Positions 1 through 64,000 of a stretch of 64,000 nt of DNA are shown one piece after another. Both the position numbers and the translations under genes were made by a program. Source of the DNA: Sclerodactyla briareus (lineage: Eukaryota; Echinodermata; Holothuroidea; Dendrochirotida; Sclerodactylidae); assembly GCA_026419785.1 (NCBI GenBank), contig JAODTK010005543.1, positions 1 through 64,000 on the forward strand, given 5' to 3'. The first letter of the stretch is position 1. Each line of letters begins with the position of its first letter. The notes under the pieces were generated by a model, which did not search any database, was not told the DNA's origin, and was given only the letters and a program-made list of their open reading frames with translations.

Positions 1-2190
1 AGGGCAGAGGAATTTCGATCTTCTCGGTGGTGGCTGCCATCCGCCCGAGCAAGAATGCGTGGCCCTAAGACACAGCTACAATTTTCCTTGCTTTGCAACT
101 GTGAAGAGAAGTATCTGAGCTCCAAACATTCAGGATCACCCGTATCAGTTGCTGCTTGTTTTTGTCGTTTGTATAAGGAAGACTTCCCAGTCCGAGTGGT
201 TTCTTAGTTTGTTCCCCCCTCTAATGATAGCTTCTACGCTGCATCCTCTTCTTTGTCTTTCTAACGCCTTTATGGAGTTTTCATTGACATGTCAGTCTGA
301 TATTAATGTTGGATGATGACTTTGGCATGATGTCGAACACTTTGCAGCTGATTTCCTTGAAGTTGCCAGGTGTGTCACGCATACAAGTAGAACAACGCAT
401 TTCCATCTACCAATGATAACAGGCATCAGGAGCGTGGAACTGGTTTGCATCATTAGCGTTTCGTATTGTAGATGCGGTCCCTTGTCTTCAGGAGTACATG
501 CCAGGTACCCACAGCAGTTCCCCTATGCTGTACGCGTACAGGAGACCTGAGAGGAATACTCATGTTAAGCCTCCAGTACAAACAATATTACCTGCCTGGG
601 ACTTCACAAGTAGTTGAAGAGCCATGCTTCTTTGATTCTTGAATTCAAACTACTTTACTTTTGCACATGCTTGTTTCAAGTACGCAGAGCAACCCGATGA
701 AAGACCTATTACAACTTCTCCTTGTCAGGAACATTGAAAGGGTTCATTTTGCTGTTTATGGCATCCATAGTCCCTGTTCTCTTTGTTCACGATCTTGTTC
801 ACTAGGAAGGTCGGAGATCTTTGTGTTTTTGATGCCTTTGAACTCGGACAACATATCTGCCTAGAGAAAGGTTCCTCAACAAACTGTGCCGTTCATGGGG
901 CGTTCTTACTCCTTCTGTTAACTATGAGTTGTTGACAATCCTGTTTAGTCCGCCCACCACATCCACCAGAACCACCATGTGACTTGGCATGCTTCAAAAA
1001 TGTCTCTTCAATCGTTTTATAGATTGCCAGGAATCATAGATTAAGCAACACTGAAGGCACCTCCTTCAAGTGTTGTGTTGCACATGGGTGTGATTTTCCT
1101 ATTGGCTAGGAACACGGAGAAGAATGTCAAAATAGCGAAGTAATTGTGGCCCATCGAAAGCTGAAGAATAGATGGAACATCTAGAAAGACCACTCAGTGT
1201 AGAGATATAGTTGTTCGGTCTTCACAAGCCTGGATTAGCTCCAGAACTAACCAGATGTGGTCCATGTATGAAAACCACCAACCTGCCGTCTTCCCTAGCG
1301 TTTCCACCTTTCACCTTTTCCTTTCATGAGAGTTGGGATTCCATAATCTTATAGGCTGCATTCATCGCCGATGGATGATGGTTGTCTTCAGAATGTCCTG
1401 CATCAACGGCTTTGACTCGTCACGCAGGATTGTCTGTCAAATGGAGGTTTTCACTATTAGCCAGATATGCCTGAAAGTAACATCTCAAGGACCTCTAGCA
1501 CTGTCTTGTGACATACCAAGCCTGCTGTTCTGTTACCAGCCAAAACACCAGTAAAATCCAGATTTATCAGCCCTGCCTCAATCATTATACTCAGCTAGCC
1601 CCAGTGCCGTTCATATTCTTGCCAAGCATTTTCAGGTACGCACATTGAAGTGAAGCTCCAATCATTATGAAGTTGCTTCTCATAGCGAACATGCCACCAA
1701 TGCAGGCCTGTAAGCCTAGGCCTCTACTATAAGATGCACACAACTCACACGACTCATGTTAGGATAGGTTAGGCTAAGCCTATCGTCTTTGTCATTCCCA
1801 AAATCTTCCAGAAAATTACCCCTTTCGAAGAACAGCCTTGCAGGCATTAAAAAAAAAAACATTGACTGCTGGGGCATATTTTGTATGTATTTCCGGATAT
1901 GAGTCATGTAACTGTTACGGCGGCATTTTGGGGGACTATTTCGGCCGCAATCTTGGATTTTTGAAAAATGTGTAACCAATGGCCAACTTTTTAGGAGTAA
2001 ATCTAATATCACTAGGAATGAGAAAACACATTGATTGTCGGACCCAATTGGCATATTTTGTAATTGTATTCCTGTCTCGCCTGAAACTTTGTTAAAGGAA
2101 GAGACATAGTGGTCACTTCGTTGTGTGTGTGTCGCTTCTGTCTGTGTGTATGTCCGTCTGTCTGCTGTCTGGTCCGTTGTACTGTCCGTT
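1..2190. other. No recognised feature
   Basis: This stretch is AT-leaning with scattered short open frames that show no recognisable motif and no convincing splice-bounded coding. A T/G-rich simple stretch with CTGT/GTGT words begins near 2125 and leads into the repeat that follows. Nothing here can be assigned. Confidence 0.5.
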
Positions 2191-4300
2191 ATGTGCGGTA
2201 GATATTCCTGACCGTGGAAGCCATCATGATGGGACCTTCTTTGGAGGTGCGCGGTGATGAGTTGCTGATGTGCATCAACTTTTCATCCCAAAAGATCATA
2301 CTCATTTGCATAACATTGCATATTTAATGAAATTGGCCCGGAAGCTGCTGTACAAGATAATCTCTGATGGGTAGGCATTGGTGAGGCCTTTAGGGGTATA
2401 ACAACTATGAAGATAACGAATCGATCAGATTCCGGGCATGTATGCTAATTTAAGATAGTCTAATTGCCCAATTATTTCCGCGATATTTGAAGTTTGTTGG
2501 ATTTGACGAAACTTGGTGGAGATGGTTATATATAGTCCCAATGTGTTTTACAGTAGGGACGAGGGCCCCAGAGGTCATTTAATGATTACTAATCGTATTC
2601 AAGGTCAAAGTAGGGTCCAAAAACTGTTTTCTGGCATATCGAGAATTGAATGTCTGTGAAGGCTGGAAGGTCACCATTGGATATAATTGTTGACCTCATT
2701 GTGTCTGTGACCTCTGACTCAATTTGACCTTTGTCGGGGTGGTCATGTGGTTAAAGGTTGAGTCTTGAATAAATGTGACCTGATTTGAGGAGGCTACAGG
2801 CACAAAAATAGAACCTGGTTTTTTGCGATATGTATAGACCTTGGGATGCTTCATGGAGGAACCAACTCCTGATTCGATCGGACGCAACTTTGATAGTTAC
2901 AAGGGTTCAAAGTATTAATTTTATATCTTTTTAGCAATAACATTAGGCGTGTTATTGAATGCAATATGCTCTAGGAGTGGATGCTTCACATGGAGAGTAC
3001 CAATTTTGATATAAAAACCGTCATTGCATTGAAGGTCATCAAAGGTCACGTAGGGGGAAAAACTGATTATAATACTTTTGGGCAATAGCAACTGGGCATG
3101 TCATCAGAATGTGAAATGCTCCGAGGAGTGGAGATCACAGGGAGAGTTACAATTTCAAAAAACGCCATGTCATTAAAGGTCATCAAGGTCACTTAGGGTC
3201 AAAAACTGTTTTCTGGCCATAATCGGAAAATTGAATATCTGTGAAGGATGGACAGTCACCAGTGTGATAGAATTGTGACATGCATGTGTGTGACCTTGAC
3301 CTCAATTTGACCTTGTCGGGTGATGATCAATGGGTTAAAGGTTGAGTCTGAATACTGTGCTTATTTAAGGAAGTTACGGGCCAAAAAAACAAACTGGTTA
3401 TTTTTGGCTATGTGATAGACCCTTGTGTGATTCATGGAGGAAACCAACTCATGCTTCGATCGGACGCATACTTGGTTAGTTACAAGAGGTCAAAAGTTTA
3501 ATTTAATGCTTTTGCGCAATAACTTAGGCGTCTGTTCTTGTGAATACTCATGAAACTTGGTGGCAGGGTGGAGCATGCCACCTTGACCCGAAAATGAACA
3601 AAGTTTGATAAAGCGTCACTTAAGGTCATTTAATGTGAATAATTTGCATAAATTAACAACAATTTTGTTAATTGTGTTAAATGGCCAGTAACAATTGGAA
3701 TGAAGTGCAGTTAGGGTGCTCGTAAGAGATTTGTCATGGAGAATTTGTGGGTTCAGTATCAAACAACATCTATAGACAGGTCAAAAAAAAAAAAAGGTCA
3801 AAGGTCAAGTTTAAGAAAATGTCCTTATTTAAGGATTCCAAGCCAAAGGAAATAAAAACTGTCGAATTTGGATATGTGATAGTTTCTATATCTGCACATA
3901 GACGAACCAACTCCGCTTCAATCGACACCTGGGTCTTAAAGTTACAAGGGGCTGAAGGTGATTTTAATACCTTTCGGGCGATAGCATAGGGTTTTGTGTG
4001 TACCTGATGACAGAATGCTTTTTGGGGGCTCTTGGTGCATCACATTGAGGCAAGCATTTTTCATAAAAAACCATAATGTCATCAAAGGTCATGCGAGGTC
4101 AAAAAAAACTGCCCAACTATTAACATTTTCTGCAATAATTTTTATTGACTGTGTGTTATATAACTGAAATTTCGGGACAGCTGCATATGATCAAGGTAAC
4201 ATTTTTCATAGAAACCGTTATGTCATCAAAGGTCATCAAGGGTACTTCTGGACCAAAAACTGTCAAATAAAACATTACTGCAACAACCTCCAGAGATTGT
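2190..4300 (+). repeat. Dispersed AGGTCA-rich repeat, family B, copy 1
   Basis: About 2.1 kb of degenerate tandem modules. Recurrent landmarks are a block about AGGTCA-TCA-AGGTCA followed by 'aaaaactg', a block ending 'agttacaaggggtcaaag' (near 2897, 3477 and 3940), and a block 'ctaggagtgga'. The landmark spacing gives a unit of roughly 460-580 bp. The left part (2270-2350), with 'ttgcatatttaatgaaa', matches 44720-44750, so this copy and the one at 44560-46480 share the same 5' section. No coding capacity is seen. The family is unnamed; identification would need a repeat library. Confidence 0.75.
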
Positions 4301-6069
4301 ACGCTACCTTTGTAAGAATGGTTTAGTCTTGAGGCACCCTAGCTGACGCATGATGCTGAAATCACTATTATGATAGCATGCGATCAATAACAAACTGTTT
4401 TACTCATTTTAACCCTCAGGATGTTATTTCCAGTATCTAAGAGTCTTCCCATCTGATGACAGAACAGAGATTTCATCCATTGTCAGAACTGCCTTTTTAC
4501 CTTGGGTTGAACACAGCCTGTCATAACCTCTTCTGGCCCCTACAATGACCATAGAAGGGTAAACACTCAGTGCATTTTTTACTTACTCCCGGCACCTATA
4601 AAGAATGAATGTGCAGGGTCCCCTGCAGTAGTGCTCTGGTGTGGTTGAGAGGGGGGGGGAGGAGGGTAACTCCCTTGCTATCAATTTATGAGTTATAGCT
4701 TCATCCCAGTATAGGCGCCTGCAATTGACTCCTGCAGAGAAGCCTAAGTAGATGGCTTATTCCACTCTAGACAGGGGATGTGAGAGGGGTGTGGGTGAAC
4801 TCCTAGGGGTTAGGAAAGTAAGTACGATGTATAAAGGGGCATACTCTATGCTGATATATAGGATAAATTATTAGATTAGGGTCCATGCACATGTTTGGAC
4901 GTACAGAATCTGAAGGAAACTATAACTCAGTAAGGATTGGTTATAATGGGAGGGTTACAGTAGGTAGGATCAACGGGGTGTAGTAGTCAATGATGGCAAT
5001 GAATGTTGAAATATTTAAGAGGTCTTGGGATATTAAAGCAACATATGGAATGCCTTGCAATTATTTGCATGGTGCTAAAAGAGAAATCACTGTTGCCAAA
5101 CAGGCGAGGACCACTGGTGGCGATCCCTTGTATTGTTCTGACTGCGTTTGGTGACAATTTTGGTGGCCATTTTAGATTTTTAAAGTGTTTACAGCACCAC
5201 AGATTGCAAAGAGTCTTAAGGGTATGGGAACCAAGACATCAAACTAATTATACACAATTAGGGATATGTCTTCCTGGTTTCCTGTATACTGCGAGTTGTT
5301 TCTCACTATGGCGGCCCGTTTCGCAGCCATTTTTGAATTCAAAATGGTCACCACAGCACAGCACGATGAACCAATGGTAAGTGCCCTCGTGCTTACAGCT
5401 CCTTGACCCAGGAACAAACCTATAAAAAGATCAAAATTTTAGTCTTATGAGCCGTAGTGGTGTTGTGATATGGGTGCAAAACAGTCCCAAACACGGCCAT
5501 TTTGGAAATGGCGGCGTGATCAGAGTTCATCCAACACTTTTTTAAAATGTAAAATTTTGTTCAGACGGGTCCCCCGGACAAAATGGTACCACTCACGGAG
5601 AATCTGAGGTAGGGTGCACGGGGGTTCCACCTAGCTCATGGACTAACATCACAGCAATTTCTGCTGTGGAAATCTACCTCCTAAAATAAGTAACATTCCT
5701 AATTCATGTGTGCTAGACGTTTAAAACCCTGAATCTGAGCATACCTTTCGAATCCTTTTCTAAAAATGTATACAAACACACTAATCGGCATCTGTGAAAG
5801 GCTGCGTACTAGCTAAAACAAAGGGACGCCACATTTTCACTTGCAGTCAGGATAAGTTGAAACTCATAGGATATTTGGTACATCTTCAACTATTAGGCAA
5901 TGTTAAAATTGATGCATCAATGAATTGCTCCCAATTGGCAATGGTTCATTTAAGAAGGAAGGGTTTCAAGGAAATATTGCGAACAAAAAAAACTAGCTGA
6001 TAGCCATTAATTTTTTCAGAGTGTTGCTGAGTGTTTGCCATCTCTGTATTATAGGCATTAATACCGAGC
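4301..6069 (+). repeat. 1.77 kb tandem unit, copy 1
   Basis: The sequence starting 'acgctacctttgtaagaatg' at 4301 recurs at 6070, and homology runs through the whole interval to 7838, giving two head-to-tail units of about 1769 bp. The copies differ mostly by small indels and scattered substitutions. Each unit contains a CAATT-rich block, two 'ggccattttgg'-type blocks, and a module with 'ttgcatggtg' and 'ggcgatc' that recurs elsewhere in the window. No protein is recognisable. Confidence 0.85.
5055..5150 (+). repeat. Shared module with GGCGATC block
   Basis: A block of about 90 bp: 'atttgcatggtg', then a gap, then 'atcactgttg', then 'actggtggcgatc'. It recurs at 6820-6900 (in the tandem partner), 48190-48265 and 57665-57765. 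The last two lie in otherwise unrelated sequence, so this is a dispersed repeat component, not part of the 1.77 kb duplication alone. Confidence 0.6.
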
Positions 6070-7838
6070 ACGCTACCTTTGTAAGAATGGTTTAGTCTTG
6101 GGCACCCTCGCTGACCAGCATGATGCTGAATCACTATTATTATAGCATGCTATCAATAACAAAATGTTTACTCATTTCAACCCCCTCAGGCATGTATTTC
6201 CATTAATCCTAACTAGTATTTCCCATCTGTGACAGACACAGATTTCATTCCATGTCAGAACATGCCTTTTACCTTGAGTTCACATCAGCCTTCATAACCT
6301 CTTCTGGGCCCCCTGACCTGACCATATAAAGTGTAAACACTCAGTATTTTTAATTACTCCCAGGCACCTATTCAAGATGAAGGGTGTCAGGGTTCACCTG
6401 CAGTAGCTCTGGTGTGTGAGATGGGGGGAGGAGGGTAACTTCCCTTGTATAAATTATAAGTCATAAGCTTCAGCCAGGTAGGCCTGCATGACTCCTGCCA
6501 GAGAAGCTAATTAGACATGGCTTATTCCACTCTAGGAAGGGATGTGAGAGGGGTGGGTGTGAACGCCTAGGGAGGTGAGGGAGTAGTAGTGTATAAAAGG
6601 GCATATCTCTGATGATATATAGGATAAACTATTAGATTTAGGGTCCATTCACATTGTTTGGGACAATACAGTAATCTGAAGGGAACTATAACTCAGTAAG
6701 TATTTGTTTATAATGGGGGAGGGTACCAGTAGGGAGGATCAAGGGGTGGAGTCAATGATGGCAATGAATTGAAATATTAAGAGGTCGTGGGATATTAAAG
6801 CAACATATGGAATGCCTTGCAATTATTTGCATGGTGATTAATAGATGGAAACACTGTTCGCGCAACCAGCGAGACACTGGTGGCGATCGCCTTGGATTGT
6901 TCTTGCTGCCGTTTTGGTGCAATTTTGGTGGCCATTTTAGATTTTAAAAGTGTTTACAGCCACCACATATGCAATGAGTCTTAAGGGTACTGGGAACCAG
7001 ACATCAAAATAATAATACCAATTAGGATATTCTTCTTGGTTTCTGTTATATCTTGCGATTTTTCTCACTCTGGCGCCATTCCGCAGCCATTTTGAATTCA
7101 AAAAAATGGTCACCACAGTCACAAGCACGAGAAACCAATGGTAATGCCCTCGTTTCTTACTAGATTCCTTGACCCAGAAAAACTATAACAAGATCAAAAT
7201 TTTAGCATTTAGAGCCTTAGATGCGTGTGGATATGGGTGTGAAAACAGCCCAAAACAGCGGCCATTTTGGAAAATGTCGGCTGTGCAGAGTTATCCCAAC
7301 ATTTTTATGGATAAAAGTGCCAAAATCATGTCAGACGGGTCCCACGGGACAAATGATACCAACTCACGGAGAATCTGAGGTAGGGTGCACGGGGGGTCAC
7401 CTAGCTATGGACTAACATACAGCAATTTCTGCTGTGGAAATCTACTCCTAAACAATCATTCAACATTCCTATTCATGTGTTGCTAGACGTTTAAAACCCT
7501 CATGCTGAGCATACATTTCCCGCTCCCTTCTAAAAATGTATACAAAACACTACACGCATTGTGAAAGGCTGCTGTACCTAGTAAAAACAAGGACGCCCAC
7601 CATTTTTCATTGCAGTACCAGAAAGTTGAAAACTTCCTAGGATATTGTGACATCTTAAACATAGGGCAATGTTAAATAGATGCATCAATGAATTTGCTCC
7701 CACTTGGCAATGGTTCATTTAGAATGGAAGGGTTCCAAGGAATAGTGGAATCAAACAAACTAAGCGATACCATTATTTTGTTCAAGTTGTTTGCTGAGTG
7801 TTTGCCATCTCTGTCTTATAGGCATTAATACCGAAGCA
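6070..7838 (+). repeat. 1.77 kb tandem unit, copy 2
   Basis: This is the second head-to-tail copy of the preceding unit. It ends at 'ccgaagcacgct', which matches the junction sequence 'ccgagcacgct' between the two units. That places the duplication boundary precisely and argues for a simple tandem duplication rather than two independent insertions. Confidence 0.85.
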
Positions 7839-9544
7839 CGCTGTCTTCCTCCCAAATGTCCCAGCAGCACTTGAAGCATCAACGATTTTCCCCTCCTGCT
7901 TTTGAGTGCTTCACCTCAGATTTGGTAAGGGCCTGCCATTTTTGCTTTGCTTGAGTCTCTAGGGGGAGGCAATCATTATCACCCTTGAATCTCCATAGGC
8001 CTCCCAGGTCGGTGCCAGAACTCCTCCAAGTGTAAAGATCAGTGAGTGACTTTCCCGTAGTGCACTCTGTCCACTCTGGTGGTTATTGAGGCAGGGGGAG
8101 GGACTTCTAACTTGCCGTGCATTGTGTGAAAATGATTCCCATTAATCTGCACTCCTCAAACAGTCCCTTGATGGACAGTTATTATTTTCCTACTTTTCTG
8201 ATTCAATTGGAAGTTTAATAAAAAGTGCTTCAGTTGAGCATTCTACCTGAGAACACATTAAAAGTGTAGATTGGCACTTTGCTGGATAATGGGGGCATTT
8301 CACGTTTATCTTCCATTGAGGGGAAAAGGGGGGGATCATCATCATTCATGCTGACGATTGACCCCTGTAATGTTAAGCTCCACCAGATTTGCATCACATT
8401 TTTTTTTAAATTTTGAATTATCCATAAGAAGATCACCAAGTTAGTTGATGCCTAAAAGTAATCATCATTTGCCTATCTATCAGAAGTTACTAGTCATCCT
8501 CGAGAAAATTACCATTCTTGCTGGTGTGGATTGCTTAGCAGAAGTTCACTGCAGCATTGGCTTACGGCAATGACGTCATCTGAGTGAAGACCCCTGATTT
8601 ATTTCAATGCTAATTGTCCATCTCTTCTGGTTTGGGTTTCAGTATTGATATATCATGTGAGGGGCTAAGTGGTTGATTCTTCCCACCGGATCCATTTATC
8701 ACTGACCTCCCATTAGAAACTAGACATTGTTCATATGAATTCCCTACGAGGAGGTGAGCTCCTGGTGCAACAATGGCCTCACATTGCTGTCTACAAAACT
8801 CAGGAACTGATTGTTACTTCAAGTGAAACAGAAATTTTACAAGGACCCTCTCATCATTTGGTTCAGAGTGGAACATGTCCATTCATTCAAACGTTGGGAC
8901 CAGCATTTATTATGGACAACTTACTCTTGGAATGTCAACTCTGTTAAAATACTCAAAAAGGGACGTCAAAAGCCTTCTTTTATGGACTCTCCTAAATCTT
9001 AGGTGGTTTAGTGAGCGATCTTGAATAATTGTCACATCTTGCAATCTACGAAAGTATTTTAACTACAAATAATCCTGGTCTGGTTTGGTCGTGTGAGTCA
9101 AAGAGGTCTCGGGGAAAATACAAAACCGTTTTCAGCAAGCGGAACGCCATCATGGCAACAGGCCTCCCATCTCTCCATTCACTGTATCAAGAGTGTACAC
9201 TGAAGCGTGTTGGGTGTATTTTGAAAGATGACTCTCTTCCAGCGACGCGTATTGTAGGTTCCTTCTGTCAAGCAATAAAATTTTTGCTTTTAGAGGTTCT
9301 AGTTTCACTGAAAGTTTTTTAACCTTCAGCTGTGAAGATTTTCAATGCACTCATTAACGGCGTTGCAATTTGCTTGTTTTTTTTTGTTTGTTCTGTTTGA
9401 CATGTTTGTACTCATCCATTTCATTGTTACATATTTTCATAGTCACGGTTCCAAGCATACTTATTGGGCTCATTGTTTTCTTGTCTATTATTTCATATTG
9501 ATATTCATATTCATATTATGGTTTTCATACTCGCCCATTTTTTA
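7839..9544. other. No confident gene; weak exon-like segment and a polyadenylation hexamer
   Basis: The interval is largely unique. A weak exon-like stretch lies at 7865-7924: it is preceded by a pyrimidine-rich 'cttcctcccaaatgtcccag' and followed by 'gtaagg', with one open frame between. A 97-codon open frame at 9029-9322 overlaps an AATAAA hexamer near 9275. Neither has a recognisable motif, and either could be chance. Confidence 0.3.
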
Positions 9545-9895
9545 GTCCTTGACGAAGTCAGAGGATCTATGCAGTCATGTGCAGTGTGCAGGGTGTGTGT
9601 GGGTTATGTGGTGTGTGACGCTGGCTGTGAACAAAACTCGACCCACATAGGGATGAGGCTCAATACTTGGTAGTGTGTTCCCATGATGAGTACATGAACC
9701 CTATCATTTTGGGGTCAGCCAGAGGTCATCTGTGAACACCAGAGGTCAAAGTCTGAAAATCCTTGAAATTAGTGTGGAGCTATTTATCAAGAGTAGTTGT
9801 CAGACGTACGTTTCCCACAATGAGCTGGTACGGTCTCCCATTTGTCCTTGCGTTTGGCTATAGGTGGTCAAGGAATCACTAAGCCCTGGCTTTCT
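9545..9895 (+). repeat. Family A repeat, short copy with a single unit
   Basis: It begins 'cttgacgaagtcagaggatc', has a short GT-rich run, one copy of the 305-bp-type core (landmarks 'ccatgatgagtacatgaacc' and 'ccagaggtcaaagtctgaaa'), and ends with the family's 3' module ('gagctggta...ctcccatttgtcc...ggctata...ggaatcactaagcc'). The same two ends bound the long arrays at 27755-31205 and 60200-63090, so this is the minimal form of the family. Confidence 0.8.
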
Positions 9896-12800
9896 GTTTC
9901 TTATGGTCTCACTGTTCCATTGTTTGTACTTCTCATTCATCTTTTTAGCTGCAGGTGAGCGACGACAAGTCATCATGTCTCTCCCTATGTTTGTTCGTCC
10001 ATTCTGTTCCTCACGTTCACTCATACTCCAACACCGTACATGCGATCAGGTTGAAACTTGCTGGGTGGAGATGAAACAGCCACTGGCTAGGATGAGTTTA
10101 AATTTTTGGTGGCCTGTTGTGATTAGATTTCAATTAAGTTTATTAATTACCCCAATTTGTCCACTCACATCTTTCCCAATGAGCTCTCTGTGAGAGAGGT
10201 TTGTTTACATTACTCCCTAGCTCTGCAGAGCAGGTAGAAGGGGGACTGTTAATTCGTCTGTCAGCACTGAGATGGAATTAATAGAGGCAATGGGGGACAA
10301 CAGGCAGTGCTGTGATAAGATCTGTCATCACCTTCTCATGTGTAGATGCTGGCTGGACATTAGCCCAGTGTTTTATCTCCATGGTGGAACTACATCCATT
10401 GTGGATCCAAATGTGTTCCCATTGTTCATTGCTACAGGCCTAGAAATGAGTTGTGCTGAGCTACACAAATAAAGCTTTGTTGGGTACATATAGATAATCA
10501 ACAGGCCTAGGAATGAGTTGTGCTGGGTACTTTGTGCCGGGCTCTGATAGCAAATATTAGGCCAATGTGGTAGACATGTTCCAGTCATTCCACCGGTTAT
10601 GAAAGATGTCAGTAAGGGGCAATTGAATGTGGACAAAACACTACATGGTGAAGGAAACATGCAGATAGGTTGCAACAGGAATTTGCCGTTCGCAGCTATA
10701 AAGACGTTCCGACTTGCGCTTGTTTCATTCCGATTTCCTTTGTACTTATGTGCAAATTGCTCAATAAATCTATCTGTCTGTCTGTCCATCCGTTCAAGTG
10801 AGGCCCAGCAAGCGCCAAGGTATACATCCCTGTTTCCAATTCCAATGTTTGCAAGCTTGCTGCCAAAAGCAGGAATTGTATGCAGTATGTGTATTGAGTC
10901 GCTTGTAACCACTTCAAGTCAAAAGGAGATGACCAGTTCTGTCTCTCCTGAAGTTCAGAAGAAGACAGGCAATAAGGGTTATTATGTGGAGTTGGTTGAT
11001 CCATAATGATCTGCGGTCACATCCAGGTCACCAGAGGTCAACAGAGGTGACTGAAGATTTTGCGGCAAGATAACTGCAACAGAATGATGAAGAGAGGTCA
11101 TACTTTGCAGAGGGTTGCCATGTGTAGTAGATAATCCCTATTGCTTTGAGCTGATGTCCATCATCACCAAAGGTCAACAGAGGTATCAAAGTCTGAAAAG
11201 CTTGTGGGCATAATGATGAGGGGTCACCTGAGGTCAACATAAGCATGGTAGCTGTGCAGAAAAAAAAATGATGTAGCAGGCTCACACTTGGCACAAAGGG
11301 TTGTCATTTGGAATAAAGTCATGTATTTCAAGTATTGATCTTCGTGTGCTCCCTCTGGTATGAGTCAGTGCTGGGGTGAATCATTAGTGGACTCCTATTA
11401 AGACCTTCAAATATTGTTGGTTCTTCCTAGAGCCCATATTTCAAGTCGGAAAAGTACTCAAGATATAAGGAATACATGATTCAATATGTTTTCCTGGCTT
11501 AAAAGAACATCTTGCAAAAACAAACATGCCCGGTCCGCACAATACAGACCCCTTAAAAAGGCAAGAATCAAAGACATCTCTCCAGTCCTTCAGTGGTGCA
11601 GCAAAGGTATACAGCTGGGGCCTTGGGTTCTTGGATTATATGTGGGTAGTAGATAAGATCACTGTTTTACCACCAATATTAGTATGAGTTGTTAGGGCTT
11701 GGAACAAATTACTCAAGATGTCAATAACACATACTGCAACCCTGAATCGGGTTTTGAGCTTAAACCAGCCATGCTGGTTCGAGGGAAGAGGTCGTCAGTA
11801 GAAAGGTTAATACCATCATAGAGGACAAAGTAGTGGTTGTTGCGGTGTGGACTAATAACCTCAGGAGTGACTCGCAAGATGTTTTCGGATCCCGAATAAG
11901 AGAGTGATATGTAGGCTGGAGTCGATTTTCAATTTGCTCTGAGGAAAGAATGGATATCTTGCAAATTTTTAGTCATTTGATTCAGGTTTTCAAAGGTATA
12001 TCTTTGATTTCCCATGTTACCACTAAAAAGTACTTCTTTTTTGCAGAGAGTGAGTAATGAGTGGAATACTAAGCCTCCATGCAGATTTTGTGGGGCCTTA
12101 AGAGTGTTCATGTCTTCAATTTGGAAGGAAGGGTTGGTGTTTTTCCTTCTTCTTGGGTGGTTGTAATTTCATGGTCCTCATGAGCACTTGGTACCTTTTG
12201 GCTCTACTAAACTGAATTAACCTGATTCAAGCTACTGCCTTCCCACCTTCCAGTTGACGTGTTATACTGGTTATCTCATGTCTAATCCTGGTCACCAACA
12301 TATTTGCCTTACTTGCCCCTGAATACCCATTCTTCTCGGTCAAGTGTTTTTTATACTTATTTTGGCTACTTCAGACAACATCAGTGGAAAGGACCTATGT
12401 GAGAACTGCAAAATGCATCTCGATTCTCCTACAGCATCATACTTTCTTAGAATTGTGCCATTATGTTCTCTGAGTCGTGCTTTTTATAGCCTCATGAATT
12501 ATTCATACATGGTCATCTAACATCTTTACAGAGAAAAAAAAAGTGAAATCAGGTAAAACAAATATTATAGGCCCCTACAGACTTTACGTTGAGGGATGTT
12601 GACCAAACCTGGTGACAAGGTTTTGACATTGACATGTGTTCTGCTTACCTAATGAGGCTGTGAACCTTTAGTGTATAAAATGTCAATTTATTTGGCTGAG
12701 TGCACTCATCTTTTACCATCTCCGATATGAGTTGCTAGCCAGCTAGCCTAGGGCCCTGCATACTTCCCTAGCTCAGAGTTTATGTCAGCCAATACGCTTG

Positions 12801-13717
12801 TGTCGCTGCTGGAATTGGCAGTTAAAAATTGACTATTTACGACTTTCTGAGACTGTAAGACATTCACATCCTTTTTACTATTTCAAGACCAAGTTTCTTG
12901 TGTTGTGTGAGCTTTGATAACAGTTAGGAGTATCAACTTTTTGATTGAGACTGTTCGTGTTTACCATCTCTAGCCTAGCCTCTTATCCTATCACACTGGA
13001 CATTATGGTAGGTTAGCGTGACGGAGGCTGTTCGTGTTTACGATCTTTAGCCTTGCCTCCTACTCAATCACACTGGACATTAGCTGTTGAACCTTTAGGT
13101 GTAAAAATGTCATTACTGGTCCTGAGCAGTCTTTCAAAGCTTTTCACAGGTTTTTGATAGACAGTCATCTAATGTCTGCAGATGAGAGGAAGCGGTCAAA
13201 TCATCATGAAGTATTGTAGGCATGACTTATTTTGGGGACATCAGTGAGGAGTGACCACAACAATTACCATGGTATTGTTTCATCGATTCTCATACGGGTG
13301 ATGGCCCCCCTTTCCAAAAAGGTTGGGTTTGAAATAAGGTTGGGTTTGAAATAACTAAGTCATGAGCGATTTTTAAATTTTGGGCACATTCCCCCCCCCC
13401 CCCCTTCTCCTCACTGTGAGAGGATTGATGGCACAAGCCAGGCATGATTTGCTTGTGATCCATCTTGACAGGATGGATGTTGCTCATTGGTTTGTGTACA
13501 TGGTCCCCAGGAGGGGGCCTTCATTAGAGATTATATGGTAGGCTTCATGGATAGTCAGTGTATCAACTGTGATACAAGTACACATTATGGTGGCATCAGG
13601 GCAGCTCCCGGTCATGAAAGCTTGAGAAACATGGAATTTCAGTTGCCACACTTTGGTGAACTTTCGGCGAAATGGAGGTTCAAACTGCCCTCTGTATCCC
13701 ATTTCACAGAAATTAGT
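9896..13717. other. Mostly unique sequence with small duplications
   Basis: No gene is recognised. 10985-11290 holds two loose copies of an AGGTCA-rich block related to family A. A short direct duplication of about 90 bp spacing lies at 10437-10530 ('aggcctag[a/g]aatgagttgtgctg'). 12945-13090 holds a tandem duplication of about 75 bp with 'tgttcgtgttta' and 'cacactggacatta' in both halves. 13391-13404 is a C14 homopolymer. Confidence 0.5.
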
Positions 13718-13892
13718 GTCTCACTCACCTATTATGGGCTGATTTGAATATAATGTCTCATTCACATGGTATGGGGCCGGGTGTACACAGTGTCCCACTC
13801 ACATAGTATGGCAAGAATATTCATTAAATATATTCAATAGTGTCCCTCACGTAGTATGGCATGGTGTTCACATATTGTCTCACTCAGGTATA
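13718..13892 (+). repeat. 37-bp minisatellite, left block
   Basis: About four to five degenerate copies of a 37-bp unit whose core is 'gtgtctcactca[c/t][a/g]tagtatgg'. This block is separated from the main array by about 350 bp of unrelated sequence. Confidence 0.8.
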
Positions 13893-14246
13893 GTGTAATT
13901 GGCAGGACTCGCCCTCGAGTCCAAACATAAAGTTTTGAGGAAAACACAATCTATCCCCCAGTCACTCCTGGCAAAACAATTCCTGGGACAATGGACCCGA
14001 TCGTAATCCATGTCCCACTTCCTAACAAACATACAGTACCAATATGTAAAACAATAGCATGGTGATCAGTCAAACTAAGGTAGTACATAATCTTCCAACC
14101 AGGCCGGAGGTCGGCGCCTTCGTCCAGCAGTTTGGGCGAAGTCCACCCCTACAGACTCCTCACAAGGTTCCTCTACGACTGCCTCATCCCTGCGACCATC
14201 TTCAACATCGACACTGCCCCCAGCGGCCCCATCTGCATGGGCTTAT
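13893..14246. other. Non-repeat insert within the minisatellite, containing an exon-like fragment
   Basis: This unrelated stretch splits the 37-bp array. At 14100-14238 it becomes GC-rich, is preceded by 'cttccaaccag' (acceptor-like), and reads without stops in more than one forward frame. One frame contains EVHPYRLLTRFLYD and then IFNIDTAPSGP, which has ordinary protein-like composition, unlike the repeat translation around it. No family is recognised. It could be an exon fragment of a host gene carried in by duplication, or a chance open frame. The right edge runs directly into minisatellite sequence with no donor site seen. Confidence 0.35.
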
Positions 14247-16615
14247 ATACACACAGTGTCTCACTCATGTAGTATGGATTGGTGTACATACATAGTGTCT
14301 CACTCATGTAATATAGGCTGGTGTACACGTGCACACAGTGTCTCACTCATGTAGTATAGGCTGGTGTACATACAGTGTCTCATGTAGTATGGATTGGTGT
14401 ACATACATTGTCTCACTCATGTAGTATAGGTGGTGTACATACACAGTGTCTCAATCATGTAGTATTAGGCTGGTGTACATACACAGTGTCTCACTCATAT
14501 AGTATGGACTGGTGTACACACAGTGTCCCACTCATGTAGTATAGGCTGGTGTACACACAGTGTCTCATGTAGTATGGATTGGTGTACATACATTGTCTCA
14601 CTCATGTAGTATGGATTGGTGTACATACATAGTGTCCCACTCATGTAGTATAGGCTGGTGTACACACAGTGTCTCACTCATGTAGTATAGGCTGGTGTAC
14701 ACACAGTGTCTCACTCATGTAGTATCGGCTGGTGTACACACAGTGTCTCATCATGTAGTATAGGCTGGTGTAACACAGTGTCTCACTCATGTAGTATCGG
14801 CTGGTGTACACACAGTGTCTCACTCATGTAGTATAGGCTGGTGTACATACATAGTGTCTCACTCATGTAATATAGGCTGGTGTACACACAGTGTCTCACT
14901 CATGTAGTATAGGCTGGTGTACATACACAGTCTCACTCATGTAGTATAGGCTGGTGTACATACACAGTGTCTCACTCATGTAGTATAGGTGGTGTACATA
15001 CACAGTGTCTCACTCAGGGTAGTATGGGCTGGTGTCCACATAGTGTCTCACTTACATAGCATGGACTGGTGTTCACATAGTGGTCTCACTCATGTAGTAT
15101 AGGCTGGTGTACACACAGTGTCTCACTCACATAGTATGGACTGGTGTTCACATAGTGGTCTCACTCACATAGTATGGACTGGTGTTCACATAGTGTCTCA
15201 CATAGCATGGGCTGGTTTACCACATAGTGTCTCACTCACATAGTATGGATGGTGTCCACATAGTGTCTCACTCATGTAGTATAAGTTGGTGTACATACAC
15301 AGTGTCTCACTCACATAGCATGGGTTGGTGTCCCATAGTGTCTCACATAGTATAGGACTGGTGTTCACATAGTGTCCTCACTCACATAGCATGGGCTGGT
15401 GTCCACATGGTGTCTCACTCACATAGTAGGACTGGTGTCCACATAGTGTCTCACTCACATAGTAGGGACTGGTGTTCACATAGTGTCTCATTCACATAGT
15501 ATGCGCTGGTGTCCACATAGTGTCTCACTCACATAGTATGGATGGTGTACATACATAGTGTCTCACTTACATAGCATGGACTGGTGTTCACATAGTGTCT
15601 CACTCACATGGTATGGACTGGTGTCCACATAGTGTCTCACTCATATAGTATGGACTGGTGTTCACATAGTGTCTCACATAGCATGGGCTGGTGTCCACAT
15701 AGTGTCTCATTAACATAGCATGGGCTGGTGTCCACATAGTGTCTCACTCACATAGTATGGACTGGTGTCCACATAGTGTCTCACTTAGTATGGACTGTGT
15801 TCACATATGTCTCACTCTTGTAGTATGGATTGGTGTACACAGTGTCTCACTCACATAGTATGGACTGGTGTACACAGTGTCTCATTCACATAGTATGCGC
15901 TGGTGTCCACATAGTGTCCTCACTCACATAGTATTGACTGGTGTTCACATATGTCTCAATCATAGCCTGGGCTGGTGTCCACATAGTGTCTCACTCACAT
16001 GGTATGGACTGGTGTTCACATATGTCTCAATCATGTATTATGGACTGGTGTTTACATAGTGTCTCACTCATATAGTATGGACTGGTGTCCACATAGTGTC
16101 TCACTTAGTATGGACTGGTGTTCACATATGTCTTACTCTTGTAGTAGGGATTGGTGTACACGTGTCTCACTCGCATAGTATGGACTGGTGTTCACATGAT
16201 GTCTCACTCACATAGTATGGACTAGTGTCCACATAGTTTCTCACTCACATAGTATGGACTGGTGTCCACATAGTGTCTCACTTAGTATGGACTGGTGTTT
16301 ACATAGTGTCTCACTCATGTAGTATGGACTGGTGTACACAGTGTCTCACTCACATAGTATGGACTGGTGTACACAGTGTCTCACTCACATAGTATGGCCT
16401 GGTGTACACAGTGTCTCACTCACACAGCATGGGCTGGTGTCCACATAGTGTCTCACTCACATAGTATGGACTAGTGTTCACATGGTGTCTCACTTAGTAT
16501 GGACTGGTGTTCACATAGTGTCTCACTTGTGTAGTATGGATTGGTGTACACGTGTCTCACTCACATACCGTAGTATAGATTGGTGTCCACATAGTGTCTC
16601 ACTCATGTAGTAGTG
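14247..16615 (+). repeat. 37-bp minisatellite, main array
   Basis: Roughly 64 copies of a 37-bp unit: TGGTGTaCAC, then A(C/T)AGTGTCTCACTCA, then (TG/CA)TAGTAT(A/G)G(G/A)C. Two subtypes segregate. From 14247 to about 15120 most units have 'catgtagtataggc' and 'gtacacacagtg'. From about 15120 to the end most have 'cacatagtatggac' and 'gttcacatagtg', with scattered exchanges. Many units lack one to several bases. Translations in this region are artefacts of the repeat. Confidence 0.95.
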
Positions 16616-17500
16616 TTCACATCTCCTGAGGTTCCCTCTCATAAAATTACCCTGTCTGCTTTGATCTTGCCAGAAATAGCATTTGATGCTTCATTATTGC
16701 AGTTTGAAAACTTTGCTGGAAATAGCAATTTATTGTGCAAATGGTGATACTTACCTTTTTGGTAAATAACCCTGAATGGCAATATGAGGTTTACTGGCAC
16801 AAACAAATAAACACAGATATTATGGAGTGGTGAAGGCTATTGAGAGGTTCATGGATATCACATTCAGTTGATCTATTCCATGGATGTTATCAAATTTATT
16901 GCCTTCATGTAATAGGAGGTGGCTGTCTTGCAGTTTCTTCAGACTAAAACTCTCATTCACTTGCTTTATATCTCCATGAAATGAGTCTGTATCAGATGCT
17001 GGTACAGGATGGCTAGCTACTGTTTATAAATTCCTCTGGGTTCTCAGTGTTAGAATGCAGAATATTCTTGACGTCATTAAAAAAACTTCATGAGAGAGAC
17101 TTCTTATGATTCCAAGTCAGCAAGTAGCGAAAACAACAGCACACATCACCTGCCGTATTGTGTGTCCATTTGATGTATCAATTAACACGCCCTTCCTTGT
17201 CATTAACTACATGGAAATAATACATTAATCCATACATTCCCGAAATAGTAGGGTTTCCCCTTCCTGCTTATGCTGGTATGAGCAATCACTACACTGTTGG
17301 ATATTAGTATGTATTTTTTTTTAAAGGCGTTGTTCACTAATAGGGACCAAAAGTTAAGATTGCTAATAGTCCATACCAAGCCATATATTGGAGTGAATAC
17401 CATGGAAAGTGTGGGTCCAGTGGTAGCCACACTGATTAACAGAACTTATGCTAGGTGCGGTCGTCTGAAATGTTTTCAGTGTCGAGTCAATGTCGTACCT
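16616..17500. other. No recognised feature
   Basis: AT-rich sequence without repeats or open frames of note. I see nothing in it that can be assigned. Confidence 0.5.
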
Positions 17501-18180
17501 GAATTTTATCAGTATTTGAAGCGGTTTCACACGTTCATAGAGGAAATAGTCTGGGGATAGCATGTTAGGAATGTTTTAGTACGCCATCGTGGTTGACTTA
17601 CTGTTGTGCATTAGACCGAGTCTGATCGTCCACAAAAAGTTGACCCCAAAATCACAAGGTCATTGTTCCCATGAGGTCAAAGGAAGTCACAGTTGGTCAC
17701 CAGATGTAGATTACACAGACGAACAAAATTCTTCATTATGGATTCACCCTCCCTAAACTGTTTCGATTGTGAAGATTTGAAATTTATCTTGTTCAAATTT
17801 GAGGCTGTTTGTAAGTAACCCACTCTTGTACAGAGGACATAGTTGGAGATAGGTGAGATAGCATGTTTTAGTACACAGTGGCATTGCCTTATTGGTCTGT
17901 TGCAACTGGACGAGGCTGTTTGTAAGTACCCACCTCTTCCAGAGGACATAGTTGGAGATGGGCGTGAGATAGCAGTGGTTAGACTTCAGTATTTGCTTTA
18001 ATTGGTTTTGTCTGAAACAGGACGAGTCTGGTCTTCACAAAAAGTGACCCCAAAGGTGACAAGGTCAAATGAGGTCAAAAAGTAGGTCACAAGATGTAGT
18101 TCCCCCATAGAGGAACAAAACTTCCATTACAAACGTTGTCTGGGAATGTTTAGTTGCCAAGATATAGAAGGTTTGCCCGA
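17500..18180 (+). repeat. Short tandem duplications with AGGTCA words
   Basis: Two nested levels are visible. A block of about 120 bp starting 'gaggctgtttgtaagta' at 17801 is repeated at 17913, both with 'agaggacatagttggaga'. A larger unit containing 'acaaaaagt[t]gacccc' and 'aggtca' words then 'agatgtag' appears at 17632-17710 and again at 18037-18105. The arrangement looks like about three imperfect units of a satellite related in word content to family A. Confidence 0.65.
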
Positions 18181-21100
18181 CAGTGATCTTCAGGACTTGA
18201 CTGACACCAAAACATAGGGCTCATTCGCGACATATGTGGAAACCCACATACCTAATATGAACTTGTAATAGATTCTTACCTTCATCAGATTTCGTGCGAC
18301 AGGGTTTTTCAACTTGCCCTTTTCGGTCCTCGAAACTGGCACTGAATGAAACAACAGGGTCATCCACTGCATGAGCAACCACGTGCCTATTCGAAACCTC
18401 AAACACCTGATTGCGTTTTTTGTTAGATATCGTGCTGACGAGGGGTGGGTGTCACACCACACATACACACCACACAACAAACTACACACACACACCACCA
18501 CACACAAATAGATTCCTTTTGCGTTGGGCAAGAATAAAAAACAATATGCTTACTTGATTGCAACACTTATAAAGCATACTGCGGTCATAAACAGTCCCGT
18601 ATTAATTTAGGTGTAACTGACATAAAGCTGGATGTAGAACACCGCCCTCACAGCCCCATCCATCTCCATCCTCCCCCTCCCCCCTCCAATAACATAACAC
18701 TGATCCACTTATGCCAGGGGTGGGCAACCTTATTGAACACTTGGCCCATATGCGGTATGCCCCACCCCTCACCACCCTTCTCAAGGTTAGACCAATTCTC
18801 ATCTATAACTATAAACCTATCTTTAAAGGCAGCATTGGTCATTTGAAATGGTCATCTGGAAGTACAACACTGGTCAGGTTGTGGAAATCCTTGAGAACTT
18901 TTTGTGCCTCCTTTAATCCTTGATGAAATGCATCAGCCACCTTATAATTCAATAGGCTTGAAGAATATGATCCCTCTTGCTTTGAACCACAGAATACAGC
19001 CAACTATGTTCCGGTCAGTAGAATCCTTTGATTCTGATCGGTTTTCATAGAGGGAGCGTCATTGGCTGCGACAAGAGTTAGTGGAAATGATTGTTTTCGA
19101 ATCTCAAGAGGAAGCTGCGCTGAGGTGGAGAAAATATGGTAGGTTTCAAATGGTCAAATGTGCAATTGACCTAGGCAGCATGACAAGTTGATTCTTCTCT
19201 TCTTCAAAATTCAGAATGAAAAAAGTGGATGGGTCCTTTAGTTTAGGCAGGCTAGAAATATCTCAATGGGTCTGGGAATTTGTTCCTACCTGTCTGTACT
19301 TGAATGGGTGAATTCAATGATGGGTGGTGGGAATCCTGCCTCTGCACTATACCTTCTTGCCTACCCTGTCGTCTAATTAGTCTGTCTGTCTAAGGGGTGC
19401 TCTCCTAAGAACAAGAAGCAATACATCGAGGTCAAACACTTCCTGATTTCAATATACAATGAATGATATGAATTCATTGGATTGAGGATGTAATGTTTGG
19501 ACTACTTGTATGTCTGTCCTGTCCCCCCCCCCCTACTTGAGAGGTGCTTCCCTGGAAACAGTCTGTTTTTAGGAATTGAGCACATTGGGTGTTTTCTTGT
19601 TATATCATATTTGAATTCAATCCCATCAGGCGTTCAGAAAAATCTTTTTTTCTGTTCTTGTGCAGTGCATGTTAGACTATCACCATGTTAGACAAGGGGT
19701 TTCTAGATGCAATGTGTAAATCGCGCCTACTCGGTTTATAGTGCCCCCTCAATGTTTTAGGGTTAGGTTGAAAACAGTCACAACTTTGGGACCAACACTG
19801 AACATGGCAAGGATCAACTATGGCGCATTGGCAACATTATTAACATAGAAATAATTGCATAATATAGCAAGCATCAATCCAAACGCTTCTGTGCATTTCA
19901 TGAACCATAAAAGGTTATAACACTTGAACCAAATCGCAATTTTACTGTATGTAATTCTCCAGAAAAAAAATAAATACTGAAACGAACTATGAGAATGCAA
20001 TGTACACTAGTAAACACCTATACATGATAAAAAAAAAGTGAATGACTGAAATAATAAAAGTACATTTTGTCCACATTAACGGTAACTATGGTAGCTAACT
20101 GTGGTAAGTCTATGTTTTGTTTCCCAAACCAAGTCATGTGTGTAATGAACGGGGTACTTGGTTATTTGTTTTCCCGCAGATAACATGCCTGTGGCTCGAT
20201 GCTATCTTTGTATCACTTGTATTTACTTTGTATTGATTATCTTAACGAGAAGCCTGCTCAACCATTGCTTACCTGTAACAAAAATATATTCAAGCATCAT
20301 GCATGCTTCCTGTTCATCAAATTATGGGGGCGATAGGATTAATATTTATGCATAGGATTTTCTTAAAAAAGAAGCACAACTCTGGTTGAGGTGCACACGG
20401 GCAGTTGGTGCCAGGTAGAGTGGTCTGCGATATACAATTTGTTTTTTTGAAATGAACGTTATGTGGCATAATTGGCTAACATGTGATTCGCTTCCGAGCA
20501 CTTTCTTTTGCCAAAAATTGCATCTGACTGTTCCTGAACTGTGTAATATATATAGTAACAATACAAGAGCGTTCCCATCAAAGACAATTCTCAACGCACT
20601 TTGAGATTTATCCTCTGATCATCAGTAACTTGTGTGAAAGGGTTCAAATTATAGGAAAGGTATAAGACTCCAATTGAAACACTAAGAAACACTAGACCAT
20701 AATTTGTATAAATAATTTCTCGATTAGTGATTGATTATATAACTAATAATGCTGAGAGTGAATAAAATTCTACTTACTGACATTATGATTTGGTAACTCA
20801 ATACAAGCACGCAGAAAATCACTCAGTCACTCCATAGATGTCTGATCATGCCCTTTATCTTCAGATCCCCCCCCCCAAAAAAAAAAAATTGAGCAGAAAA
20901 CGAGTTAAGGATCTCGATATAAATTAGTTCACGTAAGCACATCAGTTTCAAATCGTCACAGGCCAAGGAAGGTACTGTAACTGGATGCCCCCATGTACTC
21001 TAGCTTTGTTGTCAGGGGGCTGAGTCGAGGAGCTTCAGCAGATTGGACACGTGTTAACTGTTGTTGAACAGCAATCACATGAATGAAATTAGGCTCCAGT

Positions 21101-21477
21101 ACAGCGAAGGCCGAGTGTTAACTGTTGTTTTAAACAGCATCACATGAACTACGAAATTTAGGCCTACAGTCCGCTAGGCGATCGGCTATTCATCCTAGCG
21201 TAGCTAGGCCTATTAGTATATAGTATATGTGGTGATTGGTATACCATGTGAGGCACAAACTACTGATTAGTCTGTATTAATGGAAAGAAAGCAGACTCAT
21301 TCTAAAAGATTAGGAGAGAGTGCTAGCAGGTGCCCTCTCTTACACTTGTCACACTTTTAGTATACAGCATGCACCTCTTGTTTGTTGTTTGCCTGAATAC
21401 TGATATAGGAATGTATATTTCTGGGGAATAACCCCACCATCACAAACCACTGCTGTCAGGTGATGGTGGGTTCATAA
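18181..21477. other. Mostly unique sequence
   Basis: No gene is recognised. Minor items are a CA-rich simple stretch at 18452-18508, an hAT-like end near 18715 (listed separately), a C-run at 19524-19533, and a tandem duplication of about 75 bp at 21050-21178 (both halves start 'gtgttaactgttgtt' and contain 'cacatgaa'). Confidence 0.5.
18715..18800 (+). mobile_element. hAT-like transposon terminus or MITE fragment
   Basis: The sequence 'caggggtgggcaacctt' at 18715 matches the classic terminal inverted repeat form of many hAT elements (CAGGGGTGGGCAA-). No matching reverse-complement end was found nearby, so only one end, or a decayed non-autonomous copy, is present. No transposase coding is seen. 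Confidence 0.4.
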
Positions 21478-21640
21478 AAAATCCAACATGCCTACTCAAC
21501 TTACCCATCTTGCAACATTTGCAGCAGCACCCTAATTTACCACCTCTAGCAACCCTGGTAAATTCCGAGGGGGCCCCAACTGGCCACACCATTCTCCTTC
21601 TGAATTTGCCAGTGCTACGAGACTACACATTCATACCTGG
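21478..21640 (+). mobile_element. Solitary DIRS-type terminal repeat (fossil)
   Basis: It matches the left terminal repeat of the element at 35650-42158 almost throughout: 'atccaac..gcctactcaacttacccat', then 'caccctaattta', 'tctagcaaccctgg', 'ctggccac' and 'aatttgccagt'. It has no associated coding region, so it is a lone terminal repeat or the stub of a decayed copy, in the same orientation as element 1. Confidence 0.75.
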
Positions 21641-21779
21641 TTTAAAAAAAAAGTGAGCACTTTCATTAGTTTTCGTATCAATTCAATTTATTTCCTGTTA
21701 GGTGAATTCGGTTAGCTTTTACCCTATGGCAACACAGCTAGCTGCCCAAGGTTGGGCAAGTTGTTTCTTGATGTTGGTA

Positions 21780-22095
21780 GTTGAGGATTGCAGTTTTTCA
21801 TTCCTTGACACTGTAGGAGGAATTATGGCAGTCATTACTGTGTGTATGAATGTGACGCCCGCTTGTAAACATAACTTTACCCCACCTTGGATGGGTGAGC
21901 TCATACTTTGGTATGGTGTGTTCCTCATGATAATTACATGAACCCATTGTTAATTTTGGCCAAATTAGCTTCTGATCATATAAAGTGACCCCATCTAATG
22001 GATGAAGGTTATCGGTTTGTTGTTTCCCATTAGTACATGAACCCTATTTGGTGTGAAGTCAGTCAAGGCCACCTGAAGTCCCCACAGGCCAAGGC
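21780..22095 (+). repeat. Family A repeat, partial decayed copy
   Basis: Shared landmarks in order are 'gcagtcatta.tgtgtgta', 'gcttgtaaacata', 'ccccaccttggatggg', 'agctcatactttggtatg', 'atgataattacatgaaccc' and 'agtacatgaaccctatt'. The 3' terminal module is not recognised. It is older or more diverged than the long arrays. Confidence 0.6.
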
Positions 22096-22534
22096 AGATA
22101 AATCTTGTGACTCTAACCAAAAAGTATTCTTTTTCTTATCCAGTTGGAATTAGATGTGTGGCTTCCTTACCAAAGAGCAAATCAGGTCCCCTGTGTAGAC
22201 GTTTTTTGTAAGTTTGACGGCAATGTTATAGTTCGCTATGCATTACCCAAACTTCAGCTCTCATCTAATACCCCCGACTGTTGCAATGGGCACAGGTGAT
22301 ACATGTCATAATGGGTAATGGTTTGTTCTCTTCTCATTGCAGACAACTCAATAATGTGATGATACTGTACCTGAAGAAGAGACATCAAACAGTGCGCCTA
22401 TATTCTTTGTCATCTTTTGTGACAAATTAATGTTATTTACGATGTCAGAATTTTTTCGCTATGTCTCAGGTCTGACCAGCAAGCATTGCCAAGGAGGGGG
22501 AGGGTTCCTGTGGCAAATAAAAACTATATCCCTA

Positions 22535-22680
22535 AAGGCCTGTGTACACTTAACAGTTGCGACACTTTGTGTCGTCAAACGTGTTGCCAATACATCAGGA
22601 CACAAGCTTTTCGGCCCTGTATACCTAGACACAAGTTGCGACAAGTTGCGACAAACCCAGGCAACATGTTTGTGATCTCA
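22535..22680. mobile_element. Possible MITE-like palindromic repeat
   Basis: It contains several TGCGACA / TGTCGCA-type words in both orientations (for example 'gttgcgacactttgtgtcg'). A related pattern occurs at 26110-26145 ('gttgcgacac' with 'gtgtcgcaac'). This word symmetry is typical of short non-autonomous DNA transposons, but terminal repeats and target duplications were not resolved. Confidence 0.25.
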
Positions 22681-22794
22681 CTCTCCGTCTATCTGTCATA
22701 GTCATGCACCTTACTGTTTAACCAACATCGGCCTTGAATCCTATGGTATGTTTAGGTTGTTAGGGCCATAAGAAGCATAATTGCCTCTAATGCA

Positions 22795-23300
22795 CTTGTT
22801 CAAGGACAACGCAGGCTTGGATACAACAGAGGTTATATTGTGGAACTGAAAACTGTATCTATAGGTCCAAACCCCATTTCATACATGTTTTCCTATGTGG
22901 AGTTATTGGCCTTCAAAGTTTGGGCCATTGATCAGAGAAATTGGGGGAGAATCCTAATTTTCACCATAATGCACGACGCACACATGGACAACACAGGAAA
23001 TTATTTTGTGATTTGATTGTTTCATTTTGTTAAAAGTCAACATTAGCAGAATTGTCTTTGTCTTCCTCTCACTACCAAATAACCATCAACGCACCTACCA
23101 ACCCACTACAACCCTCCATAGACTAAATGCTTTTCAAAGTGAATTAATGTTTGAATTTCGATAGCTAAAAAAGATGTTTGCAGGGTCATGCAAGTATGAC
23201 ATCACTTTATTTTACATATGGGATGCATTCGATCCTTGCGCAATACACATGCTCCACAATCACCACCTCAAATGACTATAACTCCTAACGGAAAGTCCTA
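22795..23300 (+). repeat. Dispersed repeat family D, copy 1
   Basis: About 500 bp homologous to 31330-31830 in the same orientation. Landmarks are 'tctataggtcca', 'ctatgtggagttattggcct', 'caaagtttgggccatt', 'acatggacaacac', 'caccta-ccaacccact' and 'gggatgc'. There is no coding capacity. In both places it lies downstream of family A sequence. Confidence 0.75.
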
Positions 23301-23369
23301 TGACCTTCAGGTTTGGACTGACGCCTTCAGTTTTTTTAATCCCTATTAAATAGCCCCTGTAAAAACAGC

Positions 23370-24560
23370 CTGCAGTTTTGTCCTTCAATTGTATGAGGCA
23401 CCCCTACAGCCCCGAACCAGGTGCGTCCTTAAATAGCACATTTATTCAAGATCGACCTTTAACCACAGACCACCCGACAAGGTCATTCAGGTCAAGGTCA
23501 CACACATGCACAGGTCAAAATTTATATCACAATGGTGAACCAATCCAGCCTTCTCAGCTATTCAATTCGCCGATAATAGCCAAAAACAGTTTTTGACCCC
23601 TAAGTGACCTCGAATGACCTTTAATGATTGAAAGTTTTCATGAGAATTGTTCCTCTCTATGTGATACATCCACCTCTAGGAGCATTTTGCATTACGATGA
23701 ACACACCACCCAGTGCTATTGCCAAGCAGTACTAAAATCAGTTTTTGACCCCTAAGTGGCCTTTATAACCTTCAATGGCATGGCGGTTTTATGAACTTGT
23801 TACACTCATGTGATGCATCCACTCCTAGACGCATATTGCATTCCATTCCAAGTAAACCATTGTCCAATTTATTGCAAAAAAGTATTAAACTCAATCATTT
23901 TGACTGATCAGAATCACTAATCGGCAAATTTAGTCCCACAATTTACCCTCGGTGAACTTGATGCTATTGAATAATTTAATCAGGACTGGTAGTTCCTATT
24001 TCCATCTCAAAGTTTTGTCAAAATCCGTAAAAGTTGAGAAATATGCAATAATTATTCTTACTTATTCTTACGAAATAATGTAAATTAACACACATCTGAC
24101 CTTCATTTACTTTCAAAACAACGCAATTGAATAAATGTATCGGACTGTTAGTAGGTCCTAACTCACCATTTCGTAAGAATCCAACAAAGTTTAATTTGCC
24201 TAATGCTAATTGGCGCCAACTATTATGCAATTAGTCATGCAAGATGACCTCCCGTGACCTCGGCCACATTAGGAACATTCTCGGCAACTGATAGTTGGGC
24301 CGATTCACCAAGTGGGGGTTTATGGGATGTGTGTCCAATGAAGTTTGAAATATCACCTACCATTATGCGAATTTAAGCTCTGGCCAAAGAATGCCAACTT
24401 GACCTCGGATGACCTTGAAATTGTCGCCATGTTTTTTTGGCTGCACAACTCCCCACCACCACGTTTCATGTAACTCCGCAAAACAAACTGTGAAAATTTG
24501 CGGAAAACCTGTAAAACAAGGGCCGCAAATATACGATATAGCCCATTTTCCAACCTATCC
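23370..24560 (-). repeat. Dispersed AGGTCA-rich repeat, family B, inverted copy
   Basis: Read on the minus strand, this carries the family B landmarks: 'aggggtcaaaaactg', 'aggagtgga', 'ggttcaccattgtgat', 'gaccttgtcggg' and repeated AGGTCA words (visible here as TGACCT). Modules alternate over about 1.2 kb. It has the orientation opposite to the copies at 2190-4300 and 44560-46480. Confidence 0.7.
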
Positions 24561-26534
24561 AGATTTTACTCATACGGACATGTGTACCAGTTTTGTGTCA
24601 TCGATAAAGTGTTAAAGAATGAGAGTGCCTTAAACGCCTAAAAGTTTCCGGGGGGGGGGAACGGTGGCGGCGGCGGAGACGGCGGGCACAGGGTCAAAAC
24701 CATAATATCCCCGAGCACGTATCATGTGGTTGCGGGGCTATAATTTACTTAAGGAGGTGACATGCTGGAACCGACAAAATTGGGGTGTGGTGTTTTGATA
24801 TTTCCTCTTTTCACCTGGGCTTGGTTTAAAGAAAATCTGTTACGTGATCCTTGGGCTTTAAAGAGAAAAGGGAGGGTTGGATTGAATGAAACCTTCCACC
24901 ACATAAACGCCAACTCTTTTTCTATAGATTTCTTTCCCTTATATTTCGTAAAGCTTAAAAAGATTACATCATATTCTATTTTATGTTAGATATACAAGGG
25001 CACAGGAAAGCGAAGAGGGGGGGGTGGGTGGTGGGAGGGTAACAGGAAGGGGGTCGGGTTAACATTCCCGCCAACATGTCACCCCTGATTTTTCGGATGG
25101 CTTTTCCCCACTATATTCGGTAAAGGCGAAAAACATTGCACAATTCCATTATTTTCATATTATGCATGTGACCAAAATAAAGCAAGTCACTTTGAGTTTA
25201 ATCTTTTTTTTTTCATTTTGAAAACAGTTATTTAGAGATGGGTTGACAACAGGGGGGCGCTAGCCAGCAGTGTGGGGATGAAGGGGGGGGGGGGTGTTAG
25301 GCGGAAGGCCGGCTTCCTCTGGTCCTATTCTCCCAGCAACAACACATTCCCTGTCAATTAGCCCGAAAGGAAAAAAATGGCAAGGGAAAATACTGGTCAA
25401 ATTTTTTTTTTTTTCAAGGGGGCATGCTGTGTTTGGCCTTTCGGGGCCTAGATGCCACCCAACCCCCCTTCACGCAAACTTGTGCATGCATTTAAATGGA
25501 CTGGCAGTCCCCCAAATATTAGGGGTAAACCCCCCAAGGGCCTCCCCATCCACCTCGGCACTGTTCAAGGGTAGAGGATGAGGTAGGCATCGGGTATGGG
25601 ATACTAGATCATATTGAGTAGGCTATCTTCTGAATGTCATGTGCTGCGTTATTTATCTTCCACCACACTCCAGCATTTTGGCAAGAACATCTTCGAAAAT
25701 AATGTTGTGAATGATGGTCAAGTAAACGTTACACGTGTTAGCATTTAAGGCAAAGCCATCTACATTTGGTGAACGTCAGGAAGGAATTTATAATAAAATG
25801 CGGCCCAGTATACCACACTGACGTAGAGCCTACTAGGATTGACATGATCTATTCCATGGAGGCTGCCATTTGTCAAAGTAATATGACTAGAATCTCTCGA
25901 CGATAATCAGCGATTCAAGTATGACTGACACTCTGATGTAGTCAAAAGTCAGGAACATCAGGACATATGTTGCCAAATAATTGATTTTCAATTATTGGAC
26001 ACATGTTGCACCACATGTGGGTGCAATGTGTGCAACCATGTGTCCTCTTTATCCTGATGTTTTTCTAGTACACACTGTCATCATTGCGGAAACAAGGCGT
26101 CGCGGAGGAACAGGTTGCGACACAATTGTGTCGCAACATGTTGACAGTGACACATGCCTTTGCACTAATTTCCCATGTTGTAGGTCAAGCCTGGAGAAGC
26201 GGAGTCCAGTCTCAACTGAAATTTTCAGGTCCTGCACGGGGCGGACTCAAGACTTGAAATTGATCATGATTCCAGTAGTCAGATTCACAAGTCCCATACT
26301 CAACTGGCAACATTTTAATTTTTATGCACTTGATAACCCTTAATTATTTTATATCTCCTCCTAAACCACAACCCTCAAGGTTGTACAGTGCCTCCTGTTA
26401 TATTACTTGTTTTCCCTTTCCCCGCCGCGCACTCACTTCTGGACACCCAGGTTGAAGCTTTCATAATTAGTTTGATGTCGACCAATACTCGGATCTCCAC
26501 AACCCCCAATAATATGTCTGAATATGACTTTGAG
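24561..26534. other. G-rich and low-complexity unique region
   Basis: No gene is recognised. It contains a GGC-rich patch near 24650-24690, G-runs near 25015-25025 and 25277-25291, and poly-T runs. 25985-26155 has several ACATGTTGC / GTGCAA words that make a loose inverted pattern, but no coding is supported. Confidence 0.45.
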
Positions 26535-26775
26535 TGCTGAGGTGGCATGAATGGTGAAGTGTCCGCCTGAGTGTAATACCCTGAGGTCCCTGTTGCTGTC
26601 ACAGACACCAACTTTCACCAACGCTTTCTCGTGTCGAAAGTTGCTGGCAGGAGTAAAGCTACACTCTCAGATGTCAGATAGAGACGTTAAATGGCCGTCC
26701 CTGCGGAGCAGGAATTCCCATCCCTGCCTCGTTCTCAGGGCACTATCAATAAAGAACGGCAAGAATCCCGTGTAA
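26535..26775 (+). mobile_element. tRNA-derived SINE-like repeat
   Basis: The head 'ggtggcatgaatggtgaagtgtc' resembles a Pol III A box within a tRNA-like 5' region, followed by 'cgcctga..ggtccctg', resembling a decayed B-box region. The body 'ctttctcgtgtcgaaagttgctgg' and 'aatggccgtccctgcggagcagg' ends near 'caataaagaacggcaagaat'. The head-body-tail order and about 240 bp length fit a SINE. No second copy is in this window, so this rests on form alone. Confidence 0.45.
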
Positions 26776-27754
26776 CTCCAAATTTCCGACTGAGGGTTTC
26801 CTCATTCGCTGACGCTCCTTCCATGAAAGCAACAACACGAGGAGTACAGTAGTTTAGCGCTACCGTCTTTCATAGGCCTCGATCAAAAGCGTGGAATTCT
26901 CCCAAATTGGCAGTGAGATGAATACAACTCTGAGATTTTATTGACACCTTCGTGCCTGCATGGAGTATGTAACCTAGACATCTGTTGTTCAACATGTAGG
27001 TTTGTCAGGGTCCGTGTGTGGGCTGATGATTTGAGTGAGCGGTTATTCGATGGAGGGGATTGACCGGTACTTCAGGGCTTGTGATATTGAATTTCTGATG
27101 CACAAAAGGCCAATAACCAGCCTCTCCCCGCATGTCAGGTATCAGTAATCAGATATGATAAAAATCACTTCTGGGATCATGCTGGAACAGTGATAAAATA
27201 ATTGTCGGCACCATCCTAGACACATAAAAAGGAAAACCGGATGTTGGATAGAGTAAAATTGACAGAGGTTAGTACAAGGTCTGACCTTAGGTTTTTTCTA
27301 TGTCCATCTTAATGTAGTTTGCCTAATGAATTTGAGCCTGAGTGGATGCAGTTTCCATAACATACACCTGTTGTTGGTTGAGTGTAAGCACAATTGGTGG
27401 TTCAGTGGCACTAATTCCCCCTAGGAATGGGCTCAAATACTGGTCATACTGAAGACTTAAAAAAAAAGGTTATTGTTCCTTCCTGTTTGGTGCGCCTAGC
27501 TAGCACGAGGTGATTGGAGCAGGACAAACAAGATTGCGATTAAGTTTGTAAGGCTTCCATCTGCTTGTGACTACCTCGCCCCCACCTTCAGATACACTGA
27601 AAAGGGCAATCGTCTTATTCCGTGTGACCTGGTTAAGTATTTTCAGCTGACTATAATGTGTATATCCATGTCCGACTCCTGCTGGGCCTTGATTGTTGAT
27701 CCCTCTGCTCGTCAAGCTATCAATTTAGAAAAAACCTGGGGTATTTTTTTTATT
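26776..27754. other. No recognised feature
   Basis: Unique AT-leaning sequence. Short open frames are present but have no recognisable motif or credible splice framing. Confidence 0.5.
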
Positions 27755-30700
27755 CCCGACTAAGTCAGAAGGGATTTATAAATGCAGTCATGACAGTGTG
27801 TGTTGTGTATGTATGGTATGTGTGTAATGTAACGCTGGCTTGTGAACACATAAACCCGACCCCCACCTGGATGGGATGAACGCTCATCTTCTAGTTGTTT
27901 TCCCATGATGAGTACATGAATCCTTATTGTTTTGTGGTCAGGTCATCTGAGTCCCAGAGGTCAAAGTGCTGAAAACCTTGTGAACATGATAAGTCCACGA
28001 TGCTTGGTCTGGTCGGGTTGAATTGGGTGTGTAGCTTTCGTTTTGGGATTACAGCACCTCTCTTTTTGGTATAGGTCGGGGGAATTTGGTCAAAATAAAA
28101 ATTTGTGGAAACCATAATTTGGCCAATTTTGGCTTGTGACACGTAACTAGCCCCACATGGATAGATGAAACTCTACTTGGTATGTGTGGTCCCCATGATG
28201 ATACATTACCTTATTGTTTTTGGTCAGGTCAGAGGTCATCTGAGGTCACCAGAGGTCAATTCTGAAAACCTTGTGAACACGATAAGTCCAGAAACATTGG
28301 TCTGATCGGGTCCAACTTTGTGTGGTCGCTTCTTAGAGAGTACAGGAACCCTATTGTTTTTGGTTATAGGTCCGGGGGTGAATTTTGATCACCCAGATTA
28401 TGATTCATTCTCACTAGCAATCATTTCGGGGCATCATGTTTCATAGGATTGAAACCAACAAACACACCCAGGATCCAATCCCACTCCTTCCCAAGCACTT
28501 ACAAACACCTTACCAAAGTAACATTGCTGCACTGATCAGAAACTAGTAGTATATGGAAGGAATCTAGTTACCTCCTGTTTTCCACTAACATATTTCCAAG
28601 AACAGCAGGCGATGGTTAGATTGTGTAATTTTCTCACGTGTATTGTGTAGCTCACTAATGAATTGTTTCCATGCAGGCACTAACCTCACTTATCATGTTG
28701 TCAATGACACTCAATGAATTTTCGAGCTTTCACAATTCCTGATTAGATATGCACTATCCGGCCGGTGGAGAAGGAGTGTGTGTGGGGGGGTGGGAGTGGG
28801 TGGGTTCGTTGTCAGAGGTCTCTGTGTCACGCAGAGGTTCAAGTCCGAAAACCCTGGAACACGATAGTCCCAGAATGGTTGGGTCTGATCAGATTCAAAT
28901 TGGCGTGTAGCTTTCCTTATGGGGAGTAGCAGGAACCCTATTGTTTTTGGTTTGGGTCGGGGGTGGATTTTTGGTCCAAAATGAAACTTTGTGGAAAGTC
29001 AATATTTTGGCCAATTTTGGCTTGTAAACACGATAACTCTAACCTCTATCTGGATAGAATGAAGCTCATTCTTGGTAGTTGTGTTCCCATGATGAGTACA
29101 TTACCCTATTGGTTTTGGGGTCAGGTCAGAGGTCATCTAAGGTCCAACAGAGGTCAAAGTATGAACCTTGTAAACATGCTAAGCCCAGACAGGTTGGTCT
29201 TATCAAGAGTTGACATTTCGTGTATAGCTTTCTTATGGAGAGTAAGGAACCTATTGTTTTTTTGTGGTTCAGGTCGGGGTGAGATTTTTGGTCAAAAATC
29301 AAAAAATGTGGAAAGTCAATTTTTGGCCAATTTTCTTGTAAAAACGCTAACTCTTATCCCACCTGGAAATTAAGCTCACACTTGTATGTGTGTTCCCCAT
29401 ATAGTACAGAAACCGCCTATTGTTTTAGGGTCAGCTAGGTCAAAGGTTATAAGAGGTCAAAGTATGAACCTTGTAAACATGCTACCCCGACTGGGTCTTA
29501 TCAAGTTGAATTTAGTGTATAGCTCTCTTATGGCGAGTACATGGACCCTATTGGTTTTTGGTCAGGGTGGGAGTGAACTTTTGGTCAAAAATAAAAAATG
29601 TGAAAGTCAATATTTTGGCCATTTTGGGCTGTGTAAACACGAGTAACTCAACCCCACTGGGCATGGATGAATCTTATACTTGTATGTGTTTTCCCCATGA
29701 TGAGACTGCACCCTACTGTTTTGGGGTCAATTCAGAGTCAAAGTCGGAAACCTTGTAAACAAGATAAGCCAAGAATGGTTGGTCGGATCAGGTTGAGTTT
29801 TCGTGTGTAGCTTTCTTAGGGAGTCCAGGAAACCCTATTGTTTTGTGGTCCCGGTCGGAGGTGATTTATTGTAATGAAATATAAAATTTGTGGAAAATCA
29901 ATATTTTAGCCAATTTTGACTAGTAACAAGACACTTGGACCCACCTGTGTGGATGAAGCGCATCTTGGTATGGAGTTCTCCATGATTAGTACAGACCCTA
30001 TTGTTTTGGTCAGACATGTGATTCACCATAGGTCAGAGCCCTGATGTCACCATAGGTCAGAGTCTAAAACTTCAAATTTAGGGTGTAGCTTCCTTATCAA
30101 GAATATATGAGCCCTATTGGGTGGGTTGGGAGAAATGGGAAATTGTCAATGTTGTGGTTCCCAATGAGCTGGTGCAATCTCCATTTGTCTTTGTGCTATA
30201 GGTTGTCAGAAATCAGTCAAGGATCACTGAGCCTCTCGGCTTTCTGTTTGGTATATGTCGGCGGTGATTTTGGTCTACAAACGAAAATTGTGAAAAGTGA
30301 ATAACTTGGCTTAATCTTGGCTTGTGCAACACGCTAACTGAACCCCCCAATGGATGGATGAAGCTCATACTTGTTGTGGTGTTTCCCCATGATAGTACTG
30401 AACCCTCTATTGGTATTTGGGGTAGGTCTGAGGTCACTAGAGGTAAAGTCTGAAAACGTTGTGAACACTATACGTCAGTGGTTTGGTCTGATCAGGTCCA
30501 AAGTTGGTGTGTATCTCCTTATGGGGATTACAGCCCCCTATTGTTTTTGATTCCTTGATGAAGTCAGAGAATCTATGCAGATCCATGACAGTGTTGTGCG
30601 TGTGTGTGTGTGTGTTTGTAATACGCTGGCTTGTAAACACGATAACTCAACAACCCTACCTGATGTTGAAGCTCATACTTTGCATTTGTTCCCCCATGAT

Positions 30701-31205
30701 GAAGTACATGTAACCCTATTGTTTTTGGGTCAGGTCTGAGGTCCCCTATGGTCCAATTTGGTGTCGCTATCTTATGGGAGTACAGGAACCCTAATGTTTT
30801 TTGTAGAGGTCGGGGGTGACTTTTGGTCAAAAATAGATGAATTTGTGAAAAGTCAATAATTTGGCCATTTGGCTTGTGAACACGAAAGCTCGACCCCACC
30901 TGAATGGAGTAAGCTCATACTTGGTAACTGTGTGTTCCCGATGAAGAGGTCATGAACGCTACTGTTTTGAGGTCACCAGAGGTCAAAGTCTGAAATCCTC
31001 GAAATCAGTGTGTCAATATCAGTGTGTCTATAATCTTATTAAGAGTATAGGAACCCTATTGGTTGGTTGGAAAAAATGGGAAACTTGACAGATGTTATGT
31101 TTCTCCATAACGGCTGGTGCATCTCCGCATTTGTCATTGTGTCTGGCTATAGGTCGTCAGGAAGAGTCAAGGAATCACTAAGCCTTTTGGCTTTTGGTGT
31201 TAAAT
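27755..31205 (+). repeat. Family A tandem array 1, about 305-bp unit
   Basis: The array starts with the family 5' end ('cgactaagtcagaagg..ttataaatgcagtcatg' and a GT-rich run) and ends with the family 3' module ('ctggtgcatctccgcatttgtc...tataggtcgtcagga...atcactaagcc'). Units of about 305 bp carry, in order, 'cttgtaaacacgataactc', 'cccacctggatggatgaagc', 'tcatacttggtatgtgtg', 'gtacatgaaccctattg', 'ggtcagaggtcatctgaggt', 'cataagtccagaatggttgg', 'tgtagctttcttatggg' and 'ggtcaaaaataaaa'. About nine to ten units are present with many small indels. An extra 3' module (30060-30245) and an extra 5' start (30546-30620) lie inside, so two family copies are joined. 28396-28795 is not array sequence. 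Confidence 0.9.
28396..28795. other. Non-array interruption inside family A array 1
   Basis: About 400 bp with no similarity to the 305-bp unit separates array sequence on either side. It has no coding capacity that I recognise and shows no obvious terminal repeats. It may be an insertion or a foreign junction between two arrays. Confidence 0.55.
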
Positions 31206-31329
31206 GTTACATGCTCCATGCAGAGATGGTATATATAAGGCTATCTCTATAAAGCCTTTATTTGAAGAGAGTATGACTTGTTTTTGTTTTTTTTACTCAC
31301 AGAATGATGTTCTGTTTGAGCATCAATCT

Positions 31330-31830
31330 CATAAGATGGATTAAAGGACAACTGCAAACTTGAATACAACAGCGAATTATAATTCGGGATAATGGAAAAC
31401 TCTATCTATAGGTCCACACCCCATTTCAATATGAAGTTCCTATGTGGAGTTATTGGCCTTCAAAGTTTGGGCCATTAAGCATAGAAATTGGAGAGATCCC
31501 ATTGTGCAAGAATTCATGACGCCACACATGGACAACACGGAAAATTGTGTTATGAATTTCTTTGTTTCATTTTTTGTAATCAACATTCAGCAGAAGTTTT
31601 GTTGCTTTCTCTCACAAGTACCCATCAACACCTACCAACCCACTGCAACATCCTCTTCCATTGAACTAAAATGGGTTTCCGAAGTGAATTATTTTTGAAT
31701 TTCAATAGGAAAAGTATTACATCATTTATTATTGCATGATGGGATGCCTTTCGATCTTGTGGCCCTACACGCGCCACAATACACAAACTTCAAAGGTAAA
31801 TCTCCTAGCAGTTTGTCCCTTTAATTATCC
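31330..31830 (+). repeat. Dispersed repeat family D, copy 2
   Basis: Homologous to 22795-23300 in the same orientation, with the same ordered landmarks ('tctataggtccacacccc', 'ctatgtggagttattggcct', 'caaagtttgggccatt', 'acatggacaacac'). It starts about 125 bp after the end of family A array 1. Confidence 0.75.
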
Positions 31831-32477
31831 GCTGGGAAACTAGGAGGAGAATACCACATCTGCATCCTGCCAATACTTTCATGTGTCTAGTAACAGCTGT
31901 CAATAGATGCAGTATGGGAAGGCAAGTCTCCTGAACAAACTTTCTGTGTAATAGGCAGATAAAAAGGGAAAAGATAAGGGGAATTTCTTGATATAGCTTA
32001 ACAGCCTTTTAGCCTCATTATATCGGGTGCCTATCATGTTTGACAGGGCGATGAAAGATGTGGTGCTTCCTTTCATCATCATTTATTCATTGGTCTTCCT
32101 CAGCATTTGTTCCTCTCCTCTCATTGGGATAAATTTCAAGATATGTCACGGGAAGGATCAGTGAGCTGAAGGGTGGAACAGTTGAAAGCATTTGTTGTCA
32201 CATGTGTAATAGATGAGCCCCAAATTAGGAATGCATATGACAGCTCAATTAAAAATCCCCAATCACTGACAACCCTCAACCATGTCACCTGTGATCTAGA
32301 TTTGGTTACCAACCCTTGTTTGTCCACTTTTCCCCTGTGGGCTTTGGTCTTCTTGTGGGCTTTGGTCAGTTAGGATAGGCCTTGAGTTACCATTGGCCAC
32401 TTGTCGGGGGTGGGTGACTAAAGTGAGGGATATATTTGATACCCCTCTAAGTTCCACTTAGCTGCGAGCTGAATCAT
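31831..32477. other. No recognised feature
   Basis: Unique sequence. Nothing could be assigned. Confidence 0.5.
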
Positions 32478-33078
32478 GGTTGTGGTTGTGAGAACACCAG
32501 GGCCCCGTGCTGCTGGTCAAACCAGGGCTATGGTTGATGCGGTCAAACAAGGCTATCTTGCTGCTAGACAAACCAGGGCTATGGTTGATGCTGTCACGCA
32601 GGCTGTGGTGTTGCTAGACACACCAGGGTTGTGGTTGCTGCTCGTCAAACCAAGGGCTATGGTTGCTCCTGACACACCAGGGCTGTGGTTGCTGCTAGTC
32701 AACCCAGGGTTGTGGTATGATGGTCACATCAGGGTTTGTGGTTGCTGCTGGGTCATTCAGGCAATGGTTAATGCTAAGCCAAACAGGGCGTGGTTGACTA
32801 CTAGTCAAAACCAGGGCTATGGTTGTTACTAGTCAAATCAGGGCTGTGGTATGATGGTCAAGCCAAGGCTATGGCGTGTTGCTAGACAACCAGGGCTGTG
32901 GTTGCGGTAGTCAAGTCAGGGCTATAGTTGCTGCTAATCAAACACAGGGCGGCTGTTGCTGCTGGTTCAAGTCCAAGGCTGTGGTGTTGCTCGACAAACA
33001 GGGTTGTGGTTGCTGCTAATCAAACCAGGGCTATGGTTGCTGCTAATCAAACCAGGGCTGTTGTGGTTGTTGATAAGT
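32478..33078 (+). repeat. 27-bp minisatellite, left block
   Basis: About 22 copies of a 27-bp unit close to AACCAGGGCTaTGGTTGCTG followed by CTAGTCA. Unit length is variable through small indels. The short open frames across it are products of the repeat. Confidence 0.9.
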
Positions 33079-34675
33079 TTGCAATCGCCTCTGTTTTCTT
33101 ATGATTGTCTGCATTTTTTGGATTCATTCTATCTTATTCTTGTGTGATCTGTGTTTTTGCATCTTTTCTGTCCGTGAGATTGTTCAGTGCTTAAGAATTT
33201 TCCTACAGGATCTCTTTATTCGGCGTGTTTGTCTATCCTATTTGTAATCGTGCGGAAGTTGCAGCCTATCGTTTCTCTTCTACGTTGTAGCTTCCGCCCT
33301 AAGCTTGATTTCCGTTTGGTGTTTGGGTCCCCCTCATAGGACCCATTCGCTGGATGAGGTTTAGTTCAATTGTGTCCTTTGTGTTTGTGTGGTGGACTGT
33401 GTGAATCTGTTTTGTTTGTCGCGTGTTAACTAGGTAAGCCTTCTTTTGTAGTCCGCCAGCCGTTTGTGTTTGCGATTGGTAGTGTTTGTGTGTGCTTCTC
33501 CCTTTACTCTTTTTTTTCTTTTGAATTAGCATTTTTCACTTGTAGGCCCCTACTTATTCTAATTCTCTGTACTTTTTGTCTTCTATTTATTTGCGATATG
33601 GGAGGGAAGGATAGGCTATAGCTGTCAGGGTTGCGATATGTGGATTGCGTTTTCGAAGTCGGGACTGAGGTTTTAAGGGGTGAGCTTGAGGACACTAAGC
33701 GGATGGGTATATTTATAGATGGAAGAATGTCATAGACTAGCTGAGCGTGAAGCGAGGCTTGGGGCACGTATAGAGCAGTGGGAAGAAGGTTAGGAGGGGC
33801 GCTTGTGCGATACAACGGAAGTCGTGGTTGGTCCTGGCCTGACACGAGGATGTTTTAGTGTGTGTCAGTTGAGAGGCAGTGGCAGGGGAGTCAGTTGGTG
33901 AGTGGGGCGGGTTGTGCATGAGTAAGAGGGGGGAAAGTCAGAGCCGGTGGTTTCAGTCGAGGTGGATGGAAGTGAACGTGGACTTGGGGGAGGGATAAGG
34001 TAAAAGGGAAGTGTTTGCTGGTGGGGGATTCGATCGTCCGTATGTGACAGGGATTTAGGTCCTTTCGCATACGAATAACGCTGTGAACGCTGTTCTCACG
34101 GCGCTGCGTGTATTGTTTCCTGTCCTGGGAGTCAACGTCTGTTTTGCAGACATCACTTACGCTCTGAGAGGGTTACTAGGATCGTGGGAGAGGAGTAAGG
34201 TGGTGGTTTTCGCGGCACTATAATCTCCGGGGTGACAGTCCCGGACGTCCTAAGATCCCGAGTCCGTGAACTGCGGTGCAGGCTGAAGTCCACTGGGTCT
34301 AAAGTCGCGATTTGCGCAGTCCCCTGGGTTGACGGTCGTGTTGCAGGTGGACGATAGAGGGTACGATCAACAGGTGGGTAGAATAGAGTGCGCTTGAAGG
34401 AGGGCAGTCAGTTGTGGATGTTCGTGTTTCATGGAGAAGGAGGGATCTTTTCGCTGAGGATGGTCTTCACTCAATGGATGCGGGGGCGTCAGTGTTCGCA
34501 AGTTGGTAACGGTCTGCGTGGAAGGGTTGTTAAACTAATTTGGGGGCGGAGGGTTTCCGGTTGCCGTAGTAGGCTTACTGGCAGGGTTGTTAATAGAAGC
34601 ATCGCAGTGGGAGGTCGGGCGAGGTCAACAATGGCGAGAGATATGTTAGCCAGCTGTCATTTTTCTTTTGCTAGT
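33079..34675 (+). mobile_element. Insertion in the minisatellite with an SGNH-hydrolase-like domain (retroelement fossil)
   Basis: This 1.6 kb stretch interrupts the 27-bp array, which resumes at 34676. Translation gives KCLLVGDSIVR at about 34009-34041, matching SGNH/GDSL block I with the nucleophile serine. FAEDGLH lies at about 34448-34470, matching the block V Asp-x-x-His pair. The spacing (about 150 codons) suits the compact SGNH domains carried by CR1-type LINE ORF1 proteins and by Ngaro/DIRS-group retrotransposons. No reverse transcriptase is present, so the element is incomplete or non-autonomous, and the coding region is broken in several places. Which retroelement group it belongs to is undecided. 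Confidence 0.6.
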
Positions 34676-34866
34676 AAGTCAGGGCTATAGTCGCTTGTAG
34701 TCAAACCAGGCTGTGGTTGATGCTAGCGACCAAGGGCTGTGGTTGTTGATAGTCGAACCAGGGGGCTGTGGTTGTTGATAGTCGAACCAGGGCTGTGGTT
34801 GTGTGATAGTCAACCAGTGCTGTGGGACTGTGGGTGTGCAAACCAAACTCAGGGCTTGGTTGTGCT
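34676..34866 (+). repeat. 27-bp minisatellite, right block
   Basis: About seven further copies of the same 27-bp unit ('accagggctgtggttgttga', 'tagtcga'), in phase with the block ending at 33078. The two blocks were presumably one array before the intervening insertion. Confidence 0.85.
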
Positions 34867-34889
34867 GCAATGAAGATGAAAGATGAAAT

Positions 34890-35075
34890 TACATAAACTA
34901 CTGATGGAAGTACAAGAACCTATTGAATTTGTTGTGGGGACCGGGGGGTCATTTAGTGCTTGTATTCTATTAATACGATTTTGGCCTTGTGAAACATGAT
35001 AACTTGACCCCACCGGAAGAATCAAGCTCATGTTCTTATTTGGGCACACCCATAATAAGTACCAAGCATCTAGTG
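34890..35075 (+). repeat. Family A repeat, partial copy
   Basis: Landmarks are 'agtacaagaacctattg', 'ggggaccggggg', 'ttttggccttgtgaaacatg', 'ataacttgaccccacc' and 'aagctcatgttctta'. These correspond to a little over half of one 305-bp unit in the normal order. Confidence 0.6.
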
Positions 35076-35649
35076 TTCATTGTTATATTGCTTTTGAAAA
35101 AATGGTGATTAGGTAATGATAATTATATCATGTAGATATAAATCATATGAACAGTGAAGAATAAAAATGAATGAATGAATGAAAGATGGGAAAAAATCAC
35201 TTGAGGTCTATGTCCAAAAAAATTTAACATGGGATTAAGCCCAGAAGCTTGCTCGAATAAGATGAAAATTAGTATATAGCTTTCTCCCTACGGTTTCGAT
35301 TTTAGGGCCGAATTTGTAAAATGCAACCATTCATACTGTAAAGCTTCAAATTCGCATCCTTATTGATCATGAGATGCTCAATGAACAAATTGTTAGCCAA
35401 TAGGCTGGAATAATAACAATCATGTTTATAACTTTTAACAAGCAAATAGTTCCATTGTTGTTGTTACAAAAGTATATATTAGTTTTTCTTGTAAAAGGAA
35501 GCGTCATTATTGCCAATTGTGGTCATCAATTGATAGAGACTCTGTGTCCCCTTTTTGAATATATAATCAAAGATACGTTTCTACATAATTAGTAACCAAT
35601 GTGTTTCATAAGTGGAACAATGAGCATTGGGCCACCAAGTACTTGCTCT

Positions 35650-35792
35650 AAATCCACTACGCCGACTCCAACTTACCCATGTTGCAACTTTGCACCCTAA
35701 TTTACCTCGATCTAGCAACCCTGGCAATTTGAAGCGCCCCATCTGGCCAGCCCCTCCCTCCTTCTAAATTTGCCAGTCTAACGCGACTAAAA
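35650..35792 (+). repeat. Left inverted terminal repeat of DIRS element 1
   Basis: The sequence 'aaatccactacgccgactcc', then 'aacttacccat', 'gcaccctaattta', 'tctagcaaccctggc' and 'cctccctccttc' is the reverse complement of the right end at 41994-42158. The solitary repeat at 21478-21640 matches it. The outermost part is also found, complemented, in the internal complementary region. Confidence 0.8.
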
Positions 35793-36229
35793 CATTTAGA
35801 CCCTGAAATAGCTTTTAACGTGATTTTTCTCATTCTTTATGATTTTGGAGACGATTTTGTTGGAAGTTCCCTCCGAGTGTCGTATACAGCCCTACGATAT
35901 CCCTTATGAGTGAAATTGTCGAATTTAATCGTTGTTTTGAGGCTGTGTTACGATCGTTACGTAAAGGGAGCTAGCCTAACCGCGTGTATGGCCTCTTCGC
36001 GGGCGGGGCCTCGGCGTTAGCTTCGTGAGGGATGATTCTTGGTACGCTGTACGTGTTTGTCAGCTGTAGCCGTGTTTCATGTGGCAATACAGCCTAGTGG
36101 ATGGTGGATTCCTTGTATTTTTGCATGTTGTTCTATGCATTATCGTATTAATCGTATCCATGCATCCTTGTTTTGTATACGCATTTTCGTATTGGTGTTG
36201 TACCCCATGCTGTATGCTCATATTTCTAT

Positions 36230-36545
36230 TTGATTCGATAACTAGGATTGGTTATTTTTCCTTTTCCTATCGATTAGAGTGAACATCGCTCTTGGTTGAG
36301 TGTGTTGTGAGCCATTTTGATCGGAAATTGGAGAAATTTGTGGGAATTTTGTGGATTTCTGATCGGAAAATTGGGTACGCTGTTTTGCTCATATTCTCTT
36401 TTCGCCCAATAACTAAGTTTCATATTTTTGTATTGATCGAGCGAACGTCGCTCGTCGGGTTGGAGCGCTGGTTTTGACATTTTGTCAGAAAATTTGTGTA
36501 GTTTCTTGATTGGTAACTTGTGGGGGATTGGTGGGAATTGCGTAG
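36230..36545 (+). repeat. Tandem duplication in the leader of DIRS element 1
   Basis: Two imperfect copies of a block of about 170 bp: 'gataactaggattgg..atcgattagagtgaac' with 'catcgctc', and 'caataactaagtttc..gatcgagcgaac' with 'gtcgctcg'. Each is followed by 'ttgg', 'gagc' and a 'gtgggaatt'-type block. The duplication precedes the first coding part and may hold promoter or packaging signals, but that is inference. Confidence 0.55.
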
Positions 36546-36559
36546 TGGCCGGGTTTGTT

Positions 36560-38900
36560 TCCCTTAACGTATTTTCCAGATATGTCGGACCGTGTACGAC
36601 GTGCAAGCGTTTCCGGCCGTTCACCGGTGGGATCTGCAACGCCGCGTGCCCGAGGTGCAGGAGTTGTAGCCAGGTGATCCCTGCATGATTTGGGCGAGTG
36701 TGGGACAGCACCCGGTGGGAGTTGGTGGCTACGTGGCAGGAGGCAAGGCAGGTCGATAAGCGCAGGCGGAAGGAGCGCGCGACGCAGCTGCCTGGTTAAG
36801 AAGATGGACGGGGTGGGGTACGGGGCCGGCTTCTGGGAGCCTGCCGAACCCCAGATTGGAAACCCAGGATAAGGCTCAGAGGGTTCGGGGCTGTGGATTC
36901 CAGTTTTCTCTACCCTGTTCGCCACCAGTTGGCAGGGGAGAGAAGGGGAAGAGATGTCGGTAAGATTAAGAAGCTGGCGGACGGGGGGCGGCCGACGAAC
37001 CCGATGTGATTGGAGCCCAGATTACGGTCCCAGAGGGTTCCGGGGATGTGGATCCCGTTCTTCTGACCCTGTTCCGGCCGCTCGTTGGCTGGGGAGAGAT
37101 GTTGGTTAGAAAGGCTGCCTCCGGTTCTGTCCGGAGTCTGTTCCCCAACGGCCGGAACGGAGGACCAGCGCTCCAGGAGAGCCGGGTGTGAACACGAGTT
37201 CTGTCCCCCGGCCGGGGGACGGAAGGGTTCCCGGGAAGCTAGTCCGGGGGGGCTTGACGGCCGGCGATCGCCCAGGTCCAGACCAGAAGGGCAAAGACCG
37301 GAAGGGAGGCTGAGTAAGAGCGCAAGCGGCCGGTGGGAGCCGTGCCGGGCGCAGAGCCGAGCGAGGGCTAGGCAGACCGAGGTCGGGTCCTGCAGAGGCC
37401 GGGTTCAGAGTCCGAGCCGTGATCAGACGAGCGGAGTCCAAACTGACCGGGTCAGGAACCGAGCTGAGACGGGGGCGGGCTACCCGGTGGCGGTAGCACC
37501 GTTACCGGAGCCGTAGGGACGGAGCAGTTGAGCTTTGCGAGTGGGGGCTGGAGCGGCCAGTACGGCAGGAAGAAACGCCGCAGTCCGGGGGCAACCGGGC
37601 AGTGAGGCGGCAGCAGTGTGGACGGGGGCTCCCCGCGGAGGGAGTCACCCTCCGAGAGCGCTGGGCGGGGCGACGCCGGGAGCCAGGGTCATTCGGTCGC
37701 GGTCCGGATCGCAAGCAAGAATTTTGAAGGTTTTGACTCAGGCGGAGCAAGGGGCGGCAGAGGATTGATCGGCCGGTGCTCCAAGGCCAGGAGGAGAGAG
37801 GGACGTGCGTTCTCCTTCTCCACTCTTCTAGTGTGGACTCCGGGCGGGCCACGGGGGGAGTCGAGCGCTGGGGTCCAAGTCAGAGGTCGAGCAGTTGAAA
37901 CTGCTCATGGATCGGCTGGGACCGCTAGAGCTCAGCAGCAGCCGGCGGGGCCGTCGCAGAGCAGAGAGACGGTGGGGGTTGGTTGGTTGGTAGGCAGAGC
38001 AGGCGGCGGGACCCCCCGCGGGCGGACCCCGAGTCTCGGGTTTGTATCTCCCAGGGCCAGCCAGGGGGTCGAGGAGGGGTCGGCGGAAGTCAGGCAGGAG
38101 GCAGCCCAGGAGGAAGCTAGGAGGCTGTCGGGAAGAAGAGGACTCCTCCGTTGTACGGAGGTCGACTCCTGAATCCTTTGAGCGGGCGGTGGAGGTGGGT
38201 GCTACCGGCGAGTGCTTTAGAGTATGGGGATCCACTCCGCCGCCACCTCCAGGGAGGAGTCGTCGCACCGGCAGTCCCGCATGTCCATCAGGCAATGGCT
38301 GAGCAACCTCGGACGGTGGATGCCGGTGACGCGAATGCTCGACAGGTTCGAAAGCATCGCTGCCGCGAAGCGTTGGAGGGCCTCAGGCGAAAGTACTACC
38401 GGAACCTTCCGTGGTGGAGCAGTAGGGAGTGGGGAGGACCTGTTGCAGGTGCCTACCCTTCCGGACAGGCGCCAACCGTTTGGCAGGCAACGGTGACATC
38501 GCAAGCTGGCAAAGTACCGTGATGCAGCGGTTTCTCGCGCCGAGAGGGCCCTGCAGGAGGTTCGATTCCGCAGGCAGTTAGGGCTGGTATGCGGTTTGCC
38601 TCGGCCCTGATTTTGCTGACGGAGGTGGTTTCCCGAGCATGTCAGCGAGCGAGGAGGACTCGGGGGTATCCCGCCGAGACATGGATCAGTGTTGGCTCTA
38701 GCGGGTCCCGTTTCCCGGCTGGTACTACGACCAGTTGCCAGGGCGTCGAACAGGTCGGTTCGCGCCCGGCGGGAAATAGCTCTTGAAGCTGTTGGGACTT
38801 TCGGCGGCCCCTCGTTGCGGGCGGGCCTTGCCCTCCCGGGTCCCGATCTGTTCGGGGGGAGGTTCACGGAGACCCTCAGCTAAGAGGCAGAGGAACACAA
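36560..38900 (+). pseudogene. Gag-like first coding region of DIRS element 1 (fossil)
   Basis: This GC-rich coding-like stretch lies between the leader and the RT. Near its start a cysteine-rich segment reads CTTCKRF, then CNAACPRCRSC (about 36595-36670), a compact zinc-knuckle-like pattern. The rest is rich in Arg, Gly, Ser and Pro with no recognised domain. Position and composition fit a DIRS ORF1/Gag. It is broken. Confidence 0.5.
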
Positions 38901-39289
38901 GTCCATGAAGGAGGTCAGTCAGGAGTTCCCCTCTGCCCGACATCATCGAGAGGCCGTACCTCTGGTTGCGCCCGCCGTTCCCGCGTGGCGGCGCAGTACG
39001 AGGGGCGCGACGGCTGGGCAAAGTCCCCAGGGGTTCGCCGTATTCGCGGCCTGCTCGGGGCCACGTGGTAGCCGGGGACAACGGCCGTTTGCGGCCCCCC
39101 GCGCGGAACTGGCATCGTGCTCCCGGCCCTAGGGATGCCCACCCCACCAGGTGTGCCCCCACCGGTGGGGGAGAGGACTGGAAGAGTTGTGGGAGTTGTC
39201 GCAGCTGGACCGCAGGTCCGTGGGTGGGTGTTGCGAAACGGTCAGGGAGGGGTATCGGATCGAGTTCACGGACGGCAACGCCGGTAAAC

Positions 39290-40000
39290 ATCGTCCTAAA
39301 CCCACCGACACGCCCGCGGATGCGGGTTAGCGCGAGGCGCTGGAACTGGGAAATGGGCCCCCTCCTGGAAAAGGGAGCCATCGAGGTGGTGCCGAGGCAA
39401 ACCGGGACGCCGCTTGTTCAGATCCTGCTTCTTCTTGGACCACGAAAGCCCGACAAAGGCGGCCGAAACCCTCATTCTAAAGCCGCTGAACAAGCGGGAT
39501 GTCAGGCCGAAAGCCGTTTCGAAAATGGAAACGATCCAAGGCAATTGGCCCGTTGCTGAAAAACGGGCATGTGGGCGGCAACGTCCATCGACCCTGCGGG
39601 ACGGCTTTCTGCAAGTTCCGATCTGGACGGCCCACCGCGATTACCTCGCGGTTCGCCATACCAGGGGTCACTACGTTTCGGTTGCCTAATTTGGTCTGTC
39701 GACAGCCCCCGCGAGTTTCACCGCGTGGGTAACGCGGCAATCCTGGCGTTTGCGCGAAGAGGTAGTGATGATCTTCGCTACAGCGACATTGGCTCGTGGT
39801 GGCAGAAGTCACAAGACAGGCGGTTCGCCATACCGCCGAGTTGTTGCCCTGCCGAAGATCTCGGGTGGACTGATCAACCGCGAGAAAATCTGCTGCGACC
39901 CGAGCCCGGCGCAGCGGCATCACCTACCTCGGGTCACCCTCGACATCTGCCCGAGGTTGGGTGTTCACGATCACGGAGGCCGGCGGGCGCTCACAGGCCG
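39290..40000 (+). pseudogene. DIRS-type reverse transcriptase region of element 1 (fossil)
   Basis: The motif blocks characteristic of DIRS/Ngaro RT appear in order on the plus strand. LLEKGAIEVV is near 39365. LKPLNK, followed by the RPK and METIQ positions, is near 39475-39540. A DGFLQVPI-type block, where the family has DAYLHVPI, is near 39600. Then follows STAP-REF-type sequence near 39700. These are close to the family wording in fish and echinoderm DIRS elements. The reading frame is not continuous. Confidence 0.8.
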
Positions 40001-40239
40001 GCGGTTGGCGAATCCTGGTCGACCGTTTTCCACAAGCAAGAGAAGTGGGCTGGGCTGTTGGGCCATGATGGCAGCTTGGTCGATTGCTTATTTGTGTCAG
40101 ATGCGGATGCGCCCGCCATGCAGCTGTACTGCAGGCGCGCTACAGCCAGTCCAGGACCAGAGGGGCTCCATTGTTGATCGCGGTCCACGGGAAACTCAGA
40201 CACTTCTGCATGGTGGACGAGCCGTTGCATGTGGCGAAA

Positions 40240-40600
40240 GGGCGGCCTTTCGCACTCTCCAAGCCGACGGCGACCACTTTCACCGATGCGTCGCATACGG
40301 GTTGGGGGGACAACTGGGCGACCAGATAGCGTCAGGCAGTGGTCCCGACGAGCTGTCGTGGCCCATCAACCTCCTCCGAGACAGAGGCTTTGATTTTCGC
40401 GCCATTTCCCAGGTGCGCTACAGTGGGTGATCATGCAGTGACCGTTCGCTCCGACAGACGCGCCACGGTCACCTACAATCAATCGGGAGGGGGGCCCGAA
40501 GTCGCATTTCGCTGACAGACAGGACGTGAGGCTTCTCTCCTGTAACGACGACCCGCAATCTCTCTCCGAGCGTCCCACCTGGCAAGGGTGGACAACATGC
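40240..40600 (+). pseudogene. RNase H region of DIRS element 1 (fossil)
   Basis: FTDASHTGWGDNWA is at about 40278-40320 (the family has TDAS..GWGA.W), then an INLLRD-type segment near 40365. DHAVTVRSD follows near 40430 (the family has VTVRSDN). ASHLARVDNMLAD is near 40570-40605 (the family has .HL.GV.NV.AD.LSR). Order and spacing match the RNase H domain that follows RT in DIRS elements. Confidence 0.8.
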
Positions 40601-41790
40601 TAGCGGACCGCTCTGTCCAGGTTTGTACAACACCAGGGTCCCTAGCACAGAATGGGCAAACCAGCTCTTCCAGATTTTCGGGACCCGTCGATAGACCGGT
40701 TAGCGACGGCAGACTGCACGCACTGCTGACCTTCTACTCAAGGCGGTTTCACCCGCAGGCGTGGAAGGTAGACGTTCAGTAATTCCACTTTGGGCAGGAG
40801 GCTACACGTGTACCTTTTCCTTTCCGCCGTGGGCCAGATCAGAGTCGGGTTTTGTCCCTGCCAGGGAATCGACACGGACATCTGTTGGTCGCATCCGTGT
40901 TGGCGATGCAGCCTTGTTCCCACTGCTTCTGCGAGCTATGATCGACCTTCCGCTGCGACCTCCCGGCCCATAGTCGTCCTCTTCAGAGGGGCGGGCCAGT
41001 CTGGTATCACTCTGCGACAGTCTTAGTCTTTCTGCCTGGAATTATCATGTGCAATCTGCAGGCGAGGGCGTTCCGGACGGGCTGCGAGCTTGCAGCAGCG
41101 TCCGCGCAGGGACTCCACGGTTGCTCCTTACGACCACCTGCAGGTTCTAATTCAAGCCTGGGCCAGGACCCGATTGTGATCCGTGATGCATCTGTGAGTC
41201 AAGTCTGTACTTCCCTGACCTCCCTCTATCCGGGGGACTTGTTTTTGGTAGCGGCGGCCTCGCGGCGCGCCGCAGCGTTTGCAGGCCTTTAACGACGAAG
41301 CCGGGTTATCTCTGTTTCGACACGGCGGAGTTCGCATTGTTGCCGTGACCCCTCAGTTCCTGGCAAGAATCAATCGCCGTCGTTCGCGCCGGAGGAGATC
41401 TTCCTCACCTGCGATTAGTTTGTTGTCCTCAGTCGGAGAGCAAACGATGGTGCTGTGTGGGCACTTAAGTGGTGTTTAGAGCGAACGCGCACAGTGCGGC
41501 GGCACAAACACCTTTCCTGCTGCCACAGGCACCACACACTCCCGCTTCGAGAAACACCATCTCCCGCTGGATCATGAGAGTCTCATCGAACCGCACTCCG
41601 GAGAATGAACGGGTCAGGGCGCACAATGTACTGGACAGTCCCATCGAGACGTGGTTTGCGGGCGTCCCTCCTCCAAGACATTATGAGGCGTCCGCATGGA
41701 GACCCGACTTAATTCGTCGCTGTCTATTGCGGACACGGCAGACGGTGCTTTCGGACGGGCGGCCTTGGGCCAGACATGAGTCGTGATGAG
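40600..41790 (+). pseudogene. Connector and tyrosine recombinase region of DIRS element 1 (fossil)
   Basis: After RNase H comes a segment with FYSRRFHPQAWKVD, the RT/YR connector typical of the family. The recombinase C-terminal half is recognisable at about 41545-41725: TISRWI, then VRAHNV (the family has vRAHdVR with the catalytic Arg-His pair), FAGVP and ASAWR (the family has A.WRS). These are the conserved YR boxes of DIRS elements. The region is broken, and I do not claim an active catalytic site. Confidence 0.75.
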
Positions 41791-41837
41791 ACTTCCTGCC
41801 TTCCGGGGCCCTGCTACATCTGTGCAACTGTTTGCAA

Positions 41838-41927
41838 TTATGGGTAAGTTTTGAGTATGGCGTAGTGGATTTCCCAAAATGGTTAAAGTTTGTGAATCCG
41901 CGAGCTACGAATACTTACCACATTGCA
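41838..41927 (+). repeat. Internal complementary region of DIRS element 1
   Basis: The first half, 'atgggtaagtt..gag', 'tatggcgtagtggattt', is the complement of the extreme left end at 35650-35690. The second half, 'gtgaatccgcgagctac', 'gaatacttaccacattgc', is the complement of the right outer end near 42085-42150. The two outer ends are thus joined in complement, as expected of the DIRS1 internal complementary region used to close the circular intermediate. Confidence 0.8.
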
Positions 41928-41993
41928 AGGTCCCACCCATCCTTCCCCACATCATCAATCACAACCTTCGGTGGGCCCATCCCGTAATTGGCT

Positions 41994-42158
41994 GTGAGTC
42001 GCTTCGACTGAAATTTCAAGGAGGGATGGGGTGGCCAGGTGGGTCCCTCCAAATGATTTGCCAGGGTTCTAGATGTGGGTGAATTAGGGTGCAATGTGGC
42101 ATATGGGTAAGTATTCGTAGCCGCAAGATCATTAACAAACCCCTACCTTTTTGTGGGA
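41994..42158 (+). repeat. Right inverted terminal repeat of DIRS element 1
   Basis: The reverse complement of the left repeat: 'gggatggggtggccaggtgg', 'tttgccagggttctagatg', 'gaattagggtgcaatgtgg', 'gggtaagtattcgtagccgc'. It extends past the part shared with the left repeat by about 40 bp, and that extension is complemented in the internal complementary region. Confidence 0.8.
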
Positions 42159-42475
42159 ACAACTTATTCTTACTTACGCATGAACAACCGACTTCTGATG
42201 CCAGCCATCTGTATCTCTGAAGGAAATTTGGTCATGAACTTTCTTGAAAATTAATATCTAGGTATTCGACCATTAGGTAATTTCCTTTCCTTCCTCCTCC
42301 TAATTGTTTCTGATCTAGTATTGGCGGCTACCATAACTTTGCACATTAAAAGGCAACATTCAGGTTAAGTAATGGCTATTGATTGAAGATGGCTTGTACA
42401 TTCTGCACTTCTTGCAAATTTTTAGCTCACCACAGCCATATGGCTGGATGGCTAGCGCTATTATGATCATGCACG

Positions 42476-42499
42476 TCTATCTATCTATCTATCTATCTC

Positions 42500-42561
<62 letters not shown>

Positions 42562-42592
42562 CGTCCGTCCGTCCGTCCATCCATCCATCTAT
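42476..42592. repeat. Compound tetranucleotide microsatellite
   Basis: Ordered blocks run (CTAT)n, (CTGT)n of about 18 repeats, (CCGT)n and (CCAT)n. Each block differs from its neighbour by one transition in the tetramer. It forms the left edge of family C. The long Leu-Ser-Val-Cys open frame over it is a product of the repeat. Confidence 0.95.
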
Positions 42593-43175
42593 TAGTCTGT
42601 CAACAATTGCATACTCCTCCTGCCGTGTGTGGTCGATCATGATGAAACTTGGTCACGATGATCACTGAGTGAAGAGGCATCTCAGCTGTTCAGGAAATTG
42701 AGTCAAAAATCATCTAGGGGTCAATTTTGGCCATTTTGCAAAAAATGAAAATGCTTCTCCTCCTACATTTCTAATTGGATGTTCATGAAACTCAGTCGAA
42801 ATTATTGGTGACCAATGGTACGTACGGGGTGTTCAGGAATTGAAGGTCAAAGGTCATCTATGGGTCATTTTGGCCAAAAAGGTTATTTTAGGGTCAAACA
42901 ATCAAAACACTTCTTCTCCAACAAATTTAAATTGAGTGCTCATATCTTGACCAATGGTACAAACATGGTGTTCAGGAAGTTGAGTCCGAAGGTCATCTAG
43001 GGGTCAATTTCGGCAATTTTTCGAAAAGCTGGAAAATGCTTCTCCTACAGTTCAAATTGGATATTCATGAAACTTGGTCAGTATTATTAGTGACCAATGG
43101 TACTTATGGGGTATTAAGGAATTTGAGATCGAAGGTCATCTAGGGGTCAAAAAGGCCTTCTTGCAAATGGATCCG
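42593..43175 (+). repeat. Family C AGGTCA-containing tandem repeat, about 143-bp unit
   Basis: About four units. The landmark 'accaatggtac' at 42811, 42952 and 43096 gives a period of 141-144 bp. Each unit has 'atgaaact[c/t][a/g]gtc', 'ggtgttcaggaa', 'gaaggtcatctaggggtcaa' and 'cttctcctac'. It follows directly on the tetranucleotide microsatellite. Confidence 0.8.
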
Positions 43176-44399
43176 TCCATTTTTCACCAGGTGTGGAGAG
43201 ACAATTTTTTTATTAGAATTTTTCTTTTTCAACTATTTCCTATTCACGGGAGTATGACGGTATTACAAAATCACTTCTGAACACATTGGAATGACCAATC
43301 AAAAAACACACATTTACTTGTAGTAGCAATACTATCAGTACTGATATATTGGCAGGGTGAGCTACTGTGCCATTGGCACTCTTGTCACAATATTCACTTG
43401 TTATACCATATCATTTACAATTACTATTAAAGTGGATAAAGTTTGTGATGCAAGTAATTATATATTATATAACTTCAGTAGCAACATATAAAGTTCATCT
43501 TGATTTTATGCAAATGACAGATGAGGTGAACTGCCCCAACAACATTCTCAGGAATATAACTTTCGCATCGTTATAATATATTTACAATTGGATTGGCAAG
43601 TTTGTGGTTAATCTTCTTTGAAGGTTCATGCCATGAGGGCAACATGCAGACTATGCATTTTGAATTGATACAAATGATTGGCCCAGCAGTCACAAGAACG
43701 TCTCATCTTATCCATTCATCTGATCACCATGTTCATTTATTGCTTCTAAACCATACATGCTCTCAGGTCGAAACTTTATAGGAGCAGTTTGTGTGAGGTT
43801 TTACATACTCTAACATAAAAAGTTACGGTACATTATGATGATGGAGAATTGCAAGAGGGTTTAAATGTTCATCCAAAGGTATCAAAAAGTTAATTCACAA
43901 TAAATTCACACTAAATTCCACAGATGTATATTGTACATGAAAAAAATTGATGCAGTAGTAACAGTTTGTGTTTGTAAAAATGCCAATTGCATCTGTATGA
44001 CATGTAACAACTTTTCATAATTCTGTTAGAATTTATGATCATCCATGTATGTTCTTTGCTTCATTAACAGTAAAAAAAAATGATTCTGTTCATTCTCAGA
44101 GAGGGTGGTACATATGACGTTCACAATAGCTGTCTGTAGATTTTACTGTGAATGAATTTGTATCGTGAAATGGCAGTCGGAAAAGTTGATTGTTGCAGGC
44201 CAATGGACTATGTATGACGCCTTGTTCTTGAAGGCGCCTCAAAGACAGATAAAGTGCACACAATGTGCACAAAAATAATTCAGTCATGCCATTTTTTTTC
44301 TAGCAGTGTAGTATCGATGCGAGTTGGCAATGAGTGGAACATGGGAAAGGCTGTTTTGCTGTGCGACAAGTAATAGCAGTTCTTCCCATCTAAGTAGCA
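43176..44399. other. No recognised feature
   Basis: AT-rich unique sequence with short open frames and no recognisable motif. Confidence 0.5.
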
Positions 44400-46480
44400 T
44401 TCCTAGGTAATCACATCTAATCAGGCTGCGTCAGCAACCCGCCATAGTATTTATGGGGGCATTTTTTTTACTAAAATATTTTTGGTAAGCTCATTGAACC
44501 CATCTATCGTAATATCGACTCTCAATTTTACATGTATTCTGATATCCACTATCATTTTCGTCTCGCTGAACTTGGTCAGGAGGGAGGACTTCCGTCTATC
44601 TGTCGTCTGTATGTGGGTCAATATCTCATGAAACCGTGAATGAAGCCGCATGCTAAACCTTTTTGTGGGAGAGTGGAGAGTGTCGATGTGATTCCACCTT
44701 TCAATCCAAAAGACCATACTAAGTTGACATTAAATTGCATATTTAATGAAAATTGGCTCAAAAGCTTGTGTACAAAATATCTATTTGAGTCGGTAATAGA
44801 TGCATTGGTGAGCACATGTTCATCTAATGTTACTAATCGCATTAAGTTGTCTAATTCGAATAATTTATGCAGATTTTAAAGTTGGTTGAAATCCGATGAA
44901 ACGTGATGGCGAGGTACACCCTCATTCCGATAGTTGTAACACAGTGTCAAGGTCATTGTAGGTCATTTAATGGAATATTTGCATAATGTAAGCATTTTCA
45001 AAGTTTGTTAAAAGCCTTGATAACGTGTTGAAACATGACCGCCTGGCGGTAGACAGCCAACTTGTATTATGGTTTTGCCTTCGTCGTGTCTGCCGCGCCA
45101 CCGTGTACGCTGCCGCAGAAGATTTTAGCGTTTAGCACAATCACTACAAAGTTTACTCGATTTAGCTGAACTTGGTACACGGGTTGACCCATGGAGATCT
45201 AGGAGTGCTTTCGAAAACTGGTATTTACCGTTAAGTCTGATGCCTTGCTTGGTGATTTACGCAAAATTTCAAGTTTGTCCGATCTACATGAAACTTGGTA
45301 CTCGGTGGTAAAATGATCTGAAAACCATGGTGGCATTTTCAAGGTCATCAGAGATTCTAATTTGTGTAATTGTGCGATTTTTGCAAAAATGTGGATTTGA
45401 CGAAACTTGGTATTAGGGGTGGTAACAATTTGGTCCCGAAAAATTGGCGGCATTGTCAAGGTCATCAGTGGTCAACTTTGCGATATTTTTGCTAAAGGTC
45501 ATTAAGGGAGTCACTTAGGGGGCAAAAACTGATTTTGGTACTTTTTCCGCAATAGCACTGGGCGTGTTCATCAGAATCAAATGCTCCTAGGAGTGGATTT
45601 ATCACATGGAGAGTACAGTTTTCATAAAAACTGTCAAATAATTAAAGGTAATTCAAGGTCTCTTAAGGGGTCCAAATGTTTTTCTGGCCATAATCGTAGA
45701 AATGAATGTCGTGAAAAGCCTGGAAGGTTCACCATGGTGGTATAATTGTTGACCAGCATGCGTGTGTGTGACCTCTGACCTCATTTGCCCTCTTTCGGGT
45801 GGCCATGTGGTTGAAGTTCGAGTCTTGAATCATTCTTATTTCAGGAGTTACGGGCAAAATAAATAGAAACTGGTTATTATTTGGATATGTGATCGACCTT
45901 TGTGTGCTTAGGAGGAGACCAACTCCCTCTTTCAGATCGGGGACACGCTTACTTTTGGTAGTTACAAGGGGTCAAAGTTACTTTCATAGTCTTTCGCAAT
46001 TTCATTAGGCGTGTTCATTGGAAGCATATGCTTCTAGGAGTGGGATGTCATCACATGGGAGTCAATTGTTTATACAAAACGCCATGTCATTGAAGGTCAT
46101 CAAGGTCACAGGGGTCAAAAACTTTTTTGGTCATAATCGGAGAATTGAATATCTGTGAGGCTGGAGTTCACCATTGTGATATAATTGTTGACCTGCATGT
46201 GTGTGGACTTCTGACCTCAATTTGACGCTCTGTCGGTGGTCATTTGGTTAAGGTTGGTCTTGAATAAAGGTTCTTATATTTATGAGTTAACAACAGCAAA
46301 AAAATAGAAACTGGTTATTTTTTTTATATATTTTGATAGAGCTTTGGGGTGCTTTAATGGAGGAAACCAACTCCCTTTGGCTCGGACACGTTACTTTGGT
46401 TGGTAGTACAAGGGGTCAAAGTTAATATTGAATACCGTTTTCGACAATAACCATAGGGCGTGTTCATTGGAAGCCATATG
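44400..46480 (+). repeat. Dispersed AGGTCA-rich repeat, family B, copy 2, with a shared 5' module
   Basis: 44400-44560 matches 58440-58610 ('taagtag[c/t]', 'gttccctagtaat', 'cggcaaccc', 'atatcgactctcaa', 'gatatccactatcattt'). From 44700 on it matches family B copy 1: 'ttgcatatttaatgaaaatt', then 'gatgaaacgtgatgg', 'aggtcatttaatg', 'aggagtggat', 'agttacaaggggtcaaagtt' near 45958 and 46405, and 'acctgcatgtgtgtg'. There is no coding. Confidence 0.75.
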
Positions 46481-47540
46481 CTGCTAGTTGCACAGTACTA
46501 CTACTTTGTACTAAAATCTCAATCACTCTTTAAGTTTTACTATAATTCCATAGTTCCAGTCACCTACCCATCTCTGTGGACTTGATGATGACTGAACCTC
46601 AAAACACCAGTTCAAGGACACTTTTCATGCGAATTTCAATCATTTCTGTGTATTCCTAGGAAAAAAAAAACTTTTTCGCGGAATGAGTATTAGGCATTTA
46701 GTGTACGCCTGGCCATGCTATTTCAAACATACACACAAGTGTAAAAGAAGCAAGATCACCTTTTGGCATATGTGTCAACACTGGGGGTGTGGAGGATTGG
46801 TGAAATACACATCACTGTTTTCTTCTGACTGTCACAAAGTGGGGATATACAAGTTGGCATCTACCGCCAGGCGTGTCTAGTTATCAGCTGTTTTATTAAT
46901 AATCCTAATAATTATCCGCACAGATTTCTTTCTCCTCATCCCTCTCACCTTGAGGCCTAGAGGAAACTTGTAAGCAGTGCTCCGCTTGTCACCACTCCTT
47001 TTGAGGGGACAGTCCTGAATAAGTTCATACAAGAACAGTGTCTCCTTAATGGCTGAATACAGCTGAGTCTTACTGTTTGGGCTATGAGGTTGACATACAA
47101 CTCAGAACTGATCCAGGCAATCAATGTTTGCTGTGTGGCTCCCAACCTCCCCCCATGCTGTGCGATGTTTACATAGGCAGTAAATTGGTTAAAGGGAGCA
47201 ATTTTTGGTCCCTCTCAGAAAAGTATCCTACATTTGACATGTTTCTGTTTATTATTGTTGGGAAAAAGTATTGGAATGCTAAATCAGCTGAATGACATTG
47301 CTAGGGAAACCTGCTATGCTGGTTGGATTATTACTACCAGGGCTTGTTAACTATTATCAGATTGCTTAGGAACCTATACTACCTAGTTTTGATTCCAATG
47401 TTTTCGATATCGTTGCGGTCAAGACTTATTATATTTGTATATAGCAGATGATTGATGCGAGATATTGAATATATCAAGTGATTAGACAAGTAGGGGGGAA
47501 GTATTGAGACTTGTACTGTAGCATGAAACCTGGTGGGTAA
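46481..47540. other. No recognised feature
   Basis: Unique sequence; nothing assigned. Confidence 0.5.
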
Positions 47541-48270
47541 GTTCACGTTGTGTTCCAAACTCCTTACCATGGATTCAGGGTCACTGGAGGTTATTCACCG
47601 TGTCTAATTTGCATAATTTAGGCCTAATTTCCAAAGTTTTCCAATTTTCATGAAACCTGGTGGGTATGGGGCTTAGCCCCCAAACATTTTTCAACATAGA
47701 TTTTAAGGTCACTGTGGGGCCATTCGTTGTATTTAATTTCCATAATTTACATTTCTTCCATTTTTATAATAAGCTTTGATTTTGGTATGGTTTCCCTTTA
47801 ATATATCCCAATTCTCAACTTATTTAAAAATAGATTTGAGCACTGATGGTTATTTATTGTTAATTTGGGGGGCCCCGCCTTCATCCTTGCAAATCTCAAT
47901 TTGTGGATTCCATTAAACATATTAAGTGCACGTCCACTATGCTGATTGCTCCTGAGCCAGTCCAAATTAGAAAGGGGGGGGGGGGGGGCTACCTCTGGAA
48001 ATCAAGTATATATTGTTCTAATTTGCATAATTTAGGCAATTTAGTCACATCTCCTCAAAAGCTATTTTTAATACTACGTTTGGTGGACATGGTCAATATC
48101 AGTCCTTATGAATTGAAATTGGTCACTGATTAGTATTCGTTAATGGTGAATGCTAATACCACAATCTCAAAGCAACCCATGGACTGCCTTGAATTTGTTT
48201 GCATGATGTCTGATGGAAGAAATCACTGATCGGCAAGCATGCGAGAAACTTTGGGCGATCGCCTTGTTCT
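47541..48270 (+). repeat. Dispersed repeat with 'aatttgcataatttaggc' blocks
   Basis: Repeated blocks 'tcatgaaacctggtgggta' (47521 region and 47650) and 'ttgcataatttaggc' (47605 and 48022) indicate loose tandem units of about 130-200 bp. A G15 run lies at 47974-47988. The end of the stretch (48190-48265) carries the 'tttgcatgatg..cactgat..ggcgatcgcc' module seen at 5055-5150. The stretch 48018-48050 resembles the sequence interrupted by DIRS element 2. Confidence 0.6.
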
Positions 48271-49456
48271 CGTCGTGATTCACAGTCTATGTTTAGCCCT
48301 CAGTTGATTTTATTTGCCTCTTTCTGCCTCTTCCCCTCATTTCGGAGACTAGGTTTTCCCTGCTAGTGGAAAAAACAGTGGACTAACATACAATATAGTG
48401 TTTGGGCCATGTTTGTGTGTCAGTTTCCCACCAATATACAATAATGTCCAATATCGACCCCAAAAAATGTTAATGGCCGCACTGATTCCTTTGCGCCACA
48501 TTGCTTATGCTCGGCTAACTCTTAATGGTGTCTGCCAAATGCATGTTATTTGTCATTGCTGTACATCAAAACCTACAATGTATATTCATATTTTGAAACG
48601 ATTCTGTAGAGTAAATCCAATCCATGGAATACCTCAAAACAGCATTGCTTACTTAAATCTAAAAACAGTATCTCATCATACAACATTTACGATAATAACC
48701 CACACACAATTCTTTAATCAACTGAATCAAATAGGAACACACCAGTGTGGCGCCTTAGAATATGAGAACTGGCCCCAACTGGACAAAAATGTGCATCTTG
48801 GCATAATGGAAATTGTTTTAAACTTTTCAGTGCATTGTGTCGAAGGTCACATGTGCTGATGTCCTGGGCATGCATTGCATGAACCGTACGGACAAATATC
48901 TTCAAGGCGGCAATTCTTTACTCAGCAGCCTTTTGACCACAGCAGCGAAAAAAGCTCCACACTCACGAATACTAAATTTTCAACAACAGAAAAAGAGTGT
49001 TCATCACTGTTTATTGTACAATTTTGGCACAAACTGAACAAAATCACCTGATCTAATACGCTATGTATTAAATCCACACACTGATCCTGCTACTATGGGG
49101 AATATGCTGAGTCACTGCATGGAAGAACCCTTTCATGTGTTTGATAGGTGTTTTCCTCCCGGGATGGAGGGTAGCTGGATGATGAATATTTATTATTTGA
49201 AGAGATTGGCTTCATCGGGCGCGTGCCATAATGAATAGTACACATGTTGTTAAGGTTCAGTTTAGGAGATTTTCCATCTGCTCTCCATTCCTCCTTTTTG
49301 GGGCAGAAGACATAGCAGAGAAAGAACTGTAATAACTGCACCACCATGTGGTGGATTTGTTGCCCCCGAAAATCTGTTTTGGCTGTTCGGGTCCCCGACC
49401 CATCACTCCCTGATCCACTCTTCTGTCGTTTCTATTCGGGGCCCCACCCCTGCCAG
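48271..49456. other. No recognised feature
   Basis: Unique sequence with one open frame of 153 codons at 48398-48859 that shows no domain, no repeat and no credible splice framing. I cannot call it a gene. Confidence 0.45.
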
Positions 49457-49527
49457 CTGATATTGATGCTCCCAGATAACCATAGGAAGAGGTTAGACCC
49501 TTGGAATCCTCTCAATGAAAATATCAA
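49457..49527 (+). CDS. Weak candidate exon, unknown gene
   Basis: A 71-bp open segment preceded by a pyrimidine-rich tract ending 'cccctgccag' and followed by the strong donor 'gtgagt'. In one frame it reads LPDNHRKRLDPWNPLNENI at its 3' side, which looks like ordinary soluble protein. The exon would end in phase 2, which does not join in frame to the candidate exon at 51001. It could therefore be a separate gene, be joined through an unseen exon, or be chance. No family is recognised. Confidence 0.25.
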
Positions 49528-49674
49528 GTGAGTGACGATTGTGACAAGTGTGTGTTTGTCTGCCTACTGCCATTTGGTTCCTGGTGTTTCACATGAGCAT
49601 TTAACAAAGAATACAATCCATTTCCCCCACAAGAGCGTGACAATGACAGTCCCAATGTGTCTGGCTGGAGGGGA

Positions 49675-49690
49675 GGGGGGGGGGGGGGGG
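49675..49690. repeat. G-homopolymer run
   Basis: An uninterrupted run of G at the end of a G-rich stretch. It is likely to be of uncertain length in any assembly. Confidence 0.9.
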
Positions 49691-49794
49691 CTACACCATG
49701 TATGCAGCTCAATCTAACCAATAGCATTTGAGATTATTCTGAAGACGAGCATGTAAAAACTGTACTGTTGAAAAACTGAAGAAAAAACTATAGA

Positions 49795-50230
49795 TGTTTT
49801 ATTCATGGTTCATGGTTATTACACTTACTATAGTGCTCAAATACTGTATAGAACACATTCACTGGCACTTTACAAACATGTGACAAATAACGATCTTAAC
49901 GAAAGAAACACAAGGTTCTTATACACAGATACGCTTCGAGTTTGACTTGGAACCTCAAACCAGTATCAGTGCCTAACATTTCCTTGGTTAGGCTGTCCAC
50001 AATTTGGGAACAGCTACACTGAAGGAACGTATCCCCGATAATGTGGCTCGGCCTCATGAAGGGAACGTGCTCACCAACAAAGAATTTCTGTCATTTCTAT
50101 GCCTCCTATTCCTACCCCCTTGTGACACAATAACATTGTTTGAATTCACCAAAGGTTGAATGACTCACGACAACAGGACGAACCTTCAACTATATGGTGC
50201 GGGGGTTTTGCCGGTGCTAGGTTTAAGAGA
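49795..50230 (-). mobile_element. 3' end of a LINE ORF2 with tail, minus strand
   Basis: On the minus strand the sequence reads SLLVSTFPS, then IRSFSVAVPKLW, the well-known end of the RT ORF in L2/CR1/Jockey-group LINEs (the family has R.FSVA.P.LWN.LP). A LEAYL-type segment follows in place of FK..LKT.LF. The 3' end is 'gcactatagtaagtgtaat' and a short 'aaccatg' tandem, a typical LINE 3' tail. The piece is 5'-truncated and shows frame interruptions. The exact clade is not resolved. Confidence 0.65.
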
Positions 50231-50374
50231 AGTAGTCCACCTGAATATTGGACTCGACAACATATAGCGTACGTATAGCGCAAGTATAAGCATTAGTGAT
50301 CCGGTCTTGGGTCACGTTCTTGTCCCATACTATGTATGGTGATTTTTCTTTTTCTTTGGCTGGCTCAGGCGAGC

Positions 50375-50458
50375 ATTATGCTTCGTAGGTTTGGAAAGCG
50401 CAGACGATAGTATATTATAGATGGGCGCTATATAAATACAATTACCTGAACCTGAACA
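50375..50458 (+). mobile_element. LINE or SINE 3' tail, plus strand
   Basis: 'gatgggcgctatataaatac' followed by the tandem 'acctga-acctga' is the common 3' tail form of LINEs and their partner SINEs in invertebrates. It points away from the minus-strand LINE tail at 49795, so two retroposon ends sit back to back with their tails outward. Confidence 0.4.
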
Positions 50459-50744
50459 ATGTGTTGTATGAATAAAAACAGGGGAAATTCCACTGTGCAT
50501 GTTGTAAATTGTTTACTCTAGCCCAACACATGTACCGGATTTGGGCAATAACAACAGGGGTAATTATTCCCAACTGGATTGGTGGTGGGGCACAGACATT
50601 TTTGACGGGGGAGGTACCAAATTATCATCTATACGGAGCGTACAAAAAATTGTGGGTTTACAAGCACCCCAGATGGCCGGAAAGCCCTTCGGGCGTTTAA
50701 GCTGCTGCCATGTTCCAAGCTTCAAAAACGTCTTTGGGGTCAGG

Positions 50745-50900
50745 TAGTGTGGCTCAGTAGTTAGTCATGCATATACTGCTGACCAGAAGTAGCTTAGATC
50801 ATTCGGCTGAGCTAAAAAAATGTATATGCGCGTGTTTTCAGCACGAAAATGTCATGGGCACTTTACATACTGTTGGCCTACTACATAGTGCCCTAGCATG
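50745..50900 (+). mobile_element. tRNA-like SINE head
   Basis: 'tgtggctcagtagttagtca' closely resembles a tRNA A-box region (TGGCNNAGTGG), followed about 40 bp later by 'tagatcattcggctgagc', a decayed B-box region. It is not a functional tRNA gene because no acceptor stem closes. A SINE remnant is the simplest reading. Confidence 0.4.
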
Positions 50901-51000
50901 TCGGACACACCCCCCCCCTGGCTTTTGATACATGGAATTATTATTACAATAGAGTTTCACTTAGGATTTTACTTTCCGAAGGGCAAGGGCGCATTTTCAG

Positions 51001-51135
51001 AGGGGTGGGCGCAAATCCACACCCAAAATCATGAAGGAGGGGCAACTGCCCATGAGGAAGATTGTCCTGGCGAGGTACACAAAGGACCAGATGGTACCGG
51101 GCTCGATTCCCAGGAGTGAGGAGGAGAGAATAGAG
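51001..51135 (+). CDS. Candidate host exon, unknown gene
   Basis: A 135-bp segment (45 codons, phase 0 at both ends) lies between an acceptor 'gggcgcattttcag' and a donor 'gtatgt'. The only frame open throughout reads RGGRKSTPKIMKEGQLPMRK and continues IVLARYTKDQMVPGSIPRSE to an acidic end. Composition is that of a charged, soluble or nuclear-type protein segment and is unlike the repeat-derived frames nearby. I do not recognise the family. An internal ATG occurs, but the splice framing suggests an internal exon. No partner exon was found with confidence; introns in this region could be many kilobases. Confidence 0.5.
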
Positions 51136-51209
51136 GTATGTTTCAGTGTGACCATCTTGTTTAACATACATTTAAGTCACTGGGGGAGGGGGGGAGGGTG
51201 AAATAGTTT

Positions 51210-51527
51210 TAATTTGCTTCTTGGATTTTCAGGAAACATTTTAATTGCGGTCCACCATTGGTTCCGAGATTTCAAAAATAGAAAAGGGTCACTGGAAGTG
51301 GAGTATGTACAATTTGGCCTGATTCAGGCCCATTTTAGTCAATTTCTGTCACAATTTTATTAATCACGGGGGTGGTTAGTCAATGTGTAGAATTTGCTTC
51401 ATGTTGCAAATTTGGGAGTTAATTTGATTTTCCGGGAAACCATTTTAATTGCAGTCCCACTTGATCAGAGTTTATCAAATTAGAAAAGGGGTACTGCGAG
51501 TAAGGATGTGTATAATTAGCATAAATT
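51210..51527 (+). repeat. Tandem pair around the DIRS element 2 target
   Basis: Two loose copies about 200 bp apart: 'ttggattttcaggaaacatt', 'taattgcggtcc' and, later, 'tgattttccgggaaacc', 'taattgcagtccc'. Each is followed by 'agaaaaggg', 'actg' and 'gag'. The second runs into 'tataattagcataaatt', where DIRS element 2 begins. Confidence 0.6.
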
Positions 51528-51650
51528 ATTCAGGTATTCAACTTACCCCACCAGGACTATGCACCCACCCCAGGCCATGGTGAGCTTCTGGCAATTACAC
51601 AAAATACGGGTTGGCCACCCCATCGCCCTCTCTTTTTACCATGCTTTCTG
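51528..51650 (+). repeat. Left inverted terminal repeat of DIRS element 2
   Basis: 'attcaacttaccccacca', then 'ctatgcacccaccccaggcc', 'tctggcaattacacaaaa' and 'ggttggccaccccatcgcc' form the reverse complement of 56811-56935. The outermost 'caggtattcaacttacccc' is complemented at 56645-56660. Confidence 0.8.
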
Positions 51651-52499
51651 CTATAACGTTGAGTGTTTTGGCTCTGAAATTTTGCCTAACAAGGACGTCG
51701 GTTCACCTCTTTTTAAGGCTTATTCATCTTGCATCGATCTTTACCAGCTTTCGAGTGTTTCTACTACCTTTTCGTCGAGTATCCTTTCGGTTTGCGTATG
51801 TTGTGAAAGGGTTTTGCTCTCTCTCTTCCGTTGTTCGCTGCGCGGCATAGCCTAGTTCTCCCGTTCTGTAGTGTTTTGAACGCTGTGCAGCTAGCCTAAC
51901 AATTCCGCTGTATGGGCCTAGCGCTTACACTGCGTCTTTCTCCCGGCTGTTGTTTCGGGGTTGTCACGAGGCCCTCTTCCCCCCCCCCCTCCCTCCCTGT
52001 CCCCCCTGTCGCCCCTTGGGTTCCGTCCCCTCCCTTTCCCCGGGGTTGGGATTTTCTGTTAGGGCCTACACTTCGTTGGCCCAGCAGCGAATGGCCTGCG
52101 CAGAGAGACGAGCCTTTACGCTAAAAGGTTTCCGCTCGGGGGAATGTGAATTATTCCCTGGTGGGGACTCGCGGCCAGCATTGTGGCTGCTGTTCACGTA
52201 GTTTTAGGGCAGTTGGTTATGTAGCTCAAAATTGCTAGTAGCAGCTAGTCGGACCGTGGGATTCTCCCATGAATATTTCTCACCACGGCCCTTTGTTGGG
52301 TTCAAGCATTGACGTAGCTTAGCGACCGTATGTACCGGGTGGTCGGTAAGCCGTAAGTTAATTACTGCGGTTGTCAGGTGGATCGGAGACTGGATACCGT
52401 AGCCACGGTGGCTTTGTAAGCCGTCCGTTAATTAACGCGGTTGCAGGAGGTCTGAGCTTGCTGATATACGGCTGCAGCCGTCCCGTTGGGTTATTTCTC

Positions 52500-55400
52500 C
52501 CGCCTGTTGCGTCAGCTGGGGCTAATTGACTTAGCGGGTCCACAGCTATGACCAAGGTGTTACGTGCCAGCGGTTCACGTCCGTTCAAACGCTGGGACGC
52601 CATCAGGAGTGTCCGAGAGTGGTCCTGTTACGACCCACAAAGATTGTGCTGTCTGCGAAGGTTCCGTGGGCGACGTCACGGTTCACCGGGATTGCTGGTC
52701 CGGCCTGCACGGAGAAGGAGGGGAGCGCTGCGCCACGGCTGGTTCGGCGGGACTCTGGGCGAAGAAGACGAAATAAAGAGCGCAAGTGCCCTCTGTCCAG
52801 GTCGAAGAGGAGCCTGGAGCCCCGGTGAGGACCAGGTCATGGTCCCGGTGCGGCCCTCACGGTCACAGCTATAAGGCCCCCAGGGTGGACCACCTCCGTG
52901 TAGCCCTACGTCTGCATGATGCCGGCCACTATGACGGGCGGTAAGACACAGAAGAAACGGCTCTTCGCCGTCCCGGTGTAACTGGGCACGGCTCGGCCGG
53001 CGTGGCCCGCGGCGGCAGACGCCCGCCACAACCTCTTCCGAAAGCCGGGAGAGCCGTCATCGGCTCCGGTGGCCCGTGCCCCGGCCGGGGGCACTGACCA
53101 CGGTGCGGCCACCCGGGCGGGTGGGCCGGATGCCACACCCATCCCGGTCCGCAACTTGGCCACAGCCGTCGGCTTCCGTGGTCAGCGTAGAAAGAGAGCG
53201 AGCCGGTTTCCGGGAGCCGTGGGTGACTCCGCTGGGGGGTCCCGTGGCATCGGACCGGCTAGGCGTGGAGCAGCACCGTGGTACAGTTGCCACACGGTTC
53301 AGGGCCGGACAGTCGGCCTAGCCCGTGGAGGGACGGCCAGGCCGCGGGGGTCAGCCGCGAGTGAGCTGGTCGGATGGGGGTGCGGGAGTTACAATCATCC
53401 TCCCAGGCGACTAAACCGAGCTGGAGCCAGCCCCTAACCAGCTTTTGGTTGCGGCACCGCCGCAGCCTCGGATGTCGGTTACCGGAACAGTTATGGGTCT
53501 TCTGGGGACCGCTGGTGGGGGCAGGCGTTCCGGGCGGACGCCACCGCCAGTGGGAGGAAGCGGCGTAGGGCGCAGGTCCTTCCGATTCGAGCGGTGTACG
53601 CGTCTCATCGGAGAGGCAGTCGCCGCGGACCTCAGACAGGATGGCCAAGACTACTCCTGGAACCAGTCAGGGCGCTTTCTTGGGCACAGTTCCAACAGCA
53701 GAAGCCGCCACCAAAGTCCCAAGCCGCAGGGCCACACAGCCAGTCCAGTCACAATCCAGCCGCAGCAAGGCCCTGGGCAGCACGTCCCAGCAGCCGGCTT
53801 TCCACAGCGCATTCGAGTGCGGGCCCCTCCGGGGTAAGCCGCAGCCTTCTTGGTATCGGGCTTCACTCCGACCCCACAGCGAGGGGGGACGCAGTGGAGG
53901 AGGACGCCACTTTTGCGGGGCACGGAGATCCCTCACGACGCTTTCAGAGCGCGGCCGTGGAGTGATTCGTAGGGTCTGGAGTTCGACCCTTCCCTAGCAG
54001 CAGCATGCCTGAGAAAGCAGCGGCAAGAAGCAGCAGCAGCAGCAGCGGCGCCATTCCCACCTGTCCCTCAGTGCGAGCCCCCGCGGTACAGCTCCGGCTG
54101 ACAGTCGCCGCGGAGGCAGTCGACTGGTGTGAGGCTGTCGACGGGTGTGAGGCGCTGGAAGGCGGCGCCGAAAGAGCTCGTGGTACGCCGCTTCAGACTC
54201 TGACTTTCAAGAGTTGTTCGCGGGATTCCCGACTCCCGGCGCAAGCCAGGGACCGGTTGGGAGCTGAGGGGGGCCATCACGGCCAAGGGCTCTTATACCG
54301 ACCCGGCGACTGCGCGTCTGGAAAACGTCCGCCGGGAGCGTGGATGGTGCCGCGCGAGCGGGCCTGCGGCGGCCTCCGCGGGCCTCTGTCGCTGACCCGA
54401 AGTTTGGTGAAGTCCTTTCCGGGAGGTCGCATCGGCAGGGGTCGCCTGGCAGGACACCGCGAGAGTCAGGGCCACTTTTGGGACCTCTCTCGCGGCTACT
54501 GTTTGGATCAGTTACCAGAAACTTCCGTCCACGCGACGTCGCTCCGACGCGGGCTGGCATTGGATGCCGGTTGCGTGGCATCGGAGACATGAAGGAACAC
54601 ACTTCGGGAAGCTGCCTGCTCTCTCGGGTCGGACCTCTTCGCTGGGAGGTACGACGGAGACTCTACGGGGGGAGGAAGGAAGTGAAGCGGTCGCCGTGGA
54701 GGCGGAGGGGGGAGAAGGCCGTATCACGAGACGCTGCGCCGCACAGCGAAGTAGCGCACGCAGTAGGCGGCCAGTGCAGACAGGCCATGCGAGCGGCTGC
54801 GGCCAGCGCCCCAAGCCATGTGGTTCATGCGTGCCCGATCGTGCGTTGACGCGCAGGCAGCGAGCAGCATCGTGAGACGCCAGCGCAGATCGCGCGCGGC
54901 GGGATCCTACTGTCCAAAGTCCGCGGGCGGTTCGTCTCGCGAGGCTATCGGCTCGGTGCGGGAAGGGCCAAGCAACGCAGCCAGCGCCTAGGGAGGCCAG
55001 CCACCCCACCGGCAGGCCGCCGGTGGGGGGAGGTCGATTACGCATTTAAACGAAGACGGGGAGCCAGAGCGACCTCCGGGGCACGTGGGGTAGTATGGAG
55101 GCGTGGTATGCCTCTGAAGAAACTAACCCCCGGTGTCATATCTGGTAGGGTCTCTCCTTCGTCCTTTTGTTCTCCCAGGCCGCGCCTCCTTCCTTCCTCT
55201 CTTTTCCGCGCTATGTGCGTAGTGTGGCCTACCGCACCCATCGCGTTCACCCTCCGATTCCTGCCGCTTACTGCGCTCCTGCTCCACGCAGATCCGCCTT
55301 GGTGCCCAGAGCCGTGAACCACCAATGCGCGACGCACTAGCAGTATAACGCAGACTTGGCATTATGCTTTCCTCGAGACGGACGCAGCAACGAGAGCGAG

Positions 55401-55850
55401 CTCTCGATTTGTCCGGTGCCATCGGAGCGTTGTTCCGATCCCGGCTTGTCTTCTGGCCCCGAGACGTACCAGCAAGAATCGTTGATGAAGCCCCATGTCT
55501 CCACCTCCGGCCCTCACAAGCGCTCGTACGGCCGAGACGTGTTCACGGCATGGCAGGTCCTGGGCGCGGAGCAGTATCGAGTCTCTTCAGCGAGGCGTTT
55601 CGAGGATGTCTATCGGTTTACCATGCGCCGACAGTCCTCATGCGTGCACATCATGGACGATCCAGCCAGTGCGAACACCGGCGCCTGCAGTAGCTGTCCG
55701 CTAACGGTGGCCGCGACACCAGTTCGTGTGGGCTTTTCTTCCCAGTGTTTTGGCAATCTTGACGGTCCCCAGCCGCAACGTGCTGCTCCGCAGCGCTGTG
55801 ACACCCCGCGCCAATAGTCTCGCCTTTCGCACGGCTTCCTGCTGCCCGCA
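52500..55850 (+). pseudogene. Unassigned coding-like body of DIRS element 2 (fossil)
   Basis: The region is strongly GC-rich and CpG-rich, with many overlapping open stretches in several frames and both strands, as expected of GC-rich DNA. Translations are Arg-, Gly-, Pro- and Ala-rich, resembling a DIRS Gag-like region. I could not find RT or RNase H motifs of the kind seen in element 1. Poly-serine (about 54030-54050) and other low-complexity runs are present. Confidence 0.4.
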
Positions 55851-55899
55851 GGCAAGTGTGACGATCCGTATGCTCTACAATCGTAGCGTTTTTTTTTTT

Positions 55900-56470
55900 T
55901 TTTTTGGTGTTCTGCAGGGCCGACTTTCCCTCACTTGATCAGCCCTGTCCCTAGGTCATGCGCTCGCATTGCGAGACAAGAGGCGAGGCGACGCGATCGC
56001 ACGCACACCTCTCAGTGTTATCGCTCTTTGGAGCGCCTGGCGGCTTGGTCTGATCCATTGGGAAAAAGTCGGCACCTTGAGGTCGCCCCGCCGGAGTAAG
56101 ACAAGATGTAGTCGTCTTCTACTTGGCGAGCGGCACATTCATTAGACTCTCCGCCGCCTCGGCGTTTTTGCACACCCACAACGGAGCGGCGGCCAGAGTG
56201 TGGCAGAAGAGGCCAGACAGAGATGCGTGCTGCATGCCACTGTCATGTCAGCGGACCACACCCTCTCCCCGTTGGTCCGGGACCTCATCCTTTTTTGCCG
56301 CATCGCTCGACCCAAGGTGAAGTCGCCCGGGCCCACGATGTGAGGGGGCAGGCCTCCTCGCGGGCTTGGTTCCGGGGTCCCATTAGAGGACATCATGAAG
56401 CGGCGCTTGAAAAAAACCCGTCGACCTTCGTCAGCCGATACCTCACTGGACCCGTTTCTTCAGGAGGCTG
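55900..56470 (+). pseudogene. Tyrosine recombinase region of DIRS element 2 (fossil)
   Basis: VARAHDVRGQASSRAWFRG at about 56310-56370 matches the DIRS/Ngaro YR box with the Arg-x-His-x-x-Arg catalytic signature. KNPSTFVSRYLTGP at about 56410-56455 matches the box in which the family has W....TF...YL.D. These are the C-terminal catalytic boxes; the preceding part is less clear. It is broken. Confidence 0.75.
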
Positions 56471-56641
56471 CCTTGCCAGGGGACGGTCCTGGTCAGCCTG
56501 TCGCTCCTCCTCCGACGGCCCCTCCTCCAGCGGTTGCTCCGCCAGTTCTCGTCCTCCTCCACGACCGGCCACCCATCAGCTCCTCATTGTGATGGTTCTC
56601 AACCCGCCTCCGTTTCCCGTTGCTAGGGTGGTTGCATCATT

Positions 56642-56730
56642 CCATGTGGGGTAAGTTGAATACATGAACTAGATTCTCCAAAACAGAAGGGTTTGGGAAT
56701 CTGTGAATTATGAATACTTACCACACATGG
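56642..56730 (+). repeat. Internal complementary region of DIRS element 2
   Basis: 'ggggtaagttgaatac' complements the extreme left end (51533-51550). It is followed directly by 'attctccaaaac', 'gggtttgggaatctgtga', 'atgaatacttacc', which complement the extreme right end (56905-56966). As in element 1, the two outer ends are joined in complement. Confidence 0.85.
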
Positions 56731-56810
56731 GACGTTCCCGCACTTCCTTCCCCGCTTCCGCGCCATCACTAGGCGCACTTTTCGAGCTCCACGCCTCTCC
56801 GGTGTCTGTC

Positions 56811-56966
56811 GCTTCAAGCTGGCAAAAAGAGGAAGGGCGATGGGGGTGGCCCAACCCGGATTTGTGTAATTGCCCAGAGCTCAACAGGCATTGGGGTGGG
56901 TGCGTAGTCACCATGTGGGGTAAGTATTCATAGTTCACAGATTCCCAAACCCGTTCGTTTTGGAGA
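56811..56966 (+). repeat. Right inverted terminal repeat of DIRS element 2
   Basis: Its inner part is the reverse complement of the left repeat ('gatgggggtggccc', 'tgtgtaattgcccagagc', 'ggggtgggtgcgtag'). Its outer part ('ggggtaagtattcatagttc', 'acagattcccaaaccc', 'gttttggag') is matched in complement by the internal complementary region, forming a potential hairpin with stems of about 55 bp across 56676-56966. Confidence 0.85.
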
Positions 56967-57640
56967 ATTTAGGCAATTTCAGTCACTTTTCATTTGAGAT
57001 TTCTCCACCTTACAAAAAAATGGCCAAAAAAAATGGTGTTCATGGTGGTGGGGACATGGGTGTTTCGGGGGTGGGCTTAATAGGGGTGTCAGACAGCCTG
57101 TGCCCATGTCAGGCATGGTTTGGTGGGTGATGACAAGGGCACAGCATGGTCTGTGACATGGTTAGAGCCCCACTCCTGACATGCACCCATGTCATTATTA
57201 GTACTGACGGGGTCAAAACCATTGCAAAGTCAACCATGGCCAACCAGGTTTCTATTGAAATTATGGAATGGGCAGGTCTGTGACAGGAGTCTATGACATG
57301 CACTGACATGGTTGAAAACTTTACGATGGGGGAGCCGCCTAGTCTGGCCCTGCTCAACACTGCCTTGACCATGTTAGACTGGGATACAAAAAACAAACCC
57401 TTTTTTTTGACAATCTTGGTTGACAACCATGTCAGAAGGTGTATGGCATGGTGTTCATGGTTTGATCACCCTTGTTTCACCCTGATCAAGGTGAACAAAC
57501 CCTGTCTTTGCTGTGACGCCCCTGGCGACACCCATGTTTTCGTCAGATTTTTTTGTGAAGGGCAGTACTCCTTTAATAGACTAATATATGGTCAACAACC
57601 CGTCTTTATGAATTTGAGCCATTCCTGTTAAATGCGAATA
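56967..57640. other. Flank with CATGG-rich words
   Basis: It begins with 'tttaggcaatttcagtcac', the right half of the repeat split by element 2. 57040-57320 has many 'catgg' / 'ccatg' words, in both orientations, without a clear unit. The open frame at 57293-57631 has no recognised domain. Confidence 0.45.
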
Positions 57641-58760
57641 CCGAAATCTGCAATGGCAACAACATGGAAATGCCTAATTGTAATTGTTTGCATGGTGACT
57701 GATTGAAGAGAACCACTGATCGCACAACAGCAATTGAGGCACACTGGGGGCTGATCACTTGTTTATATCTCAGGCCCGTGGTCTCGCAAATTTAGGGTAT
57801 AGCTGCCTAAGGCATCAGTCAGTGAAGCGGTTTGGTATATTGTTGCAGGCCTGTAATCCAGACTAGTATATTTTAGCCGGTGATTGAACAAGGAGGTCAA
57901 TATTAGACTATCGACAGGGAATATTTGGCAGTGGTATGTATATCGACCTTAGCAATAAAAAATATATGAAGGGATTATGATTGGATTTTTGGGGGCAAGG
58001 CATCAGTGGATGTACAGTACAATATATCATATTTGAACAGAATCCATTACAGACCATGATTGTACTCGGAGCTGGGTCATTAGAGGTAAGAAACTGGGAA
58101 GCCACAAAATGCTGAATTCCACATGAAACTCCAAGACTGTATGTGGTCATCTCAAAATAGGGGTTCAAAAAAGTGAGGGTCATTGTAAGGTCATCAGAGG
58201 TTGGTGAGGTCAAATTACGAAAAGACAATAAGTTGGAACTTAGGGATATATTACAAATAAGTAGTGCATATATTAACTAATAGGTGGCAAAATGTTTCAT
58301 GTCACAAGAGGCACTGACCAGCCAAATTACAAAGAATGTGGACAAATTATTGAAGAACATTAAGCAAATTCCGTTAGTAATGAATATAGCACGGGAAGGG
58401 TTAGTATTCACTACTCCATAGCTGAGCACCCCTTTGGGAGCATCTAAGTAGCGTTCCCTAGTAATGCATCGGGCGGTCGGCAACCCCACCATCCTTCTAT
58501 GTATTTTTTCTGCTACAATAATTCGGTAATTTAAAGTCTCCTCTGTGTACATATTCTATCCTAAAATTCCTAATATCGACTCTCAAATCATGTTCTGATA
58601 TTCCACTATCATTTAATCTCTCAGTCCGTGTTCTTGCAACTCGGCTACTAGATGCCTCGAGGCATTATATAATAAAGCATACGAGGATATTGTGCGGCCT
58701 GTAATCTAGACAAGTATTATTTAGCCGTGATGAAAAAAGGTTTACGTAGCAAAAGTGAGA
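57640..58760 (+). repeat. Dispersed repeat modules shared with 44.4 kb and 48.2 kb
   Basis: 57665-57765 is the 'ttgcatggtgact..ccactgatcgc' module. 57840-57880 and 58690-58730 share 'ggcctgtaatc[c/t]agac[t/a]a' and 'tagtatattttagccg' / 'agtattatttagccg', so an internal direct repeat about 850 bp apart is present. 58440-58610 matches 44400-44560. There is no coding. Confidence 0.6.
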
Positions 58761-60199
58761 TTGTCTAGATTTTCTTGGAAAACTTGTGGTGGACTCATGT
58801 GCAGGCGTTAAACAGCAACAGGGGATTTTGACTTTCCTTCCAAGTAGTTCATCATGTACACATTAAATATCTCCACAGTTTTTTTGTCTCGGCTGGAGTT
58901 GAGTACAGGAAGAGATTAACATTCACTGTGCGTTGTGGTGGTGCCTCATGTGTGTATGTATGTATGTATGTAGTTATGGAGGTATGTGTATGTATGTTGT
59001 ATGTTATGTATGTATGTAGTATGTATGTATGTATGTTGTATGTATGGAGTATGTTGTTGTATGTATGGTCACACTTACCCTAGAAGGATTCTCGAAAACA
59101 GTTGGACGTTTTTTTTAATGAAATCTTTATGTGGTGCTGGGTCGGGTGAATCCAATGTGATTAGATTGTGAAAGTCTCTAATGAAGAAGCTAATTAGCTA
59201 ATTCTGTGATGGATTTCAAAATGTTTGAGCAACATCCACAGACAAACTATAGAGCTTTGGTGATGAGGTTTGGCACAGGAGATACGTAGAGAACTGACCA
59301 GTTATCAGTATGATATCTTGTCTATTTACGTTAATATGTGCCGGCAACAGCATACTGCCCTTTACAACGTTAGAGATCGGTAGTTGAAGCCATGCAGCTG
59401 CGTAGATACCTCAAAAAGAAGCAAACCACTTATATGAAACAGGGGAAGACAAGCTAATCAGCTTGTGATGGTGGGAATGTTCTAAAAGTTTTACATCTTG
59501 CTACACTGTTTGACTGAACATAACAATAATCTACTGTATGAAAAAGTTCCAGTCAACGGCGATTGTCCAAACGTGATGTGACATATCCCCTCCACTTCAC
59601 TCCCTCCCATCCCCACCTGTTGACGCCATTGAACTCTGTCCATGATGAAAAATGTGTTTGATCCATCACTCTTAGTCAAATTATATAGTAGATAGGATTG
59701 CTTTCCCTATTCTTCTGTATATCATTCAGATGTACAGAGAACTGATATTGTAAATACCATGTCACATATAATGGAGCAGGAATGCCTCAACATGTTTCGT
59801 ATATTCAGGCTAAATTGTTGAAACAGGTATTAGGCGCATAACTCACGGGATCGATGAGCAGAGGTACTGGCCGTTAATAGCTCATCTTAAGGTAAAACGT
59901 ATAAAAACATGTATGCCTGCATCATTCAGCATACATCTTATAATTCTAAAACACCACTGCAATACACTACTCAGATCAGTGTTGAGTATGCTCACTTGCA
60001 GTATATGAAGAAGTATATGTGAAGTATAATCCATTGGTGACAGACATTGATAGAATGTTTGATGTACAACAAAAATTTTGGTAGTAGGTGATAGTTGAAA
60101 ATTCTAAGGGGGACTGGTTTTGATTACATGAGCCGATCACCGTCTCGCCAATGGGAGGATCATCGATCACTCGATATGAATCAATCGTGCACCATTTTA
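58761..60199. other. Mostly unique, with a GTAT microsatellite
   Basis: 58950-59070 is an imperfect (GTAT)n / (GTATGTT)n tract. The rest is AT-rich with no recognised gene. Confidence 0.55.
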
Positions 60200-63090
60200 T
60201 TCCTTCGCGGAGTCGAGGATCTATGCAGTCACGTCGTGTGTGTGTTGTGTGTGTGTGTTGTGTTGTGTGACATGTGTAGGTGGTGGGTGTGGTGTGTGTT
60301 GGGTGTGTGTGAGCCCAGATTGTAAACACGAATAACTTGATCGGTTCGAGTAGGCAGGTCATACTTGGTATGTGAAGTTCCCAGATAGTACATGAACCCT
60401 ATTGTTTTGAGGTCAGGTCAGAGGTCATCTCAGGTCACAGAGTCAAAGTTGAAAAACCTTGTAAACACGATAAGTCACAACAGTTGGTTCTGATCAGGTT
60501 TGAAAAGTTGGTGTGTTGCTTTCTCATGGGAGCCTAGGGGAACCCTATTGTTTTGGTTATAGGTCGGGGTGAGTTTTGGTGAGAAATTAAAAATTTGTAA
60601 AAAGCTGATATTTTGGCCAATTGGCTGTTAAACACGATAACCGGCCCCGCCTGGATGGATGAAGCGCATACTTGGTATGTGTGTTCCCCCCAGCTGAGTA
60701 CATGAAACCTATTGGTTTTTGGGGGTCAGGTCAGTGGCATCTGAGGTCACCAGAGGTCAAAGCTGAAAAACTTGAACACGATAAGTCCAGAATATTCGGT
60801 CTCCTCAGTGAGATTTTGGTGTGTAGCTTTTTATGGGAAGTACAGGAACCCTATTGTTTTTGGTATAGGTCGGGGTGAGTTTTGGTCAGGAAATTAAAAA
60901 TTGTTGAAAAGACTGAGTTTTTGGCAATTTGGCTTGTAAACACGATACGCGACCCGCCCTGGGATGTATAAAGCTCATAATTGTATGTGTGTTCTCCATG
61001 ATGAGTACATGAACCCTTTTGTTTTTGGGGTAAGGCAGAGGTCAACAGAGGTTCTAAGTCTGAAAAACCTTGTAACACGAATAAGTCCAAAATGGTTGGT
61101 TGATCAGGTTGAATATCGGTGTGTAGCTTTCTTAGGGGAGACAGGAACAACCTATTGTTTTTGGTTTTTATAGGTCAGGCGGAATTTGGTTCTAAAATAG
61201 GGAAAATTGTGAAAAAGCTGATAGTTGGTTGTGAACCGGATAACTGACCCGGATGGATGATGAGAGCTCATACTTGGTATGTGTGTGCCCCATGCGAGTA
61301 CATGAACCCTATTGTTTTGAGGTCGCGTCAGAGGTCATCTCAGGTCAACAGAGGTCAAAGTATGAACACCTTGTAAACAGGATAAGTCCAAAATGGTGGT
61401 CTGATCAGGGTGAAATGAGGTGTATAGCTTTCTCATGGGGAGCCAGGAACCCTATTGTTTTGGTAAGGTCGGGGGATTTTTGTCAGAAATTAAAAAATTT
61501 GTGAAAAAAACTGATATTTTGGCCATTTTGGCTTGTAAACACGATTAACTTGACACTGCCTGGATGGATGAAGCCATATTGGTATGTGCGTTCCCCATGA
61601 TGAGTTGACATGAACCCTATTGTTTTGGGGTCAGGTCAGAGGTCATATGAGGTCACCAGGAGGTCAAAGTCTGGAAAAACTTGGTAACACGATAAGTCCA
61701 GAAGGATTGGTCTCATAGGTTGAGATTTTGGTGTGTAGCTTGTTTTATGGGGAGTACAGGACCCTATTGTTTGGTCGGGTCGGGGTGTGAATTTGGTCAA
61801 AAATAGAAAATTTGTGATAAGAAAGGTCAATATTAGTCATTTTGGCTGTAAACACGATACTCGACCCCCACCTGGATGGATAAAGCTCATACTTGTTGTG
61901 TGTTCCCATGAGGATACATGAAACCCTTTTGTTTTTGGGGTAAGGTCCCCCCCAAAGAGGTCACCAGGTCTAAGTCTGAAAACCTTGTAAAACACGATAA
62001 GTTCCAAACTGGTGGTTGATCAGTGAAATGCGGTGTGTAGCTTCCTATGGGAGGCACAGGAACCCTTATGGTTTTGGGATAGGTCAGGGGTGAATTTTGG
62101 TTAAAAAGGAAATTGGTGAAAAGCTGATATGTGGCTTGTAAACACGATAACGCGACCCTGCCTGGTGCGGATATGAAGCTCATACTTGGTATGTGTGTTC
62201 CCATGAGTACATGAACGCATATTGTTTTGAGGTAGGTCAGGTGGTCATCTGAGGTCACCAGAGGTCAAGTCTGAAAACCTTGTAAACACGATAATTCAGA
62301 ATGGGGGGTCTGATCAGGTGAAATTTTGGTGTGTAGCTTAATAATGGGGAGGGCCCGGAACCCATATTGTTTTATGGTATGGGTCCGGACGAATTTTGGT
62401 CGACAATAAAAATTTGTGAAAGTGATATTTTGGGCACTTTTGGCTTGTAAACACGATAACTCAAACCCCCCCCTGGATGGATGAAGCCATACTCGGTATG
62501 TGTGTTCCCCCCCACACTGAGTACATGAACCTTAATGTTTGTTGGGTCAGGTCAGAGGTCATCAGGTCACCATAGGTCCAAAGTCTGAAAATCTTGTAAA
62601 CAACGATACGTCCAAATTGTTTGTCTGCTCAGGTTGAATTTGGTGTGAAGATTTCTTATGGGGGGCACAGGAACCCTATTGTTTTTTGGTATAGGTCGGA
62701 GTGAATTTTGGCAAAAATACAATGGTGTGGAAAGTCAATATTTGGCCAATTTTTTTGTGGCTTGTAAACACGATAAAACTCGACCCCGCCTTGATGGATT
62801 AGCTTCATACTGGGTAATGTGTGTTCCCCACGATGAGTTAACGACTCTATTATTTTGCGGTCAGGAGGTCGAGGTCATCTGAGGTCGCCATAGCTCAAAG
62901 TCGAAAATCTAAAATTCAGTGGGTGCTTTCGTTTCGAGATTATGGAACTATTGGTTGTTGGGATAAACGGAAATTTTGTCAGTTGTTATGTGCCCCATAT
63001 GAAGCTGGTGCAATCTCCCATTTATCATCGTGTCTAGCTTAAAGGTTGGTCAGAAAGGATTCGAGTATTCACTAACCCTTGGCTTTCTGG
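60200..63090 (+). repeat. Family A tandem array 2, about 305-bp unit
   Basis: It starts 'ccttcgcggagtcgaggatc' with a GTGTGTTG-rich run and ends with the family 3' module ('agctggtgcaatctccc', 'gtctagctt.aaggttggtc', 'ttcactaacccttggctttc'). About nine units are counted from the landmark 'tgtaaacacgat' and its variants near 60323, 60627, 60932, 61228, 61530, 61846, 62136, 62444 and 62761, a period of about 290-317 bp. Each unit carries the AGGTCA cluster. Small indels are very frequent between units. Confidence 0.92.
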
Positions 63091-64000
63091 TTAACATTTT
63101 GCTGTTTTCAATTCTGTCCTTTGCATCTGAGAGATTTTAAATTCTGTGATTTGCTTTCTCTTTATGTAGCAAGGCTCTCAAATAGTTTGGATGCCACACA
63201 CCCTTCCTCCCCCTTCACCCTGATCTCTCCTTGGTTTCGCCCTTGAAAATGGTTATAAACATGAATGAGAAAGTAATGTTACTGGAGCTCCTTCTCATCG
63301 CATGCAAATCTCTCTCTGTAGTTTATTCCATTTATCCCAAAGGGTTGTCATCACATCATTACAACAAAAATCAATATAAATTCCATATCACACCTAGCAA
63401 AACTAGTAAAACTCCTAACAAAGAAACAATGAACAGCAAAAGAAGGTTAGATACCTTGTATAATTTGATGCCACAAAGGGCCGTTTTGCAGTGAATTACA
63501 TAAGATAATGGCCTATCCTAACATCCATAACCATCCCAACCCTCTTGCACATCCTGTGTTTTCATTTTAAATGTAATAGCCTCGACATTGTCCGTTCATA
63601 TCTTTGTATCAGTGAGGGTATGGTATGGTATGATGATATGAATATTGATCTTGCTTTTCTTCCAGGGTGCTCCTGTAATTAATCTGTGTACTGCCGTGTG
63701 ATGCCCCTGATTTTCCTACCTACAATAATAAATCCGAACTGCTGACTCGCCATTTGCTTCCTTCACACGCTGATAAGCCTAATAATTCCTCTCGCTTTGA
63801 AATTATGAATCCCATCTTATATATAACCCAACCTTGGGTCATTGGTATATGAGTTTTGGTAATCACTTTGTTGCCATTGTTTTTCAGTTATGCAATGAAT
63901 TGGAGGCAATTATCATCTCCTATTATGATCAGCTAATACTATAATTGATGGGGACAGTAATTGTTTCAAATCCCTACTCCCAAAATGATATAATTTAGCC
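63091..64000. other. No recognised feature
   Basis: Unique AT-rich sequence. The open frame at 63231-63494 is Lys/Ser/Asn-rich with no domain, and no splice or promoter evidence supports it. Confidence 0.5.

What the first reader, a model, noticed from the sequence alone, without database searches (positions are those of the whole stretch)
35650..42158. Nearly complete DIRS architecture with a circle-junction-type internal complementary region
Seen: inverted terminal repeats at 35650-35792 and 41994-42158, and a 90-bp block at 41838-41927 whose halves complement the two outermost ends. RT, RNase H and YR boxes lie between them. Known: DIRS1-group elements carry an internal complementary region thought to template joining of the ends in a circular intermediate. 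Inferred: this lineage uses the same mechanism. The copy is broken and serves as a fossil example of the arrangement in an animal.
Basis: partly seen in the sequence, partly recalled or inferred. Interest (0 to 1): 0.75.

Follow-up and report, generated by a model that had tools for sequence, protein, structure and literature searches.

The report
Decayed DIRS retrotransposon with circle-junction template
This is the broken remnant of a known kind of mobile DNA, a DIRS retrotransposon, in an animal genome; it keeps inverted ends and an internal block complementary to both ends, as expected for this kind, so it is a good textbook example and not a new system.

Summary
Window 35651-42160 is a decayed DIRS1-like retrotransposon. 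Its inverted ends align at 85% over 122 bases, and the block at about 41822-41927 is complementary to the left end in one half and to the right end in the other (0 of 500 simple shuffles reach any of the three scores). In six of eight other first-family copies the block, reverse-complemented, reads right end + AAT + left end, a circle junction. The host is an animal (Wnt exons). Eight elements, the window's included, keep coding, block and right end; four also the left end. A second family has a complete-layout copy at about 51524-56977, whose ends fit its own block far better than first-family blocks, as templating predicts. Reading frames are destroyed: RNase H is visible by motif, the recombinase partly, the RT motif not; RT and recombinase identity rest on relatives with sub-cut-off Pfam matches. 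This layout is in print for many animals: new member of a known kind. A side finding, ten short two-ended derivatives, nine without the block, may bear on whether the block is needed.

The parts
35651..42160 (+). whole decayed DIRS1-like element (6,510 bp), family 1
   Evidence: ends placed from copies; layout
35651..35792 (+). left terminus / left inverted terminal repeat, begins AAT
35793..38900 (+). leader and presumed gag region, frame-broken
   Evidence: DNA matches in copies; no long frame; gag identity is inferred from position only
39200..39800 (+). presumed reverse transcriptase region, frame-broken; Y-x-D-D not found
   Evidence: approximate position carried over from copies L012, L014, L024, which match the RT piece of L068; DNA match of these copies to the window; motif scan
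40069..40326 (+). RNase H stretch with FTDASHTGWG at 40279-40308
   Evidence: motif recalled
41220..41702 (+). remains of the tyrosine recombinase; about 240 bp lost after 41237
41822..41871 (+). left half of the internal complementary region, complementary to the left terminus; junction ATT at 41869-41871
41869..41927 (+). right half of the internal complementary region, complementary to the right terminus and its extension
41994..42112 (-). right inverted terminal repeat
42113..42160 (+). outermost right terminus with right extension, ends AAC (AAT in 3 of 7 copies compared: L011, L012, L021)
51524..56977 (+). second, less diverged DIRS-like element of another family: left ITR about 51526-51646, internal complementary region about 56624-56740, right ITR about 56816-56972
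21479..21637 (+). left-terminus remnant of family 1

Best explanation
A dead, old copy of a DIRS1-like tyrosine-recombinase retrotransposon. In the living element an RNA lacking the outermost ends would be reverse transcribed; the internal complementary block, which pairs with both termini, would supply the missing end sequence and hold the two ends together at a shared AAT, giving a circular DNA that the element's tyrosine recombinase inserts at a matching trinucleotide. Shown here: the ends, the block, its two-sided complementarity, its recurrence in copies and in a second family, ends and block differing together between the two families, and the loss of reading frames. Inferred from the published model: the RNA template, the templating, the circle and the recombinase step.
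For: Two-sided complementarity against 500 shuffles in the window copy and in the 4 other elements where both sides could be tested (L011, L014, L024/L028, second family; 0 of 500 in each test; the weakest is L024's right side, score 37 against a shuffle maximum of 33). Reverse-complemented block with GGAATCC at the junction in 6 of 8 other first-family copies (L009, L010, L011, L012, L013, L021); GGACTCC in L014 and L024. The second family's right terminus scores 88 against its own block and at most 64 against 11 other blocks; its left terminus 42 against at most 21; each of 8 first-family right termini and 4 left termini has its best score against a first-family block. An ACTTACCCAT-like sequence lies in both ITRs and both halves of the block, as PMC3266345 section 10 describes. 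Recombinase: window 41514-41702 matches frame L062:1390-1746 at E 1.6e-10 in a search of 11 sequences; that frame matches Phage_integrase at E 0.0016, 18.7 bits against a cut-off of 27.1, and a PHROG integrase at E 8.4e-4. RT: copies L014, L012 and L024 match a frame of L068 at E 1.4e-11, 2.6e-8 and 3.9e-6 (same small search); that frame matches RVT_1 at E 0.0023, 18.1 bits against 29.6.
Against: No RT, RNase H or recombinase family was reached by 107 single-frame pieces from the window's two elements and 7 copies. Profiles of recombinase and RNase H pieces found nothing relevant in the PDB. Y-x-D-D was intact in none of the 9 elements scanned, one of which (L013) does not reach that region. 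The window itself gave no RT match. Phylogenetic placement was not tested. The covariation is uneven: the second family's block outscores the damaged blocks of L021 and/or L024 for the right ends of the window, L012, L013, L014 and L021 (L021: 36 with its own block, 38 with the second family's), the second family's right end scores 46 with the window's block where the window's own right end scores 47, and the window's own pair is not the best in its row; only one second-family element was used.
Confidence: 0.94

Rival explanations
1. A Ngaro or PAT-like tyrosine-recombinase retrotransposon, in which the ends are split direct repeats.
For: These groups also are tyrosine-recombinase retrotransposons (PMC3266345 section 3).
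Against: The terminal repeats are inverted, and no direct repeat pair links the ends: the four direct families found in the interval are 21-31 nt at 71-83% identity, none of them at both ends.
Confidence: 0.03
2. A DNA transposon or foldback element with inverted repeats, the internal block being an accidental third repeat.
For: Inverted ends, and short two-ended derivatives, one of them largely palindromic, resemble DNA transposons and MITEs.
Against: The block matches both ends in two halves meeting at the end trinucleotide, in copies and in a second family with its own sequence; recombinase and RT stretches are recognisable through relatives.
Confidence: 0.02
3. A patchwork of unrelated repeats that only looks like one element.
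For: The window copy is heavily broken; its longest plus-strand frame is 246 residues.
Against: The whole order left ITR, leader, coding, block, right ITR recurs in L011, with large parts in L009, L012, L014, L021 and L024/L028.
Confidence: 0.01

Closest known systems
DIRS1-like superfamily (DIRS-1 of Dictyostelium; 28 annotated elements in PMC3266345)
   Same: Inverted termini, a right extension, two internal complementary halves overlapping on a trinucleotide that matches the element ends, RNase H motif and tyrosine recombinase remains.
   Different: 6,510 bp, slightly longer than the longest in that table (6,283 bp); no open frame over 402 residues in the 7 copies listed.
LgDIRS2 of the limpet Lottia gigantea (table row read)
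   Same: Begins AAT, ends AAT, junction ATT; a 46-base left half, close to the roughly 46-50 bases here.
   Different: Only the table row was compared, not the sequence; LgDIRS2 is 5,036 bp with a 67-base right half, here about 59.
Ngaro and PAT groups
   Same: Tyrosine-recombinase retrotransposons.
   Different: Split direct repeats there (section and passages), inverted ends plus internal complementary region here.

Membership tests
DIRS1-like | inverted terminal repeats | tested here: met
   85% over 122 aligned bases, 0 of 500 shuffles
DIRS1-like | internal complementary region matching both termini, halves meeting at the end trinucleotide | tested here: met
   copies
DIRS1-like | right (or left) extension complementary to the internal region | tested here: met
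   right terminus beyond the ITR aligns with the right half (66 aligned, 82%)
DIRS1-like | tyrosine recombinase | tested here: met
   indirect: window match to L062 at E 1.6e-10 in a small search; L062 to Phage_integrase E 0.0016, below the curated cut-off; no direct Pfam match
DIRS1-like | reverse transcriptase and RNase H of DIRS type | tested here: inconclusive
   FTDASHTGWG present, Y-x-D-D absent; RT only through copies and L068, below cut-off; no RT match of the window itself
DIRS1-like | methyltransferase domain | tested here: inconclusive
   only short recalled motifs (DLFA, AFPP) scanned: absent in the window, one or the other in some copies and the second element; no Pfam match
DIRS1-like | RT or recombinase phylogeny inside DIRS | not testable with these tools
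   no named DIRS reference proteins were at hand
DIRS1-like | no target-site duplication | not tested
   no empty site was sought
Ngaro / PAT | split direct repeats at the ends | tested here: not met
   one search finds inverted, not direct, terminal repeats

The most novel reading that the evidence does not exclude
DIRS ends can be carried by tiny block-less elements that move. The genome holds short (about 180-500 bp) two-ended derivatives with both outer termini and no coding; 9 of the 10 read lack the internal block. Most junctions differ, which fits independent deletion after insertion. But two at unlinked places (L023 on C1646, L069 on C1215) share the same inverted stretch of leader beside the right ITR, and L069 is largely palindromic. 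If that form multiplied, the block is not needed in cis, or another copy supplies it. A subfamily with longer ITRs, deleted twice, is the duller reading.
Probability: 0.17. Interest if true: 0.5.

Novelty: new member of a known kind. Interest (0 to 1): 0.23.

Why it matters
By itself it adds two DIRS families to the list. Its use is comparative: passages of PMC5633606 call the templating model for DIRS-1 experimentally not fully proven, report circular intermediates as verified, and propose a tagged element lacking the internal complementary region as a test. Three observations here bear on that from sequence alone: block and termini differ together between two families, the block persists in old copies, and block-less two-ended derivatives exist in number, mostly with unlike junctions.

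Tried and rejected
Pfam scans of single-frame pieces of the window (10 pieces), of copies (10 pieces) and of 107 pieces from the window's two elements and 7 copies gave no RT, RNase H or recombinase; one search lists 8 other families, one member each, best E 2.3e-4, which I take as chance. PDB profile searches with recombinase pieces (A2) and RNase H pieces (A3) gave no hit and one azurin at E 0.15; a recombinase frame of a relative gave none; the RT piece of L068 gave a 65-residue snake-toxin chain at E 0.007, two RT/RNase H chains at E 0.45 and 0.87 and one oxidase at 0.59, none of which I count as evidence. tblastn of a window piece against phage records: no match. Two scans of viral contigs: no relative. 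Phage_integrase sought in the whole genome gave one place, whose frame does not look like this family by eye. tblastx between the window's two elements gave 14 short weak pieces. The host could not be named; one literature search for DIRS in sponges listed no paper. Short or non-autonomous DIRS derivatives: the listings of searches showed no title or abstract start describing them; the papers listed were not read through. Read: PMC3266345 outline and abstract, sections 3 and 10, passages; passages only of PMC9210276, PMC3783388, PMC5633606; all other papers as listings. A junction-spanning query from L020 found no second place covering its junction among 51 matches (107 candidates, 40 scored).
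Full report
What is there. The window lies in a 319 Mb genome held in 3,171 contigs. Five stretches on two contigs match the Wnt family over its cut-off, while the 14 control genomes give none; Wnt being confined to animals (recalled), the host is an animal. It could not be named further. At 35651-42160 there is a 6.5 kb stretch, 51-67% G+C in 1 kb windows from 36001 to 42000, against mostly 37-46% elsewhere outside the second element, bounded by inverted repeats. The aligned arms are 85% identical over 122 bases with 12 gap columns; none of 500 simple shuffles reaches the score.

The internal block. The stretch at about 41822-41927 has two halves. The left half is complementary to the left end (45 aligned bases, 91%), the right half to the right end including an extension beyond the inverted repeat (66 aligned, 82%); 0 of 500 shuffles reach either. 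Reverse-complemented, the block of the copies reads right terminus, AAT, left terminus: GGAATCC stands at the join in 6 of 8 other first-family copies (L009, L010, L011, L012, L013, L021), GGACTCC in L014 and L024, GAAATCC in the window. This is the sequence that joining of the two ends would make, sharing one AAT. At the outer ends AAT is kept on the left in the window, L014 and L028 but not L011, and on the right in L011, L012 and L021 but not in L009, L013, L014, L024 or the window (AAC).

Copies. A search with the 90-base block gives 18 places, with the right end 42, with the left end 41; all are lower bounds, and the searches overlap. I first fetched 41 stretches, two of which are halves of one element (L024, L028). 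Eight elements of this family, the window copy included, keep coding, block and right end in order: window, L009, L011, L012, L013, L014, L021, L024/L028. The left end is also seen in 4 of these 8: window, L011, L014 (with about 1.95 kb gone between the left end and the next match) and L024/L028. In L009 and L012 it is not found in the fetched stretch; L013 and L021 are cut off by the contig or the stretch. L010 keeps the block but little of the right end. L018 and L022 carry a related block of what looks like another subfamily.

A second family in the same window. At about 51524-56977 lies another element with the same layout: left ITR about 51526-51646, block about 56624-56740, right ITR about 56816-56972. 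Its arms differ less (K2P 0.07 against 0.16). A search with its block lists 41 places, 40 of 242 candidates having been scored; some are right ends rather than blocks. Its right end scores 88 against its own block and at most 64 against 11 others, its left end 42 against at most 21; each of 8 first-family right ends and 4 left ends has its best score against a first-family block. The picture is not clean: the second family's block outscores the damaged blocks of L021 and/or L024 for five of eight first-family right ends, and its right end does as well with the window's block (46) as the window's own right end (47), the pieces being of unlike length and decay. Within the first family the window's own pair is not the best match. 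I read this as ends and block having changed together between families, as templating predicts; it does not prove the chemistry.

Coding. The longest plus-strand frame in the window element has 246 residues, the longest in 7 copies 402. Between copies of the 40028-41820 stretch there are 19-29% substitutions and 3.8-6.0 indel events per 100 bases. The window copy lacks about 240 bp after 41237, where 6 of 6 compared copies hold 216-248 bases. An intact FTDASHTGWG at 40279 marks RNase H (recalled motif); the same pattern is also intact in L009 but in none of the 7 other elements scanned, and Y-x-D-D is intact in none of 9, though L013 does not reach these regions. Direct profile searches failed. 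The link to recombinase and RT goes through better-kept relatives found with the second family's recombinase frame (25 places): L062 matches Phage_integrase at E 0.0016 and a PHROG integrase at E 8.4e-4, and window 41514-41702 matches L062 at E 1.6e-10; L068, fetched next to L063, matches RVT_1 at E 0.0023 and three copies of the first family at E 1.4e-11 to 3.9e-6. The E-values are for a search of 11 sequences, and both Pfam scores are below the curated cut-offs. The window itself gave no RT match in that test; its RT region is placed by DNA similarity to the copies.

Comparison with what is known. The published description of DIRS1-like elements (PMC3266345, sections 3 and 10 read) has inverted termini, a right extension, two internal complementary halves overlapping on a trinucleotide that matches the ends, and a short sequence shared by both ITRs and both halves. 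All are here. Its abstract reports such elements in 61 species, among unikonts from Cnidaria to Sauropsida. One listed element, LgDIRS2 of a limpet, has AAT/AAT ends and an ATT junction, as here. The finding is thus a new member of a known kind.

Short derivatives. Ten loci hold both termini within about 180-500 bases: L015, L019, L020, L023, L029, L036, L038, L041, L049 (lengths) and L069. L029 keeps the block; the other nine do not. Mapped by BLAST ends on the window, and so only roughly, right-hand breakpoints of the first nine lie at 42000-42018 in five, L020 and L036 coinciding at 42011, and left-hand ones range from about 35686 (L020 and L023) to about 35981 (L041). In L023 the left piece and the right ITR are separated by some 55 bases that are an inverted stretch of the leader. 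L069, on another contig, has a full left ITR and the same inverted leader before its right ITR (81% to L023 over 114 columns) and is self-complementary over 234 columns at 71%. L020's own junction has no second place among the 51 matches listed. Most of the ten thus look like independent deletions, perhaps helped by the inverted arms; L023 and L069 share a structure, which could be a small multiplied form or a subfamily with longer ITRs deleted twice. Three further likely pairs and 12 of 13 further left-end places were not read.

Mechanism and confidence. Shown: ends, block, recurrence, family-wise difference of ends and block, decay. Inferred from the published model: reverse transcription, end restoration on the block, circle, recombinase insertion. 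I hold DIRS membership at 0.94. Interest is 0.23, since the arrangement, though well preserved, is what the family is known for; the check moved it by 0.01 and the odds of the novel case from 0.12 to 0.17, on account of L069.

Noticed in passing
window 51524-56977: A second, less diverged DIRS-like element of another family with its own end and block arrangement, 9.4 kb downstream of the first.
   Followed up: partly
L015, L019, L020, L023, L029, L036, L038, L041, L049, L069: Ten short two-ended derivatives (about 180-500 bp) with no coding; nine lack the internal block; L023 and L069 share an inverted stretch of leader beside the right ITR.
   Followed up: partly
window 21479-21637: A stray left-terminus remnant of the first family.
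   Followed up: no
L011 (same contig, about 53 kb beyond the window element): A full-layout copy of the same family on the same contig.
   Followed up: yes
coding stretches of 7 copies, window 40028-41820: Very many small indels, 3.8-6.0 events per 100 bases with 19-29% substitutions; 45 near-private gap runs against 21 near-private insertions in the window copy, some of the longer gap runs being pieces of its one 240 bp loss.
   Followed up: partly
G000:C1216:519173-519349 (L052): The only Phage_integrase match listed for this genome by direct family search, in a 171-residue frame; a different kind of recombinase gene by eye.
   Followed up: no
window, from about 42477: Runs of short repeats (tctatctatc, then tctgtctgtc-like) just beyond the right end of the element.
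   Followed up: no
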